Source: an uncultured Pelagibacteraceae bacterium
GTDB lineage: Bacteria; Pseudomonadota; Alphaproteobacteria; Pelagibacterales; Pelagibacteraceae
NCBI GenBank assembly: GCA_902603555.1
Contig: CACKVD010000001.1
Coordinates: forward strand, 43,785 to 107,784
Direction: 5' to 3'
DNA: 64,000 nucleotides
Both the position numbers and the translations under genes were made by a program. Below the pieces are notes generated by a model. That model was not told the origin of the DNA. It did not search any database and saw nothing but the letters and a program-made list of their open reading frames with translations. Within the stretch, counting starts at the first letter, position 1; each line of letters opens with the position of its first letter. Positions 1 to 64,000 of the stretch are shown in pieces.

Positions 1-793
1 TCTCATTTACGGCTTTTTTCAAATAACCGTCTGGAGCTCCACATTTACCATCACCACCATCAACTGGTCTGCAACCATCATAGTACGGTGGAAAATCGAT
101 AAAAGTAAATCCTTTTCCATCTGTAAAGTTTGGTGTCCAGTTAAAGATAATAGTTCCTCTACCTTCGGTTTCTGCTGCTTTAAGTTCTGCCCATAATGCA
201 TCAGCACCACCAGCGAACTTAACAGTCCATAAATCACCTAATCCAAGAGCTTCTATTCTCTGAGGTATTAAATCTCCATGCCAACTTTGAGGACCTTCTA
301 ACATTCGTCCTTTACCACCAGAGTCTGGTGTAGCAAAAGCTTTAGCACAGTCTGGACTTTTTAAAGCATTCCAGTCTGGTAAACCTGGACAATATTTAGC
401 TGCCCAATCAGGATAACCCATATCCTCAATTGTTCTTGCTTCATGATCACCCCAGTCTAATACACCACCTTTTTCTCTAGCAGTGTCAAAAGATTTTCCA
501 AATGCTGACTCCCACACTTCGTGAGCTAATGTTACGTCACCAATTCTAATTGACTCGTAAACAGCTTGTGAATCTGCTGGTACATATTTTACATTGTTAC
601 CCATAGATTCAAAAATTCCACCAATAACATGAGCCATAACCACTTGGCTTGACCAGTTATGTGTTGCAATTACTATAGGTTCAGCGCTATCGCCGCCTGA
701 TTTTTTTGCTGATTTGTCTCCTCCGCCCATGAAGTAAACAAGACCCGCAATAACAACAATCGCACCGATTAATAACGGTAGTTTGTTTTTCAT
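1..793 (-). CDS. tmoX: Glycine betaine/TMAO-type ABC transporter substrate-binding protein (partial, runs off left edge)
   Basis: Minus-strand reading from ATG at 793-791 gives MKNKLPLLIGAIVVIAGLVYFMGGGDKSAKKSGGDSAEPIVIATHNWSSQVVMAHVIGGIFESMGNNVKYVPADSQAVYESIRIGDVTLAHEVWES..., OpuAC/ProX-like; AGGAGGAAT SD upstream; divergent from tdm. Absent from the ORF track because it is truncated. Confidence 0.8.
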   Translation of the reverse strand, partial: MKNKLPLLIGAIVVIAGLVYFMGGGDKSAKKSGGDSAEPIVIATHNWSSQVVMAHVIGGIFESMGNNVKYVPADSQAVYESIRIGDVTLAHEVWESAFGKSFDTAREKGGVLDWGDHEARTIEDMGYPDWAAKYCPGLPDWNALKSPDCAKAFATPDSGGKGRMLEGPQSWHGDLIPQRIEALGLGDLWTVKFAGGADALWAELKAAETEGRGTIIFNWTPNFTDGKGFTFIDFPPYYDGCRPVDGGDGKCGAPDGYLKKAVNE

Positions 794-891
794 TATTCCT
801 CCTAGTACTAGTTAATGTGAATAGTATGTGCTTTACTTATAGGATAGTCAACACATAGATATTTATATAATATAAAAATAAATTTTAAAAA

Positions 892-3231
892 ATGGCCCTA
901 ACTACTTTAGATATTAAAGAGCCTGGTTTAAATACTCTACCACCTGGGGTTGAAAGATATATAGTTGAAGGTGGAGGTCTAACAGGAATTCAAATTTTAC
1001 CAGATGATGAAATAGAAATAATCAATAATGAGGGCAATCAAATTTGTGAAATTTCAGTATTTAACAAAGATGGTAAATCAGAACTTACTATTTTAGGTTT
1101 AAAAGAAATTAAAGATAATTCAGAAATAAAAAAAATTCTTTTTAAAAAAGATGAAACATCCTTGCAGGCTTTACTTCAATTAAAAAAAAGAAATCTAAAT
1201 ATTGAAAAATCAAAATCTTGTATAATTTTCGATAATAAAACAAAGGCTGGTGAGAGTATTAAATTAAAATCAAAAGATAAATGTTATTGTATTATTGCTG
1301 CGCCAGGAAAAGAGATGTTGGTTCATGAACAAAATCCATCAACTGAGCTTACGGTAATGGTAAAAAGATCAGTAGTGAAGAAAGAAAAAGAATTTTCTAT
1401 AATTCCAGATCCCATCTATGATCCCTCTAACGAAATAAATATTGCCAGAACAACTGCAAATTCTTACCAAGTAAAAGAGGGAGATTATATTCAGGTAATT
1501 ACTCCAACTGGAAGACAATGTTCTGATTTTGTTGCATATGATACCTATAAGTTAGACAAGGGAAAAGAAAATGGTTTGGATTGGCAAACGACAAGAACTT
1601 TTATGGGACATACTTTTCCTGGACCAGGATTATTTTCAAAGTTTTATGATGTAGATCATGAACCACTTGTTGAGGTTGTAAGAGACACAGTAGGTATTCA
1701 TGATACATTTAATTTAGCGTGTACATCCAAATATTATGAAGATGCAGGATATTTCGGTCATATTAATTGTTCTGATAATTTAAATGAAGTTATGGAAAAA
1801 TATGGTGTTCAAAAGAAAAAAGGTTGGCATGCAATAAACCTTTTTTTTAATACTTCTGCAGGCGGTCAAAACTCTGTTTTGTCGGATGAGTCTTATGCGA
1901 GACCTGGGGATTACGTAATTTTTAGAGCTTTAAAGGATTTAACTTGTGGTACAACAGCATGCCCAAGTGATATTGATAGCTGTAATGGATGGAATCCTAC
2001 AGATATATTTGTTAGAACTTATGACAAAAAAAAAGAATTTACAAAATCATTTGCTTTTAGAATGAAAACTGACTCTGAAAAAAAACTTACAAGAAATACT
2101 GGCTTCTATGAAAGAACTTCAAAGTTAACAAGAAACTTTGTTGATGCTCGAGGTTTTTGGTTACCAAATGATTACACTAAACATGGTGTAATCAATGAAT
2201 ATACAGCATGTAGAGAGAAGGCTGTTGTAATTGATTTGTCTTCACTAAGAAAATTTGAAATTTTAGGGCCAGATGCTGAAGAGCTTATGAATTATACATT
2301 AACTAGAAATATTAAAAAACTTTCTGTTGGACAGATTGTGTATTCAGCGATGTGTTATGAAAACGGTACTATGTTTGATGATGGTACTTTATTAAGATTA
2401 AGTGAAACAGGATTTAGGTGGGTTTGTGGAGATGAATATGCTGGAGAATGGTTAAAGGAGCAAGCTAATAAAAAAAATTTAAAAGTTGTGATTAAAAATT
2501 CAACAGATCAAATCAATAATCTTTCAGTGCAGGGGCCGAATAGTAGAAAAATTTTAGAAAAAATAATCTTTACTCCCCCTACACAACCAACAATTTCTGA
2601 ATTGCAATGGTTTAGATTTACCATTTGTAGATTAGAAGAATTAAATGGAATTCCCTTAATTGTATCAAGAACAGGTTATACGGGTGAGCTTGGCTATGAA
2701 GTTTGGTGTCATCCCGATCATGCTCCTCAAGTTTGGGATAAAATAATGGAAGCTGGAAAAAATGAAGGTTTGATACCAGCAGGATTTGCTGCTTTAGATT
2801 TATTAAGGATTGAAGCGGGACTTGTTTTATTCGGTAATGAGTTTGATGGACAACAAGATCCTTTTGAAGCTGGTATAGGTTTCTCTGTACCTCTTAAAAC
2901 AAAAACTGATGATTTTGTTGGAAAAGAAAATTTAATTAAAAGAAAAGAGCATCCCCAAAAAAAATTGGTTGGTTTGGAACTAATTGGAAAAGAAAAAGCC
3001 AATCATGGAGATTGTGTTCATATTGGAAGAGCACAGGTTGGTGTAGTTACAAGTGCATGCCTTTCTCCAACTTTAGGAAAAAATATTGCGTTGTGTAGAA
3101 TTGATATTGGTCACTCAAAAATAGATACTGACGTTGAAATTGGAAAGATTGATGGCCACCAAAAAAGAATTCCAGCTAAGATAGTTGGGTTTCCACACTA
3201 TGATCCTGAAAAAACTCGTGTTAGATCTTAA
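892..3231 (+). CDS. tdm: Trimethylamine N-oxide demethylase-like protein (DUF1989 domain + GcvT/aminomethyltransferase domain)
   Basis: N-terminal half resembles DUF1989 (RTTANSYQVKEGDYIQVITPTGRQCSDFVAYD..., HDTFNLAC...GHINCSDN); C-terminal half GcvT-like (LSVQGPNSRKIL, SRTGYTGELGYEVWC); length and architecture match Tdm; next to a betaine/TMAO-type SBP. Confidence 0.8.
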   Translation: MALTTLDIKEPGLNTLPPGVERYIVEGGGLTGIQILPDDEIEIINNEGNQICEISVFNKDGKSELTILGLKEIKDNSEIKKILFKKDETSLQALLQLKKRNLNIEKSKSCIIFDNKTKAGESIKLKSKDKCYCIIAAPGKEMLVHEQNPSTELTVMVKRSVVKKEKEFSIIPDPIYDPSNEINIARTTANSYQVKEGDYIQVITPTGRQCSDFVAYDTYKLDKGKENGLDWQTTRTFMGHTFPGPGLFSKFYDVDHEPLVEVVRDTVGIHDTFNLACTSKYYEDAGYFGHINCSDNLNEVMEKYGVQKKKGWHAINLFFNTSAGGQNSVLSDESYARPGDYVIFRALKDLTCGTTACPSDIDSCNGWNPTDIFVRTYDKKKEFTKSFAFRMKTDSEKKLTRNTGFYERTSKLTRNFVDARGFWLPNDYTKHGVINEYTACREKAVVIDLSSLRKFEILGPDAEELMNYTLTRNIKKLSVGQIVYSAMCYENGTMFDDGTLLRLSETGFRWVCGDEYAGEWLKEQANKKNLKVVIKNSTDQINNLSVQGPNSRKILEKIIFTPPTQPTISELQWFRFTICRLEELNGIPLIVSRTGYTGELGYEVWCHPDHAPQVWDKIMEAGKNEGLIPAGFAALDLLRIEAGLVLFGNEFDGQQDPFEAGIGFSVPLKTKTDDFVGKENLIKRKEHPQKKLVGLELIGKEKANHGDCVHIGRAQVGVVTSACLSPTLGKNIALCRIDIGHSKIDTDVEIGKIDGHQKRIPAKIVGFPHYDPEKTRVRS

Positions 3232-3581
3232 TGGTTAAAACTACAAAAGACTTATTAGAGTTTTGGGAGGATCAAATGAAACTATCCCATATGTCTAGCA
3301 ATTACTTTTTTAGAAAATCCCCTTCTCATTATCATATGATGCTTTTAGTAATGCATGCGTACAAATATAAAGAAAATTTAACTGTTGAAGAACTAAAAAC
3401 AAAATTATTTAAAACCTCGCGTCCAAAATCTGCTTTAATGATTAATGAAGCTTGTGAAAAAGGCTTCTTTTTTCTTGAAAAAACATCAGGTGATCAAAGA
3501 AAGAAGCACATAAAACCAAGTGAGTCTTTTATTGAAGAGTTCAATGAATATCTAGAGACACTCAAACATCTGAGTTTTTAA
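3231..3581 (+). CDS. Small putative winged-helix (MarR-like) protein
   Basis: 116 aa; start codon overlaps the tdm stop by 1 nt; HTH-like pattern LTVEELKTKLFKTSRPKSALMINEACEKGFFFLEKTSGDQRKKHIKPS. Confidence 0.5.
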   Translation: MVKTTKDLLEFWEDQMKLSHMSSNYFFRKSPSHYHMMLLVMHAYKYKENLTVEELKTKLFKTSRPKSALMINEACEKGFFFLEKTSGDQRKKHIKPSESFIEEFNEYLETLKHLSF

Positions 3582-3661
3582 AGTTATATAATTATTACTT
3601 ATATTTTTTATATATATAAAAAATTATATATTTACGTTGCACGAAAAATAAAGATGTCTAA

Positions 3662-4987
3662 ATGTCATTACCGACAAAAGCTAAAGTAGTAATTATTGGT
3701 GGAGGTATTCACGGTTTAAGTACTGCTTGGAAATTATCAGAAACATATAAAAATCCAGGTGACATTGTAGTTTTAGAAAAAAAAGATATAGCAGCTGGAG
3801 CAAGTGGAATAGCTTGTGGTGTTGTAAGAAATAATTATTTTCAGCCAGCAATGAGAGAATTAATGGCTCATTCAGTTTCAGTTTGGGAAAGTGATCCTAA
3901 AGCTTTTAAATATAATGCTGTTGGATATTTACAAATATCTCCAGAAGTAATGCACAAAGATGTTGCAACAATTTATCAGCAACAAAAAGCAATTGGTTAT
4001 GACTCTGAATTTATTGAGGGTGAAAAAGATTGCATGAAATATATGAAGGGTATGTTTGACGATTGGCAAGCGCAAGGAATCACGTCTGTTCTTCATGAAA
4101 AAAAAGGTGGATATGCATTTAACAAAGATTCTATTAGAGCTCTTGAAAATAAATCAACTTCAAATGGTGTTCAGGTTTTTAAAGGAGTTAAAGTTAATGG
4201 TTTTAAAAGAGGCAGTAATAGTAAAGCTGTTACAGGAGTTGAAACAAACAAAGGTACTATAGATTGTGAACAGATAGTTATAGGTGCTGGTCCTTGGGCA
4301 AGAGATTTTTGGAATATGTTAGAGCTTCCAAAAACTGCAAACATCAAAGGGAAAGATGGTAAAATGCATACAACTGATATGTGGACATATTGGATGTTAC
4401 AAGAAGGTGTAATAGGAGTTGAACCAGACTTTTTAAAAATGAACAATGGTAAACAGCCACCAGTGATACACGTTGATTCTACTGCGCCTTTATATTCTGA
4501 TAAAACAAAAAAATTAATAACAGATAAAATTTGGGGTATATATTATAAACCTGATATTGAAGGGCTGGGTGTTCAGGGTGGAACTTCTCCTTACATAGTA
4601 GATAAACATTTTGATAAAGTAAATGTTGATCCATATGGTATTGAGTCACCTGAATATCAAACAACTGAAGAATTTAACGATATGTGGTGTTCTGCTTTAG
4701 CTCATTGTCAAAAAAGATTTGAGGGAAAATCAGATTTATATCGAAAAGGTCCATCAGGTGGCCTTGGATGTATGACGCCAGATTCATTTCCTATCTTTGA
4801 TAGATTTTTAGAAAATGTTTATATGATTGCTGATGCTAACCATGGTTATAAAATGATAGGCGTCGGTGAATTAGTAGCAAAAGAAATTTTAGGACAAGAA
4901 AGTGACTTGTTGAAACCATTTAGATTCAACCGATACGAGAAGGGCGAACTTCACCCTACTTCGAACAGTCCGTTTCCTTGGAGTTAG
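3662..4987 (+). CDS. FAD-dependent oxidoreductase, sarcosine oxidase beta / N-methylglutamate dehydrogenase MgdA-like
   Basis: N-terminal dinucleotide-binding motif VVIIGGGIHGLSTAWKL; DAO-family C-terminus (GLGCMTPDSFPIFDRF...NHGYKMIGVGELVA). Confidence 0.75.
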   Translation: MSLPTKAKVVIIGGGIHGLSTAWKLSETYKNPGDIVVLEKKDIAAGASGIACGVVRNNYFQPAMRELMAHSVSVWESDPKAFKYNAVGYLQISPEVMHKDVATIYQQQKAIGYDSEFIEGEKDCMKYMKGMFDDWQAQGITSVLHEKKGGYAFNKDSIRALENKSTSNGVQVFKGVKVNGFKRGSNSKAVTGVETNKGTIDCEQIVIGAGPWARDFWNMLELPKTANIKGKDGKMHTTDMWTYWMLQEGVIGVEPDFLKMNNGKQPPVIHVDSTAPLYSDKTKKLITDKIWGIYYKPDIEGLGVQGGTSPYIVDKHFDKVNVDPYGIESPEYQTTEEFNDMWCSALAHCQKRFEGKSDLYRKGPSGGLGCMTPDSFPIFDRFLENVYMIADANHGYKMIGVGELVAKEILGQESDLLKPFRFNRYEKGELHPTSNSPFPWS

Positions 4988-5057
4988 TTTATCTAAGTAG
5001 ACAGACGTTTTGTTTTCAGTTACCTTTTTGAACTAAAAATTCTTAACGGAGGGGACT

Positions 5058-6527
5058 ATGACAGATCTAGAAAAACACGTTAACCAACCAGGAAGAGCAA
5101 AATTAGTAAAAAAAGTCAGAGACAAAATTAATGAACTAGGAATAACTTATATTTATTTTCAGTTCATTTCGGTCACTGGGAGAGTAGTTGGTAAAGGTAT
5201 TCCTGCAGATCATTGGGAAAGAACTGCTGAAAAAGGATTTCAATTGGTTTACGGAGCGACTGCTAATTTATTTTTAGATCGTCATAATAATTACATTGGG
5301 TATGGTCCAGAGGCTAAAGAATTAGTTGGTATACCAGATCCTGAAACTTTTGTTCAGTTACCTTGGGACAAAAGAGTCGGTAGAGTTTTTTGTACTTGTT
5401 TTAGAAACAGAGAAGAAAGAGAAAATCCAGGTGGTCACTTAACATCTGATTGTAGAGGAAATTTAAGAATAATTGCAGAAGAATTTAAGAAGAAACATGG
5501 TTATCAAATGAGAGTTGGTACAGAACCTGAGATGATGTGGTTAACTAAAAATGAAGATGGAACTCCAACAGGTAAAGGTTTTTCAAAGCCCTTCTGTTAT
5601 CACATTGATCAATTTGAATCATTAAGACCTGTTTTTATGAAAGTTATTGAATATGCTAACGCAATGGGTCTTGATATGATTCAAGGTGACCATGAAGATG
5701 CGCCAGGTCAATTAGAATTAAACTGGATGTATGATGATGTTTTAAGAAATGCTGATAGGCTTTCAACTTACAGACAAATTTGTGCACAGGTTGCACGAGA
5801 GCATGGGTTAATTGCATGCTTTATGACGAAACCATTTATGGGAGTTTCAGCTAGTGGATGTCACACAAACTTGTCTTTGTGGAAAGGTGGAAAAGACGTA
5901 GTTAATAAATTAGGACATAAAACACTACCAGGTGTTGAAGAGGTATTTACTTATGTTGAAGGTGGAACGAATACTTTTATGCCAGACACAAAAGATGTGC
6001 AGTTACCTGGAAAAGTTGGATTGATGTCAATAGGTGGTATCATGAAACACTTGCCTGCTCTAACAGCTATTGGATCTTCAACAGTAAACTCTTACAGAAG
6101 ATTGTGGGACCAAGGTTTTTGGGCACCAGTTTATGCTGATTGGGGATACCAAAATAGAACTTGTGGATTAAGAGTATCTGCTCCAGGAAGGTTTGAATAT
6201 AGATCAGTCGACTCTATGCATAACCCCTATTTGATGGGAGCAGCATTACTTAAGACAATGAACGATGGGTTAACAAATAAAATTGATCCAGGCAAACCTG
6301 AGTCTAGAAATATTTATGAAGCTCAAAAGGCTGGTAAAGATGTTAAAAAATTACCTTTAAGTTTAGGTGAGGCACTTGATAGGTTATCAGAAGATAAAAT
6401 TGTTCAATCTGCAATGCCAGACGAAATGTATAAAATATTTCATTGGTATAAAAATGATGAATGGGAAAAATTTTTAGGTGCAACAACTCAATGGGATCTA
6501 GATACCTATCTAGATTGTCTACCATAG
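5058..6527 (+). CDS. Glutamine synthetase family protein (GlnT / gamma-glutamylmethylamide synthetase candidate)
   Basis: GS catalytic motifs (GTEPEMMW, QGDHEDAPGQLELNW, GCHTNLSLW, RTCGLRVSAPGRFEYRSVDSMHNPYL); SD GGAGGGG; directly upstream of glxB-like gene. Confidence 0.8.
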   Translation: MTDLEKHVNQPGRAKLVKKVRDKINELGITYIYFQFISVTGRVVGKGIPADHWERTAEKGFQLVYGATANLFLDRHNNYIGYGPEAKELVGIPDPETFVQLPWDKRVGRVFCTCFRNREERENPGGHLTSDCRGNLRIIAEEFKKKHGYQMRVGTEPEMMWLTKNEDGTPTGKGFSKPFCYHIDQFESLRPVFMKVIEYANAMGLDMIQGDHEDAPGQLELNWMYDDVLRNADRLSTYRQICAQVAREHGLIACFMTKPFMGVSASGCHTNLSLWKGGKDVVNKLGHKTLPGVEEVFTYVEGGTNTFMPDTKDVQLPGKVGLMSIGGIMKHLPALTAIGSSTVNSYRRLWDQGFWAPVYADWGYQNRTCGLRVSAPGRFEYRSVDSMHNPYLMGAALLKTMNDGLTNKIDPGKPESRNIYEAQKAGKDVKKLPLSLGEALDRLSEDKIVQSAMPDEMYKIFHWYKNDEWEKFLGATTQWDLDTYLDCLP

Positions 6528-6553
6528 ACTTTAAAAATTAGAGAGGAAGAGAT

Positions 6554-7498
6554 ATGTGCGGAATTGCGGGATTAATTCATAGAGGAAAATCGTCAAAAGT
6601 TGGATTTGAATTGCAAGGAATGTTGCAAGCTTTAAAGCATAGAGGTGAAGATTCTACAGGTTATGCTCTATATGGTGACACAGAAGGAAAAAATTTCATC
6701 ATGAGAGTTAAAGTAGGAGAAAACGTTGGTGAAGGTAGTTCGTCTATTGCTGAAGATGTATCTGTTTATGATGAAAGAAAAAAAATTGTTGAAAGTTATC
6801 TTTCAGAAATGGGTGCTAAAATTGTAAAAGAAGAAAGAATTCTTCCCTACTCTTTAAGATATGAAGTTCAGTATGATAAAAAAGATTTATTAGAATTTTC
6901 ACAAAAAATTGAGAGTATTCCTGGAGTTGAAATCCTTTCTATGGGAAAATCTTTAGAAGTTATTAAAGATTTAGGAAATGCAAAAATGGTTTGTGATAGA
7001 TATAATTTAGACAAAGTGATTGGAACTCACGCAATAGGTCATGCAAGAATGGCCACTGAATCTGGAGTAGATATTAAATCTGCACACCCATTTTGGGGAT
7101 ACCCATTTAGTGATGTATCAGTTGTTCATAACGGACAATTAACTAATTATTGGAATAATAGAAGAGCTTTAGAAAATAAAGGAATGAGATTTATGTCTGA
7201 GTGTGATTCAGAACTTATTGCTGTTTATATTGCTGAAAAAATGAGAGATGGCGCTTCATTAGAAGAGGGAATGAAAGAGTCATTAACCGGATTAGATGGA
7301 GTTTTTACTTATTTTGTTGCAACAAAAGACTCATTAGGTATGGCAAAAGATACTATGGCCGCAAAACCTTTAGTTCTTTATGAGTCAGATGATTTGGTGG
7401 CAATGGGTTCAGAAGAAATAGCAATTAGATCAATTTTACCTCAAGAAATTGACACTTATGATCCATTCGATGGAGAGGTTAAGGTATGGCAAATTTAA
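6554..7498 (+). CDS. mgsA: Class II glutamine amidotransferase-type protein (N-methylglutamate synthase subunit A / GlxB-like)
   Basis: N-terminal MCGIAGLI nucleophile Cys2; HGQLTNYWNNRR; SD gagaggaagag; starts an overlapping three-gene set. Confidence 0.75.
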   Translation: MCGIAGLIHRGKSSKVGFELQGMLQALKHRGEDSTGYALYGDTEGKNFIMRVKVGENVGEGSSSIAEDVSVYDERKKIVESYLSEMGAKIVKEERILPYSLRYEVQYDKKDLLEFSQKIESIPGVEILSMGKSLEVIKDLGNAKMVCDRYNLDKVIGTHAIGHARMATESGVDIKSAHPFWGYPFSDVSVVHNGQLTNYWNNRRALENKGMRFMSECDSELIAVYIAEKMRDGASLEEGMKESLTGLDGVFTYFVATKDSLGMAKDTMAAKPLVLYESDDLVAMGSEEIAIRSILPQEIDTYDPFDGEVKVWQI

Positions 7499-8340
7499 AA
7501 AATACAGAGAAAAAAACAAAATCCCAAGCTATGGGTATGCACACAGAAGTTCTAACAGGAAGAACTCAACAAAAGTTTTTTAATCCTGATGAAGCTGAAA
7601 ATTTTTATTACTTTGGTACTTATGATGTTGATTTTAATAAGAGAACTGATCTTGATGTTAAAGATATGACAGCAGCGGAAGCAAATAAAAAAATAGATGG
7701 TTTGATGAGTGAAGGATATGGAACAATTGTGATTAAAAACCCACAAGGTAAACACAGTTTAGGTGTTGGAATATTAAATAAATTAAATTTAATTTTTGAA
7801 GGCAGTTTAGGTTATTTCGGAATGGGTTCATGTGATGGCCCTATCGTTAGAATCAATGGAAGGGTTGGCTGGTCTTGTGCAGAAAATTTAATGGCAGGAA
7901 AAGTAGTAATTGAGAAAAATGCTGGATCTTGTTTTGGTGCTGCAATCAGAGGTGGTGATTTAATCTGCAAAGGTAGTGTTGGTGCTAGAACTGGTATTGA
8001 TATGAAGGGTGGAACAATAATTATTGGTGGAGATGCAGGAGCATTTACAGGTTTCATGATGCAAAGAGGAAGAATTATCATCTTAGGGGATGTTGGTATT
8101 AACTTGGGTGACTCTATGTATGATGGGACAATTTTCGTAGGTGGAGAAGTTGGCTCATATGGTAGTGATGCTGTTGATGCTGAACTTACAAAAAGTGACC
8201 AAGATTGGCTTAAAAGAAAATTAAAAGTTGCTGAGATTGGTGAAAATTTTGATGTTAGTAAAATGAAAAAAATAGTAGCTGGTAAAAAACTTTGGAATTA
8301 TGACAATTTAGAACCTACTGAGAAAAAAGGAGCAATCTAA
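7486..8340 (+). CDS. mgsB: Glutamate synthase GXGXG-domain protein (MgsB / GlxC-like)
   Basis: Repeated beta-helix glycine pattern GSLGYFGMGSCDGPIVRINGRVGWSCAENLMAGKVVIEKNAGSCFGAAIRGGDLICKGSVGARTGIDMKGGTIIIGGDAG; 13-nt overlap with previous gene. Confidence 0.75.
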   Translation: MANLKNTEKKTKSQAMGMHTEVLTGRTQQKFFNPDEAENFYYFGTYDVDFNKRTDLDVKDMTAAEANKKIDGLMSEGYGTIVIKNPQGKHSLGVGILNKLNLIFEGSLGYFGMGSCDGPIVRINGRVGWSCAENLMAGKVVIEKNAGSCFGAAIRGGDLICKGSVGARTGIDMKGGTIIIGGDAGAFTGFMMQRGRIIILGDVGINLGDSMYDGTIFVGGEVGSYGSDAVDAELTKSDQDWLKRKLKVAEIGENFDVSKMKKIVAGKKLWNYDNLEPTEKKGAI

Positions 8341-9749
8341 TGGCAAAAAGAAAAGTAAAAAAGAAATCAAAAGTTAAAGGTGTTGGTGGAAAAGCAGATG
8401 TTCATGCGCACGAAGAAGGTAAAAGAAATAAAAGCTTACTTGGACACAACGCTATTTTTACCCCTGAAGTAATAGACGATATTCATATCAAATCACAATT
8501 AGGAAGATACAGAATGCGTGGAATGGCATTAATGAAAAAAATTCCTACTTTTGATGATTTGGTATTCTTGCCAGGTACTCTAACAAGGTTTGTAATTGAA
8601 GGTTATAGAGAAAAATGTGAAACAAAAACTGTAATTGGTCCAAGATGTGAAAACCCAATTGAATTAGATATTCCTGTTTATATTACTGGTATGAGCTTTG
8701 GTGCATTATCTTATGAAGCGAAAACTGCTTTAGCTAGAGGAGCAACAATGGCTGGAAGTGCAACATGTTCAGGTGAAGGTGGAATGATTCCTGATGAAAG
8801 AAGATATTCTGAAAAATGGTACTACCAATGTATTCAATCAAGATATGGATTTAATCCTCATCATGCACAATTAGCTGATGGAATTGAAGTATTTATTGGT
8901 CAAGGACAAAAGGTTGGTATGGGAGGACATTTAATGGGTCAAAAAGTTACTGATCAAGTAGCTGAAATGAGATCTTTACCATCAGGTATTGATCAAAGAT
9001 CTCCTGCAAGACACCCTGATTGGTTAGGTCCAGATGATTTAGCTTTAAAAGTTGAAGAATTAAGACAACTAACAAAAAACAAAGTGCCTATTCAATTAAA
9101 ACTTGGGGCATCAAAAGTTTATGATGATGTTCGTATGGCTGCAAAATGTGACCCCGACTCTATTTATTTAGATGGAATGGAAGGATCTACAGGAGCTGGT
9201 CCTCACATCGCAGCTGCAAACACTGGCATTCCAGGTATCGCGGCGATTAGAGAAGCTAGAAGAGCAATAGATGATGTTGGTAAAACTGGAAAAGTAACTT
9301 TAATTTATGCTGGTGGTGTTAGAGATGGTGCTGATATGGCAAAAGCTTTAGCATTAGGTGCTGATGCAATCGCTATCGGAACTGGGTCAATGATTGCACT
9401 GAATTGTAATAAAGATATTCCTGAAGCAAATTTTGAAAAAGAAATGGGTGTTAAAGCTGGTGAATGTTACCACTGTCATACTGGAAGATGTCCAGTTGGT
9501 GTTGCAACACAAGATCCAAAATTAAGAGCAAGATTAAACCCTGATGATGCTGCATTAAGAGTATATAACTACTTACACTCAATGACTTTAGAAGCGCAAC
9601 TTTTAGCAAGAGCATGTGGTAAAACTAATATTCACTCTTTAGAGCCTGAAGATTTGGCTGCATTAACTTCTGAAGCTTCTGCTTTAGCAAAAGTACCATT
9701 AGCAGGAACTAATTATACAGTTGGTGTAGATAACTTTCACAAAATATAG
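8340..9749 (+). CDS. mgsC: FMN-binding glutamate synthase-type protein (MgsC / GlxD-like)
   Basis: GltB FMN-barrel motifs (SGEGGMIPDERR, IQLKLGASKVYDDVRMAAKCDPDSIYLDGMEGSTGAGP, CHTGRCPVGVATQDP). Confidence 0.8.
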   Translation: MAKRKVKKKSKVKGVGGKADVHAHEEGKRNKSLLGHNAIFTPEVIDDIHIKSQLGRYRMRGMALMKKIPTFDDLVFLPGTLTRFVIEGYREKCETKTVIGPRCENPIELDIPVYITGMSFGALSYEAKTALARGATMAGSATCSGEGGMIPDERRYSEKWYYQCIQSRYGFNPHHAQLADGIEVFIGQGQKVGMGGHLMGQKVTDQVAEMRSLPSGIDQRSPARHPDWLGPDDLALKVEELRQLTKNKVPIQLKLGASKVYDDVRMAAKCDPDSIYLDGMEGSTGAGPHIAAANTGIPGIAAIREARRAIDDVGKTGKVTLIYAGGVRDGADMAKALALGADAIAIGTGSMIALNCNKDIPEANFEKEMGVKAGECYHCHTGRCPVGVATQDPKLRARLNPDDAALRVYNYLHSMTLEAQLLARACGKTNIHSLEPEDLAALTSEASALAKVPLAGTNYTVGVDNFHKI

Positions 9750-9757
9750 AGGAAGCA

Positions 9758-10174
9758 ATGGTTAAGAAAAAAACTAAAAAAGTTAAAAGTAAGCCAAAAA
9801 AAGAAAAAAAAATGAAGCTTGGTACTTTTAAAGAAACTGCTAGAGAAAAACTAATTGGCCAACATATCGGTTATAGATATGATGTAAATTTACTACCTGA
9901 TTATAAAAAGATAACTCCATTTCTCAAAAAATATGTAGAGGCAATGGGATGGGATGACTTAAACTGGTTAGAAGATGTTCATATGGGATATGAAGAAGGA
10001 AGACCTGCAGTGTTTTGTAGAAATGCAAATGGTTGGGTAACAATTCCAAAATCTATTAAATTACCTGATAACCAACAAGATAGAGATATGATAGCAAGAG
10101 AGTTACTGGTCAAATTTCAAATGTCTCCAAAACATCCTCTTGTTGATTTGAAAAAAGCTTACTTAAAATTTTAA
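9758..10174 (+). CDS. Hypothetical protein, Lys-rich N-terminus, in the mgs cluster
   Basis: 138 aa ORF 8 nt after mgsC, GGAAG SD (agaggaagcaatg); followed by hairpin 10201-10230. Confidence 0.7.
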   Translation: MVKKKTKKVKSKPKKEKKMKLGTFKETAREKLIGQHIGYRYDVNLLPDYKKITPFLKKYVEAMGWDDLNWLEDVHMGYEEGRPAVFCRNANGWVTIPKSIKLPDNQQDRDMIARELLVKFQMSPKHPLVDLKKAYLKF

Positions 10175-10200
10175 TAACACAATCTAAAGTTGATTTTATT

Positions 10201-10230
10201 TTAAAACCTAGTGTCAATACTAGGTTTTAA
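10201..10230. terminator. Bidirectional-looking intrinsic terminator
   Basis: Perfect 12-bp stem TTAAAACCTAGT-gtcaat-ACTAGGTTTTAA with T-run. Confidence 0.75.
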
Positions 10231-10301
10231 ATTACTGTTTCATTTGTCACACCCTCATAAATTTTATAGGCTTTTCAAAACTAAATAAGGAGAGAGAGAA
10301 T

Positions 10302-11702
10302 ATGACTGATCAGTTAGGTGCTCTTACGACCATATTTACAGAATTTTACTACTGGGTAACAGTGGTGCTGATGTTTTTAATTCACGTTGGTTTCTGTATG
10401 TATGAAGTCGGAGCTTCTCGATATAAACATCACCAACATACTCTTATGAAAAATACAATGCTGATACCATTGGTAACAGTAACTTGGTTTTTCTTTGGTT
10501 GGTGGATTTACTGGGCATTCCCAACAGGACCGGGAATAGCACCTTCAATAATGAATGAAAGCACGGCTTTAATTACCGATGAAAGTACTTTTAGTGCTAA
10601 ATGGTACTTAGCTAACACAGAGTATATGGCGATTAACTTAGGTGACCACATAAGTGGTGTATTCTGGGCTGCTTTCTTACTGTTCTCATGGACAGCTGCT
10701 TCTATTGTTTCAGGAGCAATCATTGAAAGAATTACAACATTTGCTTTTGGAATTTTAGCAATAGCAATTGGATCTGTATTTTGGACAATTGACGCTGCTT
10801 GGGGATGGCACTTTGATGGATGGATGCTTAAAATTTTAGGATATCATGATGCTTATGCATCCGGAGTAATTCACGCAATTGCAGGTGGATTTGCTTTAGG
10901 TGTTCTATGTGTTTTAGGACCAAGAATTGGTAAATTTTCATCAAGTGGTGAACCAAGAAACATAGGACCAAGAAATCCTTGGCTAGTAACAGTTGGATTA
11001 TTTTTAATTTATACTGGTTTCTGGGGATTTTATGCAGCATGTAATATACCAATCTTTGACCTTGGACCTGAATATGGGATGGAAGGCGTAACTTATTGGA
11101 CAGCTACAAACATATACGTAACCCCTACTACACTTAGTGGTATTACTTTTAACTTCTTGATGTCATTATCAGGTGGTTTATTAGCTGGTTATTGGATTGC
11201 TAAAGGTGATCCTTTCTGGACATACTCAAGTGGACTAGCAGGTGTTATCTGTGCTTCAGCTGGAAATGATTTATATCATCCAATTCAAGCAATGATCATT
11301 GGTATGATTGGTGTTGTGATTGCATACAAACTACATTACTGGGTTGAGCGTAAGTTCAAAATTGATGATGCAGTTGGTGCAGTAGCAGTGCATGGTTATG
11401 CTGGTTTTGTTGGTCTAGTAATTTGTGGTTTTGTCTTAAATGGTTATCCATCATCTGGTTACAGTGTTGGAGCTATGTGGGATGGAACAACTTATGCATC
11501 AATCAATCCATTGGGGCAATTCTTAGGAGCAATCATAATGTTTGGTGTTCTTGGAATGCTACCAGGTTATATAATAGCTAAAGTACTTCATGGAATGGGT
11601 AAATTAAGAATCCCACGAGATGTTGAAATAGCTGGACTTGACTATGAAATGATGGAATCTGCTAAAAAAGATGAAAGAGCAGTTTCATCTGCAACCAGGT
11701 AA
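10302..11702 (+). CDS. amt: Amt family ammonium/methylammonium transporter
   Basis: Multi-TM; Amt signatures incl. GVIHAIAGGFALGVLCVLGPR and DAVGAVAVHGYAGFVG (twin His); SD aggagagag. Confidence 0.85.
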   Translation: MTDQLGALTTIFTEFYYWVTVVLMFLIHVGFCMYEVGASRYKHHQHTLMKNTMLIPLVTVTWFFFGWWIYWAFPTGPGIAPSIMNESTALITDESTFSAKWYLANTEYMAINLGDHISGVFWAAFLLFSWTAASIVSGAIIERITTFAFGILAIAIGSVFWTIDAAWGWHFDGWMLKILGYHDAYASGVIHAIAGGFALGVLCVLGPRIGKFSSSGEPRNIGPRNPWLVTVGLFLIYTGFWGFYAACNIPIFDLGPEYGMEGVTYWTATNIYVTPTTLSGITFNFLMSLSGGLLAGYWIAKGDPFWTYSSGLAGVICASAGNDLYHPIQAMIIGMIGVVIAYKLHYWVERKFKIDDAVGAVAVHGYAGFVGLVICGFVLNGYPSSGYSVGAMWDGTTYASINPLGQFLGAIIMFGVLGMLPGYIIAKVLHGMGKLRIPRDVEIAGLDYEMMESAKKDERAVSSATR

Positions 11703-11714
11703 AGGAGATAATAT

Positions 11715-11939
11715 ATGGCTACAGTTACAAACTGGATCGATCACCTAAGTGCTGAAGAAGTTGTTGGCGCTGTTTACCCTGGTGCTGGATCTATGGAAAC
11801 GACACTAGTTATCATTGGTATCGTTTTATGGTTAGGCTGGCATGTTTTGACTGCTAAATCTGAAAGTGATGAACTTGAAAGATTATCAAGAAGAAGACAT
11901 GGTGCTAATGATCATAAAAGCAATATTACCGATTGGTAA
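11715..11939 (+). CDS. Small single-TM protein downstream of amt
   Basis: 74 aa, SD aggaga (taaaggagataatatatgg), hydrophobic segment TTLVIIGIVLWLGWHVL, followed by terminator. Confidence 0.75.
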   Translation: MATVTNWIDHLSAEEVVGAVYPGAGSMETTLVIIGIVLWLGWHVLTAKSESDELERLSRRRHGANDHKSNITDW

Positions 11940-11954
11940 TTTAAAATAAAATTT

Positions 11955-11984
11955 GGGCGCTGCTTAGTTGTGGCGCCCTTTTTT
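11955..11984 (+). terminator. Intrinsic terminator of amt operon
   Basis: GGGCGC-tgcttagttgtg-GCGCCC followed by TTTTTT. Confidence 0.85.
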
Positions 11985-12000
11985 AATTCATAATCGTAAA

Positions 12001-12156
12001 ATGTCAGAAGAAAATAACAACGAAGAATTAAGACCAACTAAAATGCGTGGGGTTGCATTCCCTAAAGCAAAATATGGAGTTATATTAGCAATAGTAATAA
12101 TTATTGTTGTTAATCTAATATATTATAAAGAAACAATTTTTTCTTTTTTAAAATAA
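12001..12156 (+). CDS. Small membrane protein (start revised from ORF track 11968)
   Basis: MSEENNNEELRPTKMRGVAFPKAKYGVILAIVIIIVVNLIYYKETIFSFLK; the track start at 11968 lies within the terminator hairpin, so ATG at 12001 is preferred. Confidence 0.5.
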   Translation: MSEENNNEELRPTKMRGVAFPKAKYGVILAIVIIIVVNLIYYKETIFSFLK

Positions 12157-12173
12157 CTATGTTAATTTAATTT

Positions 12174-13499
12174 ATGCCAAAAAACTTATTCAAAATTGCT
12201 AAAGAAAAAAAAATTAAATATTTCTTAATTAGTTTTGTAGACCTGTTTGGAGTATTGCGATCAAAATTAGTTCCAACACGAGCTATAAAAGAAATGCAAG
12301 AAGCTGGAGCCGGATTTGCTGGGTTTGCTGCATGGTTAGATATGTCTCCTGCTGACTCTGATATGTTTGGTATTCCAGATCCTGATAGTCTTATTCAATT
12401 GCCATGGAATAAAGAAGTGGGTTGGTTAGCATCAGATCTTTGGATGAACGGTAAGCCTGTTGAAGCATCACCAAGAATAATGCTTAAAAACCAAATTAAA
12501 AAACTTGAAAAAAAAGGTCTTACGATGAAATCTGGAGTAGAGTGTGAATATTTTCTAATAACACCAGATGGTGATTCAATTGCAGATCCAAGAGACACTC
12601 AATCTAAGCCTTGTTATGATCAATCTGCATTAATGAGAAGATATGATTTGATTAAAGAAATTTGTGATTGTATGATTGAAATGGGATGGGGTCCTTATCA
12701 AAATGATCATGAAGATGCTAATGGTCAATTTGAAATGAATTGGGATTACGATGATTGTTTATTAACTGCTGATAGACATACTTTCTTTAAATTTATGGTG
12801 AAAACTATTGCTGAAAAACATGGTTTAAGAGCAACTTTTATGCCTAAACCATTTGAAAATTTAACAGGAAATGGATGTCATGCACATATTTCTGTTTGGG
12901 ATGGAAGTAAAAATAAGTTCTTAGATAAATCAAATAACTTGGGCTTAAGTAAAATGGCTTATAATTTTCTTGGTGGAGTAATTAAAAATGCATCATCTTT
13001 ATCTGCATTTTTTAATCCTACAATCAATAGTTATCGAAGAATAAACGCTCCACCAACAAAATCTGGAGCATCGTGGTCACCAAGCAGTATTTCTTATACT
13101 GGCAACAACAGAACTCACATGATTAGAATTCCTGATCCAGGTAGGTTTGAATTAAGATTAATGGATGGTTCTGCTAATCCTTATTTGTTGCAAGCTAGTG
13201 TTTTAGCTGCTGGATTGGATGGATTAAAAAATAAAATAGATCCAGGAAAACCATTAAATTGCAATATGTATGAAGATTATGAAAAATATCCTGATCTTCC
13301 AAAACTTCCAGATGAATTAGATCAATCTCTTGAAAAACTTAAAAATAATAAAGATATGAACGATGCATTTGGTAAAGAAACTATAAACAGTTATATCAAG
13401 CTTAGAAATTCAGAACTTGAAGAATTTAAACAAAAAGAAAATTTTGATAAAACTAAAGCTATTACTAGGTGGGAACGAGATAATACGCTAGACTGTTAG
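12174..13499 (+). CDS. gmaS: Type III glutamine synthetase GlnT / gamma-glutamylmethylamide synthetase-like
   Basis: KYFLISFVDLFGVLRSKLVPTRAIKEMQEAGAGFAGFAAWLDMSPADSDMFGIPDPDSLIQLPW, YQNDHEDANGQFEMNWDYDD, GNNRTHMIRIPDPGRFELRLMDGSANPYLLQA: remembered GmaS/GlnT pattern. Confidence 0.8.
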   Translation: MPKNLFKIAKEKKIKYFLISFVDLFGVLRSKLVPTRAIKEMQEAGAGFAGFAAWLDMSPADSDMFGIPDPDSLIQLPWNKEVGWLASDLWMNGKPVEASPRIMLKNQIKKLEKKGLTMKSGVECEYFLITPDGDSIADPRDTQSKPCYDQSALMRRYDLIKEICDCMIEMGWGPYQNDHEDANGQFEMNWDYDDCLLTADRHTFFKFMVKTIAEKHGLRATFMPKPFENLTGNGCHAHISVWDGSKNKFLDKSNNLGLSKMAYNFLGGVIKNASSLSAFFNPTINSYRRINAPPTKSGASWSPSSISYTGNNRTHMIRIPDPGRFELRLMDGSANPYLLQASVLAAGLDGLKNKIDPGKPLNCNMYEDYEKYPDLPKLPDELDQSLEKLKNNKDMNDAFGKETINSYIKLRNSELEEFKQKENFDKTKAITRWERDNTLDC

Positions 13500-13502
13500 A
13501 AT

Positions 13503-14630
13503 ATGACAATTTTATCTAACGGCCATTTGTGGAAATATAGTGAATTCATTGAAAATAAGAATTTTTTATTCAATAAAAGTAAAATCTTAAATTCATTATC
13601 AAAAAAAGATATAGATGATGCATACTTAAGTATTTCTAGTTGGAAAGGATATTCTCCAACACCATTACTAGAATTAGATAAGCTTTCAAAAGAATTAAGA
13701 TTAAACAAAATTTTTTATAAAGATGAAAGTAAAAGATTTGATCTTAAATCATTTAAAGCACTAGGTGGAGCCTATGCAGTAGAAAAAGTTTCAAAAGGAA
13801 ATAAAGATATTGTAGTCGCAACAGCAACAGCAGGCAATCATGGCCGATCAGTAGCTTGGGGTGCGAGAAGACTTGGTCTTAAATGTAAAATTTTTATTAG
13901 TGAATTCGTTAGTGATGCTAGAGGACAAGCAATGGCTGAACTAGGAGCGGATGTGGTAAAGGTTAAAGGCAATTATGAAAAATCATTAATTGAATGCATT
14001 AAACAATCAACAGATAATGACTGGCAAATTGTTCAAGATGTTGCTTGGAAAGATTACATGATTGTTCCAAAGTATACGATGGCTGGTTACACTGTTATGA
14101 TGAAAGAAATTGTTGATCAGATTAAAAAAAACAAGATCTCTCATATAATTTTACAAGCAGGCGTTGGTGGTATGGCAGGAGCAATGGTAGCAGGAATTGC
14201 AAGATATCTTGATAATGTTCCAACCACTATAACTGTAGAACCTGACAGTGCAGCATGCGTTTTGGAAAGCATTAGAACTGGTAAGATAGAAAAAATCGAT
14301 ATCAAAAGAGAAAGTTTAATGGGGGGTATGTCATGTGGTGAGGTATCATTAGTCCCATGGGAAATTTTAAAAAATTCTGTAAATTATTGTATAAGTTTAC
14401 CTGATGATGATATTGCAAAAACTATGAAGCTACTAGGAAATGCAAGTTTTAGTCAGGAAAAAATAATTGCTGGAGAAAACTCAGCTCCAGGTGTGATCAG
14501 TTTAATTACAAGTTGTGAAGATGAAAAAATAAAAGAAAAAATTGGATTAAATAAAAATTCAAATGTGATGTTAATTGGTTGCGAAGGAGATACAGACCAA
14601 ACAATGTATCAAAAACTAATAAATCAATAA
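13503..14630 (+). CDS. PLP-dependent diaminopropionate ammonia-lyase-like protein
   Basis: FYKDESKRFDLKSFKALGGAYAVEKV (PLP Lys region), TAGNHGRSVAWGARRLG, GGVGGMAGAM; fold type II. Confidence 0.7.
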   Translation: MTILSNGHLWKYSEFIENKNFLFNKSKILNSLSKKDIDDAYLSISSWKGYSPTPLLELDKLSKELRLNKIFYKDESKRFDLKSFKALGGAYAVEKVSKGNKDIVVATATAGNHGRSVAWGARRLGLKCKIFISEFVSDARGQAMAELGADVVKVKGNYEKSLIECIKQSTDNDWQIVQDVAWKDYMIVPKYTMAGYTVMMKEIVDQIKKNKISHIILQAGVGGMAGAMVAGIARYLDNVPTTITVEPDSAACVLESIRTGKIEKIDIKRESLMGGMSCGEVSLVPWEILKNSVNYCISLPDDDIAKTMKLLGNASFSQEKIIAGENSAPGVISLITSCEDEKIKEKIGLNKNSNVMLIGCEGDTDQTMYQKLINQ

Positions 14631-14637
14631 AACTCTA

Positions 14638-15099
14638 ATGAAAAAAATTCTTAAAAAGAAAGTTGATAATCTGGATTTCTATAAGATTTTTAAACCAGAA
14701 TTAACTCCAAAAAAAATGATGGAATTAGGTGTCTTTGGGGGAGCTTATTTTGGGTTAAATGTAAAAGAATATCCAAAAGCATGGTTTAAAAATGTAAAAT
14801 TAAGTAAAACTTTTGATGTAAATTTAAACAGGTTTAAAATTGTTTCAGGTCTATCAAGAGAACATTGGATTGAAAAAGGGTGGATTTTCAAAGAAGATCC
14901 TCTTGGTTGGTTTCAGTGGTATTGTAGATTTACTAATGGAAGAAGAATTCCACAAATGGATGAAATTCAAATTAAGAGATGGAAAAATTTTAGAAGACAT
15001 GTTCTCGCAATTGAAAAAAATTGTGAAAAAGGAGATCTTGGTTGTAGAAGAAGACAAAGACAAGCAATTTTACAATGGGCTTATAATCCTTACAGGTAA
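14638..15099 (+). CDS. Conserved hypothetical protein
   Basis: 153 aa ORF 7 nt after the PLP lyase; KGWIFKEDPLGWFQWYCRFTNGRRIPQMDEIQIKRWKNFRRH. Confidence 0.6.
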   Translation: MKKILKKKVDNLDFYKIFKPELTPKKMMELGVFGGAYFGLNVKEYPKAWFKNVKLSKTFDVNLNRFKIVSGLSREHWIEKGWIFKEDPLGWFQWYCRFTNGRRIPQMDEIQIKRWKNFRRHVLAIEKNCEKGDLGCRRRQRQAILQWAYNPYR

Positions 15100-15106
15100 A
15101 TAAATA

Positions 15107-15526
15107 TTATTCTCCTAAATAATGAAAGGTTATTTTTCTTGATTGAGGAGCTAAACGATGTTCAAAAAGATATAAACCCTGCCAAGTTCCAAGTATAGGA
15201 TCTCCATTTTTGATACTTAAAGTTATTTGATTGTTAGTTAATGATGACTTTATATGAGCTGGCATATCATCTTTGCCTTCAGTTGTATGAATATAAAGAG
15301 AATTATCCATTGGCACTAATTTATTGAAATAATTAATTAGATCTGTTTGTACATCTGGATCAGCATTTTCTTGGACAATAAGTGACGCACTAGTGTGTTG
15401 AATATTTAAATTCAAGATACCATTTTTAAAATTATTTTTTTTAATCCAATCTATTACTTGATCTGTAAACTCGTAAAGTTTTTGACCATTTGAATTAATT
15501 TTCAAATCAAAGAATTCTTGTTTCAT
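15107..15526 (-). CDS. YjbQ/UPF0047 family protein (secondary thiamine-phosphate synthase-like)
   Basis: HTSASLIVQENADPDVQTDLINYFNKLVP, LGTWQGLYLFEHR. Confidence 0.85.
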   Translation of the reverse strand: MKQEFFDLKINSNGQKLYEFTDQVIDWIKKNNFKNGILNLNIQHTSASLIVQENADPDVQTDLINYFNKLVPMDNSLYIHTTEGKDDMPAHIKSSLTNNQITLSIKNGDPILGTWQGLYLFEHRLAPQSRKITFHYLGE

Positions 15527-15529
15527 ATT

Positions 15530-16576
15530 CTAATTATAATTTATTGAGGTTAGCTCATATAATCGACTGACAGTTCTTTTGAATGGTCCTACCAAACTTT
15601 TTGATGAATTAATTGATTCTAAATTTACTCTAGATGTAATCATTAAAGGAATTTTTTTTTCGTAAAGAATATCAATTAAAGTAATAAATCTTTGTTGTTG
15701 ATTTGAGTTATCTTCATTAAAATCAGGTAAACCCTCTATGAAAAGAAAATCGCAGCTATTTGCAATACTAATATAATCTTCAGAACCCAAATTTCTGTTA
15801 CATAATTCATCAAAATCAATTTTCATGATACCATCAAAAAAATTTTTAATTTCTATTTTACGTCCTTTTATCTCTAAAATTTTTATAGATTTATTCTTAT
15901 TTTTAGTAATTTTTCTTAAAAACTTATTTAATACAAAGTTAGTTGATTGATTAATTGGAGATAAAAATCTATCTAAACTTTTATTATTATCTAATCTATA
16001 ATCATCTTCTATTAACAATTCTTTTTCAAAAGAATTTTTTTCTAAAATCTTTATGAATGGAATAAATTGATCTCTTTGCAGTCCATCTTTATATAAATCA
16101 TTGATTTTTATATTCGAAGAAAAAATTACTTTAATTTTTTCATCAAATATTTTTTTAAATAATTTACCTAAAATCATAGCATCTACAATGTTAGTAACTT
16201 GAAATTCATCAAAATAAATTAATTGAGTTTTTTTACCTAAGTCTTTCACAAATAATTCAATTCCATTATCTTTATTTTTGTTTTCAAAAATAAAATTATG
16301 AAATTTGATCATAAATTCATTAAAATGCAGTCTTAGTTTTTTTTTATTTAATTCATCAAAGAAAAAATTTAAAATCATTGTTTTACCAACGCCTACGTCA
16401 CCAACAAGATAAAATCCTAGCTTAGAAGTATTTTTTTTAAAAATTTTACTTAGTAAACTTTGATTGAAACTATCATTGTAATAATCTTTTAGATTATCGA
16501 TTATATTTAATTGATTTTGATTAATTTCAAATTTGTTAACTTCACAATGTTTTAAAAAACTCTGATTTAAATTCAT
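15530..16576 (-). CDS. zapE: AFG1/ZapE family ATPase
   Basis: Walker A GDVGVGKTMILNFF; IYFDEFQVTNIVDAMILGKLF; FIEGLPDFNEDNSNQQQRFITLIDILYEKKIPL. Confidence 0.85.
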   Translation of the reverse strand: MNLNQSFLKHCEVNKFEINQNQLNIIDNLKDYYNDSFNQSLLSKIFKKNTSKLGFYLVGDVGVGKTMILNFFFDELNKKKLRLHFNEFMIKFHNFIFENKNKDNGIELFVKDLGKKTQLIYFDEFQVTNIVDAMILGKLFKKIFDEKIKVIFSSNIKINDLYKDGLQRDQFIPFIKILEKNSFEKELLIEDDYRLDNNKSLDRFLSPINQSTNFVLNKFLRKITKNKNKSIKILEIKGRKIEIKNFFDGIMKIDFDELCNRNLGSEDYISIANSCDFLFIEGLPDFNEDNSNQQQRFITLIDILYEKKIPLMITSRVNLESINSSKSLVGPFKRTVSRLYELTSINYN

Positions 16577-17001
16577 TTTTTTGTTTTAAAATCTATTCCA
16601 TATTCTGATCTTGGTCCCTTTCTTAATCCAAAAGGTCCTGGTATAAAAATAGTCATCGGTTTAGTTCCTTCTTTTAAGTCGACTCTGTGAAAAGAATTAG
16701 CTGAACGAAAACCAATATAGCCTGGTCTTCTCCAATATTTTCCATCTTCCCTTGTTTCCCAATAACCCCCCCTCAAAATAATTGTTATATATGGGCACAA
16801 GTGGTTATGAACACCATCACCATGATCATCAGCTAGCATTTCATGTATCAAAATATTAAATGGAAACCATTTAGGCCTATTTCGGAATAAAACATAATAT
16901 CTATTCATCCATGGCTTAGCTAAATCAAACCTAGGATGAGAGGGACCTCTATCAAGTACAACTTTTTTTCTTCCTATAATTTCAAGAAATTTAAGAAACA
17001 T
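16573..17001 (-). CDS. Cupin-like conserved hypothetical protein
   Basis: RYYVLFRNRPKWFPFNILIHEMLADDHGDGVHNHLCPYITIILRGGYWE. Confidence 0.6.
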   Translation of the reverse strand: MFLKFLEIIGRKKVVLDRGPSHPRFDLAKPWMNRYYVLFRNRPKWFPFNILIHEMLADDHGDGVHNHLCPYITIILRGGYWETREDGKYWRRPGYIGFRSANSFHRVDLKEGTKPMTIFIPGPFGLRKGPRSEYGIDFKTKK

Positions 17002-17002
17002 C

Positions 17003-18304
17003 TTAATTAAATCTTACAATAGAATTATCTTTGATTAAATACATGTTCTGATTTTGAACAATGGGTCTTGAAATTGTATTTTTATCAATTTTTAAAATAT
17101 TCTTAACTTTTCCGGTTTTTATTTCTACAACTAATAATTTTCCGATATTTGTTGAAACAAACAAATTTTGAAAATTGAAAACAAATCCTGTTGGAAAAAT
17201 ATTATCATTTTTTTTCTTATTTATTTTATCAAAAATATTAGTAATTCTTAAAATATTTCCTTTATTTTTTTCAATTATAAAAAAATTTCCTTCTATAGAG
17301 ATTGTAAATATAAAATTTCCGATTATAGCCGGTTTAACATTAGAGTTTATTTTCTGGATCCAATTAGTAATACCTGTATTAAAATCAATTGAGTAAAATT
17401 GGTTTTTGTTATTTGAAAAATATATTGAGTCATCATTAATAATTAAATTAGACATTTTTAATGTCATAATATCCTCAAATATCTCTGAGTTTTGAGTAAA
17501 CTTTTGCCATAATAATGATCCAGTTTTTACATCTATTGCTGTAATATCCCCAAGGGAGTTAGAAAATATTACAATATTATTTTTAATTAAAATTGATAGT
17601 TTTTTAGATGAATTAATAAATGATTTTTCTGTTTTATGTTGCCAAATTAAATTGCCATCTTTAGTTGAGAAACAATTTAAATTATTGTTTGTATCAACAA
17701 CAAAAATTTTATCATCAAAAAATTTAATTAACGAATTAAATGGTATTGGATTTTTTTTTGACCATATTACTTTTCCATCATTTAAATTTATAGAATAAAT
17801 TTTTGAAAGATTATCTGAAACAAATAACTGTTTATTATTATGTGTCATTGATATAAGTGGACCTAATTTTTTTTCACTCTTAGAATAATTATTAATCTTC
17901 CACTTTAATTTTGAATTTTGATCAAATTTTAAAATTGAACCCTTGTTATCAAAAAAAATTAAATTTCCATTATTAAAAATAAGATTGGTTTCTAATTGAT
18001 GAAAATTTTCAATTTTAGAAAAATTATATTTTTGAATTTTTTCAAATTTAGCCTCAAATAATACATATCCATCATTATTATCATTTTTTGAGTTTTTGTT
18101 AATTTTAAGATCATCTTTATTTAACAAAAATTGAAAGTTTTTATTAAATTCATTTAAAGATTTTTCATTTTTTTTGAATAAAGGCTTAAAGTTTAATAAT
18201 TCATCTTTTAAATTTTCTTCTTTTGTCCAAAACCCACCACCGTCACTAAGAGAACACGAATTAAGTAAAAAAATAAGAAAAATAAATTTTATGAAATTAA
18301 TCAC
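17003..18304 (-). CDS. bamB: PQQ-repeat lipoprotein, outer membrane assembly factor BamB-like
   Basis: Lipobox LLNSCS; repeated beta-propeller blades (LNDGKVIWSKKNP, TKDGNLIWQHKTE, VKTGSLLWQKFT). Confidence 0.65.
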   Translation of the reverse strand: MINFIKFIFLIFLLNSCSLSDGGGFWTKEENLKDELLNFKPLFKKNEKSLNEFNKNFQFLLNKDDLKINKNSKNDNNDGYVLFEAKFEKIQKYNFSKIENFHQLETNLIFNNGNLIFFDNKGSILKFDQNSKLKWKINNYSKSEKKLGPLISMTHNNKQLFVSDNLSKIYSINLNDGKVIWSKKNPIPFNSLIKFFDDKIFVVDTNNNLNCFSTKDGNLIWQHKTEKSFINSSKKLSILIKNNIVIFSNSLGDITAIDVKTGSLLWQKFTQNSEIFEDIMTLKMSNLIINDDSIYFSNNKNQFYSIDFNTGITNWIQKINSNVKPAIIGNFIFTISIEGNFFIIEKNKGNILRITNIFDKINKKKNDNIFPTGFVFNFQNLFVSTNIGKLLVVEIKTGKVKNILKIDKNTISRPIVQNQNMYLIKDNSIVRFN

Positions 18305-18941
18305 TTAGATCTCTATTTAGTCTTTTTTGTGTTTCCTTAACTATATCTTGATTTGCATTGTCAATGATAAGAATTTTATTAAAAAATTCTTTTGATTTTT
18401 GTTTTTCGTTTTTAGAGTAAAAATACTCTGCTAGTAAATATAAAGCATGAGATTTCCAAACATTTTCAGTGTTAAGTAACGGACTCAAAACATCTAATAA
18501 TTGATTTTCATCAAATGAGTCAGCATTAAATAATGCTTTCTTATATATAATAAGATTTTTAATTTCTTTTTTTAAAGAAGTTTTGTTTATTAGAATATCA
18601 AATAAATCATTAACCTTACCTTTGTTGCCAATCAAATTATTATCTATCAAAAAGTAAAGTGCTAAAGGAGAATAAGTAGTATCTTGATCTTCTACAATTT
18701 CTATCATTTTGGAGATGACTTTAAGCTTTTCACCTTTGTTGTACTCAATTACTGTATTGTTGTATTTATTTGATAACTGCTCTCTATTGCTATCATTGTA
18801 TATTTGATAAGAATAGAAACCTATAAAAATTATTACAAAAAATAAAAATACAGATATCAGTATTTTTTTATTTTCAATAAGGAAATTTTTTATTTTTTCA
18901 TTTCTTGTTTTTTCATTAATTATTGTAATATCTTCATCCAT
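18297..18941 (-). CDS. Membrane-anchored TPR-like protein (YfgM-like)
   Basis: N-terminal TM after a short cytosolic segment; helical repeats; overlaps and precedes the BamB-like gene. Confidence 0.55.
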   Translation of the reverse strand: MDEDITIINEKTRNEKIKNFLIENKKILISVFLFFVIIFIGFYSYQIYNDSNREQLSNKYNNTVIEYNKGEKLKVISKMIEIVEDQDTTYSPLALYFLIDNNLIGNKGKVNDLFDILINKTSLKKEIKNLIIYKKALFNADSFDENQLLDVLSPLLNTENVWKSHALYLLAEYFYSKNEKQKSKEFFNKILIIDNANQDIVKETQKRLNRDLSD

Positions 18942-18943
18942 AA

Positions 18944-21613
18944 CTAAATCATGTTCCTTAAAACGTATTGCAATATTCCACCATTTTTATAGTACTCTAA
19001 TTCATTTTTAGTATCTATCCTACACAATGTTTCTATTTTTTTACTCTCTCCAGATGCATATTTAATTTCAAGCGTTACTTTATCAGAAGGATTAATTCCT
19101 TTTTCAATTTCATTTACACTAATCAATTCTGATCCAGCTAAGTTTAAATTTGTCCTATTGATATTGTTGATAAATTGTAAAGGTAAAATTCCCATTCCAA
19201 TTAAATTTGATCTATGAATTCTTTCAAAACTTTCAGCTATTACTACCTTTACACCCAATAGTTTTGTTCCTTTTGCTGCCCAATCTCGTGATGATCCAGT
19301 TCCATATTCTTTTCCACCTATAACAACTAAATCTGTACCTCTTTTTTTATATTCAACAACTGCATCATAAATTGGCATAACTTTTTCCTCTGGATATAGT
19401 TTTGTAAAACCACCTTCTGTTCCAGGTGCCATCTCGTTCCTAATTCTTATATTTGCAAAGGTACCTCTCATCATAACCTCGTGATTTCCTCTTCTTGAGC
19501 CATAAGAGTTGTAGTCTTTAGGCAAAATTTGATGTTTCATAAAATATTCTCCTGTAGGACTTTCTTTTTGAATATTGCCTGCAGGAGAAATATGGTCCGT
19601 TGTTACCATATCACCTAGAATTAATAATGGTCTTGCATCCTTTATTTCCTTAAAACCCTCAGGTTCATCTGGAAGATTATCAAAAAAAGGTGGTCTTTTG
19701 ACGTAAGTTGAATTGTCTTCCCAGTTATAAATGCTACTTTTTTCAGTTTTTATTTGTTGCCATTGTTTTGTTCCTTCTGAAACATTGGAATATCTTTTAA
19801 TAAACATATCTGCACTTAAAGATGATTTAAGAGTTTCCTCAATCTCTTTGTTAGATGGCCAAAGATCTTTCATAAGTATATCTTTGCCGTTTTTATCTTT
19901 ACCAAATGAGTCTTTATATAAATCAAAGTTCATATGGCCAGCAAGTGCATAAGCTACAACAAGTGGTGGTGATGCTAAATAATTTGCTTTTATATGAGGT
20001 GAAATTCTTCCCTCAAAATTTCTGTTACCAGATAGCACAGATACAGCATAAATATTTTCTTTTTGAATTGCTTCAACTATGTTATCAGCTAATGGCCCAG
20101 AATTTCCTATACAAGTTGTACAACCATACCCAACTAAATTAAATCCAAGTTTGTCTAAATAAGTATTTAATCCTGCTTTTTCTAAATAATCAGTCACTAC
20201 TTGAGAGCCTGGTGCAAGAGAAGTTTTAACCCAAGGTTTAACTTCTAATCCCAATTCAACAGCTTTTTTTGCGAGTAAACCTGCACCGATAAGAACATTT
20301 GGGTTAGATGTGTTGGTGCATGAAGTTATTGCGGCGATTAAAATTGAACCATCTGTGATTTCAAAATCTGAATTTGGTACTTTAGAGACAGAAAATTCAT
20401 TTTTTTTTGTAATTTCCTTGAAACTTTTATTAAAACTTTCTGATGCATCTGTTAACAGTACTTTATCTTGAGGTCTTTTAGGTCCAGAAATTGTTGGCAC
20501 TATGGTAGACATATCTAAGGTTAAAGTGTCGGTAAACTCAATCTCATCACTAGCCCATAAACCTTGTGCTTTAGCATACTCCTCAACTATTTTGACTGTA
20601 TTTTTATCTCTTCCAGAAAATTTTAGATATTTTAAAGTTTCATCATCTATTGGAAAAAAACCACAAGTAGCTCCATATTCAGGAGCCATATTTGCGATAG
20701 TTGCACGATCAGCTAATGTTAAATTTTTAAGTCCTTCTCCATAAAATTCTACAAATTTTCCTACAACACCTTTATCCCTCAACATTTTAACAATAGTTAA
20801 AACTAAATCAGTGGCTGTTGTGCCTTCGGGCATTTTATTTTTTACTTCAAATCCTATTACTTCAGGAATTAACATTGATATAGGTTGTCCTAACATACCA
20901 GCTTCTGCCTCAATACCACCAACGCCCCAACCTAAAACTGATAGTCCATTTACCATAGTAGTATGACTATCTGTACCTACAAGTGTATCTGGAAATAAAT
21001 AATCATCATTATTATATTTTGCTGACCAAACTACTTTGGAAAGATATTCCAAGTTTACCTGGTGACATATTCCTGTACCAGGCGGGACAATTCTAAAATT
21101 ATTAAATGCTTGCTGCCCCCACTTTAAAAAAGAATATCTCTCACCGTTTCTGTTAAATTCAATTTCCACATTCTTATCGAAAGAATCTGATTTTGCTGAT
21201 TGATCTACTTGAACAGAATGATCAATTACAAGGTCAACAGCTGAAAGTGGGTTAATTGTGTTTGGATCTTTATTCTTTTCTTTAACAGCTTCACGCATTG
21301 CTGCAAGATCTGCAACAGCGGGTATTCCTGTATAATCTTGTAATAATACTCTAGCTGGCCTATATGCAATTTCTGTTTTAGATTTTTTTTCTTTTAACCA
21401 ATTTTTTATTGCTTCAATTTGATTTTTATTAACTGATAAATCATCCTCATATCTCAAAAGATTTTCTAAAAGCACTTTAAGAGATTTCGGTAATTTTGAA
21501 ATACCATTTAAACCATTTTTTTCTGCTTCAGAGAGAGAAAAAATTTTATATTTTTTGTCATTAATCTCTATATTGGATAATGAGTTGTAAGAATTTTTTG
21601 TCCCTGGTTTCAT
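18944..21613 (-). CDS. acnA: Aconitate hydratase A
   Basis: DLVIDHSVQVD, GTDSHTTMVNGLSVLGWGVGGIEAEA, ITSCTNTSNPNV, GCTTCIGNSGPL, GKEYGTGSSRDWAAKGT. Confidence 0.97.
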   Translation of the reverse strand: MKPGTKNSYNSLSNIEINDKKYKIFSLSEAEKNGLNGISKLPKSLKVLLENLLRYEDDLSVNKNQIEAIKNWLKEKKSKTEIAYRPARVLLQDYTGIPAVADLAAMREAVKEKNKDPNTINPLSAVDLVIDHSVQVDQSAKSDSFDKNVEIEFNRNGERYSFLKWGQQAFNNFRIVPPGTGICHQVNLEYLSKVVWSAKYNNDDYLFPDTLVGTDSHTTMVNGLSVLGWGVGGIEAEAGMLGQPISMLIPEVIGFEVKNKMPEGTTATDLVLTIVKMLRDKGVVGKFVEFYGEGLKNLTLADRATIANMAPEYGATCGFFPIDDETLKYLKFSGRDKNTVKIVEEYAKAQGLWASDEIEFTDTLTLDMSTIVPTISGPKRPQDKVLLTDASESFNKSFKEITKKNEFSVSKVPNSDFEITDGSILIAAITSCTNTSNPNVLIGAGLLAKKAVELGLEVKPWVKTSLAPGSQVVTDYLEKAGLNTYLDKLGFNLVGYGCTTCIGNSGPLADNIVEAIQKENIYAVSVLSGNRNFEGRISPHIKANYLASPPLVVAYALAGHMNFDLYKDSFGKDKNGKDILMKDLWPSNKEIEETLKSSLSADMFIKRYSNVSEGTKQWQQIKTEKSSIYNWEDNSTYVKRPPFFDNLPDEPEGFKEIKDARPLLILGDMVTTDHISPAGNIQKESPTGEYFMKHQILPKDYNSYGSRRGNHEVMMRGTFANIRIRNEMAPGTEGGFTKLYPEEKVMPIYDAVVEYKKRGTDLVVIGGKEYGTGSSRDWAAKGTKLLGVKVVIAESFERIHRSNLIGMGILPLQFINNINRTNLNLAGSELISVNEIEKGINPSDKVTLEIKYASGESKKIETLCRIDTKNELEYYKNGGILQYVLRNMI

Positions 21614-21616
21614 AGT

Positions 21617-22207
21617 TTATATATAAAATGTAATTATGCTCAAAAGAAGAAGCCCTGACATAGCATAATTAAAGTACTTAATAAATTTATCATTTGTCGC
21701 AAATTTCCTTAAAAATTTACCTATAAATGTCCACAAAGTAATACTTGTTAATGAAAATAAGAAAGCAAGGAGAACTACTTGAGTCGCATAATTAATATAA
21801 TTTTCTCCAAGTTCAACATAAGTAGAAACTACAATGATAGCCACCATCACACCTTTTGGGTTTAGATATTGAAAAAAAAAGGTTTCTATAAACTTTACTG
21901 GATTCTCTTTTTTGGTTTCATCTGAGTTTGTAGAAGATGCAATTTTATATGCTAAATAAATTAGAAATAAAGTTCCAAGGTATTTAATTATAATTTGTAT
22001 TACTGGAAATAACTTAAATACATTTATCAATCCAATTGTTAAAAAGATGACTAATGAAGTGAAGCCTAATGTTACTCCAAGAATATGTGGAATAGTTTTA
22101 GCAATACCAAAATTAAAACCTGAATAAGAGGCAACTACATTATTTGGACCTGGAGTATAAGCTGTTACAAACCAAAATAATGCAATCGATAATATTTCAG
22201 GATGCAT
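21617..22207 (-). CDS. LysE/RhtB family amino-acid exporter
   Basis: WFVTAYTPGPNNVVASYSGFNFG, multi-TM. Confidence 0.85.
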   Translation of the reverse strand: MHPEILSIALFWFVTAYTPGPNNVVASYSGFNFGIAKTIPHILGVTLGFTSLVIFLTIGLINVFKLFPVIQIIIKYLGTLFLIYLAYKIASSTNSDETKKENPVKFIETFFFQYLNPKGVMVAIIVVSTYVELGENYINYATQVVLLAFLFSLTSITLWTFIGKFLRKFATNDKFIKYFNYAMSGLLLLSIITFYI

Positions 22208-22209
22208 AT

Positions 22210-22551
22210 CTAAGCTACGGGTAATCCGTTTTCAGATTTTTGAGAAGGATGCAATAATATAACTTTTCCCTCTTTATCTATAGAGCCTAGAATTAAAACT
22301 TGAGAAACTATACCAGCAATATTTTTTTCGGCAAAATTGCAAACACCTATAACTTGTTTCCCTTTTAAATTCTCTTCATTGTAATAATGGGTAATTTGAG
22401 CTGAAGATTGTTTGATCCCAATTTCTTTACCAAAGTCTACTTCAACAACTAATGATGGCTTTCTAGCCTTCTCATTTTTTTTAACTGAAATTACAGTACC
22501 AACTCTTATATCAACTTTATCAAAAATATCGTATGTTATTTCTTCTTTCAT
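22210..22551 (-). CDS. csaA: tRNA-binding domain protein, CsaA-like
   Basis: FDKVDIRVGTVISVKKNEKARKPSLVVEVDFGKEIGIKQSSAQI...VIGVCNFAEKNIAGIVSQVLILG. Confidence 0.85.
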   Translation of the reverse strand: MKEEITYDIFDKVDIRVGTVISVKKNEKARKPSLVVEVDFGKEIGIKQSSAQITHYYNEENLKGKQVIGVCNFAEKNIAGIVSQVLILGSIDKEGKVILLHPSQKSENGLPVA

Positions 22552-22580
22552 AAATGGAGTATTTATATTAATTATTAGTT

Positions 22581-23771
22581 ATGAGTACAGAAATTAATTT
22601 AGAGGAATTATACAACAATTCAGTTAAAATTTTAACTGATCTAATAGGTTTTAGAACAATTTCTGGAGAAGATAATAGTGCTTTAATAAATTATTGTGAA
22701 GAATACCTTCATAAGCTTGGTGCTACTTCTTTTAAAACATTTGATAAAGAAAAAAAAAGAGTAAATCTTTTTGCAACTCTTAAAGCAAAGAAAACTAATG
22801 GTATTAAACCAATAATTTTATCTGGACATACAGACACAGTACCAGTTTCAAAAAGTTGGAGTACAGATCCATTCAAAGCTACTGTAAAAGGTGATAAACT
22901 TTATGGTAGAGGTTCGTGTGATATGAAAGGTTTTATTGCATGCACTTTAGCTTTTGCTCCTATCTATGCTAAAACAGATTTAAATAGAGATATTCATTTT
23001 TGTTTTACTTTCGATGAAGAAACCGCTTGTATTGGAGCTCCAATATTAATTGAAGAATTAAAAAAAAGAAACATTCAAGATTGTATCTGCATAATAGGTG
23101 AGCCAACAAAAATGAAAATTATTGATGCTCATAAAGGATGTTACGAATATACAACTTATTTTGAAGGTTTGGCGGGTCATAGTTCAGCGCCACACAAAGG
23201 TGTAAGTGCAGTAGAATTTGCTGCAAGATACGCAAATAAATTAATTGAACTAAGACAGGAACTTAAAAAAAGAGCTCCAAAGGATTCTATTTTTGATCCA
23301 CCTTTTTCAACTTTGCAAGTAGGTGGAATTTTTGGTGGAATAGCTCACAATGTAATTGCTGATAAGTGCCATATTAACTGGGAAACTAGACCAGTTGTTA
23401 AAGAGGATGGAGTATTTTTAAACACTAAAATTGACAAATATGCAAATGAAATTCTTTTACCTGAGATGAAAAAGGTATTTTCTAAGTCTAATATAAAAAA
23501 AGAAATTATTGGTGAAGTTACAGGATTTGATCGTGTTCAAAAATCTGAAGCTTGTGAATTAGTTTCAAGTTTGACTGGTGACAATTCTAGAGAAGTTGTT
23601 TCATTTGGAACAGAAGCTGGTTTATTTCAAGAAATAGGTATTAGTACTGTTGTATGTGGCCCTGGATCAATAGAACAAGCTCATAAAGTAGATGAATTTA
23701 TTGAACTTAATGAATTAAAAAAATGCTTAAGTTTTTTAAATGGTATAAAGTCAAAATCTATTTCAAATTAA
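22581..23771 (+). CDS. argE: Acetylornithine deacetylase family (M20) hydrolase
   Basis: LSGHTDTVPVSKSWSTDPFKATVKGDKLYGRGSCDMKGFIAC; GEPTKMKIIDAHKGC. Confidence 0.8.
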   Translation: MSTEINLEELYNNSVKILTDLIGFRTISGEDNSALINYCEEYLHKLGATSFKTFDKEKKRVNLFATLKAKKTNGIKPIILSGHTDTVPVSKSWSTDPFKATVKGDKLYGRGSCDMKGFIACTLAFAPIYAKTDLNRDIHFCFTFDEETACIGAPILIEELKKRNIQDCICIIGEPTKMKIIDAHKGCYEYTTYFEGLAGHSSAPHKGVSAVEFAARYANKLIELRQELKKRAPKDSIFDPPFSTLQVGGIFGGIAHNVIADKCHINWETRPVVKEDGVFLNTKIDKYANEILLPEMKKVFSKSNIKKEIIGEVTGFDRVQKSEACELVSSLTGDNSREVVSFGTEAGLFQEIGISTVVCGPGSIEQAHKVDEFIELNELKKCLSFLNGIKSKSISN

Positions 23772-23825
23772 TAATTTGTTAAGAAATCTAAATTAATCTA
23801 TAATTAAAGTGTTGCGGTACTTAAA

Positions 23826-24725
23826 ATGGTAAAAAAAAGTTCTAGAGATTTAATTGGATACGGTAAAAAAGGAAAAAAAATATCCTGGCCTAATAATACC
23901 AAATTAGCTCTACAATTCGTATTAAATTATGAGGAAGGTGGAGAAAATTCTGTTCTAAATGGAGATAAACATTCTGAAACATTTTTATCTGAAATAATTG
24001 GTGCTAAAGCAATTAAAGGACGACATATTAGTATGGAAAGTATTTATGAATATGGATCGAGAGCAGGATTTTGGCGATTAGATAGATTATTTAAAGAAAA
24101 AAAAATTCCTGTAACGATTTTTGGAGTAGGACTTGCGTTGGAACAAAACCCTGAAGTATGTGAAGCTATAAAAAAAGGTGATTATGAAGTAGCTGCTCAT
24201 GGTTATAGATGGATTGATTACCAGGACATAAAAAAATCTGTTGAAAAGAAACATATGAACCAAGCAATCAAAACAATTAAAAATATTTTTGGTTCACGAC
24301 CATTAGGTTGGTACACAGGTCGTTGTAGTCCGAATACCAGAGATTTAGTTTTTGATGATGGTGGTTTTTTATATGATAGTGATAGTTATAGCGATGATTT
24401 ACCTTACTGGGAAAATAGAGGTACAAAAAGACAACTTATTATTCCTTACACACTAGACAATAACGATATGAGATTTGCTACAAATCAAGGGTTTAACACT
24501 GGTGATCACTTCTATAATTATTTAAAAGACAGTTTTGATGCTTTATATGAAGAAGGCAAAACAAATCCTAAAATGATGTCTGTTGGTTTACATTGTAGAA
24601 TTATTGGTAGACCAGGAAGAATTCAATCTCTGAGAAGATTTTTAGATTATGTTCTTAAATTTGATGATATTTGGATTTGTAAAAGAATTGATATAGCTAA
24701 ACATTGGATTAAGAATTATTCATAA
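23826..24725 (+). CDS. puuE: Polysaccharide-deacetylase-type allantoinase (PuuE-like)
   Basis: LALQFVLNYEEGGENSVLNGD, YGSRAGFWRLDRLF, EVAAHGYRWIDYQ, GWYTGRCSPNTR; followed by allantoicase and AllA genes. Confidence 0.85.
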   Translation: MVKKSSRDLIGYGKKGKKISWPNNTKLALQFVLNYEEGGENSVLNGDKHSETFLSEIIGAKAIKGRHISMESIYEYGSRAGFWRLDRLFKEKKIPVTIFGVGLALEQNPEVCEAIKKGDYEVAAHGYRWIDYQDIKKSVEKKHMNQAIKTIKNIFGSRPLGWYTGRCSPNTRDLVFDDGGFLYDSDSYSDDLPYWENRGTKRQLIIPYTLDNNDMRFATNQGFNTGDHFYNYLKDSFDALYEEGKTNPKMMSVGLHCRIIGRPGRIQSLRRFLDYVLKFDDIWICKRIDIAKHWIKNYS

Positions 24726-24726
24726 A

Positions 24727-25710
24727 ATGAGAGAAAAAATAATATTTATAAACGGTTTAATAGATTTGGCTCAACCTAGATTAGGCACAAAAGTAATTTC
24801 TAAAACTGATGATTTTTTTGCATCAGCAAACAGAATCATTAGTCCAAGCGTACCGATATTTAAAGAAGGTGTATTTGATAAGCATGGAAAATGGATGGAT
24901 GGATGGGAATCTAGGAGAAAAAGAACTTCTGGACATGACTACATTATTTTAAAACTTGGTAAGCCAGGAAAAATTTCTAAGATTGATGTTGATACATCCC
25001 ATTTTAATGGTAATCAGCCAGCGATGATTTCAATTGAAGGTGCCATTTCACACTCAAACAAAATCAACCAATTGAAATGGATACCAATCCTTTCAAAAAA
25101 AAAGACAAAGGCAGATTCTCATCATTTTTTTTCAGTAAAAAACAAAAAAGTATTTACTCATATAAAATTTAATATTTTTCCTGATGGTGGTGTTGCTAGA
25201 TTAAGATTATATGGATCCATTGCTAAATCAAAAAAATCTAAAAATAAAAAAATGAATCTTGCTTCATTATTAGATGGAGCATCAGTTATTGCTTGTAATA
25301 ATGAACACTTTGGTAAAGCTGAAAATATTTTAGCTCCAGGTAAAGCAAAAAATATGGGTGATGGCTGGGAGACTAGAAGGCGAAGAGGTAAAGGGAATGA
25401 CTGGTTAATCTTAAACTCTATTGATGGAGGTTCCATTGATAAAATTGAAATCTCCACTCATCATTTTAAAGGAAATTTTCCTAGTTATTGCTCTTTACAG
25501 GCTGCTTACCTATCAAAGAAAAGTTCAAAACAAATTGTAAACTCGTCAAATAAATGGAAATATTTATTAAAGAATGCAAAATTATCAGCTAATAAAACTC
25601 ATAAATTTAAAAATTCTTTAATGAAAAAAGATAAAATTAATCATATTAAGATTAATATATTTCCTGATGGTGGTATCTCAAGATTTAAAATTTTTGGTAA
25701 AAAAATATGA
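24727..25710 (+). CDS. alc: Allantoicase
   Basis: Internal duplication: GKWMDGWESRRKRTSGHDYIILKLG...VDTSHFNGNQPAMISIE and GDGWETRRRRGKGNDWLILNS...ISTHHFKGNFPSYCSLQ; two FPDGG motifs. Confidence 0.92.
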   Translation: MREKIIFINGLIDLAQPRLGTKVISKTDDFFASANRIISPSVPIFKEGVFDKHGKWMDGWESRRKRTSGHDYIILKLGKPGKISKIDVDTSHFNGNQPAMISIEGAISHSNKINQLKWIPILSKKKTKADSHHFFSVKNKKVFTHIKFNIFPDGGVARLRLYGSIAKSKKSKNKKMNLASLLDGASVIACNNEHFGKAENILAPGKAKNMGDGWETRRRRGKGNDWLILNSIDGGSIDKIEISTHHFKGNFPSYCSLQAAYLSKKSSKQIVNSSNKWKYLLKNAKLSANKTHKFKNSLMKKDKINHIKINIFPDGGISRFKIFGKKI

Positions 25711-26210
25711 CAGATTTAATTATTAAACCAAAGCTAATTACTAAAGAAAACTTTAAAAAATTTGGTGACATGATAACGACAGCAGATATCAATCCAATAG
25801 AAATCAATAATGGTTATGCAAAGAGATATGATGGGATTGCAAATTTAAATACTAAAAAGAATAATGGTGAATCCACCTTAAGTATTTTTTCTGCGCTTAA
25901 AAGATCTTTTCCTATGAAAGTTGATATGATGGAAAAACATCCACTTGGTAGCCAAGCTTTTATTCCAATGAAGGAAACAACCTTTTTAGCATTTGTAGCT
26001 CCTGAAGGAGACAGGCCAGACTTAAATAAAGTTGAGTCCTTTATTATTCCTAAAGGAATTGGAATTAACTATAACCCTGGTATATGGCATTTTCCACTAA
26101 TCTCGACAGAAGATATGAATTTTTTAGTTGTTGATAGATTAGGTGATGGAGACAATCTTGTCCTACACGATCTTAACAACGAGAATGTTACTTTAGAGTT
26201 TAATCAATAA
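25707..26210 (+). CDS. allA: Ureidoglycolate lyase
   Basis: MEKHPLGSQAFIPM...FLAFVAPEGDRPDLNKVESFIIPKGIGINYNPGIWHFPLI. Confidence 0.9.
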   Translation: MTDLIIKPKLITKENFKKFGDMITTADINPIEINNGYAKRYDGIANLNTKKNNGESTLSIFSALKRSFPMKVDMMEKHPLGSQAFIPMKETTFLAFVAPEGDRPDLNKVESFIIPKGIGINYNPGIWHFPLISTEDMNFLVVDRLGDGDNLVLHDLNNENVTLEFNQ

Positions 26211-26212
26211 AA

Positions 26213-26242
26213 AAAGCCCATCAATTAAAATTGATGGGCTTT
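26213..26242. terminator. Bidirectional intrinsic terminator between convergent allA and permease genes
   Basis: AAAGCCCATCAA-ttaaaa-TTGATGGGCTTT with A/T runs on both sides. Confidence 0.85.
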
Positions 26243-26257
26243 AGTTTTTAAATTTAA

Positions 26258-27709
26258 TTATTTTCTAGACGATATTGCCAGATGAATAACAGCACCTAAT
26301 GATGCTCCAATTATCCAAGCATATCCCCCACCACCACCAAGGTTAGCGAAGAAATCATCCATTCCTAAAAATAAGATGTTTGGCCATACAGTACCAACAG
26401 CAATGTAACCTGAGAGTACCCAAGCTAACATACCTTTACCGTTAAAACCACCATTGTAGTGATACTTACCACTAGGCGAGTCACTAAACAAATCATCAAC
26501 ATCTAATCTTTGTTTTTTGATTATATAGTAATCAGTAATCATTATACCAAACACAGGAGCTAAAATTGCACCTAAAGTGTTTACAAATGGAAATAGTCCC
26601 ATTTGAGTAATAACTGCAACCCACATACCACCAATAACAAATCCAAAACCAGCAGTTATTAAACCACCAGTTCTAAAATTGATTTTACTTGGCATCAAAT
26701 TTGCAAGGTCATAAGCAGGAGGTATAAAGTTAGCAACCATATTAATACCAACTGTAGCTGCAAAGAATGCAAATGCTGCAACAATAGTTAATACAATATT
26801 ATCTACTTTAGCTACCATATCTGTTGGATTTGCAACATACTCTCCAAAGATAGCGATTGTTCCACCAGTAATCATTAAAGTAATGAATGAGAAGAAAATT
26901 ACGTTTCCTACTAATCCCCATAGGTTACCTTTTTTCATTTCGTCTTCATTTTTAACAAATCTAGCAAAGTCACCGAAGTTGATTACTACAGCAGCAAAGT
27001 ATCCTACCATAATTGAAAATACTGCTAAGAAAGCACCAAATGAACCTAAACCTTCAAATCCACCTGATCTTGTTCCTCCAGAAAATATTTCACCAACTTC
27101 TGATAAAAGACCTCCACCAGCTTTGAACCAAATTACTATCATTAATAAAACCATCACTACATAAACTGCAGGTCCCGCAAAGTTTAAAAATCTTTTTACA
27201 AGATCTACACCTTGCCAGAATAGGTAAACTTGGAATGCTGATACAAAAATAAATGACACCCACATTACTCCTGTCATTCCTAAGAACATTTCAGTACCTG
27301 GATTACCAGTAATACCTGTAATTAGAAGTGCTACAGCAGTTGATGCCGCATATGTTTGTGCTCCATACCAGAACATGGCCACAAGCCCTCTTGCCATAGC
27401 AGGAAAGTTTGCACCAAATACACCCATACTTACTCGGGCGAATACTGGGTAAGGAATTCCATGTTTAACACTTGGTTTTCCAGATAAATTAACAAGCCAC
27501 ATTATAAAAAAGCCAGCAAGTATTAGTGCTGCAAATACTGCCCAACCATTTAATCCTGAAGCTAAGAATAATGATGCTGCTAAAGTATATCCAAATAAAC
27601 TTTGAACATCATTTGCCCATACGTTGAAAATTTCGAACCATCCCCAATTTTTTTTATTTGATGGAGTTGGCGCTAAATCTGCATTGTAGAGCGATTTTGA
27701 TCTACTCAT
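26258..27709 (-). CDS. NCS1 family nucleobase/allantoin permease
   Basis: Multi-TM; NPDLAPTP-like start (YNADLAPTPSNKKNWGWFEIFNVWAND), VKHGIPYPVFARVSMGVFGANFPAMARG, ITDYYIIKKQRLDVDDLF; convergent with allantoin genes. Confidence 0.85.
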   Translation of the reverse strand: MSRSKSLYNADLAPTPSNKKNWGWFEIFNVWANDVQSLFGYTLAASLFLASGLNGWAVFAALILAGFFIMWLVNLSGKPSVKHGIPYPVFARVSMGVFGANFPAMARGLVAMFWYGAQTYAASTAVALLITGITGNPGTEMFLGMTGVMWVSFIFVSAFQVYLFWQGVDLVKRFLNFAGPAVYVVMVLLMIVIWFKAGGGLLSEVGEIFSGGTRSGGFEGLGSFGAFLAVFSIMVGYFAAVVINFGDFARFVKNEDEMKKGNLWGLVGNVIFFSFITLMITGGTIAIFGEYVANPTDMVAKVDNIVLTIVAAFAFFAATVGINMVANFIPPAYDLANLMPSKINFRTGGLITAGFGFVIGGMWVAVITQMGLFPFVNTLGAILAPVFGIMITDYYIIKKQRLDVDDLFSDSPSGKYHYNGGFNGKGMLAWVLSGYIAVGTVWPNILFLGMDDFFANLGGGGGYAWIIGASLGAVIHLAISSRK

Positions 27710-27899
27710 ATTTACTCCTCTGTGTATTAGCGTTATAACTAGTTAATTTTTCGCAACGTTATTTATTTTAAGCCTAATGATTTCTATACTAAATACAAAC
27801 AAATGATTTTTTTTTGATAGGTTTTAAGTATTGACTATCAATGATTAATTAATGTCAGCCTAAAATGAACACTTCTTACAGATATATATCTATAAATAA

Positions 27900-29336
27900 C
27901 TAGTTATTCCAGCCACCTACTGATTTGACTTCTAAAAATTCTTCAAGCCCATGTTCTCCAGCTTCTCTACCAATACCAGAGTGTTTAAAACCACCAAATG
28001 GAGCATCAACTGCAATACCTGCGCCATTAACATCTACCATTCCAGATCTGAGTTTTCTTGCAACTCTCTTAACTTTTTCTTTATCTTGAGTTTGAATATA
28101 GTTTGTTAATCCATACGGAGTATCGTTAGCTATTTGGATTGCTTCCTCCTCAGTTTCAAAAGGCATAACTGATAACACAGGTCCAAAAATTTCTGTTCTA
28201 GCAATATCCATATCATTATTAACATCTACAAAAACTGTTGGTTTGACAAAGTACCCTTTTTCTAAGCCCTCAGGTTTTCCAGGTCCTCCTGCAACAAGTT
28301 TAGCACCTTCATCTATCCCTTTTTTGATTAAAGTTTGTATTTTATTATATTGATTTTCAGAAATAACTGGTCCTATATGCTCTCCTTCTTTTTTGGGATC
28401 ACCTACCTCAAAACTTTCAGTATATTTTTTCAATCTCTTAACAGCCTCATCATACATTGATTTTTCAACGAGCATTCTTGTTGGTGCATTACATGATTGA
28501 CCTGAATTTCTAAAACATCTTAAAGCACCTCTTTCAATTGCATCTGGATCAGCATCTTTAAAAATAATATTCGCACCTTTCCCACCTAGTTCTAAGCTAA
28601 CTCTTTTAAAGTCTTTGGCTGCATTTTGTGAAATTAAAGCTCCAGCTCTAGTTGAACCAGTAAATGAAATCATATTTATATCTGGATGACTAGTAAGCGC
28701 ATCTCCAGTTGTTGCTCCATCTCCATTTACTAAATTAAATACTCCAGGAGGAAATTTCGTATCATCTATAAGTTCTGCTAAAATCATTGATGATAGGGGC
28801 GCAAGTTCAGATGGTTTTAAAACCATCGTACAACCCGCCGCTAATGCTGGCATTACTTTTAAACAAACTTGATTCATTGGCCAGTTCCACGGAGTAATTA
28901 ATGCACAAACTCCTTTAGGTTCATAAATTAATCTTTGATTAGGAGCATGCTCTCCTAGGGGTTTTTCAAATTCAAAATTTTTTAGATACCTTATAAAAGA
29001 TTTTAAATGAGCAGCTCCAGTGCCTGCTTGTAATTTTGTTGCAAAATCTTTTGGGGCACCCATTTCTGTAGTAATTGCGTCTGCAATATCAGCCCATCTT
29101 TTTTTATAATTTTCATAAAGTTTTTCTAACAGCTTTATTCTTTCATCTTTTGTTGAAAATGACCAAGAGCTATATGCTTTTTTTGCTGAAATAACAGCAA
29201 GATCAACATCCTCTTTGTTTCCAAGAGATATAATTGCACAATTTTCTTCTGTTGCTGGATTAATTACTTTAATTTCTTCTTTGCTTTTTGGTGCAACCCA
29301 TTTTCCATCAATATAAAAATTTTTTTTATTATCCAT
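27900..29336 (-). CDS. Aldehyde dehydrogenase family protein
   Basis: ITPWNWPMNQVCLKVMPALAAGCTMVLKPSE, SLELGGKGANIIF, RNSGQSCNAPTR catalytic Cys. Confidence 0.9.
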   Translation of the reverse strand: MDNKKNFYIDGKWVAPKSKEEIKVINPATEENCAIISLGNKEDVDLAVISAKKAYSSWSFSTKDERIKLLEKLYENYKKRWADIADAITTEMGAPKDFATKLQAGTGAAHLKSFIRYLKNFEFEKPLGEHAPNQRLIYEPKGVCALITPWNWPMNQVCLKVMPALAAGCTMVLKPSELAPLSSMILAELIDDTKFPPGVFNLVNGDGATTGDALTSHPDINMISFTGSTRAGALISQNAAKDFKRVSLELGGKGANIIFKDADPDAIERGALRCFRNSGQSCNAPTRMLVEKSMYDEAVKRLKKYTESFEVGDPKKEGEHIGPVISENQYNKIQTLIKKGIDEGAKLVAGGPGKPEGLEKGYFVKPTVFVDVNNDMDIARTEIFGPVLSVMPFETEEEAIQIANDTPYGLTNYIQTQDKEKVKRVARKLRSGMVDVNGAGIAVDAPFGGFKHSGIGREAGEHGLEEFLEVKSVGGWNN

Positions 29337-29356
29337 TAGGTACTCCTAACCTTTCT

Positions 29357-30316
29357 TTATTTTTTTGCAAACAAATTAGTCAATTCATAAACAATTGTGG
29401 CTGCAGCAAGAGAGGTAACTTCTGCATGGTCGTATGCTGGAGAAACTTCAACTACATCCGCAGATATAAGGTTTAGACCTGACAAACCTCTTATAACATT
29501 TACCATTTCCCTAGTTGTCATTCCTGCTATCTCAGGAGTGCCTGTTCCAGGTGCAAAGGCAGGGTCTAAAACGTCTATATCAATAGATAAATATAAAGGA
29601 TTGTTACCTACTCTTTTTTTAATTCTTTCTGCAATTTTATCTGTGCCTTGTGTTTGAAACTCATCACAATGAATTATTTTAAACCCAAAGCTTTCATCGT
29701 TTTTGATATCATCCCTACTATACAAAGGTCCTCTTATCCCTACGTGCATTGAAGCATCATCTAAAAATAAGTTTTCTTCTCTTGCTCTTCTAAAAGGAGT
29801 TCCATGAGTGTATGGTGCACCAAAATAGGTATCCCATGTATCTAAATGTGCATCAAAATGAACTAATGCTACAGGTCCATTATTAATTTTATTGATTGCC
29901 TTTAATAAAGGAAATGCGATTGTATGATCCCCTCCTAAACTTATAATTCCGCCAACTTTATTTAATAATTCTTCTGCACCAACTTCAATTTGTTTGATTG
30001 CTTCTTCAATATTAAAGGGATTACAAGTTATATCTCCTGCATCTGCAACTTGTTGTACTTTAAAAGGCTCAACGTCATAACTTGGGTGGTAATTTGTTCT
30101 TAAATGCCTTGAAGCTTGTCTTATACTTTGAGGTCCAAATCTAGCACCTGGTCTATAACTTGTACCAGCGTCAAATGGAATTCCAACAATTGCAACATCA
30201 CAACTTTCAACATCTCTTAGCTCTGGCAATCTTGCAAATGTTGAAGGGCCAGCAAACCGTGGCACTTTAGTTCCACTAACAGGTTGGATTGGATCTTTAT
30301 TTCTTTTTTTTTTCAC
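29357..30316 (-). CDS. speB: Agmatinase/ureohydrolase family protein
   Basis: LGGDHTIAFPLL, HFDAHLDTWDTYFG, YLSIDIDVLDPAFAPGTGTPE. Confidence 0.85.
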   Translation of the reverse strand: MKKKRNKDPIQPVSGTKVPRFAGPSTFARLPELRDVESCDVAIVGIPFDAGTSYRPGARFGPQSIRQASRHLRTNYHPSYDVEPFKVQQVADAGDITCNPFNIEEAIKQIEVGAEELLNKVGGIISLGGDHTIAFPLLKAINKINNGPVALVHFDAHLDTWDTYFGAPYTHGTPFRRAREENLFLDDASMHVGIRGPLYSRDDIKNDESFGFKIIHCDEFQTQGTDKIAERIKKRVGNNPLYLSIDIDVLDPAFAPGTGTPEIAGMTTREMVNVIRGLSGLNLISADVVEVSPAYDHAEVTSLAAATIVYELTNLFAKK

Positions 30317-30369
30317 AGTAAAATTGTATCACATTCTTTTAAATTGGAATATCTTCTAAATAAAAATTT

Positions 30370-31092
30370 ATGAGCATAATAAGAATAATTATATTATCTT
30401 TGTTTATCTTTACACAATCTCAAGCTGATACAATTTATAATCTAATTAAAATTCCAAATCTCGAAATTTATAAAATAAACAATTTTAATAAACTAAGATA
30501 TCTTTATGCTAAACAGCCTTTCACAATTGGAGTAGACAATAATATTAATTGTTTTAGTTCGGAAAAAAAAGTTTTGGATGAAAAATATAAAATAATTCAA
30601 AAAAATTTGGAAAGATATAATCAAAAATTTTTAAAAAAAATTAATCTTAAATATATTGTTCTTTGTGAAGATTTATCTATTTCTAATATAAATACTGCTG
30701 GAATACCGGATAATGTAATGAAAACTTTAATCCTAGATATAAAATTTAATGAAAAATATTTTGAAAGAGTAATTCACCATGAAGTATTTCATATAATAAA
30801 TGATAGTTTCAAAGAAATATTTGATGAAAAAGTATGGTCTGAGTTTAATGTTAAAAATTTTAAATATGCGGAATGCTCTACTTGTACTGATAAAATAGGA
30901 TTGGATACTTATAAAAAAACAGAGGGTTTTTTTACAGAATATTCTAGATCAACAGCTTCAGAAGATATGGCTGAAGTATTTTCACATTTAATGATTGGTT
31001 CAAGCTCTAATAATAGTGATCAAATTTTAAAAAAAAAAATACAATTCATAAAAAATAATTTATTAAAGATTGATAAAAATTTTATTCTATGA
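30370..31092 (+). CDS. Putative exported zinc metallopeptidase (HExxH)
   Basis: N-terminal signal-like segment; HHEVFHIIND (HExxH); ASEDMAEVFSHLM downstream Glu. Confidence 0.55.
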   Translation: MSIIRIIILSLFIFTQSQADTIYNLIKIPNLEIYKINNFNKLRYLYAKQPFTIGVDNNINCFSSEKKVLDEKYKIIQKNLERYNQKFLKKINLKYIVLCEDLSISNINTAGIPDNVMKTLILDIKFNEKYFERVIHHEVFHIINDSFKEIFDEKVWSEFNVKNFKYAECSTCTDKIGLDTYKKTEGFFTEYSRSTASEDMAEVFSHLMIGSSSNNSDQILKKKIQFIKNNLLKIDKNFIL

Positions 31093-31736
31093 TTGAAAAA
31101 ATTAAAGCTTCTAAATCTGAAAAGATCATCTTTATTTTTTTAATTGTTTTGGGTTTATTTTCTTTTGGTTCTTTTTTTTTAATAAAAGATAAGTGTTTAT
31201 TTGTTAAAGATTATGATCCTTATAAAATTAAATTTGATAAACCAAAAAATATTGCAGTATTAAATGCTCCTTGTGGAAATGTTATTATCGAACTTTATCC
31301 TGAAATTTCTCCAAATGGAGTAAAAAGATTCATAACTTTGGTAAAATCTAAAGCTTATGATGATGTTGCTTTTCATAGAGTAATCAAAGATACACTTGTT
31401 CAAGCTGGAGATTTAGAGTTTGGTAAAAAGGGGAATATAGATTATGGAAAAATTGGAACAGGCAAATCAGGACTAGGAACTATTAATTCTGAAGTAGATA
31501 ATCCATTTAATTTTGAAAAAGGTAGTGTTGCCTTAGCAAGAACTCAAAAATATAATACTGAAGATAGTCAATTTTTTATTGTACTGAGAGATGAACCTTT
31601 ATATGAAACTGAATATACTCCAATTGGAAAAGTTATTTACGGTTTAAAAGCTTTAGAAAAAATTAAATATCTTGATAAATCCCAATATGTATTAAGGCCT
31701 GACTATATAAATTCAATTAGGATGTTAATTAACTAA
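31089..31736 (+). CDS. Membrane-anchored peptidyl-prolyl cis-trans isomerase (cyclophilin type)
   Basis: GNVIIELYPEISPNGVKRFITLVKSKAYDDVAFHRVIKDTLVQAGDLEFG; SQFFIVLRD. Confidence 0.88.
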   Translation: MIEKIKASKSEKIIFIFLIVLGLFSFGSFFLIKDKCLFVKDYDPYKIKFDKPKNIAVLNAPCGNVIIELYPEISPNGVKRFITLVKSKAYDDVAFHRVIKDTLVQAGDLEFGKKGNIDYGKIGTGKSGLGTINSEVDNPFNFEKGSVALARTQKYNTEDSQFFIVLRDEPLYETEYTPIGKVIYGLKALEKIKYLDKSQYVLRPDYINSIRMLIN

Positions 31737-33947
31737 AGGTTTACCAGTAGCTAAAGTATGCTTTATTCTATCTTGAGTTTTTTGAGTTTCAATTAATCTC
31801 ATAAAAGCATCAAGTTCTAATTTAAATAAATCATCTTCTGATAAAGTTTTATCAATTGTGGTATCTCCTCCACTTAAAACATGCGCTAATTCTTTTGCAA
31901 CTTCGACACCATGATCTAAAATAACTTTATCATTATAAAGTTTATCTAAAATTTTATCCATTTCCCCTCTTACAGCTTTTCCTGGAAGCTTAAATTCAAG
32001 TTCACTTGGTGATTTAAAATCTTTATTATCTGTAATAATTTTTTTGGAAACTTCTAATAAACTATTTCTATTCATTATTTTTTTATCAGAAGGTCTCAAA
32101 TATTTCATTGGTTCCGCTTCAATCGGTGAGGTAGCTGTTTTACCATATCCAATTATATCAAAGACTTTTAAAGGTGCGTAATTTGGATCTTTCTTTGCCT
32201 CATCAGTATCAAGCCATCTTGCTAACATTTCTTTACATCCACCCCCTGCTGGAATTAAACCCACAATAGTTTCTACTAGTCCAACAACAATATTTGTATG
32301 GGATGCAACAAAATTACTTTGTACCATTACTTCAAATCCACCACCTAAAGTTAATCCTGATGGAGCTGAAACTACTGGATATTTTGAATATTTTAAATGC
32401 TTACAAGTTTCTTGAAAATATTTAATAAATTTTTCAATCGATTTAAAATCTTTTTTGTCTGCAAATTTCATTGTGTAAGTTAAGTTCACACCTGCAGAAA
32501 ATTGCATACTTTCATTTATAATTATTAGTGGTTTGTCTGTTGCTTTTTTTAAAGCATCCATTGAGTAATAGTCTAGAGCGTTAGCTTTGGTGGTAAACTC
32601 AACAATATTATAATCATTAAATCTATAGATTTTTGCAGAGTCGTTTCCATCTAAACTTGATGCTGTTTTTTTAACTTTTCCTAAAGTTTCTATGTTTGTA
32701 TATTTTTGTCTCTCACCATAAAAATCTTCATTTTTAGTTTTTGATAAATTTTCTAAAAAATTATTACCAGCAAAGTCATCAACTCTATTAAAAAAATCTT
32801 TTACACCTATTTCTTCAAGCATCTCAAAAGGGCCTTTTGCCCAATTAAAACCTAGTCTCATTGCTTCATCAATATCATTAAATTCTTTTGTAATACCCGG
32901 AACTAATGAGGAAGCATATTTAATTATTTTAGATAAAACTGACCAAGCATATTCACCATACTTATCTTTTCTATTGATTAATGTCTTTAGATCTACTTTA
33001 TCTGATTTAACATCGATCTTTTTACTAGAAGAATAATCTCCAGATTCAAGGTTGATAGCTTCCATTACTTTAGTGGCTCCAGTTTTATTCATTCGATAAA
33101 ATCCACCTTTACCTTTTCTTCCTGTATAGCCAGTCTCAATTAATTTTTTTACTAATGGAATTTCTTTTGCAACTTCATGAAACTCATCCGTCTCTGGTAA
33201 TTCTTTAATAAAACTTTTCAATACATCAGCCATTAAATCGATACCAATTAAATCATATAGTCCAAACACACCTGTTTTAGGAATACCCATCGGTCTTCCA
33301 AATATTGCGTCTGCTTCTTCAACAGAAAGTTTCATCTTAAAAGCTTCTGTCATAGCAACTTGCATTGCATAAACACCAACTCTGTTTCCTAAAAAACCTG
33401 GAGTATCGTTACAAACTATTGCACCCTTGCCTAATTCTACTTCACAAAATTCTTTTAATTGATTTATCTTATTAAGATCATTGTTTTCATTTTTAACAAT
33501 CTCAAGCAGGCCCATATATCTGACAGGGTTAAAAAAATGCGTAATACAAAAATCTTTTTTTTCTATATCTGTTAAATGTTCAGATAAAACTTTAATTGGA
33601 ATTGATGATGTATTTGATGAGACTATTGCTCCATCTTTTCTTGCTTTAAATATTTTTTCATAAATTTGATGTTTAATATCAATTCTTTCAACTACTGCCT
33701 CAACAATCCAATCGGCATCTTTTACGACATCAAAATTATCTGAAATATTTCCAACTTTAATATTATTAATTTTTGATTTATCAATCAATAGAGGTGGCCT
33801 TGACTTATGGATTCTTTCTCTAGCTTTTTCGCTAATCTCTGTTTTTAAATCAAGTAGAGTAACAGGCACATTAGCATTGCACAGGTGAGCTGCAATACCA
33901 CTGCCCATTGTTCCTGAACCAATCACAACTACGTTCTTAATCTTCAT
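31725..33947 (-). CDS. 3-hydroxyacyl-CoA dehydrogenase / enoyl-CoA hydratase fusion (FadJ/FadB-like)
   Basis: VVIGSGTMGSGIAAHLCNANVPVTLLDL NAD site; FCITHFFNPVRYMGLLEIV; C-terminal crotonase fold LTLGGGFEVMVQSNFVASHTNIVVGLVETIVGLIPAGGG. Confidence 0.9.
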   Translation of the reverse strand: MKIKNVVVIGSGTMGSGIAAHLCNANVPVTLLDLKTEISEKARERIHKSRPPLLIDKSKINNIKVGNISDNFDVVKDADWIVEAVVERIDIKHQIYEKIFKARKDGAIVSSNTSSIPIKVLSEHLTDIEKKDFCITHFFNPVRYMGLLEIVKNENNDLNKINQLKEFCEVELGKGAIVCNDTPGFLGNRVGVYAMQVAMTEAFKMKLSVEEADAIFGRPMGIPKTGVFGLYDLIGIDLMADVLKSFIKELPETDEFHEVAKEIPLVKKLIETGYTGRKGKGGFYRMNKTGATKVMEAINLESGDYSSSKKIDVKSDKVDLKTLINRKDKYGEYAWSVLSKIIKYASSLVPGITKEFNDIDEAMRLGFNWAKGPFEMLEEIGVKDFFNRVDDFAGNNFLENLSKTKNEDFYGERQKYTNIETLGKVKKTASSLDGNDSAKIYRFNDYNIVEFTTKANALDYYSMDALKKATDKPLIIINESMQFSAGVNLTYTMKFADKKDFKSIEKFIKYFQETCKHLKYSKYPVVSAPSGLTLGGGFEVMVQSNFVASHTNIVVGLVETIVGLIPAGGGCKEMLARWLDTDEAKKDPNYAPLKVFDIIGYGKTATSPIEAEPMKYLRPSDKKIMNRNSLLEVSKKIITDNKDFKSPSELEFKLPGKAVRGEMDKILDKLYNDKVILDHGVEVAKELAHVLSGGDTTIDKTLSEDDLFKLELDAFMRLIETQKTQDRIKHTLATGKPLVN

Positions 33948-33961
33948 GAGATATTTTTTTA

Positions 33962-34816
33962 CTATCGGTTTATTCCTCTAAGTCTCTCAGATCTTCTTCT
34001 TAAGAGTTCAGCTGTAACTAATATTAATGTAGACAAAATAATTAAACAAGTTGCAACTGCAAGAATAGTTGGACTTAACTGTTCTCTTAAACCCGTCCAC
34101 ATCTGAATTGGGATAGTTGTATTTTCAAGACCAGCTAAAAATAAGACAACCACAACTTCATCAAATGATGTTACAAATGCAAATAATCCACCAGAAATAA
34201 CACCAGGTAATATTAACGGTAATGTAATTTTCATAAAAGTATTTACTGGATTACTTCCAAGGCTTGCTGCAGCTCTTGTTACACTGTGATCAAACCCAGA
34301 TAAAGTAGCTGTAACAGTAATTACAACAAATGGTGTTCCCAAAATAATATGTGCAAGAACTATTCCTGTATGTGTAGCTGCTAAACCAGCTTTTGCCATA
34401 AAGAAAAATATTGCTACTCCTGAAATAATTAAAGGTACAATCATTGGAGAAATCAATACTGCCATGATGATACCCTTGTAAGGCATATGTCTGCTGCTTA
34501 ATCCTAATGCGGCAACAGTTCCAAGTAATACAGATCCTATTGTTGCAAAGATTGCAATTATAAAACTATTTTTAGCTGCTAGACCCCATGGGTTTTTTGT
34601 TCCATAAATCATATCTTTATACCATCTCAATGAAAAAGCATCTGGATCTAAACTCTTCATTCCATCAGAAAAACTTAAAAACTCTTCTGCGTTAAAAGAT
34701 AATGGAAATATTACAAATAATGGTGCAATTAAAAAAAAGAAAACTGCCCCACAGATAGTCAAATAAAAATAGTGCCAAATTCTATAATGTAATTCTGTAT
34801 GTTTTGGTAAAGCCAT
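33962..34816 (-). CDS. potC: Polyamine-type ABC transporter permease (PotC-like)
   Basis: GTVAALGLSSRHMPYK; EAA-loop AAASLGSNPVNTFMKITLPLILPGV. Confidence 0.85.
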   Translation of the reverse strand: MALPKHTELHYRIWHYFYLTICGAVFFFLIAPLFVIFPLSFNAEEFLSFSDGMKSLDPDAFSLRWYKDMIYGTKNPWGLAAKNSFIIAIFATIGSVLLGTVAALGLSSRHMPYKGIIMAVLISPMIVPLIISGVAIFFFMAKAGLAATHTGIVLAHIILGTPFVVITVTATLSGFDHSVTRAAASLGSNPVNTFMKITLPLILPGVISGGLFAFVTSFDEVVVVLFLAGLENTTIPIQMWTGLREQLSPTILAVATCLIILSTLILVTAELLRRRSERLRGINR

Positions 34817-34821
34817 TATAT

Positions 34822-36075
34822 CTATCCTAATTTAATATTATCTATTCCAACTATTTTATTATAGAGCCAATAAATTACTAAAACTCCACTCAGCAACATT
34901 AAACCCATTGCTGATGCAAAGCTCCAATCAAGTGTACTTTTCATGTGAAAAGCGATTTGATTACTTATTAATGTGCCAGATGCACCTCCAACTAAGGCAG
35001 GAGTAATATAATAACCAATTGCTAATATGAAACACAACAAACATCCTGCTCCGATACCAGGGATGGTTAATGGAAAATAAACTTTCCAAAAAGCTACTAT
35101 TGGTGTTCCACCTAAAGATTTTCCAGCTCTCATTAAGCTTGGTGAAATAGTTTTCATTACACTATAGAGAGGCAAAACCATAAAAGGGAGTAAAATCTGT
35201 GTCATTGCTACATATGTTCCAGTTTTATTATACATCATCTCAGGCCTTGCATCGTCAGCAACCAAACCTATTCCAACAAAAAAATCATTAACGACTCCTT
35301 GTTGTTGCAACAAAATCATCCAACTAGCAGTTCTTACAAGTAATGATGTCCAAAACGGAAGCAGGACGCAAATCATTAGTAAGTTACTGTACTTCATGGG
35401 TAGAGTAGCTAACAAATGAGCTATTGGATATGCCATCAAAAAACAAAACAGTGTAACGAAGAATGCTATTTCCAAAGTTCTAAGCCACAAGATTCTGTGA
35501 ATTCTTCTATCTTCTTCAACGCTTACTATTTCTCCACTTTCATTTTTATACATATCCATACCTTTTAGATATTTCTGACCTGTAATAGCAGGAGCTCTTC
35601 GTTTAATTGCTTTCCAATATTCAACATCTGCCCATCTTTTGTGAACAGCCATTATTTGTTCTTTGTAATTTCCCTCTTCAAAATTTTTTGATTTTCTTCT
35701 TAATTTTTTAATAATACTTTTGAAACCATTTTTTGTGTAATTAAGCTGTGTCGATAGTTTACCTTCACGTTTTTCATCTACCAACTTTCTAAAATCTAGA
35801 TAAAAAGCTTCAAAAACTTCTTCCTCTGGTAATTCTTTTCCATCCCACTCTTCCATTGCTTTAAATGTTTTGGGAAGCATTTCAGTTACCATTTTATCAT
35901 CAACACTTCTCAGAAGCATGTCACCAATAGGAAACACATAGGTGATAATTAAAAATAATAGTAATGGGGCAACTAGTAAGAAAGCTTTTATCTTATTTCT
36001 TCTCTCAGCTTTCTTTAGACTTACCTCTAAAGGAATTCCATCAGTTGTTAAAATTTGTTTTGTTTCTGAGCTCAT
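34822..36075 (-). CDS. potB: Polyamine-type ABC transporter permease (PotB-like) with large N-terminal insertion
   Basis: EAA-loop KSLGGTPIVAFWKVYFPLTIPGIGAG; charged hydrophilic insert between first and second TM. Confidence 0.85.
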   Translation of the reverse strand: MSSETKQILTTDGIPLEVSLKKAERRNKIKAFLLVAPLLLFLIITYVFPIGDMLLRSVDDKMVTEMLPKTFKAMEEWDGKELPEEEVFEAFYLDFRKLVDEKREGKLSTQLNYTKNGFKSIIKKLRRKSKNFEEGNYKEQIMAVHKRWADVEYWKAIKRRAPAITGQKYLKGMDMYKNESGEIVSVEEDRRIHRILWLRTLEIAFFVTLFCFLMAYPIAHLLATLPMKYSNLLMICVLLPFWTSLLVRTASWMILLQQQGVVNDFFVGIGLVADDARPEMMYNKTGTYVAMTQILLPFMVLPLYSVMKTISPSLMRAGKSLGGTPIVAFWKVYFPLTIPGIGAGCLLCFILAIGYYITPALVGGASGTLISNQIAFHMKSTLDWSFASAMGLMLLSGVLVIYWLYNKIVGIDNIKLG

Positions 36076-36082
36076 AATAAAA

Positions 36083-36109
36083 AAGGGCGGTTATTAAATA
36101 ACCGCCCTT
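36083..36109 (-). terminator. Intra-operon terminator/attenuator hairpin between potD and potB
   Basis: AAGGGCGGTTAT-taa-ATAACCGCCCTT 12-bp stem; U-tract on minus strand just before the potB ATG. Confidence 0.8.
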
Positions 36110-36146
36110 AAATTATAATATATAATTAAGTTTAATAAAACTTAAA

Positions 36147-37268
36147 TTATAGACCAGCTTTCATAGCTTCCCACTTTTCACCAAGCTCTGTTCCATTGTC
36201 AGCCCAGAAAATTGGGTCAACTAAGAAATAGTTTTTAGTGTTTTGTGGTGCAGTTGGCATTTGTGGGACCATATTAGTTTTACCATCTTTATACCAAGGC
36301 TCCCCTGCTTCCATAATTGCTATAGAAGATTTTCTCCAAGGAGCATATGCGATGTATTTCGCACTTCCTGCTAACATCTCTGTACTAGTCATCATAGCTA
36401 AAGCTTTTTTGGCCATACCATTAGCATCGTTTGGTCCACCCTTAACTTGTACGAAGTACTCGTAGTCAAGACCTTGTCCATCCCATACTTGTTTGATTGG
36501 TGCACCTTCTCCAACTTCTGCGTTAAAGAATCTACCATTCCAACCTGTAGCCATTACAACTTCACCTGAAACTAATAATTCTGGTGGTTGAGCACCTGCA
36601 GACCAAAATACACATCCACCTTTTGGATCTGTACATAATTCTTTGATCTTATCCATAGCTCTTTGAACACCTTTTTCAGTGTTTAAAGCTTTATAGATTT
36701 TTGCTCCACCTTTTCCTGGTTTAATACCATCTGCAGCTAACGCGATCTCTAAGTTAGTTAAAGCGCTTTTGTAGATAGCTCTTTTTCCAGGGAATTTTTT
36801 TGTGTTAAAGAAATCTTTGATAGTCTTTGGAGTGCCTTTAACGTTTTGAGTGTTATAAGCATAGTTCCAAGAATATAAAATATTTCCTACAGCACATTTA
36901 CTTGGCATTGAAGTAAAGAAGTCTTTACTTGCAGGAGTTCCATCTGGTGCAGGTGGAAAATCTTTGTCAAAATCAAATTCAACAAATAATCCTTCGTCAC
37001 ATCCATTGATAGTATCCATCGCAAATACGTCGATTATATCCCACGTAATTTTGCCAGCTTCTTTTTGTGCTTTGATCTCAGATAATCCACCTGAATAGTC
37101 AACCCAGTTAATTGTTATACCAAGTTTCTTACCAGTAGGATCACCATAACCTAACTTTTGAGACTCTGTGTAAGCTCCACCCCAAGACACTGCAGTTACT
37201 GCAAATGCTGAAGTAGTTACAGAGATAGCAAAAGAAATGGCTAGTAATAATTTACTAATTGTCTTCAT
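36147..37268 (-). CDS. potD: Polyamine-type ABC transporter substrate-binding protein (PotD-like); start revised from track 37331
   Basis: Signal peptide MKTISKLLLAISFAISVTTSAFA preceded by GGAGGAAAA SD; VSWGGAYTESQKLGYGDPTGKKLGI. Confidence 0.85.
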   Translation of the reverse strand: MKTISKLLLAISFAISVTTSAFAVTAVSWGGAYTESQKLGYGDPTGKKLGITINWVDYSGGLSEIKAQKEAGKITWDIIDVFAMDTINGCDEGLFVEFDFDKDFPPAPDGTPASKDFFTSMPSKCAVGNILYSWNYAYNTQNVKGTPKTIKDFFNTKKFPGKRAIYKSALTNLEIALAADGIKPGKGGAKIYKALNTEKGVQRAMDKIKELCTDPKGGCVFWSAGAQPPELLVSGEVVMATGWNGRFFNAEVGEGAPIKQVWDGQGLDYEYFVQVKGGPNDANGMAKKALAMMTSTEMLAGSAKYIAYAPWRKSSIAIMEAGEPWYKDGKTNMVPQMPTAPQNTKNYFLVDPIFWADNGTELGEKWEAMKAGL

Positions 37269-37360
37269 TTTTCCTCCGTTTAAACGTTTTTTTAAAAAAC
37301 AGATTACAACAAGATAGATAATGAGAGTCAACAGCCCATTTTACCTAATTTAATGATATA

Positions 37361-38440
37361 TTACTTGGGATCTAGAGCTCTTGCGTCTTCACTGTTCCAC
37401 CCAATTTTAATATCTTTACCAAGCTTAATATCCATGTTGGCTGAGCTATTTGGAATTTTTAAAATAAATTCATTGTTACCTAAAAGGTTAATACGAACTC
37501 TTGTATGATCTCCATGATATATTACTTCCTCAATTTTTCCTGAGTGAATATTGTCCATTTTATCACTTGGATTTATCAAAGCTCTTTCTGGTCTCAAAGA
37601 AATTTTGGTTTTTTCACCTTTTCCTTTTACTGATATAGGGTTTGCTAATATTTCTGTATTAGCTACCTTTACTTTACATTTTCCACCCGAAATATCTGAA
37701 ACCTCACCAGCAAAAGTATTGTTCTCACCAATAAATTCTGCAACAAAAGAGTTAACTGGTTTTTCATATAACTCATCAGGACTTGAAAGTTGTTGAACTT
37801 TACCATCATTAAATACTGCTATACGGTTAGACATGGTAAGAGCCTCACTTTGATCGTGAGTAACATAAACAACTGTCACACCTATACTTTCGTGAATATG
37901 TTTTATCTCATATTGCATACTCTCTCTTAAATTTTTATCTAAAGCTCCTAAAGGTTCGTCCATTAAAACTAACTGAGGATCAAATACTAAAGATCTTGCA
38001 ACCGCCACCCTTTGTTGCTGTCCACCTGACAATTGTCCTGGCATTCTGTCAGCAAAACCTTGTAGCGATACCATTGACAATGCTTTATCAATTTTTTTAT
38101 CTGCTTCATCTTTTGGAATTTTTCTAACTCTTAATGGAAATGCTAAATTTTCATAAACAGTCATGTGTGGAAACAAAGCATAGTTTTGGAACACCATTCC
38201 AATACCTCTTTTATGAGGCGGAATACTTGATATTGCTCTACCATCTAAATAAATTTCACCATGTGTTGGTGTTTCAAATCCTGCTAACATCATTAGACAA
38301 GTGGTTTTACCAGAACCAGAGGGTCCTAACATTGTTACGAACTCCCCTTCTTCAATATCCAATTGAAGATCTTTTACAACCAGTGTTTTACCGTCGTAAC
38401 TCTTATCCACTTTATCAAATTTTACGAATTCTTTATTCAT
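37361..38440 (-). CDS. potA: Polyamine-type ABC transporter ATP-binding protein (PotA-like)
   Basis: Walker A GPSGSGKTTCL, LSGGQQQRVAVARSL, TOBE-like C-terminus. Confidence 0.9.
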   Translation of the reverse strand: MNKEFVKFDKVDKSYDGKTLVVKDLQLDIEEGEFVTMLGPSGSGKTTCLMMLAGFETPTHGEIYLDGRAISSIPPHKRGIGMVFQNYALFPHMTVYENLAFPLRVRKIPKDEADKKIDKALSMVSLQGFADRMPGQLSGGQQQRVAVARSLVFDPQLVLMDEPLGALDKNLRESMQYEIKHIHESIGVTVVYVTHDQSEALTMSNRIAVFNDGKVQQLSSPDELYEKPVNSFVAEFIGENNTFAGEVSDISGGKCKVKVANTEILANPISVKGKGEKTKISLRPERALINPSDKMDNIHSGKIEEVIYHGDHTRVRINLLGNNEFILKIPNSSANMDIKLGKDIKIGWNSEDARALDPK

Positions 38441-38496
38441 TGAAATAATTTAGTGAATTTAAAACATTTGTAAGAAAGAATATCAACCCCTAATAT

Positions 38497-39666
38497 CTAG
38501 CTTTTAATATGAAGTTCTTTAGAAAAATTACAAAATAATTCAGAACCTTTATCAGTAACTCTAATTGCTTCAGAGGCTTCTACTCCCCAATTTCCAAATT
38601 GCATTACTGCAATCATATGAAAAGTAACGTTAGGTTGTAATACTGTCATGTCATCTTTTGATATATTTAATGTATGCTCTCCCCAATCTGGTGGATAGCC
38701 AATACCAATTGAATATCCAGTTCTTGAAGTCTTTTCTATTCCATATTTGTCTAGTACTTTCCAAAAAGCTTGAGCAACATCATCTGCGGTGTTTCCAGCT
38801 TTAACTAAATCTATTCCAGCTTGAAGAGCTTCGTTAGTTTTTTTCATTGTATCAATCTTTTTTTGATCTGGTTTTCCAAGTAAAACTGTTCTAGCCATTG
38901 GACAATGATATTTTTTATTAACTCCTGATAATTCAATAATTGTAGCTTCTCCATCTACAAATTTATCTTCGGACCATGTTAAGTGTGAAGCTGATGTGCC
39001 CTTTCCCGTTGGTATCATTGGGACTATGGATGAATAATCTCCACCAAATTCTGATGTACCTTTTATTAATGTAGAATAAATTTCTGAAACTGCATCGCAC
39101 TGTCTTACTCCAGGATTTATAGCATCAAAAGCTTTTTTCATTCCTAATTCAGTGATTTGAGCTGCTGCTTTCATAAACTTTATTTCAGCATCTGATTTAA
39201 CAACTCTCACCCAATTAACTAATCTTTCACAATCTAAAACTTTAGCATTGGGTAAACCTTGTTTAATTTTTTCATAACAGTAAGCAGTGAAATAATGACT
39301 ATCCATTTCTAGTCCTATAGAAAGTTTGTCCCACTTTCTTCCTTTTATGAGATCTACAAGCGCATCATAAGGATGTAGTGGCCAAGTATGAATATATTTC
39401 TCATGATACTTAATTATATTTTCATCCTTAAGATAAGTTTTAATATACGCACCACCCGCATCTTGATTTCTAACAAAACAAATTGGCTCATCAGCATTAA
39501 CATGTACTATTACACATTGTGCATAATAAAATGACCATGCATCATAACCTGTTAGATAATTCATATTAGATGGGTCTTGTGAGATTAGTAGTTCAATACC
39601 TTTTTCTTGCATGGAAGCTTGAACTTTTTTTAATCTAGATTTGTATTCTTCTTTAGTAAAATTCAT
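38497..39666 (-). CDS. doeA: M24 family metallopeptidase-fold hydrolase, ectoine hydrolase DoeA/EutD-like
   Basis: Creatinase/aminopeptidase P architecture; GIGYPPDWGEHTLNI and HLTWSEDKFVDGEATIIELSG; adjacent EutA-like gene. Confidence 0.65.
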   Translation of the reverse strand: MNFTKEEYKSRLKKVQASMQEKGIELLISQDPSNMNYLTGYDAWSFYYAQCVIVHVNADEPICFVRNQDAGGAYIKTYLKDENIIKYHEKYIHTWPLHPYDALVDLIKGRKWDKLSIGLEMDSHYFTAYCYEKIKQGLPNAKVLDCERLVNWVRVVKSDAEIKFMKAAAQITELGMKKAFDAINPGVRQCDAVSEIYSTLIKGTSEFGGDYSSIVPMIPTGKGTSASHLTWSEDKFVDGEATIIELSGVNKKYHCPMARTVLLGKPDQKKIDTMKKTNEALQAGIDLVKAGNTADDVAQAFWKVLDKYGIEKTSRTGYSIGIGYPPDWGEHTLNISKDDMTVLQPNVTFHMIAVMQFGNWGVEASEAIRVTDKGSELFCNFSKELHIKS

Positions 39667-39669
39667 AAT

Positions 39670-40413
39670 TTAATTATTAAATAATTCGCCAAAACCTTCA
39701 ACTTTATTATTATAATTTATTTCTTTGAGGGTATCCCAAATTAAAGTTTGGTTACTTGATAAAACAACTTTATTTATTTTTTTTTCTAATTCACTAATTA
39801 CTGAAAGTACTGGTAATGCAGTACAAGAAATAAATAAAGCATCACTCTTAGTGAGATCTATTTTTGCAAGTATTTCAAATACATGTTGTGGATCAACTTT
39901 ACCAATATCTAGATCTGAAGCTATATCAAAATAAGAAAGTTCATCAATTTCAATATTTTCTTTTTTAAAATAATTAATTACAGATTGATTTATTTCATCT
40001 GTATAAGGAGTAAAAATTGACAATCTTTTTATCTTTAAACTTTTAATTGCATTTATTGCTGATGTTATTGGTGTTGTGACTTTGGTATTTGGTTTTGCTG
40101 AATTTACTTTGTCATGAATTGATTGATAACCAGCAGCAATTGTTCCTGAAGTACATCCATAAGCAACACAATCCAATTTTTGACCTGGCAGAATATCCTC
40201 AGCAACTTTTGGAATATCATCTGCCATTTTTTTTAATGTTGCATTCGTTAAAGGATTGTAACATTTAATTCTATTGCAGTATAAATCTATGTCCTTACCA
40301 TATATTACATTATTAAAATCTTTTTCGATTCTAAAATCAGTAGCTAATGTAATTAACCCTACCCTCGGATTATGCTTTTTTAGATATTTCGGTTCTATCT
40401 TAGTTAATTTCAT
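39670..40413 (-). CDS. eutA: Asp/Glu racemase superfamily, EutA-like (ectoine utilisation)
   Basis: YGCTSGTIAAG (Cys) and FISCTALPVLSVI (Cys); maleate isomerase/AMDase-like; adjacent DoeA-like gene. Confidence 0.6.
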   Translation of the reverse strand: MKLTKIEPKYLKKHNPRVGLITLATDFRIEKDFNNVIYGKDIDLYCNRIKCYNPLTNATLKKMADDIPKVAEDILPGQKLDCVAYGCTSGTIAAGYQSIHDKVNSAKPNTKVTTPITSAINAIKSLKIKRLSIFTPYTDEINQSVINYFKKENIEIDELSYFDIASDLDIGKVDPQHVFEILAKIDLTKSDALFISCTALPVLSVISELEKKINKVVLSSNQTLIWDTLKEINYNNKVEGFGELFNN

Positions 40414-40553
40414 TTAAAGCTTGATTAAATATATATTGATTAAATAGTCTAGTTAAATTACAGTTCTATTTAAGCGATACATAACTCGTCGATATTTACA
40501 AAATACGAAAGTGGGATCAATCGTCTTAGATTTAATTATTTAAGGAGGTTCGA

Positions 40554-41720
40554 ATGAAATTTGGATATTTTTGCAATACCACAAACTGGGATCATAAACC
40601 CTATGATCAATTATTAGATGAAACTAAAGAGATCACTACTTACTGTGATGAAAATAATTGGAACTCTATTTGGTACACTGAACATCACTTTAATCATGAG
40701 GGAATGGAGTCTTGTACTAACCCAATAATGATGGGTGTTGATGCTGCTGCAAGAACTAAACAAATAAGAATAGGTCAAGCTTGTAATGTTATCACTTTCC
40801 ATAACCCAATAAGATTAGCAGAGGACATCGCTTTATTAGATCAATTATCCAATGGAAGAGTTGAGGTTGGAATTGGTAGAGGTATTTATGGAAGGGAAGC
40901 AATCAATATGAATAAAGAGGCTGATCTTAAAGATCAGGCTAAAAACTTTAGATTGTTCGATGAAACTCTAACAATAATGAAAAAAGCTTGGACTGAGGAA
41001 TTTTTTAGTCACAAAGGAGAATTTTACACTTATCCATCACCAAACTTTGTTTGGCAACATGACATGAGTCCACCAAGTGAAAAATTTTTAGATACAAAAA
41101 CAAATGAAATTAAAAAAATAAGTATTGTTCCAAAACCAAAACAAGCGCCTCATCCTCCAATTTGGCAGGTGGTAGACGGTGCAAGATCAATTGAATGGGC
41201 AGCACAAAATGGTCTTAACACTATAATGTGGATACCAACTGTAAAAGCTTTGAAGAAAAGATTTGAGATATATAAAGATGCAAAATCAAAAGCTGAAAAT
41301 AGAGATGTTCCATTAGGAGAAGGAATTTCTTTAGTTAGAGATATGTTTGTTGCAGAAACTATGGAAGAAGCAGAAAAATTAGCTGGGGAACACATCATAA
41401 ATTATATGAAATGGGTTTGTCATTGGAGAGGTTTAGGAAATCATATGGACCCAGGTGAAGAATTGCCAGAGACAAAACATAAATTAGATCTTCTAAATTA
41501 TGATTTCTTACATAAAAGAAATTTATTATTTGGTACTCCTGAATATGTAGTTAATAAAATAAATGAATTAAAATCAGAATTAAACTTACAAAACCTACAA
41601 GTTTGGTCAAACTTCCCTGGAATTGATCACAAAGCTTGTATGAGAAGTATAAAGTTGTTTAATGATGAAGTAATACCTAAAATTAACTTTGATGACGACG
41701 ATATTGAGAAAGCCAGTTAG
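40554..41720 (+). CDS. LLM class (luciferase-like) flavin-dependent monooxygenase
   Basis: NSIWYTEHHFNHEG, IRIGQACNVITFHNPIRLAEDIALLDQLSNGRVEVGIGRGI; SD aaggaggtt. Confidence 0.9.
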   Translation: MKFGYFCNTTNWDHKPYDQLLDETKEITTYCDENNWNSIWYTEHHFNHEGMESCTNPIMMGVDAAARTKQIRIGQACNVITFHNPIRLAEDIALLDQLSNGRVEVGIGRGIYGREAINMNKEADLKDQAKNFRLFDETLTIMKKAWTEEFFSHKGEFYTYPSPNFVWQHDMSPPSEKFLDTKTNEIKKISIVPKPKQAPHPPIWQVVDGARSIEWAAQNGLNTIMWIPTVKALKKRFEIYKDAKSKAENRDVPLGEGISLVRDMFVAETMEEAEKLAGEHIINYMKWVCHWRGLGNHMDPGEELPETKHKLDLLNYDFLHKRNLLFGTPEYVVNKINELKSELNLQNLQVWSNFPGIDHKACMRSIKLFNDEVIPKINFDDDDIEKAS

Positions 41721-42307
41721 TGAAACTTGAATTAAGGAAGTTTACAAAATTTGTAGATAAAACTTTTATTGAAGGTGGAAAAGAAGCTAAAGAACCAGTT
41801 TTACTTGTTTCGGTAGCAGCTGTTTTTAAAAACCCTTGGGCTGGACAAGGTTTTGTTGAAGACTTAAAACCAATCATTTTAGATTTAGCTCCAAAACTTG
41901 GTGATATATTGGTACCAGAATTAATTAAAGAAATTGGATCACCTGAAAAAATTTTAGCTTATGGAAAAGCTGGCACTGCAGGATTGAATGGTGAAATAGA
42001 ACATGCATCAGCTTTTATTCATACTTTAAGATTTGGAAATAAATTTAGAGACGCTGTTGGTGGTACTTCGTATTTAAGTTTTACAAATACAAGAGGGCCT
42101 GCAGGATCTAAAATATCTATTCCTATGATGCACAAAACAGACTCTGGTTTAAGACCCTATTATTTAACTCATGAATTTACTATTCATGATGCACCATTTG
42201 ATGATGAAATTGTAATTGCAATTGGTGGTGCTTCGAGTGGAAGAGCTCATGCTAGAACTGGAGACCGTTATCAAGATATGAAAGAAATGGGATTAGATCC
42301 CAAATAA
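41720..42307 (+). CDS. DUF1185 / amino acid synthesis family protein
   Basis: AVFKNPWAGQGFVEDL, GTAGLNGEIEHASAFIHTLRFGNKFRDAVGG, IGGASSGRAHARTGDR; GTG start overlapping the previous stop. Confidence 0.8.
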   Translation: MKLELRKFTKFVDKTFIEGGKEAKEPVLLVSVAAVFKNPWAGQGFVEDLKPIILDLAPKLGDILVPELIKEIGSPEKILAYGKAGTAGLNGEIEHASAFIHTLRFGNKFRDAVGGTSYLSFTNTRGPAGSKISIPMMHKTDSGLRPYYLTHEFTIHDAPFDDEIVIAIGGASSGRAHARTGDRYQDMKEMGLDPK

Positions 42308-42311
42308 TCTA

Positions 42312-43094
42312 ATGTCCCAAAATTTTGATCCAAATCAAAATTATTATTCTTTTAATAAAAAAAAATCTGTACCTGTTGTATTTATTCATGGAGTAGGTCT
42401 TGATAATCGAATGTGGGATTATCAAATCAAATACTTCAATGAATATTCAGTTCTAACTTATGATTTGTTAGGACACGGAAAAACACCATGTGATAAAGAC
42501 AAACTTAGTCTTAAAGATTTTTCTAATCAACTTTTAGAAATTTTAGATCATTTGGAAGTTGAGAAAATAAATCTTATTGGTTTTTCTTTAGGCTCTTTGA
42601 TTGCATTGGATTTTTCATCTCATTTTCAAAAAAAAGTGGAAAAACTTATATTAATTGGCACTACTTATAAAAGATCAGATGAAGAGAGATCACTTGTATT
42701 AGATAGATATAATCAGGCAAAATTAAATAAGCCAATATCTAAGCAAGCTTTAAAAAGATGGTTTAGTGACAAATATCTTGAGGATAATCCAAAAACTTAT
42801 GATTTGTTTATGAAAATCTTAAACAAAGAACCGAAGGATCATAAAAACTTTCTTAAAGCTTATGAGCTATTTGCTAATCACTATGATGATTTTGAAGCCA
42901 TTAAAAAGATAGACAGAAAAACTTTAGTAATGACTGGTTCAGATGATGTTGGCTCTACTCCAGCAATGTCTAAAGAATTAGTAAAAGACCTTGTTAATTC
43001 TACTTATATTGAAATTAAAAATGGAAAACATCTTTGTAGTATAGAATGTGCAGATGATGTTAATATGAAAATTAAAAATTTTATTAATAATTAA
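42312..43094 (+). CDS. Alpha/beta hydrolase
   Basis: VFIHGVGLDNRMWDYQIKYF, LIGFSLGSLIALDF nucleophile elbow, C-terminal NGKHLCSIEC. Confidence 0.88.
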   Translation: MSQNFDPNQNYYSFNKKKSVPVVFIHGVGLDNRMWDYQIKYFNEYSVLTYDLLGHGKTPCDKDKLSLKDFSNQLLEILDHLEVEKINLIGFSLGSLIALDFSSHFQKKVEKLILIGTTYKRSDEERSLVLDRYNQAKLNKPISKQALKRWFSDKYLEDNPKTYDLFMKILNKEPKDHKNFLKAYELFANHYDDFEAIKKIDRKTLVMTGSDDVGSTPAMSKELVKDLVNSTYIEIKNGKHLCSIECADDVNMKIKNFINN

Positions 43095-44576
43095 ATGTCA
43101 AAAATTCAAGATTTTAAGATGTATATTAATGGTGAATGGGTAGATTCATCCTCTGGAAAAAAAATTGAAACATTAAATCCTGAAAATAATGAAGTTTGGG
43201 CAACTGTTCCTGAGGCAAATGAAAAGGATGTTGATAAAGCTGTTCAATCAGCCCAAAAAGCTTTTGAAAATAATTGGTCTACACTTCATCCAAGAGAAAG
43301 AGCAAAATATTTAAAATTAATTGCTGATCAACTAAGAGCTAATGCAGAACATCTTGGAAAAATAGAAACCATTGATACTGGTAAACTTTATAGAGAAACA
43401 AAAACTCAAGCTAATTATATTGCAGAATATTATGAATACTTTGCAGGTTTAGCTGACAAAGTAGAAGGAACTGTTGTCCCAATAGATAAACCAGATATGC
43501 AAGTTACAACAACAAGAATTCCTATAGGTGTTGTGGCTGCAATTATTCCTTGGAATTCTCAAATGCTATTAACAGCCGTTAAGCTCGCACCAGCTCTTGC
43601 AATGGGAAATACTGTTGTAATTAAAGCATCTGAACTTGCTCCAGTAACTCTTTTAGAGTTTGCAAAATTAATTGATAAAGCTGGATTACCAAAAGGAGTA
43701 ATTAATATAATTACCGGTTTAGGTGAGCCATGTGGTAAAGCATTAACTACACACAATCTTGTAGAAAGAATAGCATTCACTGGTGGGCCAGAGACTGCGA
43801 AACATATTGTTAAAAACTCTGCAGAAAATTTATCTCAAGTAAGCTTGGAACTTGGTGGTAAAAGTCCAGTTGTAATATTTGATGATGCTGATCAAGAAAA
43901 TGCTTTAAATGGAATAACTGCAGGAATATTTGGAGCAAGTGGTCAAAGTTGCATTGCAGGATCTAGGCTTTATTTACAATCTAGTATTTATGATGAATTT
44001 TTAAAAAAATTAATTTCAAAAGCTGAAAAAATAAAATTGGGTGGTCCAATGGAAAAAGATACACAAATGGGACCATTAAATAGTTTTAAACAATTAGAAA
44101 ACATAGAAAAAAATATAAAAGCAACTATTGAACAAGGTGGAAAGATTAGATGCGGCGGAAAAAGATCTTCTGTTTCTAATAAAGGTTACTACTTTCCAGC
44201 AACAATTATAGAATGTGAAAATCACAACCTTCCTGTTGCAGAAAATGAATTATTCGGTCCTATATTATCAGTTATGAAGTTTGATAAAGAAGATGAGGTA
44301 ATAAATAAAATGAACGATAACAAATATGGACTTTCATCTGGAGTTTATACTTCTAACTTTGCGCGTGGCTTAAGAGTATCTAAAGCTATACGCGCTGGTA
44401 TAGTTTTCATAAATACTTACCGATTAATCTCTCCAATGGCTCCTTTTGGTGGTATTAAAGATAGTGGTTATGGCAAAGAAGCCGGCATTGAGTCTATTAA
44501 AGAATACACAAGAATTAAGACCACATGGTATAATTCATCAGACAAACCGATGACTGATCCATTTACAATGGGTTAG
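43095..44576 (+). CDS. Aldehyde dehydrogenase family protein
   Basis: IIPWNSQMLLTAVKLAPALAMGNTVVIKASE, SLELGGKSPVVIF, GASGQSCIAGSR. Confidence 0.92.
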   Translation: MSKIQDFKMYINGEWVDSSSGKKIETLNPENNEVWATVPEANEKDVDKAVQSAQKAFENNWSTLHPRERAKYLKLIADQLRANAEHLGKIETIDTGKLYRETKTQANYIAEYYEYFAGLADKVEGTVVPIDKPDMQVTTTRIPIGVVAAIIPWNSQMLLTAVKLAPALAMGNTVVIKASELAPVTLLEFAKLIDKAGLPKGVINIITGLGEPCGKALTTHNLVERIAFTGGPETAKHIVKNSAENLSQVSLELGGKSPVVIFDDADQENALNGITAGIFGASGQSCIAGSRLYLQSSIYDEFLKKLISKAEKIKLGGPMEKDTQMGPLNSFKQLENIEKNIKATIEQGGKIRCGGKRSSVSNKGYYFPATIIECENHNLPVAENELFGPILSVMKFDKEDEVINKMNDNKYGLSSGVYTSNFARGLRVSKAIRAGIVFINTYRLISPMAPFGGIKDSGYGKEAGIESIKEYTRIKTTWYNSSDKPMTDPFTMG

Positions 44577-44579
44577 AAC

Positions 44580-45437
44580 TTGCCTTTAAAACATTTATTA
44601 ATCTTACTTTTTATTGCAATGGCTCACGGAAGTGCATTTCCTTTTACTAAATTAGTGTTAAATGACTTTGTTCCTCCAATTCTTATGGCATCCCTGAGAA
44701 TGGGATTGGTATTGTTGATATTAATTCCTTTTTGGAAATTTAAAATACCAGAAAAAAAATACATGCCTCCATTGATAGCTTTTTCAATCTCAATGGGTGT
44801 TATGGTTTACGTATTTATGACACTTGCACTTTATTATTCTTCTATTATCTCACCGGTAATTGTAGGTTCTCAATTAGCGATCCCTTTTGGTATACTTGCT
44901 AGTGCATTCATGTTAAATGAAAATATAAGTCCAAAAAAGTGGTTTTTTATATTTTCAGCTTTTATTGGTGTATTAATAATATTTTTTGATCCTAAATTAG
45001 TAGATAATTTTTTAGGATTGTTCTTTGCAAGTTTGATGGCATTAGCTTTTGCTTTTGCTCAAGTTTTTTCAAGACAGTTAAGAGACTTAGATATTAGTTT
45101 AACTAATGCATTTACTGGTTTATTTGGTTTTATAATTTTATTGATATTATCTTTTTTGATTGAGGGTAACACTATCTCAACTATTCAGTCCATAAGTCGT
45201 AATTCTTGGATCTTAATATCCTACCAGGCAATCGTTGTTTCTTTAGGGGCCCACCTATTGATGTTTTATTTATATAAATTTTATACTGTGGGCCAAATCT
45301 TTCCTTCTTATTCTCTATTTCCAATATTTGGGATAGCTTTGAGTTTTTTAATATTTGATGAAGTTCCAACTGTTTTGTTCATATTGGGTGGGATTATTGT
45401 TATTGGTTCAGTCTTTTTGCTTCATAAAATAAGATAA
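44580..45437 (+). CDS. EamA/DMT family transporter (TTG start)
   Basis: 10-TM pattern; AMAHGSAFPFTKLVLNDFVPPILMASLRMGLVLLILIPF. Confidence 0.85.
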   Translation: MPLKHLLILLFIAMAHGSAFPFTKLVLNDFVPPILMASLRMGLVLLILIPFWKFKIPEKKYMPPLIAFSISMGVMVYVFMTLALYYSSIISPVIVGSQLAIPFGILASAFMLNENISPKKWFFIFSAFIGVLIIFFDPKLVDNFLGLFFASLMALAFAFAQVFSRQLRDLDISLTNAFTGLFGFIILLILSFLIEGNTISTIQSISRNSWILISYQAIVVSLGAHLLMFYLYKFYTVGQIFPSYSLFPIFGIALSFLIFDEVPTVLFILGGIIVIGSVFLLHKIR

Positions 45438-45512
45438 TTTACCCATTGAAAAATTTAATTAATCATAATTAAATTAGCTTTTTATAAATTGTTAACAATA
45501 AGAAGGAAAATA

Positions 45513-46694
45513 ATGAAAAAACTATTTATTGCTGCATTTATATTCGTTTCTACTTTTACTACGAATACATTTGCCGAAGTTAAAATGGGGATTATCTTAG
45601 GATTTACTGGTCCTATTGAATCTCTAACGCCAGCTATGGCTGCATCTGCAGAACTTGCTTTTAAAGAAGCTTCTGACTCAGGTTCACTATTAGGCGGAGA
45701 AACTATTTCAGTAGTAAGAGCAGACTCAACTTGTGTAGACTCAGCGGCAGCAACTGCAGCAGCTGAAGGTGTTATTTCACAAGGTGTTGCAGCTATTATG
45801 GGTGCTGACTGTTCAGGTGTTACTGGAGCAATAGCTTCAAACGTTGCTGTACCAAATGGTGTAGTAATGATTTCACCATCAGCTACATCACCAGGATTAA
45901 CTACTTTAGATGACAAAGGGTATTTCTTTAGAACTGCTCCATCTGATGCTAGAGGTGGTCAAATTTTAGCTGATATTACTAAAGACAGAAAAGTTAAAAG
46001 TGTTGCAATCACTTATACTAACAATGACTATGGAAAAGGTTTAGCAGATGTTTACAAAGCAGCTGTCGAAGGTCATGGTATTAAAGTAACTACTGTAACT
46101 GCTCACGAAGATGGTAAAGCAGACTACTCTTCTGAAGTAGCAACTCTTGCTTCAGCAGGTGGTGATGCAGTAGCTGTAATTGGTTACCTAGACCAAGGTG
46201 GTAAAGGAATTATCCAAGCTTCTTTAGATTCTGGCGCATTTGATAAATTTATTTTATCTGATGGTATGATCGGTCAATCTTTAGTTGATGCATTTGGAAA
46301 AGATTTGAAAAAATCTTTTGGTTCAATGCCGGGTTCAACTGGTAAAGGTGCAGGTGTATTCGGTAATGTAGCAAAAGCTGCTGGTATCGATAGCTCTGGT
46401 CCTTACACAGGTGAGTCATATGATGCGGCTGCTTTAATTGTTTTAGCAATGCAAGCAGGTGGATCAGCTGATAGAGCATCAATTGCAAAAAATGTGATGG
46501 ATGTTGCTAACGGTCCTGGAACAAAAATTTACCCAGGTGAACTTAAAAAAGGTTTAGATTTATTAGCTAAAGGTAAAAAAGTTGACTACGAAGGTGCAAC
46601 TGGAGTTACTTTTACTAGCGTCGGTGAAGCTGAAGGTTCTTTCTTAGAACAAGAAATCAAAGGCGGAAAATTCAAAACTAAAAAACAAAGATAA
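45513..46694 (+). CDS. livK: Branched-chain amino-acid-type ABC substrate-binding protein (start revised from 45489)
   Basis: Signal peptide MKKLFIAAFIFVSTFTTNTFA after AGAAGGAAA; KMGIILGFTGPIESLTPAMAASAELAFKEA. Confidence 0.9.
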   Translation: MKKLFIAAFIFVSTFTTNTFAEVKMGIILGFTGPIESLTPAMAASAELAFKEASDSGSLLGGETISVVRADSTCVDSAAATAAAEGVISQGVAAIMGADCSGVTGAIASNVAVPNGVVMISPSATSPGLTTLDDKGYFFRTAPSDARGGQILADITKDRKVKSVAITYTNNDYGKGLADVYKAAVEGHGIKVTTVTAHEDGKADYSSEVATLASAGGDAVAVIGYLDQGGKGIIQASLDSGAFDKFILSDGMIGQSLVDAFGKDLKKSFGSMPGSTGKGAGVFGNVAKAAGIDSSGPYTGESYDAAALIVLAMQAGGSADRASIAKNVMDVANGPGTKIYPGELKKGLDLLAKGKKVDYEGATGVTFTSVGEAEGSFLEQEIKGGKFKTKKQR

Positions 46695-46712
46695 TTTTTA
46701 ATCTTAAATTTA

Positions 46713-46747
46713 AACCCCCGGCATTAATTTGTTGGGGGTTTTTTTTT
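46713..46747 (+). terminator. Intrinsic terminator after livK
   Basis: AACCCCC-ggcattaatttgtt-GGGGGTT followed by a T run. Confidence 0.85.
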
Positions 46748-46817
46748 AAAAAAATAAATATTTATCAGCCATATATAAAGCCCAAGCTATTGCGGCACCT
46801 GTTATAATATATTTCAT
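46746..46817 (-). CDS. Putative 23-aa hydrophobic micro-ORF directly after livM
   Basis: Minus-strand MKYIITGAAIAWALYMADKYLFF*; begins 4 nt after the livM stop; too short for the ORF track; no clear SD. Confidence 0.4.
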   Translation of the reverse strand: MKYIITGAAIAWALYMADKYLFF

Positions 46818-46821
46818 AAAA

Positions 46822-48192
46822 TTATTTTATTTCTATTTTTTCAGGAAGTATACCTTTTGGTCTGTATCTCATAATTAATAATAGACCAATTCCCATCATT
46901 AAAAATCTAAAATAAGGTACACTCTCAATTAAATGAACTTTTAGAGCGTGTGTATCATCTAAACCTGCAGTTGTTAGATTTACTAAATACAATCCTATTG
47001 GTGCAGCTTCAATCCATAAGAACCAAACTGCAAAACCTCCAAGAATTGCACCAAAGTTGTTTCCACTTCCTCCAACTATAACCATGACCCAGATCAGAAA
47101 AGTGTATCGCATTGGTCTGTAACTTCCTGGGGTAAATAATCCATCTTGAGTTACTAACATCGCTCCAGCAATTCCAACAATGGCTGAGCCTAAAACAAAT
47201 ATTAAAAGATGTTGCTTAACAACATTTTTGCCCATAGCATTAGCTGCCTCTTCATTATCTCTTATAGCTCTCATCATTCTTCCCCATGGCGAATAAAGTG
47301 CTTTTTGAGTTAAAATTAAAAGAATAATTACAACTACTAAAAAAAGTCCTGAGTAACAAAGTTTTACAAAAACAGATGATCCTTCAATCACAAATTGATT
47401 AAGAGCAGCTTGTCTTTCAGCAAAATCTGAAATTAGATTCAATTTACTTGCATTAAATTTTTCAACTAAATTAATGAACCAATCTGTTTGTTGTAAATTT
47501 ACCTCGTAGGGTGCAGGACGTTTTAATCCAATTACATTTTTAACCCCTCTTGTCAGCCAATCTTCATGTTTAATAATTGCAATAACAATTTCAGATATCA
47601 ATAAGGTTGCTATCGCTAAATAATCCGCTCTTAAACCTAAGGCAACTTTACCAATTACAAATGCCAATCCACCAGCGAACAAAGCTCCAACTATCCAAGA
47701 AAAAATAATTGGGAGACCAAGTCCTCCTAAAAAACCTGTTTTTGCTGGATCTACCTCTTCAATCGCCTCAATACCAGGTTCAGATACAAATCGTATTATG
47801 ATAATTCCTAAAATGATAATTGTAGCAATAATATAAGTTCTTATTTTCGATTTTTCATATTTCTTTAAAACATATCTAACAGCTAATACCATTCCTATAA
47901 TAAGAAATAGACTGAATAAAATATTCGAACCACCTGCGCTCCAAGCTTCTTGAACTGGATTAACAGAAATTAAAACTGCTGCCAAACCACCTAATGCTGT
48001 ATATCCCATTATTCCAAAGTTAATTAGGCCAGCATAGCCCCATTGAATATTAGCACCCATTGTCATGACAGCTGAAATTAAACAAAGATTAAATATTGAT
48101 AGAGCGATATTCCAAGACTGAAATATACCCACAAGAATAATTAACCCCATCATTATACTGTAAGCTGCTATTACATTTAAATTTTTTCTCAC
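46822..48192 (-). CDS. livM: Branched-chain amino-acid ABC transporter permease LivM-like
   Basis: WGYAGLINFGIMGYTALGGLAAVL; MMRAIRDNEEAANAMGKNV; GGSGNNFGAILGG. Confidence 0.9.
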   Translation of the reverse strand: MRKNLNVIAAYSIMMGLIILVGIFQSWNIALSIFNLCLISAVMTMGANIQWGYAGLINFGIMGYTALGGLAAVLISVNPVQEAWSAGGSNILFSLFLIIGMVLAVRYVLKKYEKSKIRTYIIATIIILGIIIIRFVSEPGIEAIEEVDPAKTGFLGGLGLPIIFSWIVGALFAGGLAFVIGKVALGLRADYLAIATLLISEIVIAIIKHEDWLTRGVKNVIGLKRPAPYEVNLQQTDWFINLVEKFNASKLNLISDFAERQAALNQFVIEGSSVFVKLCYSGLFLVVVIILLILTQKALYSPWGRMMRAIRDNEEAANAMGKNVVKQHLLIFVLGSAIVGIAGAMLVTQDGLFTPGSYRPMRYTFLIWVMVIVGGSGNNFGAILGGFAVWFLWIEAAPIGLYLVNLTTAGLDDTHALKVHLIESVPYFRFLMMGIGLLLIMRYRPKGILPEKIEIK

Positions 48193-49208
48193 AATACCTT
48201 CCCTTTAAATATTCCCGATGGTCGATAGAGTAATACAATAACTAATATTGAAAACGATACTGCAAATTTATAATCTGTCGAAAGTAATTGAACTAAACCT
48301 CCAGGTTCCATACTATCAGGTAAAACATACATAAAAAATTTTCTATATGCGTATGTTAATAATATTTCAGAAAAAGCAATTACATAACCTCCTAAAAACG
48401 CTCCAAATGGATTACCAATTCCACCTACAATAGCTGCAGCAAATATTGGAAGCATGTTATTAAAATAAGTGAATGGTTTGAAACTTTTATCTAAACCATA
48501 TAGAGCACCACCAATTGTAGCTAGAATACCCGCTATAACCCAAGTTATCATGACTATTTTTTTTGGATCAATACCTGATAACAATGCCAAGTCTTCATTA
48601 TCAGAATATGCTCTCATACTTTTTCCTGTTTTAGTTTTATTTAAAAACCAAAAAAGAGATGAAACTAAAATTAGTGTTACAATAATTGTTAAGACTTGTG
48701 TTGATTTTATTGCAAGACCTTCATTTAATCCAGTCATTTCCTTAAATTCACCAGCCTTAATTAAAAATTTTTCTCCATCAAAAAATCTTCTATCAGATGG
48801 TCCAATAATTATACGAACGACAGCCTGGGTAACAAACATTACTCCAATACTTACCATTGCTAATTGTACAGGGGGACTTTTATTCACCCGGTAATATTTA
48901 AAGACATATTTATCTATCATTAGCATATATCCAATCATAAAAATAATTGCAAAAGGGATTGCTAAAAGAGCTGTGGGTAAAAATCCAAGACTAATACCAA
49001 CAGACTGAAGGTACCAAGTGAATAAGATTGTAAACATGGTTCCAAAAGACATCATGTCTCCAGTGGCAAAGTTTGCAAATCGTAAGATTCCATAGATTAA
49101 TGTTACAAAAATTGCTCCAAGTGCTAATTGAGACCCATATGTCAAAGCAGGAACAAAAATATAATTTAATAAAAGTATAATTGCGTTTACAAAATCCATA
49201 TTATCCAC
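48189..49208 (-). CDS. livH: Branched-chain amino-acid ABC transporter permease LivH-like
   Basis: GAIFVTLIYGILRFANFATGDMMSFG; MRAYSDNEDLALLSGIDPKKI. Confidence 0.9.
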   Translation of the reverse strand: MDNMDFVNAIILLLNYIFVPALTYGSQLALGAIFVTLIYGILRFANFATGDMMSFGTMFTILFTWYLQSVGISLGFLPTALLAIPFAIIFMIGYMLMIDKYVFKYYRVNKSPPVQLAMVSIGVMFVTQAVVRIIIGPSDRRFFDGEKFLIKAGEFKEMTGLNEGLAIKSTQVLTIIVTLILVSSLFWFLNKTKTGKSMRAYSDNEDLALLSGIDPKKIVMITWVIAGILATIGGALYGLDKSFKPFTYFNNMLPIFAAAIVGGIGNPFGAFLGGYVIAFSEILLTYAYRKFFMYVLPDSMEPGGLVQLLSTDYKFAVSFSILVIVLLYRPSGIFKGKVL

Positions 49209-49908
49209 CTAGAAAAGAGCTTCTTACTCTTGAATCCTCTAATAATTCTTTTCCAGTACCGGAGTAACGGTTCTCACCTGTTACCAAAACATAGCCTCTA
49301 TCAGAAATATTTAATGCTTGTTTTGCATTTTGCTCAACCATCAATATTGCTACGTTAGTTCTTTTTACCTTAATAATATGATCAAATAATTCATCCATCA
49401 CTATAGGTGAAACACCAGCAGTCGGTTCATCCAACATTAATACGGAAGGTTTAATCATAAGCGCTCTACCTAATGCAACTTGTTGTCTTTGCCCACCAGA
49501 TAACTCACCAACTAATTGATTTTTTTTTTCTTTAAGAATTGGAAATAAATCATAAATTTCGTCTACAACTGACTTAAAATCACTATTTATTAAGAAAGCT
49601 CCCATCTCTAAATTTTCCTCAACAGTCATACCTGCAAAAACATTCTTTGTTTGAGGCACAAATGAAATACCTTCTTTAACTCTATCTTGTGGTGATAATT
49701 TAGAAATATCTTTTCCATTAATTACAACAGAGCCAGATTTTAAATTTAATAAACCTAGCATAGCCTTCATTGCTGTAGATTTTCCAGCTCCATTTGGTCC
49801 AAGAATTGATACTATTTCTCCTCTCTCGACATTTACAGAACATGAATTAATTATATCTGGCCCATTTCCATAACCGCCTGTCATTTTATTACCTTCAAAA
49901 AAAGCCAT
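49201..49908 (-). CDS. livF: Branched-chain amino-acid ABC transporter ATP-binding protein LivF-like
   Basis: GPNGAGKST, LSGGQRQQVALGRALM, LDEPTAGVSP. Confidence 0.92.
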   Translation of the reverse strand: MAFFEGNKMTGGYGNGPDIINSCSVNVERGEIVSILGPNGAGKSTAMKAMLGLLNLKSGSVVINGKDISKLSPQDRVKEGISFVPQTKNVFAGMTVEENLEMGAFLINSDFKSVVDEIYDLFPILKEKKNQLVGELSGGQRQQVALGRALMIKPSVLMLDEPTAGVSPIVMDELFDHIIKVKRTNVAILMVEQNAKQALNISDRGYVLVTGENRYSGTGKELLEDSRVRSSFLGG

Positions 49909-49910
49909 AA

Positions 49911-50702
49911 TTAATTGTCCTTTAACTTTAACTTTGAACCTCTACCTAAATAACTTTCTATAACTTTTTCATCTTTTTTTGCATCTTCAACTGAACCCTC
50001 AAATAAAACTGACCCCTCAGCCATAACTATTACTGGATCACATAATCTTCCAATGAAATCCATATCATGCTCAATCATACAAAATGTATAACCTTTTTCT
50101 TTATTTAATTTTTCTATAGCTGTTCCAAGATCTTTTAATAAGGTTCTGTTAACGCCTGCTCCAACTTCATCTAATAAGACTAGTTTTGCATCAACCATCA
50201 TTGTTCTACCTAATTCTAATAATTTTTTTTGTCCTCCAGATAAATTTCCAGCTAATTCATTTTTTAAATGATCAAGATTAAGAAAATCAACAACTTCCAT
50301 TGCCTTTTCTTTAATTTGACTTTCTTCTTTTGCAACTAATGATGGTTTTAATAAAGCATTCATTAATTTTTCCCCAGATTGATTTCCTGGAACCATCATT
50401 AAATTTTCTAAAACTGATAAATTTGTAAACTCATGCGCTATTTGGAAAGTTCTTAATAATCCTTTTGAAAATAACTCATAAGAAGGAACATCAGTAATAT
50501 TTTCATTATTAAACATAACGTTTCCAGCTGAAGATTTTAAATTTCCAGCAATTAAATTAAATAATGTAGTTTTGCCCGAACCATTAGGTCCAATAATACC
50601 TGTAATGGTTCCTTTTTTAACCTTAAGTGAGCACTCTGATACTGCTGCAAGTCCTCCAAAATATTTTGACAAATTATTAATTTCTAAAATATTTTCAGAC
50701 AT
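49911..50702 (-). CDS. livG: Branched-chain amino-acid ABC transporter ATP-binding protein LivG-like
   Basis: GPNGSGKTTLFN, LSGGQKKLLELGRTMM, IEHDMDFIGRLCD. Confidence 0.92.
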   Translation of the reverse strand: MSENILEINNLSKYFGGLAAVSECSLKVKKGTITGIIGPNGSGKTTLFNLIAGNLKSSAGNVMFNNENITDVPSYELFSKGLLRTFQIAHEFTNLSVLENLMMVPGNQSGEKLMNALLKPSLVAKEESQIKEKAMEVVDFLNLDHLKNELAGNLSGGQKKLLELGRTMMVDAKLVLLDEVGAGVNRTLLKDLGTAIEKLNKEKGYTFCMIEHDMDFIGRLCDPVIVMAEGSVLFEGSVEDAKKDEKVIESYLGRGSKLKLKDN

Positions 50703-50705
50703 TAA

Positions 50706-51473
50706 TTATTTGTTTAATCTTTTATGGATACTATTTAAAGTGCTAATTAAAGATTTATAAACACTTTTTTTACTCATTTCTTTTAAGCCTTGCTCATTTA
50801 ATCCTTTTGGCGTTTGTGATTCTTTTACTAAATATTTTAATTCTTTTTTTGAGTTTATTACTGCATCTTCAGATAAAGCTAAAAACAATGTAGTGATATA
50901 TTTTTGAGCATCTGATCTTTTAATACCTTTTTTAATTAACCATTCACTCATAACCTTCAATAATTCATAATAAGATGCCATCATCCCAGATGTTGACCAA
51001 AAATTAATTGAAAGTTTTTCATTACTAATCTCTACAGTAGAGCCAATTTTATCAAAAAAGTTTTTTACTTTTTTATTTGGGGGGCAAATCGGGATAGGCC
51101 CCTTTTTCAAAGATATTGGTGGTAATGGTATTGCTCTAACAATATCAACTTTAGCTTTAATCATTTTTTTTAATTCTGGAATCGTGATTGTTGAAATAAA
51201 ACTCACTACAGTCTGGCTCGATTTAAATTTAAGTTTTTTAATTATCTTTTCTCCTACTGTGGGTGTTACAGCTAAAAATACCCAATTACTGTTATCAACT
51301 ATTTTTTGATTATCTTTCTCAATAGAAATTTTTTTAAATTTTTTCTTTAATCCTTTGGCAATTTTACTGTTTCGAGATGATATAAATATTTTACTATATT
51401 TTATAGATGATCCACATATTCCAGTTATCACTGAAGATGCAATTTTTCCAGTTCCTATAAAACCTAATTTCAT
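50706..51473 (-). CDS. Pyrroline-5-carboxylate reductase-like (ProC family) oxidoreductase
   Basis: KLGFIGTGKIASSVITGI NAD(P) site; VRAIPLPPISLKKGPIPICP; ESQTPKGLNEQGLKEM. Confidence 0.75.
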   Translation of the reverse strand: MKLGFIGTGKIASSVITGICGSSIKYSKIFISSRNSKIAKGLKKKFKKISIEKDNQKIVDNSNWVFLAVTPTVGEKIIKKLKFKSSQTVVSFISTITIPELKKMIKAKVDIVRAIPLPPISLKKGPIPICPPNKKVKNFFDKIGSTVEISNEKLSINFWSTSGMMASYYELLKVMSEWLIKKGIKRSDAQKYITTLFLALSEDAVINSKKELKYLVKESQTPKGLNEQGLKEMSKKSVYKSLISTLNSIHKRLNK

Positions 51474-51502
51474 GACAAATACTTTATAAAGGATAATTTA
51501 TA

Positions 51503-52417
51503 TTAATTAATAAAAAAAGAACCTCTAATTCTCAATAACTCTCTACTTAAATCTTTGTTTTCTTTGAATGGTTTTCTTCCATGCAGCCAAAAATAATTAT
51601 TTGCAACCACTGATGATCCCACTGGAAGTTTGGTTATAACCTTATTATTACTTTCCTCCAAACTATCAGATAATTTTTGTAAAAATGTCCCTTGTTTCAT
51701 ATCTCTAGGCTCTGGAAATTGGTCTATGTATGAAATTTGAGGTTTTCCATTTTGATCAGATGAAAAAACAGGATGTTCAACTTTATAATCAATATTTTTA
51801 CTTTTTGGTGAGCCCCAAATAAAATTCTCTTTAGCAGCAGGATCGTTAAATAATTCATTACAATGTTCCCAATCATCAAGATGAAGCATAGCAGTTTCCC
51901 CTCCTTCTACATTTTTTTCCTCTAATTTTGACATTAACAACCAATCAGTTTTTTCTTTCACATATGTTCCATCAGTATGAAGATCCATATTTGTGTAAGC
52001 TTTTCTCAAATATGAGTCACTTTTATCTTCGTGCTTCACATGAAATCTTGCATAGTATTTTCCTGCCATAGCATCATGATTTGGGTTCCCAATTAAATAT
52101 GCAACTGCAGTTGATAATTTTACTAAAAAAATTTCATCAATTTTAGATATCAATTTTTTTGGCTTAATAATGAAGCAGCCTGTATTTCTATCTCTAATTA
52201 TTTTATTTAAAAATTTTGAAAGCTTATTACCACTTAGATCATCTAAACTTTTAGCAATAGTAAACCTTGTAAATGGTTTGTATTCAAGTGCAGTTATATC
52301 AAATTTATTAAACGGAAAAATAAGTTTATTTAATATTTCATCGCTTATATCAATATCAATTATTCTTTTAGAATTATCATTTAAATGAATTTCAAATCCT
52401 TCAATTTTTTCAATCAT
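51503..52417 (-). CDS. glaH: CsiD/GlaH family 2-oxoglutarate-dependent dioxygenase (glutarate 2-hydroxylase-like)
   Basis: GKYYARFHVKHEDKSDSYLRKAYTNMDLHTDGTYVKEKTDWLLM (HxD), YIDQFPEPRDMKQGTFLQKLSDSLE, VANNYFWLHGRKPF. Confidence 0.85.
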   Translation of the reverse strand: MIEKIEGFEIHLNDNSKRIIDIDISDEILNKLIFPFNKFDITALEYKPFTRFTIAKSLDDLSGNKLSKFLNKIIRDRNTGCFIIKPKKLISKIDEIFLVKLSTAVAYLIGNPNHDAMAGKYYARFHVKHEDKSDSYLRKAYTNMDLHTDGTYVKEKTDWLLMSKLEEKNVEGGETAMLHLDDWEHCNELFNDPAAKENFIWGSPKSKNIDYKVEHPVFSSDQNGKPQISYIDQFPEPRDMKQGTFLQKLSDSLEESNNKVITKLPVGSSVVANNYFWLHGRKPFKENKDLSRELLRIRGSFFIN

Positions 52418-52737
52418 AAATAACTACTAAAAAATGATAATATGATAGCAGAGAAAAGCGTTGGGTAAACCAAATTTTTTTTAGTCAGATAAAAAACTAC
52501 AACAGATAAAATAACTACAATAAATCTAATTAAATAATCTATTTCAGATAGAGATCCTGAAGGAAATATTACTATTCTTGCAATCAGTGCTGCAAGAGTA
52601 GAATATGCAAGACAATTAAACCATCTAAACATCTTTGATGTTTCTTTAATTTTTTCTGCACTCACAACACCTAAAAATCTTGATAGGTATGTTGCTAAAG
52701 AAGTAACGATTATGACTATTATAATATTACTAGTCAT
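52414..52737 (-). CDS. azlD: AzlD family branched-chain amino-acid transport protein
   Basis: Small multi-TM, VIIVTSLATYLSRFLGV; overlaps the AzlC gene. Confidence 0.85.
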   Translation of the reverse strand: MTSNIIIVIIVTSLATYLSRFLGVVSAEKIKETSKMFRWFNCLAYSTLAALIARIVIFPSGSLSEIDYLIRFIVVILSVVVFYLTKKNLVYPTLFSAIILSFFSSYL

Positions 52738-53431
52738 TTTTTTCTCCTATAAAAAAAGCAATAGTTCCTGCAAAAAATCCACCAAACAAAATAGACCATT
52801 CGGGAGAGAAAAAATAAAAAGCAGGACCTAAAACTGCTCCCAAAATTACAGATAGACTTATTTGCATTGTCTTCATTGCACCAAGCATCATACATATAAA
52901 GTAAATCGGATTTATTATTGCTAGACCAATAAGCATATCTTTATTTAGAAAATCTGATGCTATATAACCTATAACTGTTGAAAAAATTGCAACAGACCAA
53001 GTAGCTGTTCCAATCCCTATCCAGAAATCTATTCTGTTTTCTTTTTCAATATCTTCATAATTGTCTTTCATAATGAGCCATGATGAGACAGCTATAAAAT
53101 GGCATGATAAATAATATTTCCATCTTGGTTGATTTTCATGCATCAATAATGGCATTAATGCTACAGTCATTGGATATAATCTTGCGTTCACCAACCATAC
53201 GGCTATAAAAATATTTATTAAAGATGCCCCAATCAACATTGACTCTGCCATTACTAATGACCCAGGTAATGCATAAGTTAAGAAGGTAGAAAAAATACTT
53301 TCTTGAATTGAGAAACCTAAATTTTTAAGTAAAGCACCTATCGCAATAAAACTTGCACCTAGTGCAATTGCAGGGCTTCCAACACCTTTTATAGATTTAA
53401 ATCCTTTTAAAAAATATTTTGGATCTATCAT
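52730..53431 (-). CDS. azlC: AzlC family branched-chain amino-acid exporter
   Basis: SFIAIGALLKNLGFSIQESIFSTFLTYALPGSLVMAES; coupled with azlD. Confidence 0.85.
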   Translation of the reverse strand: MIDPKYFLKGFKSIKGVGSPAIALGASFIAIGALLKNLGFSIQESIFSTFLTYALPGSLVMAESMLIGASLINIFIAVWLVNARLYPMTVALMPLLMHENQPRWKYYLSCHFIAVSSWLIMKDNYEDIEKENRIDFWIGIGTATWSVAIFSTVIGYIASDFLNKDMLIGLAIINPIYFICMMLGAMKTMQISLSVILGAVLGPAFYFFSPEWSILFGGFFAGTIAFFIGEKND

Positions 53432-54216
53432 TAACCACCTAAGAATAGGCGACCAACATCTGGATTATTTAATAGATCATCTCCTTTTCCAGCTATTGCT
53501 GTTTGACCTGAAACAAGAACGTAACCTATGTCAGCAAACTCTAGACCTTTTTTTGCATTTTGCTCAACTAGGATGATTGTTTTTTTTTCATTTTGTTGAA
53601 GATCTCTTAAAATTTCAAATACCATATCAATATATCTTGGTTCTAATCCAATAGATGGTTCATCTACTAATAGTACCGATGGTTTCATCACAAGTGCTCT
53701 AGAAATTTCTAATAATCTTCTTTCACCACCTGACAATACTTTTGCAGGCTGATTTCTTCTATTGCCTAATCTTTCATATTTTTGAAGAATTTTTTCAGCT
53801 TCCTCATAAGACTCTTCTGTTTTATCTTTTATAAATCCACCCATTAATAAATTTTCTTCAACCGTCATATCTGGAAATACAGAATTATCTTGAAGAATAT
53901 AGGCTATTCCAACTGATTTAAGTTTTTCAGCAGGAGAAAGATTTGTAATTTCTTTTCCATCTATTTCTATTTTTCCAGAAAAAATATTTGTAAATCCATA
54001 AATCGAATGAAGTATTGTAGATTTTCCTGCTCCATTAGGACCTATTAAACAAAGTGATTGTGCTTTACTTACGAAAAGTTCAAAATTATGAAGTATTTCC
54101 ATTTTACCATAACCAGCATTGAGGTTTTTTATTGTCAAATGAACATCGTTAGGAGATAGGTTTTTTAAATCCTCTGCAACCGGAGCTTTACCTAAAACTT
54201 CATATTGATTTGACAT
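53431..54216 (-). CDS. livF: LivF-like ABC ATP-binding protein (second system)
   Basis: GPNGAGKSTILHSIYG, LSGGERRLLEISRALV, DEPSIGLEPRY. Confidence 0.9.
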   Translation of the reverse strand: MSNQYEVLGKAPVAEDLKNLSPNDVHLTIKNLNAGYGKMEILHNFELFVSKAQSLCLIGPNGAGKSTILHSIYGFTNIFSGKIEIDGKEITNLSPAEKLKSVGIAYILQDNSVFPDMTVEENLLMGGFIKDKTEESYEEAEKILQKYERLGNRRNQPAKVLSGGERRLLEISRALVMKPSVLLVDEPSIGLEPRYIDMVFEILRDLQQNEKKTIILVEQNAKKGLEFADIGYVLVSGQTAIAGKGDDLLNNPDVGRLFLGG

Positions 54217-54956
54217 TATTGTGCTCCCAAATAAGCATCGATAACACGCTTATCATTTTTAATTTCATCTGGTGATCCATTTGCAAGCATCTTGCCATGT
54301 GCTAAGCAAAAAATATCTTCAGCTAACTGCATAATTACTTTCATATTATGTTCAATAACTAAAAGTGTAATACCAAAATCTTGATTAACTTTAATTAATC
54401 TATCTATAATTCCATTTATTAAAGTAGGATTGATACCAGCAGTTGGTTCATCTAATAGCAACATCTCAGGTTCATTCATAAGTGCCATTGCTAATTCTAA
54501 TAATTTTTGTTGTCCAAAAGATAAATCGCCAGCTCTTAAGTTTCTTTTTTGATATAATCCAACAAAATTTAATAAATTTTCTGCCTTTTCTGTTAAATCT
54601 TTTGGAATTTTTGAAAAAATTGTGAATAAGCTTGCGTCACTTCCTTTATGACTAATTAGCATATTCTCTACACAATTTAATTTGCCATAAATTCTAGTTT
54701 GTTGAAATGTTCTTAATAAACCAAGTTTTGCTATTACTGGAACAGGTAATTCTGATACTTCTTTCTCATTAAATTTAATTGATCCGTTATCGATTGGATA
54801 AGTGCCGACAATAGAATTAAATAAAGTTGTTTTACCTGAACCATTGGGTCCTATTAGACCAACAATTTTTCCTTTCTCAACTTTCATTGAAATGTCAACA
54901 TTGGCTTTTACACCGCCAAATGATTTACTGACATTACTAACTTCTAAAATACTCAT
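54216..54956 (-). CDS. livG: LivG-like ABC ATP-binding protein (second system)
   Basis: GPNGSGKTTLFNSIVG, LSFGQQKLLELAMALM, LDEPTAGINPT. Confidence 0.9.
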   Translation of the reverse strand: MSILEVSNVSKSFGGVKANVDISMKVEKGKIVGLIGPNGSGKTTLFNSIVGTYPIDNGSIKFNEKEVSELPVPVIAKLGLLRTFQQTRIYGKLNCVENMLISHKGSDASLFTIFSKIPKDLTEKAENLLNFVGLYQKRNLRAGDLSFGQQKLLELAMALMNEPEMLLLDEPTAGINPTLINGIIDRLIKVNQDFGITLLVIEHNMKVIMQLAEDIFCLAHGKMLANGSPDEIKNDKRVIDAYLGAQ

Positions 54957-56002
54957 TTTAATTCTACCTGTGCTTTTCGATCTGCTTCATCAACTACTTC
55001 CCCAAATCTCTCTGGGTATTTCTCTCTTAACCATCCCATTATTCCTTCCGGAAAATAAATTACAATTACAACTATAAGAACTCCTAGTGCAACGTATTGC
55101 CAACCTAAGAAGAATGTCCAAAAACCTTCTTTGAAGATATGAAATACAGTTGCTCCAATAACAGGTCCCCATAAAGTTCCTTTTCCACCTAAGATAGCCA
55201 TCAAGACCATGAACACTCCCATCTCTCTTCCATCAAATGCAACGTCAGTTGAGTCTATGTAACCAACTAGACCACCCATAATTCCTCCAGCTAATCCACA
55301 AAAGAAAGCAGATATCATCCAACCAATAATTTTATATTTCATTGTTTGAATTCCCATTGCTTCAGCTTTGTCCTCATTGTCTCTTATTGCATTTAGTATT
55401 AATTTAAATCTTGTTGAATAAATTGACTTCACTGTAATAAAAGTCAAAACAACTGCCATGAAACTTAAGAAGTAAAAGAATTCACCTCTTGCTTCTAAGC
55501 TTCCTACATCTGGGAAAGGTGGAGTTGTAAAACCTTGTCCAGCTCCAATAATTTCAATACCACCTGAAATTTCTCCAGCAGCTACTCCTAAACCTAAAGT
55601 GCAAATTGCAAAGTAATGACCTCTTAATCCTAAAATTGAGTAACCAATTAATCCAGCAACAATTGTTGGTATAACTGCTGCAACTATAAGACCCATAGCC
55701 ATTCCTTGAAAAAATTGGGTTGGTGTGTGAACAAAAGTTTTTTCTCCTCCACTTTCTGTCCATTCAGCTAAAGGAAAAAACATTCCCACTTGAACTGATG
55801 CACAAAGGTACATCCCAAGTCCATAAAATAATATATTTCCAAAGGTGTTGTAACCCATTTCCCCACCTTGAATGTTCCAAGTAAGAGCTAAAACAATTAA
55901 AACACAAAGTATTGATAGTTGAACTTTAAAAGCTGGAAATATAAAAGGAGCAGCTAATCCAAAAATTAACAATGCTGCATATAAAATAATATTCTTATTC
56001 AT
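54953..56002 (-). CDS. livM: LivM-like ABC permease (second system)
   Basis: LRGHYFAICTLGLGVAAGEISGG; ILNAIRDNEDKAEAMGIQTMKYK. Confidence 0.9.
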   Translation of the reverse strand: MNKNIILYAALLIFGLAAPFIFPAFKVQLSILCVLIVLALTWNIQGGEMGYNTFGNILFYGLGMYLCASVQVGMFFPLAEWTESGGEKTFVHTPTQFFQGMAMGLIVAAVIPTIVAGLIGYSILGLRGHYFAICTLGLGVAAGEISGGIEIIGAGQGFTTPPFPDVGSLEARGEFFYFLSFMAVVLTFITVKSIYSTRFKLILNAIRDNEDKAEAMGIQTMKYKIIGWMISAFFCGLAGGIMGGLVGYIDSTDVAFDGREMGVFMVLMAILGGKGTLWGPVIGATVFHIFKEGFWTFFLGWQYVALGVLIVVIVIYFPEGIMGWLREKYPERFGEVVDEADRKAQVELK

Positions 56003-56895
56003 TATTTTAAATACTCTCTTTTTCTTGATAATTTAAATCTTCTATAAACTAAAATCAAAACTAGTAATAAAAATACTGAACCAATTCTAAATTCTGTACC
56101 TAAAATATAATCAGCAAATTCTTCAAAAACTCCTAGTCCCATTCCTGACATTGCTACACCAGGAAGATTTCCTAATCCCGCAACAATCACAATCATAAAA
56201 GATCTAATTGTATAAGGTAATCCCATATAAGGATGAATTGTAAAAGTAATTGATATTAAAGCTCCAGCAACACCACATAAGGCAGCATTAATACCAAATG
56301 TTGCTGCATAAACTTTTTCTGTATCTACACCTAAAATTTTTGCTGCTCGGGCGTTTTGAGCGGTAGCTCTAATTGCTCTACCAAGCTTAGACTTTTTCAT
56401 ATAAATAACCAAACCTATTGCAAAAATAATACTTATGAATGCCGAAAATATTTTAGAATTAGGTAATGTAACAGAATTATCAAACAACATAGTTGTTCCA
56501 TATCCAGAATTGGCAAGAACGACATCTGCACCAAATGCAAAATTCATTAGTTGCATAAATAAAATACTAATTCCAAAAGTAGCAAGTATTGAAATAAATA
56601 AATCTCTATCAACTACTTTATTAATAACTAGTTTGTAAATTCCAACTCCAACAAAATACATTATAAATGGTGAGACGATTACTCCCCATGCTGGGTGAAT
56701 TCCCCACAGATACATGAAGTATGCAATGTAACCACCTAGAATAACTAAGTCACCTTGAGCAATGTTTATTATATTCATTACTCCCCATTGAAGAGCCATT
56801 CCATAAGCTATCAATGCAAATAATATTCCTAACAACACTCCATCAAGCGTAGCCTGTAAAGTTAGCATTGGAACTTGGAATATTAAAAAATCCAT
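56002..56895 (-). CDS. livH: LivH-like ABC permease (second system)
   Basis: LLGILFALIAYGMALQWGVMNIINIAQGDLVILGGY; AIRATAQNARAAKILGVDTEKVYA. Confidence 0.9.
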   Translation of the reverse strand: MDFLIFQVPMLTLQATLDGVLLGILFALIAYGMALQWGVMNIINIAQGDLVILGGYIAYFMYLWGIHPAWGVIVSPFIMYFVGVGIYKLVINKVVDRDLFISILATFGISILFMQLMNFAFGADVVLANSGYGTTMLFDNSVTLPNSKIFSAFISIIFAIGLVIYMKKSKLGRAIRATAQNARAAKILGVDTEKVYAATFGINAALCGVAGALISITFTIHPYMGLPYTIRSFMIVIVAGLGNLPGVAMSGMGLGVFEEFADYILGTEFRIGSVFLLLVLILVYRRFKLSRKREYLK

Positions 56896-56911
56896 AAATT
56901 TTTTGATTAAA

Positions 56912-56943
56912 AAAAATGCCCTCTATTCCTAGAGGGCATTTTT
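56912..56943 (-). terminator. Intra-operon terminator/attenuator between second SBP gene and livH
   Basis: AAAAATGCCCTCT-attcct-AGAGGGCATTTTT; near-symmetrical A/T tracts. Confidence 0.8.
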
Positions 56944-56953
56944 AAAATTTAAT

Positions 56954-58195
56954 TTATCTTTCTGACCAGCTTGGAATTGGGTGTATCAATTTAGCTGAAG
57001 CCCATTTTGTTGGAGCCACAACTTTATTTTCACACTTACTTCCATCAGCATTACACATAACTTGGAATAATACCATTGGCTTGTCAACGTTTTGACCACC
57101 TGGTGCAAATTTTATGTTTCCATAAAAAGTTTGCATATTAGTAGCTGCAAGAGCATCTCTTACTTTTTTCTTATCAAAAGAATTTGCTCTCTCAAAAGCA
57201 TCTTTAAAAACTAATAAAGCTGCAGATGACTCAGCCGCTTGATATGGTGGGTCATATTTAAACTCTTTCTCAAAGTCAGCAGCATATTTCATCCCATCTC
57301 CAAAGAATTTATCTTTGTAAGTTAGAGTTTTATGCCATTGAGATGCACATAATGCATACTCAGAGTTTTTACCATGTTGCTTCGATAATTTTGCAGCATC
57401 ACAGTGTGTCATTGCTAACATTGGAACATCAACTTTCATTTCAGCAATTTGTCTGATTGCAGTCAAAGCACCTTTTGTATGACCTGAAACTACAAGAACA
57501 TCTGGTTTTACAGCTTTAACTTTAGCTAAAGTTGCAGCCATATCATTTAGTTCTTTTGGTAACTTGTCATCAATAATGATTTTTGAACCTGTTCTTTCAG
57601 CAGCTTCTAAAATACCTAATCTCACGTCTTGTGAGAAAGCATCTTGTTCAAAAGCTTGTGCAATTTTTACAGGTTTTCCACCATTTTTCTCAACAGCTAA
57701 ATCTATTGCTACATCAAGATATAAATTTGCTGGTGCAAGCACTGCAAATAAATATTTATATCCTTTTGTAAATAAAGATCTAGATGCACCGTTAGCTTCT
57801 ACCATTGGTACACCATATTTTTCTGTTACAGGAGCAATCGCTTTTGTAAGTCCTGAACTGTATGGGCCAAGCATAAACTCAACACCATCTTGTGAGATTA
57901 ATCTTTCTGCAAGTTGTGCTGCTCTTTTTGGGTTTGATTCATCATCGTAATAAATGATTTCAAACTTATAAGTTTTTCCACCAACTTTAACTCCACCCAT
58001 GCTGTTAATTCTATCAACGGCCATATTATAACCGTTTTGAGTATGAACACCATTTGAAGAGTATTTACCTGTTAATGAAATAGCAGAACCTAAAATTATC
58101 TTATCTCCAACAACTTTTGCAAAAGATGTTACAGATGTTGATAATAATAGTGCCAATGCAGAAATAAAACTCAAGATTATTTTATTTATTTTCAT
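56954..58195 (-). CDS. livK: Branched-chain amino-acid-type ABC substrate-binding protein (second system)
   Basis: Signal peptide MKINKIILSFISALALLLSTSVTSFA; ILGSAISLTGKYSSNGVHTQNGYNMAVDRINSMGGV. Confidence 0.92.
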   Translation of the reverse strand: MKINKIILSFISALALLLSTSVTSFAKVVGDKIILGSAISLTGKYSSNGVHTQNGYNMAVDRINSMGGVKVGGKTYKFEIIYYDDESNPKRAAQLAERLISQDGVEFMLGPYSSGLTKAIAPVTEKYGVPMVEANGASRSLFTKGYKYLFAVLAPANLYLDVAIDLAVEKNGGKPVKIAQAFEQDAFSQDVRLGILEAAERTGSKIIIDDKLPKELNDMAATLAKVKAVKPDVLVVSGHTKGALTAIRQIAEMKVDVPMLAMTHCDAAKLSKQHGKNSEYALCASQWHKTLTYKDKFFGDGMKYAADFEKEFKYDPPYQAAESSAALLVFKDAFERANSFDKKKVRDALAATNMQTFYGNIKFAPGGQNVDKPMVLFQVMCNADGSKCENKVVAPTKWASAKLIHPIPSWSER

Positions 58196-58285
58196 TTTAT
58201 TTCCTTTGTTGATTAATTAATTAATACTCAATTAAATAAAGAAAATTGTACTTTTGCAAGAGACAAAACGTACATGACGGATATA

Positions 58286-58900
58286 TTAATAGTGTTGTGT
58301 TATAATAATTATTAAAGCAATTAATATTAAAACACTCGCTGAGATTGTATTAATTGTTTTTGGATTTGCTTTTATCCATGTAATTAATTTTTGTGCAAGT
58401 AAAGCATAACCAATTAAAGATAGAAAATCTAAAACAACATAAGTTGTTATTAAAATAAAAAATTGAACAACATAATTGGAATTAAAATCAATAAACTGTG
58501 GGAATATTAAAGGAAAAAACAACCAAGCCTTAGGGCTTGTTCCTGCAACCAAAAAACCATCCTTAAAGAAAGAAAAAAAACTTTTTGAAGTAACTATTTC
58601 TGAATTAATTTCTTTAGGAGATGATTTATAAACATCATAAGCCAAATAAAGTAAAAAAATTACCCCAATCCATTTAATAATATTTAAGAAAGTTGGATTA
58701 TCTGAAAAAAAAGTACCTAAAACAAAAATTACTAGAGTGGCTTGAATAAAGTTAGCTGTAATATCGCCTAATGCAGTCCAAACACATTTTTGAACTCCAT
58801 AATTCATTGAATATGAAACAATAACAATCCTTGGAGTGCCTGGTGTAATAAATAAAAAAATTATGATCTGTAAAAAAAGGATAAAATCTAAGGGGAGCAT
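58286..58900 (-). CDS. LysE/RhtB family exporter
   Basis: LPLDFILFLQIIIFLFITPGTPRIVIVSYSMNYG; multi-TM. Confidence 0.8.
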   Translation of the reverse strand: MLPLDFILFLQIIIFLFITPGTPRIVIVSYSMNYGVQKCVWTALGDITANFIQATLVIFVLGTFFSDNPTFLNIIKWIGVIFLLYLAYDVYKSSPKEINSEIVTSKSFFSFFKDGFLVAGTSPKAWLFFPLIFPQFIDFNSNYVVQFFILITTYVVLDFLSLIGYALLAQKLITWIKANPKTINTISASVLILIALIIIITQHY

Positions 58901-58956
58901 AAAAAAAAAGATAGTCCTTAAAAACCGGGAGCTAAAGATGGCTAAGAAGGACTATC
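58901..58956 (-). promoter_or_regulatory. Putative leader hairpin + U-tract abutting the LysE start codon
   Basis: Minus strand: GATAGTCCTT-(27 nt)-AAGGACTATC then TTTTTTTTT then ATG; perfect 10-bp stem at 58910-58956. Confidence 0.6.
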
Positions 58957-59019
58957 TAGACTAATATAGCAGATCTCAAAAAAAATGCATTATCGATTTT
59001 TTTCAAATATAAAGGATTT

Positions 59020-59316
59020 ATGAAAAAAAAAGGTCACAGGCCAGTCACTAGGGTCAAAAATCCAGAGCCAAAAATTGAGGATCCTGATTGGGTCATCTGG
59101 GCAGCCTGGGCTGACAGGATCACTTTTGAAGAAATTGAAAAAAAAACTGGTTATAAAGAATCCGATGTCATTAAAATAATGAGAAGATCTTTAAAACCTT
59201 CTTCATTTAGATTATGGAGAAAAAGGGTAAATCAAAAAAGCATTAAACATAGAAAAAAATTTGAATATTCACGAAAACAAATTACTAGTAAAATTAAAAA
59301 AGGTGACTATCTATAG
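59020..59316 (+). CDS. TIGR03643/DUF2805 family protein
   Basis: DPDWVIWAAWADRITFEEIEKKTGYKESDVIKIMRRSLKPSSFRLWRKRV. Confidence 0.85.
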   Translation: MKKKGHRPVTRVKNPEPKIEDPDWVIWAAWADRITFEEIEKKTGYKESDVIKIMRRSLKPSSFRLWRKRVNQKSIKHRKKFEYSRKQITSKIKKGDYL

Positions 59317-59319
59317 CAT

Positions 59320-59574
59320 ATGAAAAAAATAACAATTTATACTGGTCCAATGTGTAATTATTGTGAAGCAGCAAAAAGATTATTAACCAGGAATAATGCA
59401 ACTTATGATGAAATTAATATTGCAACAGTAGATGGCGCAATGGATGAAATGATTAAGAAAGCTAACGGTAAAAGAACTATACCACAAATATTTTTTGATG
59501 ATCAACATATTGGTGGTTACGATGAAGTAAGAGCTTTAGAAAAAGAAAATAAACTTCAAGATCTTTTAAAATAA
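59320..59574 (+). CDS. grxC: Glutaredoxin 3
   Basis: ITIYTGPMCNYCEAAKRLLTRN; TIPQIFFDDQHIGGYDEVRAL (CxxC active site). Confidence 0.93.
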   Translation: MKKITIYTGPMCNYCEAAKRLLTRNNATYDEINIATVDGAMDEMIKKANGKRTIPQIFFDDQHIGGYDEVRALEKENKLQDLLK

Positions 59575-59907
59575 AACAAAGTAAATCACTAAAAAAATCA
59601 AACTATACTCAAAAAAACTTTTAAAGATTGTTATTTGTTTTTCATTAAATCTTTGATTTACATATTTTCTTAGAAAATAAAAACCAATATTTACTGACAA
59701 AACTCCAATTATAAGACCTATAATAGTGGATTTAATTGTAAAGTTTTTGTAACCAAAATAACAAGCAGCAATAAAAGTAAACCAAGAAACTTTTGTAATA
59801 AATATTTTAAATATTATTCCTGCCTTTTTACTGAATACTGATTGTGTTTTTATTATTGAATAAGACCAAACAATTCCAATTAAAAAACTAATATACTTGA
59901 TAATCAT
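59566..59907 (-). CDS. Hypothetical multi-TM membrane protein
   Basis: 113 aa, several hydrophobic segments; convergent 9-nt overlap with grxC. Confidence 0.5.
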   Translation of the reverse strand: MIIKYISFLIGIVWSYSIIKTQSVFSKKAGIIFKIFITKVSWFTFIAACYFGYKNFTIKSTIIGLIIGVLSVNIGFYFLRKYVNQRFNEKQITIFKSFFEYSLIFLVIYFVLF

Positions 59908-59930
59908 TTTAGTGTTTTAAAAAAAAACTA

Positions 59931-60620
59931 TTATTGAAGTGTAATACTTACAGTTGGTTCATTAATCCACATAGAACAAGCAGTGTCTTCAACTCCAACA
60001 GCTGTTGCAGTATTAAATTTTACTTTAATTACTGGTGCTCTTAAAGTTTTTTGATATGGGGCAGTGAGTTCATAAACCATTACCGCATTATCTCCTGAAA
60101 CACTCATTGTTTTTGCTGACTCTGGTGAAGAATAACCAATATCAATATTAGAACTTCCTTCGTCACCATCTCTTGTGCCGTCGCCGGCTCCGTAACTTCC
60201 AGCATTTACTAAATACATTGTCTCAGCAACAGCTGTTCCACTACTTTCACCAACTGTCATTTGTGTTGCAGTTGCGTTATCACCTCCATCAGTTCTACAT
60301 AAGCCACCATCAACAGAAATACTTGCTGTTATTGTAAATGTTCTACTGATAGTTACTCTTAAGTGAGTGTAAACTATTCCTGGTGGTATGCCTGTGGTAG
60401 GTGCATATGCACCAACATCAGCGCCTGCACTAACTGAGGCTATGTCAGCATCCATATCTCTCTCACCAAGAGTAAAAGTTGTTGAGCATGCTAAATCTGT
60501 ACAAAGTTCAACTTTTTTCATTGTAACTTCGTATTGCGTGGGTTGTCCTTCATCTGAAGCTGTATAACCTCTTTCAATTATAAAGAATGTAAACAATAAA
60601 ATAAAAAATATTTTTTTCAT
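59931..60620 (-). CDS. Small secreted protein of unknown function
   Basis: Signal peptide MKKIFFILLFTFFIIERGYTA; Gly/Ser/Thr/Ala-rich, several Cys; 5 nt downstream of the beta-barrel gene. Confidence 0.7.
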   Translation of the reverse strand: MKKIFFILLFTFFIIERGYTASDEGQPTQYEVTMKKVELCTDLACSTTFTLGERDMDADIASVSAGADVGAYAPTTGIPPGIVYTHLRVTISRTFTITASISVDGGLCRTDGGDNATATQMTVGESSGTAVAETMYLVNAGSYGAGDGTRDGDEGSSNIDIGYSSPESAKTMSVSGDNAVMVYELTAPYQKTLRAPVIKVKFNTATAVGVEDTACSMWINEPTVSITLQ

Positions 60621-60625
60621 ATATA

Positions 60626-61513
60626 TTATGAGTTACCATTACTTATAACTACTCCAGTACTTTCAGATTCAATAGTAATTATGTTGCTTCTTTTAACTTT
60701 TGTAAGCATTTCTTCTCTCACATCAGAGTTTTCAAAAGGTGTATTAGAAAAACCATCTCCAATTATTGGTCGATTTTTTCCACCATAAATATAAGTTATT
60801 CTTAAATAATCCATACTATCACTTATATTATTATCATCATAACCAGCTTCTAAAGTTAAATTATTTGTAAGATTTAATGTTGTTGAATAAACATCACCTT
60901 CAGAATCTGTTGATCCTCTAATGGCTTCCCACTGATAAGTTGTCAAAGAAACCTTTGCCCATGGTGCATAGGGAACCTGGCCTTCAATTTCAAAATCATA
61001 CCCATCTAAAACTCTTTCCGTACTGGACCCAACTTCGTTAGCACCACCAAGTACATCTAAATAGTAATTTCCTGTCACATTGAAATTGGATGTTCTAAAC
61101 TCAGTACCAAAACCTAATCTGCTGTTGAATTCTATATCTGCATCAAAAAAACTATTTACTCCCAGAAATGAAGACCCATCTTCAGCTAAGAATCTTTTTC
61201 CTATTCCATAGTTTATGGATTGTCTCGTGTCTCCTAAAATGTGATAGCTGTTAAGTTGAGCTTGATAAAAAGTTAAATCATTTTCATTAACTGATAACGG
61301 TCGCACAATCATAATTGTGCCAGTTGGTTTATTTTCATTCTTAGCAGAAATAGAAACTTCGGTATCTCCAGGTCCATCAAGCAAGTTTTCTAAATATCCT
61401 TCTGCTGATTTGGAGCCTTTGTCATAAACCTTATTTAAAATATTATCTAAATCATTGGCATTGACTGAAGTTGATGCTAAAAGACCGATTAATAAAAAAA
61501 TAAATTTTTTCAT
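60626..61513 (-). CDS. Inverse-autotransporter-type (intimin/invasin) beta-barrel protein without passenger (start revised from 61549)
   Basis: Signal peptide MKKFIFLLIGLLASTSVNA; IAT_beta-like succession FYQAQLNSYHILGDTRQSINYGIGKRFLAEDGSSFLGVNSFFDADIEFNSRLGFGTEFRTSNFNVTGNYYLD...DGYDFEIEGQVPYAPWAKVSLTTYQ; ends just after linker-like KVKRSNIITIES. Confidence 0.65.
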   Translation of the reverse strand: MKKFIFLLIGLLASTSVNANDLDNILNKVYDKGSKSAEGYLENLLDGPGDTEVSISAKNENKPTGTIMIVRPLSVNENDLTFYQAQLNSYHILGDTRQSINYGIGKRFLAEDGSSFLGVNSFFDADIEFNSRLGFGTEFRTSNFNVTGNYYLDVLGGANEVGSSTERVLDGYDFEIEGQVPYAPWAKVSLTTYQWEAIRGSTDSEGDVYSTTLNLTNNLTLEAGYDDNNISDSMDYLRITYIYGGKNRPIIGDGFSNTPFENSDVREEMLTKVKRSNIITIESESTGVVISNGNS

Positions 61514-61562
61514 AAGTAAATTTTTAAAATTTAAGACTAGATAAATCAATATATAATATTTC

Positions 61563-61931
61563 TCATTTAGCTTTAAAAATCAAACAAACTCCATTATTAC
61601 AGTACCTTTTACCAGTAGGTTGTGGTCCATCTTCAAAAATGTGACCATGATGTCCACCACAATTTTTACAATGATATTCTGTTCGAGCATAACCTAGTAA
61701 ATGATCTGTTTTAGTTTCGAAAACATCAGGTAAAGATTGATAAAATGAAGGCCAACCTGATCCACTTTCATATTTGGTAGAAGAATCAAATAATCTTATT
61801 CCACAATTTGCACAATGATAACTGCCTTTACGTTTTTCATTATTTAATTCACTTGTTCCAGGAAGTTCTGTTCCATCCTCAAACAAAACTAATTTTTGTT
61901 CAGCTGTAAGATTGGGATTTTTTTTATTCAT
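61563..61931 (-). CDS. msrB: Peptide-methionine (R)-S-oxide reductase
   Basis: KGSYHCANCGIRLFDSSTKYESGSGWPSFYQ; YHCKNCGGHHGHIFEDGPQPTGKRYCNNGVCL. Confidence 0.96.
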   Translation of the reverse strand: MNKKNPNLTAEQKLVLFEDGTELPGTSELNNEKRKGSYHCANCGIRLFDSSTKYESGSGWPSFYQSLPDVFETKTDHLLGYARTEYHCKNCGGHHGHIFEDGPQPTGKRYCNNGVCLIFKAK

Positions 61932-61935
61932 CTGA

Positions 61936-62829
61936 TTATATTAATTTAGCACATGATTGATGTAAAAAAGAGTGCAATTCAACAAGTTTATTAAAATCTT
62001 TATTATATCCGCCACCTAAAACTCCACATAACGGAATACCTTTTGAAAAAAAATTTTGAGTTACTATTTCATCTCTTTTTTTAATTCCCTCGTCTGAAAT
62101 GTTTAATTTACCTAAACGATCGTTGAAATGAACATCAACACCAGCAATATAAAAGACATAATCAAAATTTTCTTGATTTAGCTGATTTAAATAAAATTTA
62201 AGTACCTTTAAGTATTCTTTATCTTCCATATTATCATTTAGTTCTACATCAAGATCACTAATTGATTTTTTTGCAGGATAATTAGATTTGGAATGCATAC
62301 TAAAAGTAAATACATTTTTATTATCTTTAAATATTTCAGAGTTACCGTTACCTTGATGAACATCTAAATCAACAATTAAAATTCTTCCAGCTAATCCACG
62401 ATCAAGTAAATACTGGGCAGCGACTGCTACATCATTAAATACACAATAACCCGCGCCTCCATCAAAGTTTGCATGATGACTTCCACCAGCAGTATTGCAA
62501 GCAAGACCATATTTGATTGCAAGTTTTGAAGCTAGAACTGTTCCACCTGTTGCAACTAAAGATCTTTGGACAACACTATCAACTAACGGAAAACCAATCT
62601 TTTTAATACCATTTTCATCTAAAGTTTTATTCTTAATGTTTTTAATGTAATTTTCGGAATGAGCTCTTTTTAATGTTTCTTCTGAGCATTGATAAGGCTC
62701 ATGGAATTTTTTAACAATTTTCTTTTTTATTAAATAATTAGCGAGTTCACCAAATTTTTCTATTGGAAATTTATGATCATCACCAATTTTTGCAAAATAA
62801 TCTTTATGATTCACAACAGGTAAATCCAT
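61936..62829 (-). CDS. Histone deacetylase family (AcuC/class IV HDAC-like) deacetylase
   Basis: NTAGGSHHANFDGGAGYCVFNDVAVAAQYLL; RILIVDLDVHQGNGNSEIF; GVDVHFNDRLG. Confidence 0.9.
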   Translation of the reverse strand: MDLPVVNHKDYFAKIGDDHKFPIEKFGELANYLIKKKIVKKFHEPYQCSEETLKRAHSENYIKNIKNKTLDENGIKKIGFPLVDSVVQRSLVATGGTVLASKLAIKYGLACNTAGGSHHANFDGGAGYCVFNDVAVAAQYLLDRGLAGRILIVDLDVHQGNGNSEIFKDNKNVFTFSMHSKSNYPAKKSISDLDVELNDNMEDKEYLKVLKFYLNQLNQENFDYVFYIAGVDVHFNDRLGKLNISDEGIKKRDEIVTQNFFSKGIPLCGVLGGGYNKDFNKLVELHSFLHQSCAKLI

Positions 62830-62831
62830 TT

Positions 62832-63782
62832 TTATTCAATAATACGAATTGGTTTACCATTAACACAGCTCTCTAATCCTTCAATCATTTGATTATAATA
62901 GATGCCGTAATTTTCTGTTGTCACATATCCAATATGTGGAGTTAATAATGCATTAGGTAAAAATCTTAATTTATTATTTTCTGGTAAAGGCTCCTTTTCA
63001 TATACGTCTAATCCTGCTCCTGCAATTTCATTTGTTGATAAAGCAATTATCAAATCATCTTCATTTATTATTGGACCTCTAGATGTGTTTATTAAAAAAG
63101 CAGTTTTTTTCATTTTATCCATCTCTTTAATAGTAATACAATTTTTGTATCTTTCTCCTCCTTGGACATGGATAGATAAAAAATCAGATGATTTTATTAA
63201 ATCTTCTTTGCTACATGGAAGCACATCTAATTCTTTGCAGGTATCTAAATTCAAGTTTTCACTCCACGCCATAACTTGCATACCAAAGGCTTTACCAATT
63301 TTAGCAACTTGAGAACCTACTCTGCCTAATCCAATTAAGCCTAAAATTTTTCCTTTTAATTCAATTCCTAAGGTTGTTTGCCAATAGCCTTGATACATAT
63401 TATCGATTTCTTCTTTCAAATTTCTTGCAAGACCCAATATTAAAGCCCAAGTTAGTTCAGGAGTGGGATGTATATTAGAATCTGTTCCACAAACAATGAT
63501 TTTTCTTTTTTTTGCAGCCTCAAGATCAATTGATCTATTTCTTAAACCACTCGTGATGATGAATTTTAATTTGCTTAAGTTATCAATTAAATTTTTTGTC
63601 ATTGGTGTTCTTTCCCGCATTATCAATAAGGCTTCAAAATCAGCTAATTGATCTATGGCATCTGCTTCGTCAATAAATGGTTTGCTAAAAATTTTAAATT
63701 CGTATTTTCCAGATAGTTTTTCTAAATCCACAAATTGTTGTGAAACATTTTGATAATCATCTAATATAGCAACCTTAAGCAT
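62832..63782 (-). CDS. D-2-hydroxyacid dehydrogenase family protein
   Basis: KILGLIGLGRVGSQVAKIGKAFGMQVMAWS; FLINTSRGPIINEDDLIIAL; LLTPHIGYVT. Confidence 0.92.
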   Translation of the reverse strand: MLKVAILDDYQNVSQQFVDLEKLSGKYEFKIFSKPFIDEADAIDQLADFEALLIMRERTPMTKNLIDNLSKLKFIITSGLRNRSIDLEAAKKRKIIVCGTDSNIHPTPELTWALILGLARNLKEEIDNMYQGYWQTTLGIELKGKILGLIGLGRVGSQVAKIGKAFGMQVMAWSENLNLDTCKELDVLPCSKEDLIKSSDFLSIHVQGGERYKNCITIKEMDKMKKTAFLINTSRGPIINEDDLIIALSTNEIAGAGLDVYEKEPLPENNKLRFLPNALLTPHIGYVTTENYGIYYNQMIEGLESCVNGKPIRIIE

Positions 63783-64000
63783 TTTTAATTTCCTTATTTG
63801 ATAAAAATAAACCTAATATAATTAAAATTGCACCAATCAAGTGAAAAAATTGAAATTGTTCTTTATAAAAAAATATTGCCATTATTGTACTAAATAGAGG
63901 TATTAAAGATAAGAAAATTCCTGCTCGATTAGCTCCAATAATAGAAACAGCTCCTGCCCAACAATAATAAGAACCTATACTTGGGAATAGGGCGAGAAAA
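63775..64000 (-). CDS. EamA/DMT family transporter (partial, runs off right edge)
   Basis: Minus strand reads FLALFPSIGSYYCWAGAVSIIGANRAGIFLSLIPLFSTIMAIFFYKEQFQFFHLIGAILIILGLFLSNKEIKNA*; 8-nt overlap with the dehydrogenase start; not in the ORF track. Confidence 0.8.
   Translation of the reverse strand, partial: FLALFPSIGSYYCWAGAVSIIGANRAGIFLSLIPLFSTIMAIFFYKEQFQFFHLIGAILIILGLFLSNKEIKNA

What the first reader, a model, noticed from the sequence alone, without database searches (positions are those of the whole stretch)
59931..61513. Barrel gene plus adjacent small secreted protein: possible split inverse autotransporter
Five nt after the barrel gene comes a 229-aa secreted protein rich in Gly/Ala/Thr/Ser with Cys residues (ELCTDLACSTTF, GGLCRTDGG, DTACSMW) and beta-rich patterns. 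It could be the exported substrate or surface partner of the barrel, giving a two-partner form of type Ve secretion, which I am not aware of being described.
Basis: inference. Interest (0 to 1): 0.7.

Follow-up and report, generated by a model that had tools for sequence, protein, structure and literature searches.

The report
Passengerless outer-membrane barrel with separate partner
Ocean SAR11 bacteria and other Alphaproteobacteria carry a cut-down relative of the intimin/invasin surface-display barrel that has lost its attached cargo and is nearly always followed by a gene for a small exported protein, most likely the missing cargo made as a separate chain.

Summary
Window 61513-60626(-) encodes a 295-aa inverse-autotransporter barrel (IAT_beta, E 8e-29; closest structures intimin and invasin). 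It ends about 18 residues after the type Ve linker, so it has no passenger. Five nt downstream, 60620-59931(-) encodes a 229-aa signal-peptide protein of no known family.
Co-occurrence is essentially perfect. In 297 Pelagibacteraceae genomes all 66 IAT genes (56 genomes) have such a partner immediately downstream. In 385 alphaproteobacterial genomes all 12 partner-bearing genomes are among the 45 with IATs, and all 12 are adjacent. Barrels with a covalent passenger have no partner. In Pelagibacter the pair is swapped as one cassette at a fixed site (msrB-grx), which is empty in other strains.
Best explanation: a split inverse autotransporter, with the partner exported to, and probably held at, the cell surface. 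Export is inferred, not shown. AF2 of the read-through pair gave no confident interface.
Salmonella ZirT/ZirS is an experimentally shown IAT-plus-partner secretion pathway, SinH/SinI is a named pair, and Tsai 2010 proposed non-covalent passengers for barrel-only homologues. This is a new variant: unrelated partner family, passengerless barrel, obligate pairing.

The parts
60626..61513 (-). Passengerless inverse-autotransporter barrel (295 aa): signal peptide, short N-terminal region, 12-stranded barrel, linker with conserved V-x-R-x-N motif
   Evidence: Pfam IAT_beta 8.1e-29; profile matches intimin 4E1S 1.7e-27 and invasin 4E1T 2.6e-27 through the end of the linker; Foldseek of the homologous G093 barrel to 4E1S and 4E1T, TM 0.80 and 0.81
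60629..60682 (-). Codons of the last 18 residues (IITIESESTGVVISNGNS) after the V-x-R-x-N linker motif; maps to where the passenger begins in intimin
   Evidence: Present with 15-20 residues in the pairs examined; alignment to the end of the crystallised intimin domain; in intimin this strand is at the extracellular face (PMC13078405)
60621..60625 (-). 5-nt intergenic spacer TATAT between barrel stop and partner ATG; tight, probably translationally coupled pair
   Evidence: gaps lie between -4 and +15 nt in all but two of the 76 pairs (49 and 38 nt)
59931..60620 (-). 229-aa secreted partner: Sec signal peptide, all-beta prediction, 4 cysteines in the mature protein; proposed non-covalent passenger
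   Evidence: No Pfam, NCBIfam or PHROG family; AF2 model mean pLDDT 77, pTM 0.74, almost all strands; found only next to IAT barrels
61563..61931 (-). msrB-like gene: upstream border of the insertion site, not part of the pair
   Evidence: Conserved neighbour in most Pelagibacter pair loci; directly abuts grx in pair-negative genomes
59320..59574 (+). Glutaredoxin gene: downstream border of the insertion site (with the optional small gene 59566-59907), not part of the pair

Best explanation
A split inverse autotransporter. The first gene makes a complete type Ve barrel and pore linker but stops about 18 residues after the linker leaves the pore. The second gene makes the passenger as a separate, disulfide-bonded, beta-rich protein. 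Shown here: both proteins carry signal peptides, are encoded as an obligate adjacent pair, travel together as one cassette, and the barrel ends where intimin's passenger starts. Inferred: the partner is exported by Sec to the periplasm, crosses the outer membrane with the help of its own barrel as ZirS does with ZirT, and stays at the surface or is released. Inferred with less confidence: the conserved 15-20-residue tail, which should sit at the extracellular face, is the docking strand or secretion signal for the partner. The variable partner is probably the functional end, an adhesin or a surface determinant under selection by phage, grazers or a ligand.
For: Co-occurrence: 51 of 297 family genomes have a P0002 homologue and all are among the 56 with IAT_beta; all 66 IAT genes have a signal-peptide partner directly downstream. 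In the class sample 12 of 12 partner genomes are IAT-positive and adjacent (hypergeometric 1.5e-12, ignoring relatedness). A further case turned up in the phylum sample, and all seven named SAR11 relatives have the pair. Complementarity: passenger-bearing IATs (e.g. L137, L139) have no partner; the two passengerless barrels without a partner (L145, L155) also lack the V-x-R-x-N plus tail ending. Topology: the barrel aligns to intimin up to the extracellular beta-strand at the linker end (PMC13078405). Co-inheritance: barrel and partner distances correlate 0.925 at one site, against 0.03-0.58 with flanking genes. Precedent: ZirT is required, and with ZirS sufficient in E. coli K-12, for ZirS secretion (PMC2270342). 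Even cysteine counts fit an oxidised, extracytoplasmic protein.
Against: No experiment shows the partner outside the cell. The AF2 model of a naturally in-frame pair read through its stop gave good domains (pLDDT 79) but pTM only 0.58, so no confident interface; coordinates and PAE were not available. The partner has no detectable similarity to Ig-like passengers, SinI or any solved fold. Partial correlation of the tail with the partner is weak and confounded by physical linkage. A 12-stranded barrel plugged by its linker leaves no obvious pore for a second chain; a hybrid pore with BamA would be needed.
Confidence: 0.62

Rival explanations
1. The partner stays in the periplasm as a dedicated assembly factor, plug or periplasmic extension of the barrel, replacing the LysM or periplasmic domains that some IATs carry.
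For: It has a signal peptide, is co-translated and obligate, and no outer-membrane export signal is recognised. AF2 finds no confident interface with the surface tail.
Against: It diverges more than the barrel (mean distance 0.60 against 0.52) and can be very different next to a 91-92% identical barrel (G294 against G026), unlike a chaperone. IATs that have a passenger do not need it.
Confidence: 0.2
2. The barrel is a simple anchor or porin and the partner reaches the surface by another route, then docks on the barrel or its tail.
For: The linker probably plugs the pore once folded, as in intimin (PMC13078405).
Against: In ZirT/ZirS the IAT itself is needed for export. No other secretion gene was seen to be conserved next to the pair across its different genomic contexts, though neighbours outside the msrB-grx site were not annotated systematically.
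Confidence: 0.12
3. Two functionally unrelated envelope genes kept together by hitch-hiking in a variable island.
For: The pair does lie in a site of gene gain and loss.
Against: The pair is adjacent in the same order in unrelated genomic contexts across many alphaproteobacterial families and the partner was never seen without a barrel.
Confidence: 0.03

Closest known systems
ZirT/ZirS (ZirTSU) of Salmonella enterica (PMC2270342)
   Same: Intimin-family barrel gene followed directly by a gene for a small Sec-exported protein with no bacterial relatives elsewhere at the time; separate chains; horizontally acquired island.
   Different: ZirT is 660 aa with its own Ig-like passenger and occurs in a narrow taxon. 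The barrel here has no passenger and the partner family spans Alphaproteobacteria. Homology of the partner to ZirS itself was not tested directly.
SinH/SinI, also called IatB/EcSMS35_2660 (NCBIfam NF033423 and NF040711 partner_SinI)
   Same: IAT gene with an adjacent downstream exported autotransporter-associated protein.
   Different: SinH is 724 aa with a passenger, and SinI shares a C-terminal domain with it. No similarity of the present partner to SinI (hhalign probability 0.4%).
Barrel-only intimin/invasin homologues of Alphaproteobacteria, cyanobacteria and Chlorobi (Tsai et al. 2010, PMC3008723)
   Same: The barrel here fits this group. That paper calls the function of passengerless barrels completely unknown and proposes non-covalent passengers.
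   Different: No partner gene was named there for the alphaproteobacterial member in the passages read; its two examples of separate passengers are Yfr4 and Ahy1.
Type Vb two-partner secretion (TpsB/TpsA)
   Same: Transporter and passenger are separate genes.
   Different: TpsB is a 16-stranded barrel with POTRA domains; here a 12-stranded barrel with C-terminal linker and no POTRA domain detected.

Membership tests
Inverse autotransporter (type Ve) barrel | IAT_beta domain / intimin-type 12-stranded barrel | tested here: met
   Pfam 8.1e-29; 12 main strands and intimin/invasin as best structures
Inverse autotransporter (type Ve) barrel | Linker with conserved motif traversing the pore after the barrel | tested here: met
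   V-x-R-x-N: invariant columns V273, R275, N277; aligned to intimin linker end
Inverse autotransporter (type Ve), complete | C-terminal passenger on the same chain | tested here: not met
   Chain ends 18 residues after the linker motif; 15-20 residues across the pairs
Inverse autotransporter (type Ve), complete | Hairpin-mediated export of cargo to the surface | not testable with these tools
   Needs surface-exposure experiments
ZirTS-like IAT plus partner secretion | Adjacent downstream signal-peptide protein | tested here: met
   66 of 66 SAR11 loci and 12 of 12 partner-positive class genomes
ZirTS-like IAT plus partner secretion | Barrel-dependent secretion of the partner | not testable with these tools
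   Shown for ZirTS (PMC2270342), not here
partner_SinI family (NF040711) | Sequence similarity to SinI | tested here: not met
   No hit in 43 members; hhalign probability 0.4%
Type Vb two-partner secretion | 16-stranded POTRA-bearing TpsB transporter | tested here: not met
   Only IAT_beta (and a sub-threshold DUF) hit; 12-stranded barrel

The most novel reading that the evidence does not exclude
A distinct, widespread split type Ve system in Alphaproteobacteria: a passengerless intimin-type barrel exports and tethers a swappable partner through its conserved surface-exposed tail, by strand complementation, giving some of the ocean's most abundant bacteria a cassette-exchanged surface protein.
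Probability: 0.3. Interest if true: 0.78.

Novelty: new variant of a known kind. Interest (0 to 1): 0.62.

Why it matters
The function of passengerless intimin-family barrels was called completely unknown in 2010 (PMC3008723). This gives those of Alphaproteobacteria a specific, obligate candidate cargo and makes the question testable with two genes in E. coli K-12. It would also identify a hypervariable surface module, swapped as a cassette between otherwise near-identical genomes, in SAR11, where surface variation has been described mainly for an LPS island (PMC2217521); the ecological reading (phage or grazing pressure) is inference. Mechanistically it asks whether a type Ve barrel can move a chain that is not covalently attached, which bears on the hairpin model.

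Tried and rejected
A suspicion that the partner is DUF4382-like or Ig-like (from memory of motifs) was not supported: no significant Pfam hit among 43 members, no PDB sequence relative, and no Foldseek match with E below 0.1 in PDB or BFVD. A viral-contig scan with the partner alignment could not run because no conserved stretch was long enough. No phage record carries the partner, and the only barrel match is a 2-kb fragment deposited as an E. coli phage. A tail-partner covariation test was inconclusive because of linkage: windows before the tail score as high or higher. A read-through fusion of a naturally in-frame pair was folded as a stand-in for AlphaFold-Multimer; domains were good, no confident interface. 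The partner HMM did not match the passengers of long alphaproteobacterial IATs, so a partner-derived-from-passenger origin is unsupported. SinI was tested and rejected as a relative.

Full report
What is there. The window belongs to a Pelagibacteraceae (SAR11) genome, G000:C1. On the minus strand, 61513-60626 encodes a 295-residue protein and, five bases after its stop, 60620-59931 encodes a 229-residue protein. Both start with a Sec-type signal peptide, judged by eye. The first matches Pfam IAT_beta with E 8.1e-29; the second matches no Pfam, NCBIfam or PHROG family.

The barrel is a complete type Ve barrel without a passenger. A profile of 35 relatives matches intimin (4E1S, 1.7e-27) and invasin (4E1T, 2.6e-27) through to the last residues of the crystallised domains, where KVxRxNxI aligns with LVQRNNNI. 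The AF2 model of the close relative G093 has 12 main strands, and its best structural matches are 4E1S, 4E1T and 5G26, with TM 0.75-0.81 by target length. After this motif the window protein has only 18 more residues. In the 76 pairs examined the tail is 15-20 residues, commonly strand-(G)-strand in pattern; one row matched the motif search only at a spurious position and one has a variant motif. In intimin the beta-strand at the end of the linker lies at the extracellular face and forms a small sheet with loops 4 and 5 that is needed for hairpin formation (PMC13078405). By homology the tail should therefore be at or just outside the surface; this is inference.

Co-occurrence. P0002 was sought in 297 family genomes: 51 positive. 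IAT_beta in the same genomes: 56 positive, including all 51. Reading the DNA downstream of all 66 IAT genes shows a signal-peptide ORF of 228-380 aa starting within a few bases of the barrel stop (one gap is 49 nt), including in the five genomes where P0002 itself had found nothing. In 385 genomes drawn from the class, 45 have IATs and 12 have the partner profile; all 12 are IAT-positive and adjacent (one, G420, has a frame-disrupted barrel). The hypergeometric probability is 1.5e-12, not corrected for relatedness. One more pair came from the phylum sample, and seven named SAR11 records all have it.

Partner and covalent passenger appear mutually exclusive. Long IATs with a C-terminal extension (L137, L139, L147 and others) have no partner within the flanks held; barrels with a partner end within about 12 residues of the profile end. 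Two further short barrels with complete reading frames, L145 and L155, have no partner; their ends lack the V-x-R-x-N plus 15-residue tail. The number of such exceptions is small.

The partner. Alignment of 43 members shows 26% mean column identity, an invariant Cys40 and nearly invariant G81, Y84, C108, T110 and F202. 74 of 76 mature partners have 4, 6 or 8 cysteines, consistent with disulfides. Both genes are under purifying selection (dN/dS 0.07-0.39). The AF2 model (pLDDT 77, pTM 0.74) is nearly all beta. No structure in PDB or BFVD resembles it with confidence, so either the fold is unrepresented or the model is not good enough.

A cassette site. In most genomes of the window's genus the pair lies between msrB and grx. 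Of ten pair-negative genomes whose site was fetched, five (L174, L176, L177, L179, L180) have msrB directly against grx, and two (L178, L182) have only the small gene 59566-59907 between them. At this site 26 genomes carry pairs differing by up to 74% (barrel) and 84% (partner) while flanks are nearly identical in several comparisons. Barrel-partner distance correlation is 0.925, against 0.03-0.58 with flanking genes. In G294 and G026 the barrels are 91-92% identical while partners are about 41% identical, as expected if the partner is the selected, variable part.

How it works, and how far that is shown. The obligate pairing and export to at least the periplasm are well supported. Crossing the outer membrane via the barrel is inferred from the type Ve architecture and from ZirT/ZirS, where the IAT ZirT is required for secretion of ZirS and the two suffice in E. 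coli K-12 (PMC2270342). Tethering to the tail is a hypothesis. A naturally in-frame pair (G093, stop read as Gly) folded as one chain with a partly paired alignment gave pTM 0.58, so AF2 does not provide an interface; the tail-partner covariation test is inconclusive.

Known or new. The general idea is not new: ZirTSU, SinH/SinI (NCBIfam calls SinI an autotransporter-associated protein, model name partner_SinI) and Tsai et al. 2010, who noted that alphaproteobacterial members are barrel-only, called the function of passengerless barrels completely unknown, and suggested non-covalent passengers. A later review still gives type Vb as the only type V class with separate chains (PMC6555100). What is new here is a specific partner family, unrelated to SinI by profile comparison, strictly tied to passengerless barrels across Alphaproteobacteria and swapped as a cassette in SAR11. 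No paper in the library links inverse autotransporters to SAR11 or Pelagibacter in this way; most subscription papers are not held, so this is not proof of absence.

Noticed in passing
G494:C1 (class sample; part in L160): A 1.9-Mb single-contig alphaproteobacterial genome has five IAT_beta matches, three of them in open frames of about 12720, 10334 and 9595 codons: apparently giant inverse autotransporters.
   Followed up: no
L137, L139: Alphaproteobacterial IATs with long C-terminal extensions (977 and 1013 aa) exist, contrary to the 2010 statement that this class has barrel-only members.
   Followed up: partly
L074, L075 (G294 C6 and C2): One SAR11 genome carries five barrel-plus-partner pairs of several subtypes at two loci.
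   Followed up: partly
L085, L086 barrel C-termini: Two barrels end in CTGGGCK / CSGGGCK, a pair of cysteines in the tail, where barrels otherwise almost never have cysteine.
   Followed up: no
L175, L181 (msrB-grx site): Some pair-negative genomes have neither the pair nor msrB directly after grx; L175 has a 398-aa ORF there, so the site may be a general insertion hotspot.
   Followed up: no
L184:6136-9358 (E. coli SMS-3-5): The C-terminal ~105 residues of SinI match the C-terminus of SinH, suggesting that this partner arose from a duplicated passenger domain.
   Followed up: partly
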